The notes beneath the pieces are model-generated. The model had not been told where the DNA came from and made no database searches. It saw only the letters and a program-made list of their open reading frames with translations. The translations under genes were made by a program, and so were the position numbers. A stretch of 9,407 bases of DNA from contig MNUP01000031.1 of assembly GCA_001871075.1 (NCBI GenBank), forward strand, positions 1 to 9,407, written 5' to 3'. This document shows positions 1-9,407 of the stretch, piece after piece. This stretch comes from Candidatus Desantisbacteria bacterium CG1_02_49_89 (GTDB lineage Bacteria; Desantisbacteria; UBA1551). How positions within the stretch are numbered: position 1 is the first letter of the stretch; the number at the start of each line of letters is the position of its first letter.

Positions 1-1
1 G

Positions 2-112
2 CTGTGGACGTTCAATATCGGAGTGCCGGTGGCTTCGTCTCCGGCAGTGACCGGGAACGCGCTTTATGTCGGGGCGTATGACGGCAACGTTTACGCGTTC
101 GCGTCCCCTGTG
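2..112 (+). other. PQQ-like beta-propeller blade (last one, partial)
   Basis: The translation begins LWTFNIGVPVASSPAV and continues with LYVGAYDGNVYAFASP. This matches the classic PQQ/WD-like blade pattern: W..., P..SSPAV, a short turn, then YVG..DG.VYAF. It shows that more propeller blades probably lie upstream, so the gene starts outside the window. A PVVTPPPV linker then leads into the first Ig-like domain. Confidence 0.75.
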
Positions 113-3100
113 GTAACCCCGCCTCCTGTCAGCGACACGGCTTCGTTCATGTATATCAGTTCCGCGTCCGTTCAGGGGGATGGTTCTTCACCGTGCACCG
201 TAACAATCACACTCTTGGAATCAGACGGAACGCCTGTGCCTGAAAGGAGCGTGACGATCTCGTCGTCGCGCGGCCCGGCATATGACATTATCACCCAGCC
301 CGGTTCAACCACGGATTACAACGGGCAAAGCACCGCGGTTATAAGATCAGTATATACGGGAACAACGACCATTACCGCGCACGCAGGACCGGTGGAGGTT
401 ACGGGCGCGGTGAACAGGGATGGCTCAGCTGGCATATGGCGCTTTGACGAGAATTCCGGTGTTGCGGCCGGCGACGATTCCGGTAACAACAACACAGGGA
501 CGATAGCGAACGGGATATGGATACCCGGGAAGCGCGGACCCTGCCTGGATTTCAACGGCACCAGCGGGAAGGTTTCGCTTGCCCTGCAGCCGGAAATGTC
601 AGGCGGGTTCACGTTCATGGCATGGTGCAGGTGCGACAACCAGACCTGGTACCAGGATCTGTTCAACAACAACAGGTTCTTTATAAGGAAGGACGGGCCT
701 GCGGAGGGGAACGATTTTACCGCGTTCGTCAAGCTGACAGACGGAAGCCCCGAACCCAGGGCTTCGTCAGGTGTGGTTGCCGATACCGGGGCGTGGCATC
801 ATGTGGCTGCTTCCTGGGACGGGGTTTCCTTAAAGATCTACGCGGACGGGGATTTTAAGCAGTCGCAGGCCAGGCCAGGTTCCTTATACGAAACTCCTGT
901 TACCGCGCAGATAGGCGCTGGCGAGCAGGCAAGCCTTGATTCAAACTGGTGGGACGGCGCTATAGACGACGTGCGCCTTTACAGCAGGGCGCTGTCAGCT
1001 GACGAGATAAAGGCGGCCTGCGAGAACAGGGCGACAATAAGTTTCACCGCTTACGCGCAGGGCGGCGCGTATATAAGGCAGCCGCCCTTAGTCATCGCGC
1101 ACCGCGGATTTTCATCGCAGGCTCCTGAGAACACGCTCATAGCTTTCGAGAAAGCCATTGAAGTCGGGGCGGATTACGTGGAGCTGGACGTGTATACAAC
1201 TTCGGATAACGCTCTGGTAATAATGCACGACCCCACTGTTGATCGCACGACCGACGGCACCGGAACTGTTGCCAGCAAGACCCTCGCGGAACTGAAGGCC
1301 CTGGATGCCGGTTCCTGGTTCAGCGCGAGGTTCACAGGCGAAAGGGTGCCTACACTGGAAGAATCCCTGCTGGTCACTAAGGGCAGGATAAGGATGGTGA
1401 TTGAGATCAAAGCGGCTGACGTGGCAGCGGTATGCGCCCTTGTTGACAGCCTTGGAATGAGGGATGAGGTGATAATTTCGGCTTTCAGCATGGCTCAGGT
1501 CACCCAGGCGCACAACCTTGGTTTCAGGACAGTGGGCCTGATAGGTGACATCAAGACCTGGCAGAGCGTAAAGACCGCTTTGGGTGACGTTGTCGGGTGC
1601 GACCAGAGCTATCTTAACGACGATAGCTTTTCTTACGTTGCCGCGGCGGAAAGCGCGGGGCTGGAAGTGTGGCCCTGGACCTGCGACAATGAAATGGCTA
1701 TGATGAGGCTGACAGACCTGGGAGTGGGCGGGATCTACACAGACTATCCTGACTGGGCAATGAATATCAGGAACGATATAAAGCGAACAGGCTGGTGGGC
1801 AAGGTGGCAGGTTGAGGACAAGGCAAGGGACGGAGGCGCGGGCAATCCCACAGAATCAAACCGCAACATAATAAAGCCTTCGGCGATCAGGTCTTCAGGC
1901 ACCAGGATAAGGATAAAATTCCGTTCCCGCACAACCCTGCCTTCCGCGATGATCTTCTCAAGCGTGTATATCGCGCAGGCGGATACCGATACCAGGAACA
2001 TCGTGGATTCCACGAAGGCCCCGATCACATTCAGGGGTTCGGAAAGCATCACGCTCCCGCAGAATTCATACGAATACAGCGACTGGTTTGATTTTGATCT
2101 CAATGCCTCCAATACCTATTCGTTAACCTACCGCATGGACCCGGGATACGCGCGCGCGTGGAACGGGGCTGCGGGCACTGTGAACGCCTACTGGGCCGTG
2201 GGGGACAGCACGGCAATAAACGACTGGGCAGGGCTTTCCGGAGTGAACGCGAGCGTGTCTCTTTACAACATGGAGCTTATTGAGGTTCAGGGCCCCAGGG
2301 AAGGCACTTCTTATTTCCTGAATTCTCCTTCAGCTGTCCCTGCTGACGGCAGTTCTTCTTCGAGCGTTTCGTTCTTCGTGAAGGACAGCGTTGGCAGCGC
2401 CCTGGGCGGCAAGGCCTTGACTTTTTCAACGCCGCGCTCCGCCAAAGACATACTTATCCAGCCCGGGACAACTGACGCTAACGGCCAGGCAACAGGGACG
2501 ATAAAGTCTTTCTACGCGGGGCAAGGAGATGTAACCGGTTATTGCGGCCCGGAAAGGGTAATGCAGAATCTTCTTATTAATCCTTCTTTCGAGCAGGGTT
2601 CTTCAGGCTGGTCCCTTGGGGTAAACCACGCCATAGACACCGCCGCGCGCACGGGTTACGGGACAATAAGGTTCACAGGCACTGCTGCTCCGGGACAGGC
2701 TTCCTTTCAGACCGCAGGCGTTTCCGCGAATACCGCCTACAGGATAAGCGCCTGGATAAAAAGCAGTCTTTCGGCTGGCAGCGCGACGATAGACTGGCTT
2801 GAATACACCTCCGGGGATACTCTGCTTGAGGACGGCATCAATGTCGGGCCTTATTCAATGAACTCAGGGGTTTGGTCTTTCTGCTCCTGGAAGTTCACAT
2901 CAGAATCAACGACAGCAAAGGTCACAGTCAGGTTCGTGACAGACGGAAACCCCACAGGCACTGCCTGGTTTGACGATGCCAGACTTGAAAGGGTGCCTGC
3001 AGTGGATTTCAGGGCTACAAGATTAAAGTTCATCACCCCTTCATTCTATGCTGTCAGGAACAGCAATTCCCCGCAGATCGTTGTTGCGGCAGTCGGGGAG

Positions 3101-6100
3101 CTGGGTGACGATACTGACCCGGCTTTTTCAGAAACCGTTTCCGTTCTTTCTTCGTCTTCAGGCGGCAAGTTCTCAGTTTCAGGCACTCCATGGAAAGACA
3201 CGAGCGTCCTTAAGTTCGTATCCGGTTCAGCGGTTTTCTATTACAAGGACGCCAACACGGGCAGTCCCGTTATTACCGTTACACGTTACACGTTACACGT
3301 TGATACACAAACAGAGTTCATATACGACGCGAGTATGTCCGATACCCGCTCTTACCTTTCCTCCCAGGATTTCCTGGCCCTGCCTGACGGCGCTGATTCA
3401 ATAACTATTTTCGCTTTCATAATGGATACCTACGCGAATCCGATCTCGGGCAAAACCGTCACGCTTTCAGCTGCAAGGGGCAATTCCACGACTATCAGCG
3501 CAAACCCGCAGGTCACTGACGCGGACGGGCGCGCGACGTTCACTCTTTCTTCAGCAAATGCCGGCGTTGATACTATAAGCGCGTTCTGCAACGGCGAAAC
3601 ATTTTCAACGCTCTTCTTTGACGATTTTGAATTCCCGTCTTTTTCACAGGAAGCCTGGGTTGTTTATGACGGAGACTGGTCCTGCACCGGCGGTTATTAC
3701 AAAGGGCTGGACAGCGGGGACGACAATTATATCGCGTACGGTTCAGCTGCAGGCAGCGTGAACTGGAGGAATTACACGGTTGAGCTTGCGTTCAGAAGCG
3801 TTTCCTTCGGAAGCGACTGGAGGGACAGCGCCAGGGTGAGTTTCAGGTACAAGGACGCGGGTAACGCTTATACAGCGGATTTCATGAAGAACAACCACGT
3901 CCGCCTGCACAAGAAAAGCCAGGGCATTTCCACCGGCGATTCAGACTGCGCCGTTGACTACGACGCTGCAGCGATAGATTACGCGGCTGGCGGCTGGCAC
4001 ACCGTTAAAATAACATGCTTGGGGAATTACGTGCAAGCCTGGCTGGACGGCGTAAAGATATTCGACTGGCAGGATAACGATTACAACGGGGTAAGATGGG
4101 TGGAAAAAGGAAGGCTGATGCTTTCCGCGCGCAAAGCCAGCGGCGCGAGCGGGAACACGGAGATCCATTTCGACAATATCCGCGTTTATCCCTGCCTTGT
4201 GGAGTTCTCCCAGCCTTCTCCCAGCGCGATCAGTTCCTACATAACGTTCAGCCCTTATGATGTTATTACGGGCGGAAACTCAGAATGCGTTGTTGTTGTT
4301 ACGATTAACGACGCGGACGGCGTTCCGCTTTCCGGCAAAACTATCACGTTTGTTACCGCGAGGGGAAGTTCCGATACAGTTACACCTTCAGGCTCCCAGG
4401 TAACAGGCGCGGACGGCAGCTGTACCTACACGATAAAGTCAGACCTTGCAGGATTGGATACCATTACCGCATTCTGTTCCGGGACGATCTCGCGAGGGAT
4501 AAACAAATACGGGGCAAGGGGTATCTGGCACCTGGACGGCAGCACCGCGGACGCGTCAGGCTGCGGTAACAACGGTGTTAACACCGGTGCTGTCTGGACA
4601 GAGGGAAGGTACGGCTCAGGCCTGCAGTTTGACGGCGTAAACGATTACGTAAGGGTAACCGATACGGACACTCTTGATGTAACCGACGCGATCACTATAG
4701 AGGCGTGGATCTACCCCACAGGCCTTCCGAATTCCTACAACTCAATAGCGGCAAAGTACTGGTCAGCTTCGAACCAGAGGTCGTACGAATTCACGATCTC
4801 GGCTGCCACGCAGAAACTGCAGGTATGGCTTTCCACCAACGGCACAGGCGGCGCGGCGTACGACGGGAACGGCGTCATACCGCTGAATGCATGGTCGCAC
4901 GCCGCGTTCACCTGGAACAGGGCGGACGGGAGCATAAAGATGTATCTGAACGGCAATACCGACGCGATCCGCAGCGGCCCGGTTTCGGCGCTTTTCCCAA
5001 GCACAGCGGATTTCATCATAGGGGACAAGCACGACCTGGCGAACCACTTCAAGGGTATCATCGACGAGCTCAGGATCTACAGCCGGGTCCTGGCAGACGA
5101 TGAAATAAGATCTTCCTATAACGCGAAAGCAAACTTTTTATTCGTGTCCTTTGAACCAAGCCTTGCGTTCGTGTCTTCACCGGTCACAACCACTGCCAAC
5201 AACCCGTCTCCCTATATAACCGTGGAAGCAAGGATCGGCTCAGGCGTAAAAGACACAACGTTCAACGACTCGGTTATCCTTTCTTCGTCTTCTTCAGGCG
5301 GAAGGTTCTCAACAAGCAGGACTGCCTGGGCTGATACCACGGTTATTTTCTTCTCAGCCGGGTCAGGCAGTTTTTATTATAAGGATCCTGCGGCGGGGAA
5401 TCCTGTAATAACCGCGTATCGCGTATTGTTTATCGCGGATACACAAACTGAGACGATATTAGAGCAGGGAGTGAACGAGACCGCTTCATACATAACCTTT
5501 ACGCCTTACCGGATACTTGCGGATGGGACATCTGTATGCTCCGCGGTTGTGACCATAAGCGACACATTCGGGTTCCCGATGAGCGGCAGGACAGTGACTC
5601 TTATAACAGCCAGGGGAGCGCAGGACACTGTAGCCGGAAATCCGGGGACAACGGATACATCCGGGCAAAGCGTGTTTTCAATATCTTCGATATATTTAGG
5701 CCAGGACACGATAACCGCTGTTTGCGGCGCGAACACTGTTACAAGGGGTGTGCAGAAATATTCCGCTGTTGCCATATGGCACCTGGACACTGACACGAAC
5801 GACGTATCCGGCAACGGCTATAACGGCATCCTGCGCGGAGCGCTCTGGACAAGCGATGGTTTCGGCTCAGCCGCGGAATTCGACGGCGTTAACGACTACA
5901 TAACAATTCCTGCCATGAACGTGACTATGACCGGGGTCACTATCGAAGCGTGGGTAAAACTGCACAAACTTCCTGCCGAGATGCCGGAGAACATAGGCGG
6001 GATATACGATTCGCTGGACGATAAATACATTCTGTATGAAGACAAGGGTAACAACGAGCTCAGGTTCAAGGTCACAACCGGGGTCAGCGCTGAGCGGCCC

Positions 6101-7384
6101 GGGATCCCCGCGGCTTCGCTTGTCAAGGACCAGTGGGTCCACATAGCAGGCGTGTATAACGGGACCCAGGCAAAGATCTATATGAACGGGACCCTGCGGG
6201 ACACGCACGCGCTTACCGGCGCGATCTCAGGCGCGCAGAACGCGGCAATAGGAAGGAACGGGCTGGATACAACCGCTTATTTCGACGGGATGGTCGACGA
6301 GGTCAGGATATACAACAGGGCGTTCAGCCCTGAGGAGGTCAGGGCGGAGTATGAATCGCGCGCGAACATCTATTTCACGGCGAGCATGCTGAATATCACC
6401 ACTCCCCAGTTCAGGATAAGGGCAGGGGACACTTCGCCGCTTATGATAGTAGCGGCTCAGGATGCGAGCATGAACACCGACGTTTCATTCAATAATACAA
6501 TAAACCTATCCACAAGCTCTAATTCAGGTTCATTTTCAGTATCAGATGTTCTCTGGCAGAATACCAGTTCAATAACGTTCTCAAGCGGCGTCGGTTCTTT
6601 CTATTATAGGGATTTCGCCGTCGGTTATCCTGTGCTGACTGCTGACCACTGGCCACTGACCACTGATACACAAACCGAAACAGTTTCCATCCGCGCTCTC
6701 AAGTTCGCGAACACCGTGCCGTTCACGATAACAAGCATATCAACTGCCCCTGTGTTCTTAAAGGCAGAAGACGGTTCTGGGAATACAGCGGTTCTCTTTA
6801 ACGATACGGTTCAACTGCTGACCACTTCAGCAAAAGGTTCGTTCTCCGTGTCAGGCACGATCTGGGCTAACACAAGCGTTATCTATCTTGCCTCAGGCTC
6901 AAAGACCGTATACTACAGGGACAAGACAGGGGGCAACCCTGTCATAACCGTTACCAGGACAGACTCCTGGACATGGACAGACACTCAACAGGAGACGGTT
7001 ACAAAACCAACGGTTCTTACTTCCAAGGTACAGATGAACCTGCGTTCAGGTGAAACAGGCGTAATGCCGATGATATTCTGGCAATCAGACACTGTTGAAT
7101 ACACTGTTTACATTAGAAACATTGGAACTGAAACTGCCATTAACAACATTGTCGTAGATACAAGGTCCTTTGATACTAATTCCAACAACGCGGTGGATTA
7201 CATATCCATGGATACGAACACGGTCGCAAACACGTGGGCTTATACAATAGATCCCGCGTTTACCGTTTGGATTGCAGGTGAACCTGCAACAGGCGCAAGT
7301 AACGTGAAAGGCCTTAGATGGAGAATCGCGGTCCTTGGGATAAATGAGAGCAAGGCGATTAGATTCCGCATCCGCGTTAAGTAG
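2..7384 (+). CDS. Giant mosaic surface/secreted protein (Ig-like, LamG, GDPD, DTQTE repeats), 5'-partial
   Basis: The frame is open from base 2 to TAG 7382-7384, giving 2,460 residues with the start upstream. Residues here are counted from the GTG at 23. Visible order: propeller blade (to about 30), Ig-like (38-128), LamG (137-335), GDPD (356-580), unassigned beta domain (590-757), Ig-like (762-846), CBM4/9-like (848-993), DTQTE repeat (995-1100), Ig-like (1106-1194), jelly-roll (1196-1392), Ig-like (1402-1490), LamG (1498-1703), DTQTE repeat (1706-1812), Ig-like (1819-1909), LamG (1915-2113), two DTQTE repeats (2116-2326), DUF11-like end (2330-2453). Such domains are typical of extracellular adhesion or polymer-binding proteins. 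Paired cysteines in the Ig-like domains at 1402-1490 and 1819-1909 (C1422/C1485, C1839/C1901) fit export. No LPXTG, PEP-CTERM or C-terminal membrane helix is visible. The GDPD domain suggests hydrolysis of glycerophosphodiesters outside the cytoplasm; this role is inferred. No shift in frame is seen. Confidence 0.95.
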   Translation: MWTFNIGVPVASSPAVTGNALYVGAYDGNVYAFASPVVTPPPVSDTASFMYISSASVQGDGSSPCTVTITLLESDGTPVPERSVTISSSRGPAYDIITQPGSTTDYNGQSTAVIRSVYTGTTTITAHAGPVEVTGAVNRDGSAGIWRFDENSGVAAGDDSGNNNTGTIANGIWIPGKRGPCLDFNGTSGKVSLALQPEMSGGFTFMAWCRCDNQTWYQDLFNNNRFFIRKDGPAEGNDFTAFVKLTDGSPEPRASSGVVADTGAWHHVAASWDGVSLKIYADGDFKQSQARPGSLYETPVTAQIGAGEQASLDSNWWDGAIDDVRLYSRALSADEIKAACENRATISFTAYAQGGAYIRQPPLVIAHRGFSSQAPENTLIAFEKAIEVGADYVELDVYTTSDNALVIMHDPTVDRTTDGTGTVASKTLAELKALDAGSWFSARFTGERVPTLEESLLVTKGRIRMVIEIKAADVAAVCALVDSLGMRDEVIISAFSMAQVTQAHNLGFRTVGLIGDIKTWQSVKTALGDVVGCDQSYLNDDSFSYVAAAESAGLEVWPWTCDNEMAMMRLTDLGVGGIYTDYPDWAMNIRNDIKRTGWWARWQVEDKARDGGAGNPTESNRNIIKPSAIRSSGTRIRIKFRSRTTLPSAMIFSSVYIAQADTDTRNIVDSTKAPITFRGSESITLPQNSYEYSDWFDFDLNASNTYSLTYRMDPGYARAWNGAAGTVNAYWAVGDSTAINDWAGLSGVNASVSLYNMELIEVQGPREGTSYFLNSPSAVPADGSSSSSVSFFVKDSVGSALGGKALTFSTPRSAKDILIQPGTTDANGQATGTIKSFYAGQGDVTGYCGPERVMQNLLINPSFEQGSSGWSLGVNHAIDTAARTGYGTIRFTGTAAPGQASFQTAGVSANTAYRISAWIKSSLSAGSATIDWLEYTSGDTLLEDGINVGPYSMNSGVWSFCSWKFTSESTTAKVTVRFVTDGNPTGTAWFDDARLERVPAVDFRATRLKFITPSFYAVRNSNSPQIVVAAVGELGDDTDPAFSETVSVLSSSSGGKFSVSGTPWKDTSVLKFVSGSAVFYYKDANTGSPVITVTRYTLHVDTQTEFIYDASMSDTRSYLSSQDFLALPDGADSITIFAFIMDTYANPISGKTVTLSAARGNSTTISANPQVTDADGRATFTLSSANAGVDTISAFCNGETFSTLFFDDFEFPSFSQEAWVVYDGDWSCTGGYYKGLDSGDDNYIAYGSAAGSVNWRNYTVELAFRSVSFGSDWRDSARVSFRYKDAGNAYTADFMKNNHVRLHKKSQGISTGDSDCAVDYDAAAIDYAAGGWHTVKITCLGNYVQAWLDGVKIFDWQDNDYNGVRWVEKGRLMLSARKASGASGNTEIHFDNIRVYPCLVEFSQPSPSAISSYITFSPYDVITGGNSECVVVVTINDADGVPLSGKTITFVTARGSSDTVTPSGSQVTGADGSCTYTIKSDLAGLDTITAFCSGTISRGINKYGARGIWHLDGSTADASGCGNNGVNTGAVWTEGRYGSGLQFDGVNDYVRVTDTDTLDVTDAITIEAWIYPTGLPNSYNSIAAKYWSASNQRSYEFTISAATQKLQVWLSTNGTGGAAYDGNGVIPLNAWSHAAFTWNRADGSIKMYLNGNTDAIRSGPVSALFPSTADFIIGDKHDLANHFKGIIDELRIYSRVLADDEIRSSYNAKANFLFVSFEPSLAFVSSPVTTTANNPSPYITVEARIGSGVKDTTFNDSVILSSSSSGGRFSTSRTAWADTTVIFFSAGSGSFYYKDPAAGNPVITAYRVLFIADTQTETILEQGVNETASYITFTPYRILADGTSVCSAVVTISDTFGFPMSGRTVTLITARGAQDTVAGNPGTTDTSGQSVFSISSIYLGQDTITAVCGANTVTRGVQKYSAVAIWHLDTDTNDVSGNGYNGILRGALWTSDGFGSAAEFDGVNDYITIPAMNVTMTGVTIEAWVKLHKLPAEMPENIGGIYDSLDDKYILYEDKGNNELRFKVTTGVSAERPGIPAASLVKDQWVHIAGVYNGTQAKIYMNGTLRDTHALTGAISGAQNAAIGRNGLDTTAYFDGMVDEVRIYNRAFSPEEVRAEYESRANIYFTASMLNITTPQFRIRAGDTSPLMIVAAQDASMNTDVSFNNTINLSTSSNSGSFSVSDVLWQNTSSITFSSGVGSFYYRDFAVGYPVLTADHWPLTTDTQTETVSIRALKFANTVPFTITSISTAPVFLKAEDGSGNTAVLFNDTVQLLTTSAKGSFSVSGTIWANTSVIYLASGSKTVYYRDKTGGNPVITVTRTDSWTWTDTQQETVTKPTVLTSKVQMNLRSGETGVMPMIFWQSDTVEYTVYIRNIGTETAINNIVVDTRSFDTNSNNAVDYISMDTNTVANTWAYTIDPAFTVWIAGEPATGASNVKGLRWRIAVLGINESKAIRFRIRVK
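134..406 (+). other. Ig-like (Big_1/invasin-type) domain 1
   Basis: Residues 38-128. The pattern is repeated in all five copies: a polar opening strand, G.S.C.V.[IV]T[IL], a D.DG.P[VL]....VT[IL]...RG turn, T.D..GQ......S...G.TTITA. This copy has the first cysteine (C58) but lacks the second one found in copies 4 and 5. It joins LamG 1 through a T.AVNRDGSAGIWRFD junction similar to those before LamG 2 and 3. Confidence 0.7.
431..1027 (+). other. LamG/concanavalin-like domain 1
   Basis: Residues 137-335. The landmarks are GIWRFDE at the start, DDSGNNNTGT, LDFNG, FTFMAWCR, W.H.VAASWDG..LKIYADG and GAIDDVRLYSRALSADEI at the end. This is the usual LamG_3-type jelly-roll signature, associated with carbohydrate or ligand binding. 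It is followed at once by the GDPD domain, where the other LamG copies are followed by a DTQTE repeat. Confidence 0.88.
1088..1762 (+). other. Glycerophosphodiester phosphodiesterase (GDPD) domain embedded in the mosaic protein
   Basis: Residues 356-580. The family signature is complete: AHRG (H360, R361), APENT (E369), GADYVELDV (E387, D389), MHDPTVDRTT (H402, D403), VIEIK (E461, K463), WPWTCDN and GIYTDYPDW. These are the metal-binding and acid/base residues of GDPD TIM barrels, which hydrolyse glycerophosphodiesters to glycerol-3-phosphate and an alcohol. The length of about 225 residues is normal for the family, so the domain is probably active. Its position between beta-sandwich adhesion modules suggests extracellular action on lipid head groups or polyol-phosphate polymers. 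The substrate cannot be read from the sequence. Confidence 0.92.
1790..2293 (+). other. Unassigned beta-rich domain after GDPD
   Basis: Residues 590-757. Alternating hydrophobic strands are visible, such as TRIRIKFRSR, MIFSSVYIAQ, YSLTYRMD, VNAYWAV and ASVSLYNMELIEV. The composition is rich in Trp, Tyr and Asn. It looks like a beta-sandwich of the carbohydrate-binding sort, but I do not recognise a named family. It appears only once and only behind the GDPD domain, so the two may work as a unit. Confidence 0.5.
2306..2560 (+). other. Ig-like domain 2
   Basis: Residues 762-846, following the same pattern as the other Ig-like copies: P[AS]DG.S.S.V.F.V.D..G..L.GK.LTF...R, T.D.NGQA.GTI.S..AG...VTGYCG. 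It has the late cysteine (C841) but not the early one. It runs directly into the CBM4/9-like module. Confidence 0.7.
2564..3001 (+). other. CBM4/9-like carbohydrate-binding module
   Basis: Residues 848-993. The opening NLLINPSFEQGSSGW is the hallmark of CBM_4_9-type modules. A.TGYG.IRF, YRISAWIKS and a closing AWFDDARLERV strand follow. The length of about 145 residues fits. Sugar-chain binding is expected for the family, but the ligand is unknown here. Confidence 0.75.
3005..3322 (+). repeat. DTQTE repeat, copy 1
   Basis: Residues 995-1100 of the giant protein. Shared landmarks are SP.I.VAA, a D...F..TV.L/VLSSSS.GG.FS.S....W.DTS stretch, F.SGS..FYYKD...G.PVIT, a short linker, then DTQTE. 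The linker here is TRYTLHV, encoded by three tandem heptamers. I do not recognise a named family. Confidence 0.85.
3277..3301 (+). repeat. Heptanucleotide tandem array (CGTTACA)3 inside the coding sequence
   Basis: Three perfect CGTTACA copies occupy 3277-3297, followed by a partial CGTT. Read in codon phase, ACACGTT is repeated three times (3281-3301) between GTT and GAT. Twenty-one bases equal seven codons, so the frame is kept and the peptide is TRYTLHV. Confidence 0.95.
3338..3604 (+). other. Ig-like domain 3
   Basis: Residues 1106-1194, showing the Ig-like copy pattern: L.DGADSITIFAF..D.Y.NPISGKTVTLSAARG, VTDADGRATFTLSS, G.DTISAFCNG. Only the late cysteine (C1189) is present. The following module starts immediately with LFFDDFE. 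Confidence 0.7.
3608..4198 (+). other. Concanavalin-type jelly-roll module (LamG/3-keto-disaccharide-hydrolase-like)
   Basis: Residues 1196-1392. Landmarks are FFDDFE near the start, YTVELAFRS, ARVSFRYKD...YTADF, GGWHTVKITCLGNYVQAWLDGVKIFDW and IHFDNIRVYP at the end. These strands resemble the laminarinase-like fold seen in DUF1080 and LamG relatives. I see no clear catalytic pair, so a binding role is more likely. It is distinct from the three IWH/RFD-type LamG copies and is not followed by a DTQTE repeat. Confidence 0.65.
4226..4492 (+). other. Ig-like domain 4
   Basis: Residues 1402-1490. Pattern: SYITFSPY....GG.SECVVVVTI.DADGVPLSGKTITFVTARG, then VTGADGSCTYTIKS, LDTITAFCSG. C1422 and C1485 sit at matching positions to C1839 and C1901 of domain 5 and could form a disulfide. 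The GTISRGINKYGARGIWHLD junction is very close to that behind domain 5. Confidence 0.75.
4514..5131 (+). other. LamG/concanavalin-like domain 2
   Basis: Residues 1498-1703. The LamG_3 signature is clear: GIWHLDGS..D.SG.GNNG, GLQFDGVNDYVRV, ITIEAWIYPT, W.H.AFTWN..DGSIKMYLNG, FIIGDK and GIIDELRIYSRVLADDEI. It is followed directly by DTQTE repeat 2. Confidence 0.92.
5138..5458 (+). repeat. DTQTE repeat, copy 2
   Basis: Residues 1706-1812 of the giant protein, with SPYITVEA, LSSSSSGGRFS, W.DTT, GSGSFYYKD, GNPVIT, linker YRVLFIA and DTQTE. The serine run has five residues against four in copy 1, with the flanking bases nearly the same. That suggests slippage by one TCN codon. Confidence 0.85.
5414..5441 (+). 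repeat. Heptanucleotide array (consensus GCGTATC) inside the coding sequence
   Basis: Four 7-base units start at 5414, 5421, 5428 and 5435: two near-perfect and two decayed copies of GCGTATC. In codon phase the linker is TATCGCG, a degenerate copy, then TATCGCG (5417-5437). It sits between GCG and GAT, exactly 21 bases, encoding YRVLFIA. Confidence 0.8.
5477..5749 (+). other. Ig-like domain 5
   Basis: Residues 1819-1909: ASYITFTPY.ILADGTSVCSAVVTISD.FG.PMSGRTVTLITARG, TTDTSGQSVFSISS, GQDTITAVCG. The cysteines C1839 and C1901 match those of domain 4. It is the closest copy to domain 4 by eye, which points to a duplication of the Ig-LamG pair. Confidence 0.75.
5765..6361 (+). other. LamG/concanavalin-like domain 3
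   Basis: Residues 1915-2113: AIWHLDTDTNDVSGNGYNG, AEFDGVNDYITI, VTIEAWVKL, W.HIAGVYNGTQAKIYMNG, AAIGRNG and GMVDEVRIYNRAFSPEEV. It is a standard LamG_3-type module, followed by two DTQTE repeats. Confidence 0.92.
6368..6685 (+). repeat. DTQTE repeat, copy 3
   Basis: Residues 2116-2221: F.I.AGDTSPLMIVAAQD, D.SFNNTINLSTSSNSGSFSVS, W.NTS, GSFYYRD, GYPVLT, linker DHWPLTT and DTQTE. The linker is again encoded by heptamers, of a third sequence. Confidence 0.85.
6635..6669 (+). repeat. Heptanucleotide array (consensus CTGACCA) inside the coding sequence
   Basis: Seven-base units start at 6635, 6642, 6649, 6656 and 6663. The middle three differ from each other at a single base. In codon phase GACCACT is repeated three times (6644-6664, the middle copy GGCCACT) between GCT and GAT, encoding DHWPLTT. 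Confidence 0.92.
6686..7000 (+). repeat. DTQTE repeat, copy 4 (divergent)
   Basis: Residues 2222-2326: F.I...STAPVFLKAED, FNDTVQLLTTSAKGSFSVS, W.NTSVI, KTVYYRD, GNPVIT, a nine-residue linker, then DTQQE. Here the linker DNA is not heptameric. It holds a perfect inverted repeat, CCAGGA 6954-6959 with TCCTGG 6965-6970, and then a doubled TGGACA. Confidence 0.8.
7010..7384 (+). other. DUF11-like C-terminal domain of the giant protein
   Basis: Residues 2330-2453: QSDTVEYTVYIRNIGTETAINNIVVDT and a final GLRWRIAVLGINESKAIRFRIRV strand. V.Y.[IV]...N.G...A.N..V.D is the usual pattern of DUF11/conserved-repeat beta-sandwiches. The protein ends three bases into the first hairpin unit, with no recognisable sorting signal. 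Confidence 0.65.
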
Positions 7385-7700
7385 GGCAAGCCTTTTCGAA
7401 GACCCCCGCCAAACTGACTGGCGGGCAAGCTGCCAATTTTGTTGGGAGGGAGGCTTGCGTCGTTTTGTAGCGGTGCGACGTTTCGTCGCACCCGAATATT
7501 TCGCCCGCCCCTTTGGGGCGAGGTCTCGCCCCGACCGTAGCCCGCCACGGTTATTGGCGGGCGCAGGTCCCTGTGTTAAGTCCCGGTTTTATCGGAACTA
7601 CAGGGATCGGGGCGGATAGGGGCTCAATTCATTGAACCCGGATATTTCGTAGGGCAAACCTTTAGGCTTGCGTGTTTTGGGAGTAGGGGCTTTAGCCCCG
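7382..7700. repeat. Chain of about eight different hairpin units, many introduced by TAG
   Basis: Stems read directly: GCAAGCCT 7386-7393 with AGGCTTGC 7451-7458 (enclosing CCCGCCA 7405-7411 with TGGCGGG 7419-7425); GGTGCGACG 7472-7480 with CGTCGCACC 7484-7492; GCCCC 7507-7511 with GGGGC 7515-7519, or GGGGCGAG 7515-7522 with CTCGCCCC 7525-7532; CCCGCCA 7541-7547 with TGGCGGG 7555-7561; TCCCTGT 7568-7574 with ACAGGGA 7600-7606 (inner AGTCCCG with CGGAACT, one mismatch); TCAAT 7624-7628 with ATTGA 7631-7635, flanked by GGG and CCC; GCAAACCT 7654-7661 with AGGCTTGC 7664-7671 (one mismatch); GGGGCT 7686-7691 with AGCCCC 7694-7699. TAG precedes or touches the stem at 7382, 7468, 7538, 7617, 7650 and 7684. 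No supported gene lies here. Confidence 0.85.
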
Positions 7701-7716
7701 TGATCTTATGAATGGT

Positions 7717-7736
7717 TCAGGGAGACCCTTGATTTT
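7717..7736 (+). terminator. Weak possible terminator hairpin
   Basis: AGGG 7719-7722 can pair with CCCT 7726-7729 across the loop AGA. Flanking TC and GA can add pairs across a bulge, and TTTT follows. It is short and could end the giant gene's transcript before the stronger terminator at 7808. Support is thin. Confidence 0.25.
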
Positions 7737-7807
7737 CCTTGTGTTAAACAACAAATATTAACTTTTCGCTATTTTATACTTGACAAAGCATTCATAAACC
7801 ACTCCTT

Positions 7808-7842
7808 ATCCACCTTCAAAACGGTGGATTTTTTCTTTTTTT
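7808..7842 (+). terminator. Rho-independent terminator upstream of the nucleotidyltransferase
   Basis: ATCCACC (7808-7814) pairs perfectly with GGTGGAT (7823-7829) around an eight-base loop. A T-tract of six T, one C and seven T runs to 7842. It would stop read-through from the giant gene and its hairpin-rich tail. Its last two T bases are also the first two of the next promoter's -35 box. Confidence 0.85.
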
Positions 7843-7868
7843 GACAAATCATAGAAAATGGTTATAAT
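7841..7868 (+). promoter_or_regulatory. Sigma-70-type promoter for the nucleotidyltransferase gene
   Basis: A perfect -35 TTGACA (7841-7846) and a perfect -10 TATAAT (7863-7868) are separated by 16 bases. Transcription should start near 7875, leaving a leader of about 30 bases. No operator-like palindrome is seen between the promoter and the gene, which suggests constitutive expression. Confidence 0.88.
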
Positions 7869-7903
7869 ATATAAGCCGTATTCTTTAATGTAAGGGAGAA
7901 ATC

Positions 7904-8716
7904 ATGCATCCGGCTATGGCTGATTCTTTGAAACGCCTGCTGAAGCGATTATCCGAAGATAAAAGGTGCCTGGGTATTTTTCTCAGTGGTTCTTACGCGA
8001 AGCAGACCGAGGACGAATATTCTGACCTGGACCTGGTCGTTGTAGCGGAAAGATCGGGTTACACGGAATTCAGGGACAGCCTGCGCAGGGTCTGCGAAGA
8101 AATTATGGGCTCGATACCCGCGTGGCTGCCTGAGGGCGAGACCCCTGAAGCCGTGAACTACGCCTTCCTTTTTGAGGCAGAAGACGGTATATTTCTCTAC
8201 GATGTTTATGTTATCAAGGATAAAGATCTTCCGAATTGCCACCCGTATGACGCGAAACACATATTGTTCGACCGGACAGGGGTTTTGGCAGGTTCTGTGA
8301 AAGAGCGCAGGCCCGCCGGCTTCAACGCGGACGATCTTTTAAGGATGGTAACCTGCTACTGGGTTTACATGTACCTGAACGGCAAGTACCTGAAACGCTC
8401 TGATGTTTACAAGCTGCTTTACATCCAGCAGACACTTTTCCAGGACCATATCGCGGTCCTGCATGCTTTCTGCCCTGACAAGGACTGGACTTGGTGGGCG
8501 GTAAACGTCAAGTACCTGACGAAAACTAAAAGAGAAGAAATGCTCATCTATTTTAAGAACACCACTCCTAAGGACATAGCCTCGGTTCTCAAGAAAGAAA
8601 TGGACATATTTTCCCAAGACGCGAAAAAGGCCTGCCTGAAATACGGCCTGGAATATCCCGCAGACGCCGAGAAGGCGGTGCGAAAGCATCTTGTAGAATT
8701 TTTCAGTAACAAGTAA
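7904..8716 (+). CDS. Nucleotidyltransferase-fold protein (pol-beta superfamily, aminoglycoside-adenylyltransferase-like), 270 aa
   Basis: The N-terminal half carries the nucleotidyltransferase signature: FLSGSYAK (G29, S30), DEYSDLDLVVV (D41, D43), and a later strand FLYDVYVI whose D100 fits the third metal-binding carboxylate. All catalytic positions look intact. Residues 140-270 are predicted by eye to be mostly helical with many aromatic and charged residues. This is like the C-terminal helical domain of stand-alone transferases such as the streptomycin/aminoglycoside adenylyltransferase group. It probably moves a nucleotide from an NTP to a small molecule or protein; the acceptor is not known. 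ATG 7904 is chosen because AAGGGAG (7892-7898) lies five bases upstream; ATG 7916 has no such site. The gene is a single unit between its own promoter and repeats. Its last codons (SNK, TAA) lie in a heptamer array. Confidence 0.9.
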   Translation: MHPAMADSLKRLLKRLSEDKRCLGIFLSGSYAKQTEDEYSDLDLVVVAERSGYTEFRDSLRRVCEEIMGSIPAWLPEGETPEAVNYAFLFEAEDGIFLYDVYVIKDKDLPNCHPYDAKHILFDRTGVLAGSVKERRPAGFNADDLLRMVTCYWVYMYLNGKYLKRSDVYKLLYIQQTLFQDHIAVLHAFCPDKDWTWWAVNVKYLTKTKREEMLIYFKNTTPKDIASVLKKEMDIFSQDAKKACLKYGLEYPADAEKAVRKHLVEFFSNK

Positions 8717-8739
8717 CAAACGCCAAGTAACAAGTTTAA
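8705..8739 (+). repeat. Heptanucleotide array (AGTAACA) spanning the 3' end and stop codon of the nucleotidyltransferase gene
   Basis: Units of seven bases start at 8705, 8712, 8719, 8726 and 8733. The first, second and fourth are exactly AGTAACA; the third and fifth are degenerate. The gene's stop TAA (8714-8716) lies in unit two. The heptamer resembles the reverse complement of the array at 3277 (TGTAACG). Confidence 0.92.
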
Positions 8740-8757
8740 TACATGTTTGCAGACTCA

Positions 8758-8778
8758 GTTTACATAGTTTACAAAGTT
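8758..8778 (+). repeat. Nine-base direct repeat (GTTTACAWA)
   Basis: GTTTACATA (8758-8766) is followed directly by GTTTACAAA (8767-8775) and by GTT. It follows the heptamer array after an 18-base gap and may be a decayed or related tandem element. No good -10 box is spaced correctly from the TTTACA motifs. Confidence 0.6.
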
Positions 8779-8796
8779 ATTTATTTCGTGCTTTCC

Positions 8797-8848
8797 TCGC
8801 CCATCCTTTCAGGTGGGCGAAGTCTCGCCCGCTGAAAGACGGGCGGAG
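8797..8848. repeat. Three-arm hairpin element, second copy of the unit at 7507-7532
   Basis: TCGCCCA (8797-8803) pairs with TGGGCGA (8814-8820), and CGCCCG (8826-8831) pairs with CGGGCG (8840-8845). Alternatively GGGCGA (8815-8820) pairs with TCGCCC (8825-8830), excluding both others. The core GGGCGA[AG]GTCTCGCCC is shared with 7516-7531. It lies in the leader of the next gene. Confidence 0.75.
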
Positions 8849-8902
8849 TGCTTTCGTGGAAATTTGTGGTTTCAAATGCAGCAGTTTGTCAGTGGTGGGA
8901 AA

Positions 8903-9407
8903 ATGGATTACAAGAAGCACAATGAGGAGAACGCGAAACTCTGGGAGGATTACGGGAACAGGGCCAACGCGAGGGTCCCTGTTACTATTGCTTTTGACGA
9001 GCAGTTCCATTTGCACAGGCTGGGCCGCACGTTCAGGCAGTATTACGGGGACGTGAGAACTCAGGTCGAAATCCAGCTGGACGGTCAGAAATGGGTGAGG
9101 GAGAATGTCCTGCAGGACGCGGAAATGGGGATCCCGGAAAGCTGGAACATATCCCCGCCGTGCTGGATGGGAGAGAACGAATTCTTCGGAGCGGATATAG
9201 TTGTCCAGGAAAACGATTATTCATGGGGCATGCCGCTGGAATTATCAAAGGCAGAGCTCCTGAAAAAGCTACAGGGCATAGATGTGAAAGAACGCGTTCA
9301 GGCATGGACGCCTTTCCGCCATTATACCGAGATGACGGAACTGGTTAAGGATATGGAGTTCTGCGGGAGGCCGGTAAAAACAATTGCTCCGCTGCTGGGA
9401 ACCCACG
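8903..9407 (+). CDS. Uroporphyrinogen-decarboxylase-family protein (URO-D/MtaA-like), 3'-partial
   Basis: 168 residues are visible before the window ends. RVPVTIAFDEQ (24-34), RQYYGDVRTQVEIQLDGQKWVREN (45-68), EFFGADIVVQENDYSWGMPLEL and a terminal RPVKTIAPLLGTH match the N-terminal half of URO-D-superfamily proteins. That branch is found with corrinoid-dependent methyl transfer or in uncharacterised clusters; classical HemE is less likely because of the DEQ..L and W.REN features. A methyl-transfer role is an inference from family. ATG 8903 is preferred because GGTGGGA (8894-8900) precedes it and the protein then starts where relatives do. An in-frame ATG at 8876 is possible but lacks a ribosome site. 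The leader from 8717 carries repeats and a hairpin but no clear promoter. Confidence 0.82.
   Translation, partial: MDYKKHNEENAKLWEDYGNRANARVPVTIAFDEQFHLHRLGRTFRQYYGDVRTQVEIQLDGQKWVRENVLQDAEMGIPESWNISPPCWMGENEFFGADIVVQENDYSWGMPLELSKAELLKKLQGIDVKERVQAWTPFRHYTEMTELVKDMEFCGRPVKTIAPLLGTH

Follow-up and report, generated by a model that had tools for sequence, protein, structure and literature searches.

How do homologous segments of a single protein come to be encoded by three different seven-base repeats? The question is raised by a contig of 9,407 nucleotides (contig C91 of the 2.48-Mb draft genome G000, analysed over its whole length and termed here the window), which carries the gene of a giant secreted-type repeat protein. 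In addition to Big_1, LamG-like, GDPD, and CBM-like domains recognized by Pfam, this protein contains four copies of a domain of about 105–120 residues, termed here the DTQTE domain, that no Pfam family holds. The features concerned are as follows:

2..7384, + strand: gene of the giant secreted-type repeat protein, open at its 5' end (ORF calling and Pfam)
2999..3370, + strand: DTQTE domain copy 1, an Ig-like beta sandwich (pLDDT 91.6)
3272..3301, + strand: array 1, in copy 1, (ATTACCG)(TTACACG)3TT, with three perfect units of ACACGTT at 3281-3301
5159..5497, + strand: DTQTE domain copy 2
5408..5437, + strand: array 2, in copy 2, ATAACCG CGTATCG CGTATTG TTTATCG CG, of the TATCGCG family
6371..6688, + strand: DTQTE domain copy 3
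6635..6664, + strand: array 3, in copy 3, CTGACTG CTGACCA CTGGCCA CTGACCA CT, of the GACCACT family
6698..7003, + strand: DTQTE domain copy 4, with the longer non-heptameric segment TVTRTDSWTWT (ACC 6947 to ACA 6979)

A preliminary description of the locus had reported three tandem heptamers in each of copies 1 to 3, and all three arrays were recovered at those positions, two of them (arrays 1 and 3) independently by Tandem Repeats Finder. The core of array 2 (5417-5437) reads TATCGCG/TATTGTT/TATCGCG, that of array 3 (6644-6664) reads GACCACT/GGCCACT/GACCACT, and GATACACAAAC lies directly 3' of each array (at 3302, 5438, and 6665). The 21-base cores are as described, but the repeat tract is nearer to 30 bases and begins at codon -2, an upstream extension that explains why the codon preceding each core resembles the end of the heptamer. 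When the same peptides were encoded by synonymous codons sampled from the codon usage of the domain, the lag-7 match of the three copies was reached in only 0.005%, 0.14%, and 0.02% of simulations, respectively, which excludes a chance origin of these arrays. In array 3, three perfect units of GACCACT would produce a stop codon (GAC CAC TGA), and the single change holds the frame open; nor need its variant unit represent decay, because intergenic arrays of the same family (e.g., TGACCAC TCGCCAC TGACCAC, at L095:9429) also have a variant unit in their middle.

The arrays had been placed in linkers of the protein. However, the AlphaFold2 model based on 33 DTQTE copies, which is confident (pLDDT 91.6) and matches remote Ig-like domains such as those in GH2 beta-galactosidases (identity about 15%), assigns the tract to two beta-strands (E91-96 and E99-105): the heptamer-coded residues 94-101 run from the end of the former through a tight turn into the first residues of the latter. 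Because it lies in paired strands of the model, the tract is predicted to be part of the fold, i.e., the last beta-hairpin of the Ig-like domain, and not a linker between domains. The genome contains 94 copies of the domain; YYKD and DTQ are 17 residues apart in each of the 17 heptameric copies tested, as they are in 41 of 54 non-heptameric ones. The proposal that the arrays measure 21 bases as the smallest heptamer array that keeps the frame therefore does not hold, since copies without heptamers share this length, and the conserved quantity is the length of the domain, into which the heptamers fit. All 18 heptameric copies have Leu or Phe at residue 6 of the tract, and Arg is often found at residue 3; that residue 6 is kept hydrophobic by codons as different as TTA, CTT, CTC, CTA, CTG, and TTT indicates that the protein filters what stays. 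One non-heptameric copy (L072; C70:3450-3770) encodes ASHWDLTTDTQT, resembling the ADHWPLTT peptide of GACCACT arrays with the period lost from the DNA; it may be an ancient array of which only the protein sequence has been maintained.

Period-7 arrays recur at this tract throughout the genome. Of the 94 copies, 61 have a clean 8-residue segment and can be scored, and their lag-7 identities are distributed bimodally, with 18 copies reaching at least 0.65 (the threshold at which we call a copy heptameric), 12 of these reaching at least 0.75, and the remainder at or below 0.47. At lags 4, 5, 6, 8, 9, 10, and 11, none of the 61 copies reaches 0.75. Heptameric copies belong to four clear families, TTACACG (four copies), CTTATCG/CGTATCG (nine), CTATGAG/CTATCAG (two), and CTGACCA/CTGGCCA (two), plus one copy without a clear family. 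Read in phase, the tract consists of four units and two bases (30 bases, codon -2 to +7), the first unit being imperfect because the same bases also encode the conserved V-I/L-T. This first unit matches its own array at 4.06 of 7 bases, as opposed to 3.42 for the seeds of other classes and 2.73 for non-heptameric copies. The period-7 excess that the preliminary description anticipated in further copies of the domain is thus present in 18 of the 61 copies of this genome but absent from the four copies that could be scored in G001, the one relative from its order. Moreover, all ten imperfect arrays within 28.6 kb of domain DNA are situated at the hairpin tract, where their density is 6.8 per kb, as compared with 0.094 per kb for coding DNA elsewhere and 1.9 per kb for non-coding DNA (Poisson p = 6e-16 and 6e-4, respectively; p = 1e-5 vs. 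coding DNA if only four independent families are counted). This hot spot probably results from the tolerance of the hairpin and from exchange between domain copies.

As had been surmised, arrays are not simply inherited with the domain: on a tree of the domain flanks, which has few columns, many unresolved forks, and weak support overall, heptamer class changes 16 times as compared with a mean of 17.3 for shuffled labels, and the TATCGC (9 rows) and TTACACG (4 rows) classes require 9 and 4 changes, no fewer than shuffled labels. Two well-supported pairs of sister copies differ in class. In one (SH-aLRT 95), C21:17380 has AGCTATG (CTATGAG) and C138:517 has TATCGC (CGTATCG), with flanks that are about 75–80% identical (45/60 and 48/60) and a tract identical at only 10/24 positions; in the other (SH-aLRT 97), the neighbours C58:8282 and C58:7154 have TTACACG and TATCGC (CTTATCG). 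Similarly, four paralogous genes with a homologous copy near the C-terminus have three different families among the four copies. Conversely, the distant copies C58:8282 and C58:13973 share 24/24 bases of the tract, including its odd last unit TTACTCGCT, when their flanks are only 57/53% identical. Over all pairs of the same class, arrays are 86% identical and flanks 60/57%, vs. 43% and 56/53% for pairs of different class, and the excess similarity of same-class pairs spans codons -2 to +7 and has vanished at codon 8 (0.80 vs. 0.80). An excess confined so sharply to the array is characteristic of the exchange of a short tract, and sequence comparison thus supports short-tract replacement as the probable process at the hairpin, although no donor-recipient event was caught among the domain copies of this genome and of its one relative in the order. 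The heptameric state as such, irrespective of class, is mildly clustered on the tree (12 changes vs. a shuffled mean of 15.6; 10/500 shuffles as low), so that part of its distribution reflects descent.

The same heptamers are dispersed well beyond the domain. Perfect period-7 arrays at least 18 bases long number 105 (10.4 per 100 kb) in a census of 1.007 Mb of the 2.48-Mb genome, for which some contigs were selected because they contain the domain and ORFs were called by a simple procedure; an order-3 Markov control yielded one such array, and any other period from 5 to 12 no more than 25. The density of perfect arrays is 1.1 per 100 kb in G001, the relative, and 0.7 across a mixed set drawn from other phyla. 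Imperfect period-7 arrays number 330 in the same 1.007 Mb, with controls near zero, and are mainly intergenic (1.9 per kb outside ORFs vs. 0.105 per kb inside). Occurring at many loci, with period 7 in excess and mainly between genes, the arrays are by definition of the STRR/heptanucleotide LSSR type. The 105 perfect arrays represent 49 heptamer classes, and members of all clear domain families are also present elsewhere in the genome, outside the domain. Within the TATCGC family, variability at unit positions 2/3 is 0.40/0.24 inside and 0.42/0.25 outside the domain, and the variable positions inside it partly coincide with codons left free by the protein. Within the 145 genomes searched, TTACACG arrays are confined to this lineage, and a heptamer vocabulary common to phyla was rejected, since TTACACGTTACACGTTACA, with 13 occurrences in this genome, is absent from 144 others. 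Plasmid searches with two families returned only scattered matches from Streptomyces, Deinococcus, and Phaeobacter. A palindromic core within the heptamers was likewise rejected, a palindromic tetramer being present in 25/49 classes vs. 22.3 after permutation of their letters. Periods 8, 9, and 10 are also over-represented among the imperfect arrays of this genome (115, 100, and 64 per Mb), as exemplified by intergenic runs resembling CACGGATTAA and CACAGAGA.

That the domain holds a dedicated insertion site, as had been proposed, is not supported, because these heptamers are also present in signal peptides, in enzyme loops, and in hairpins between genes. Of 93 coding arrays, 48 fall within the first 60 codons, at signal-peptide-like N-termini (e.g., FTLHVTRYT and TFQLSAL, the latter in TFQLSALSF); many such N-termini are encoded in part by TTACACG or CTTTCAG arrays (L095, L076, L105, L106, L111, L113, L077, and L078). 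Others occupy loops of conserved core enzymes: there are two in LeuRS, two in ThiL, three in a radical SAM protein, and further ones in PurN and a PALP-fold enzyme, in genes at L120:10555-13044, L101:17834-18979, L094:12712-15276, L080:3257-3931, and L109:13855-15000. One LeuRS array accompanies about 7–9 extra residues relative to homologues, i.e., it is an insertion, so that arrays do not always replace what was there; some array-bearing loops of ThiL and the radical SAM protein are about as long as those of array-free homologues, and the two situations together show that insertion and replacement both occur. A scan of genome contigs with LeuRS found no close relative. The ThiL orthologue of the relative (L200, G001:C76) carries other long inserts in the loops that bear arrays in G000, which suggests that another type of repeat uses these tolerant loops there.

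Between genes, many arrays form hairpins: 61/182 intergenic arrays have an inverted partner, compared with 10 in the control, and fold z-scores extend to -8.5. Pairing of two heptamer arms, as in hairpins of the P6b type (see below), was found for intergenic arrays only. Coding arrays are not single arms of such hairpins, given that their inverted partners (4/93) are no commoner than in the control (3). Hairpins of 80–140 bases with heptamer-array arms number 46 in 1 Mb (e.g., L246:2471-2586, L242:12378-12488, L088:7665-7795, L231:15826-15952, and L101:12570-12684). Those with ATTATGA arms have a common core like CAAGGATTTATTT-AAATAAATTCCTTG, and a similar core appears in elements with ATCCAGG arms (L100:99 and L246:40) and with period-9-like arms (L074:8361 and L229:2257), as though different repeat arms could be exchanged around a single palindromic core. 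Searches of the window and of three array-rich loci against Rfam gave no match.

Four heptamer families occupy a single 30-base tract at constant length, their class is uncoupled from the phylogeny of the domain, and the families are dispersed through the genome. The reading that we favour, with a probability of roughly 0.55, is heptamer expansion of the STRR/LSSR type, from which arrays are copied, as we infer, into a tolerant beta-hairpin and filtered by selection on the protein. New arrays would be born and lengthened somewhere in the genome by slippage or template switching in a 7-base register, and would enter the tract through short-tract replacement, directed by homology or microhomology, between dispersed arrays and domain copies, with the conserved FYYKD and DTQTE codons as flanking homology. 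The same route could pass arrays between domain copies, as putative gene conversion with a presumed direction of transfer. Only products that preserve the hairpin (unchanged in length, free of stops, with Leu at residue 6 and, usually, Arg at residue 3) would survive, and the array would afterwards diverge under selection at the protein level. A bolder version, which we offer only tentatively, is that the process is still active, a genome-wide pool of heptamers, represented also by the arms of intergenic hairpins, overwriting at equal length, and thereby rewriting, surface beta-strands, signal peptides, and core enzyme loops, a turnover not described as such.

Several other explanations have to be weighed against replacement from dispersed arrays. 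If each class had arisen once and spread by duplication of the whole domain, the arrays being inherited and merely decaying, one could account for the mild clustering of the heptameric state, for the GACCACT copies C58:4895 and C91:6371 (80% identical flanks and 23/24 of the array), and for C21:17041 and C138:835, which are in orthologous positions and have 22/24 bases in common. Such descent is nevertheless unlikely as the general explanation, in view of the two supported sister pairs of different class, of TATCGC and TTACACG changing as often as shuffled labels, and of same-class tracts far more alike than their flanks. We regard as improbable, to about the same degree, that each array arose in place by slippage from local codons without transfer between copies. 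The affinity of the first unit to its own array (4.06 of 7 vs. 3.42 and 2.73) would fit such an origin, as would the rank of seven-base units, for which polymerase slippage has been proposed, as the commonest long simple repeats in surveys of bacteria (reported in PMC4679880 and PMC4692102); however, slippage would lengthen the DNA, yet length is constant in all heptameric copies tested, and distant copies have derived variants in common and the same families exist outside the domain.

A programmed system of diversification or site-specific insertion, in which a reverse transcriptase or transposase targets the tract to vary surface domains, is distinctly less probable than either. It could draw on the concentration of 10/10 domain arrays in one tract, on the many intergenic arrays that are hairpin arms, and on ten matches to the Y1-transposase family (PF01797; contigs C83, C13, C100, C38, C80, C114, C23, C111, and C51). 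Hairpins are the kind of substrate used by REP-associated Y1 transposases. Target duplication and length change are absent, however, coding arrays lack inverted partners beyond the control level, arrays are found in signal peptides and core enzymes too, and no heptamer hairpins or arrays lie beside the Y1 genes in the six loci inspected. A diversity-generating retroelement was rejected: the genome has a single, partial RVT_1 match (on C119) and none near the gene, and differences between domains are swaps of whole arrays and not adenine-directed changes. Nine of the ten PF01797 matches are weaker than the single IS200-like one, and these proteins are possible movers of the hairpin repeats. Finally, we give next to no credence to the notion that codon bias, or selection for a repeated peptide, happens to yield period 7. 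The peptide is indeed constrained (Leu at residue 6, often Arg at residue 3), but synonymous-codon simulations match the observed lag-7 identity in no more than 0.02% of cases for the ten best copies, a figure that rises to at most 1.8% when all copies are considered, which refutes this origin for the clear cases; moreover, a three-base code cannot yield period 7, and the same heptamers exist in non-coding DNA.

Replacement by dispersed heptamer arrays would have partial counterparts in known systems. Surveys cited in PMC4679880 and PMC4692102 describe heptanucleotide long simple sequence repeats and the STRR heptamers of heterocystous cyanobacteria. These resemble our arrays in that units are 7 bases long, a genome has several families, most arrays are intergenic, period 7 dominates, and units vary within arrays, but differ in that we count 49 classes in 105 perfect arrays per 1 Mb and find one homologous protein segment recurrently occupied at equal length. 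In marine Beggiatoaceae, TAACTGA direct repeats are mainly just upstream of start codons, and heptamer repeats inside ORFs are mainly at protein ends (MacGregor 2015, PMC4679880). These too are dispersed arrays, some over stop codons or in ORFs, but involve a single heptamer and protein ends, as opposed to the fixed site of a repeated domain. The P6b stem of the cyanobacterial tRNA-Leu(UAA) intron contains degenerate heptanucleotide repeats of different classes at one position (PMC3488679): its heptamer pairing resembles the intergenic hairpins, and its class switching the DTQTE domain, but it is an RNA stem of varying copy number, whereas the tract here is protein-coding and constant in length. 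Rickettsia palindromic elements, which are palindromes of about 150 bases tolerated in frame in unrelated protein genes (PMC10969869), likewise show that repeats can be accommodated inside proteins; they insert, however, whereas the arrays here span 20–30 bases, lack an inverted partner, and often replace, and with domain length unchanged and partners at control level (4/93 vs. 3) we rejected an identity with these elements. In phase-variable simple sequence repeats, a change in copy number shifts frame or expression; the domain arrays are all in frame and at one length. We found no description in the open-access literature of different heptamer families at one position of a repeated domain at constant length.

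Although many bacteria are known to have heptamer repeats, these have been treated as intergenic curiosities whose preference for seven is unexplained. With 94 homologous domains, one position, and four families, this genome offers a natural experiment on the origin, spread, and protein-level filtering of arrays, and shows that the sequence of beta-strands within folded domains can come from repeat DNA. The DTQTE tract accordingly allows short-tract replacement by repeats to be tested, along with a little-studied repeat process that rewrites parts of folded proteins. The window itself also contains an array outside the repeat protein gene:

8705..8735, + strand: AGTAACA heptamer array, which includes the stop codon that ends the ORF at 7904-8716 and extends into intergenic DNA

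Its junction AAGTAACAAGTTTAAT recurs at L237:2202 (L237:2202-2237), and the presence of this junction at both loci indicates that array ends may be conserved between loci.
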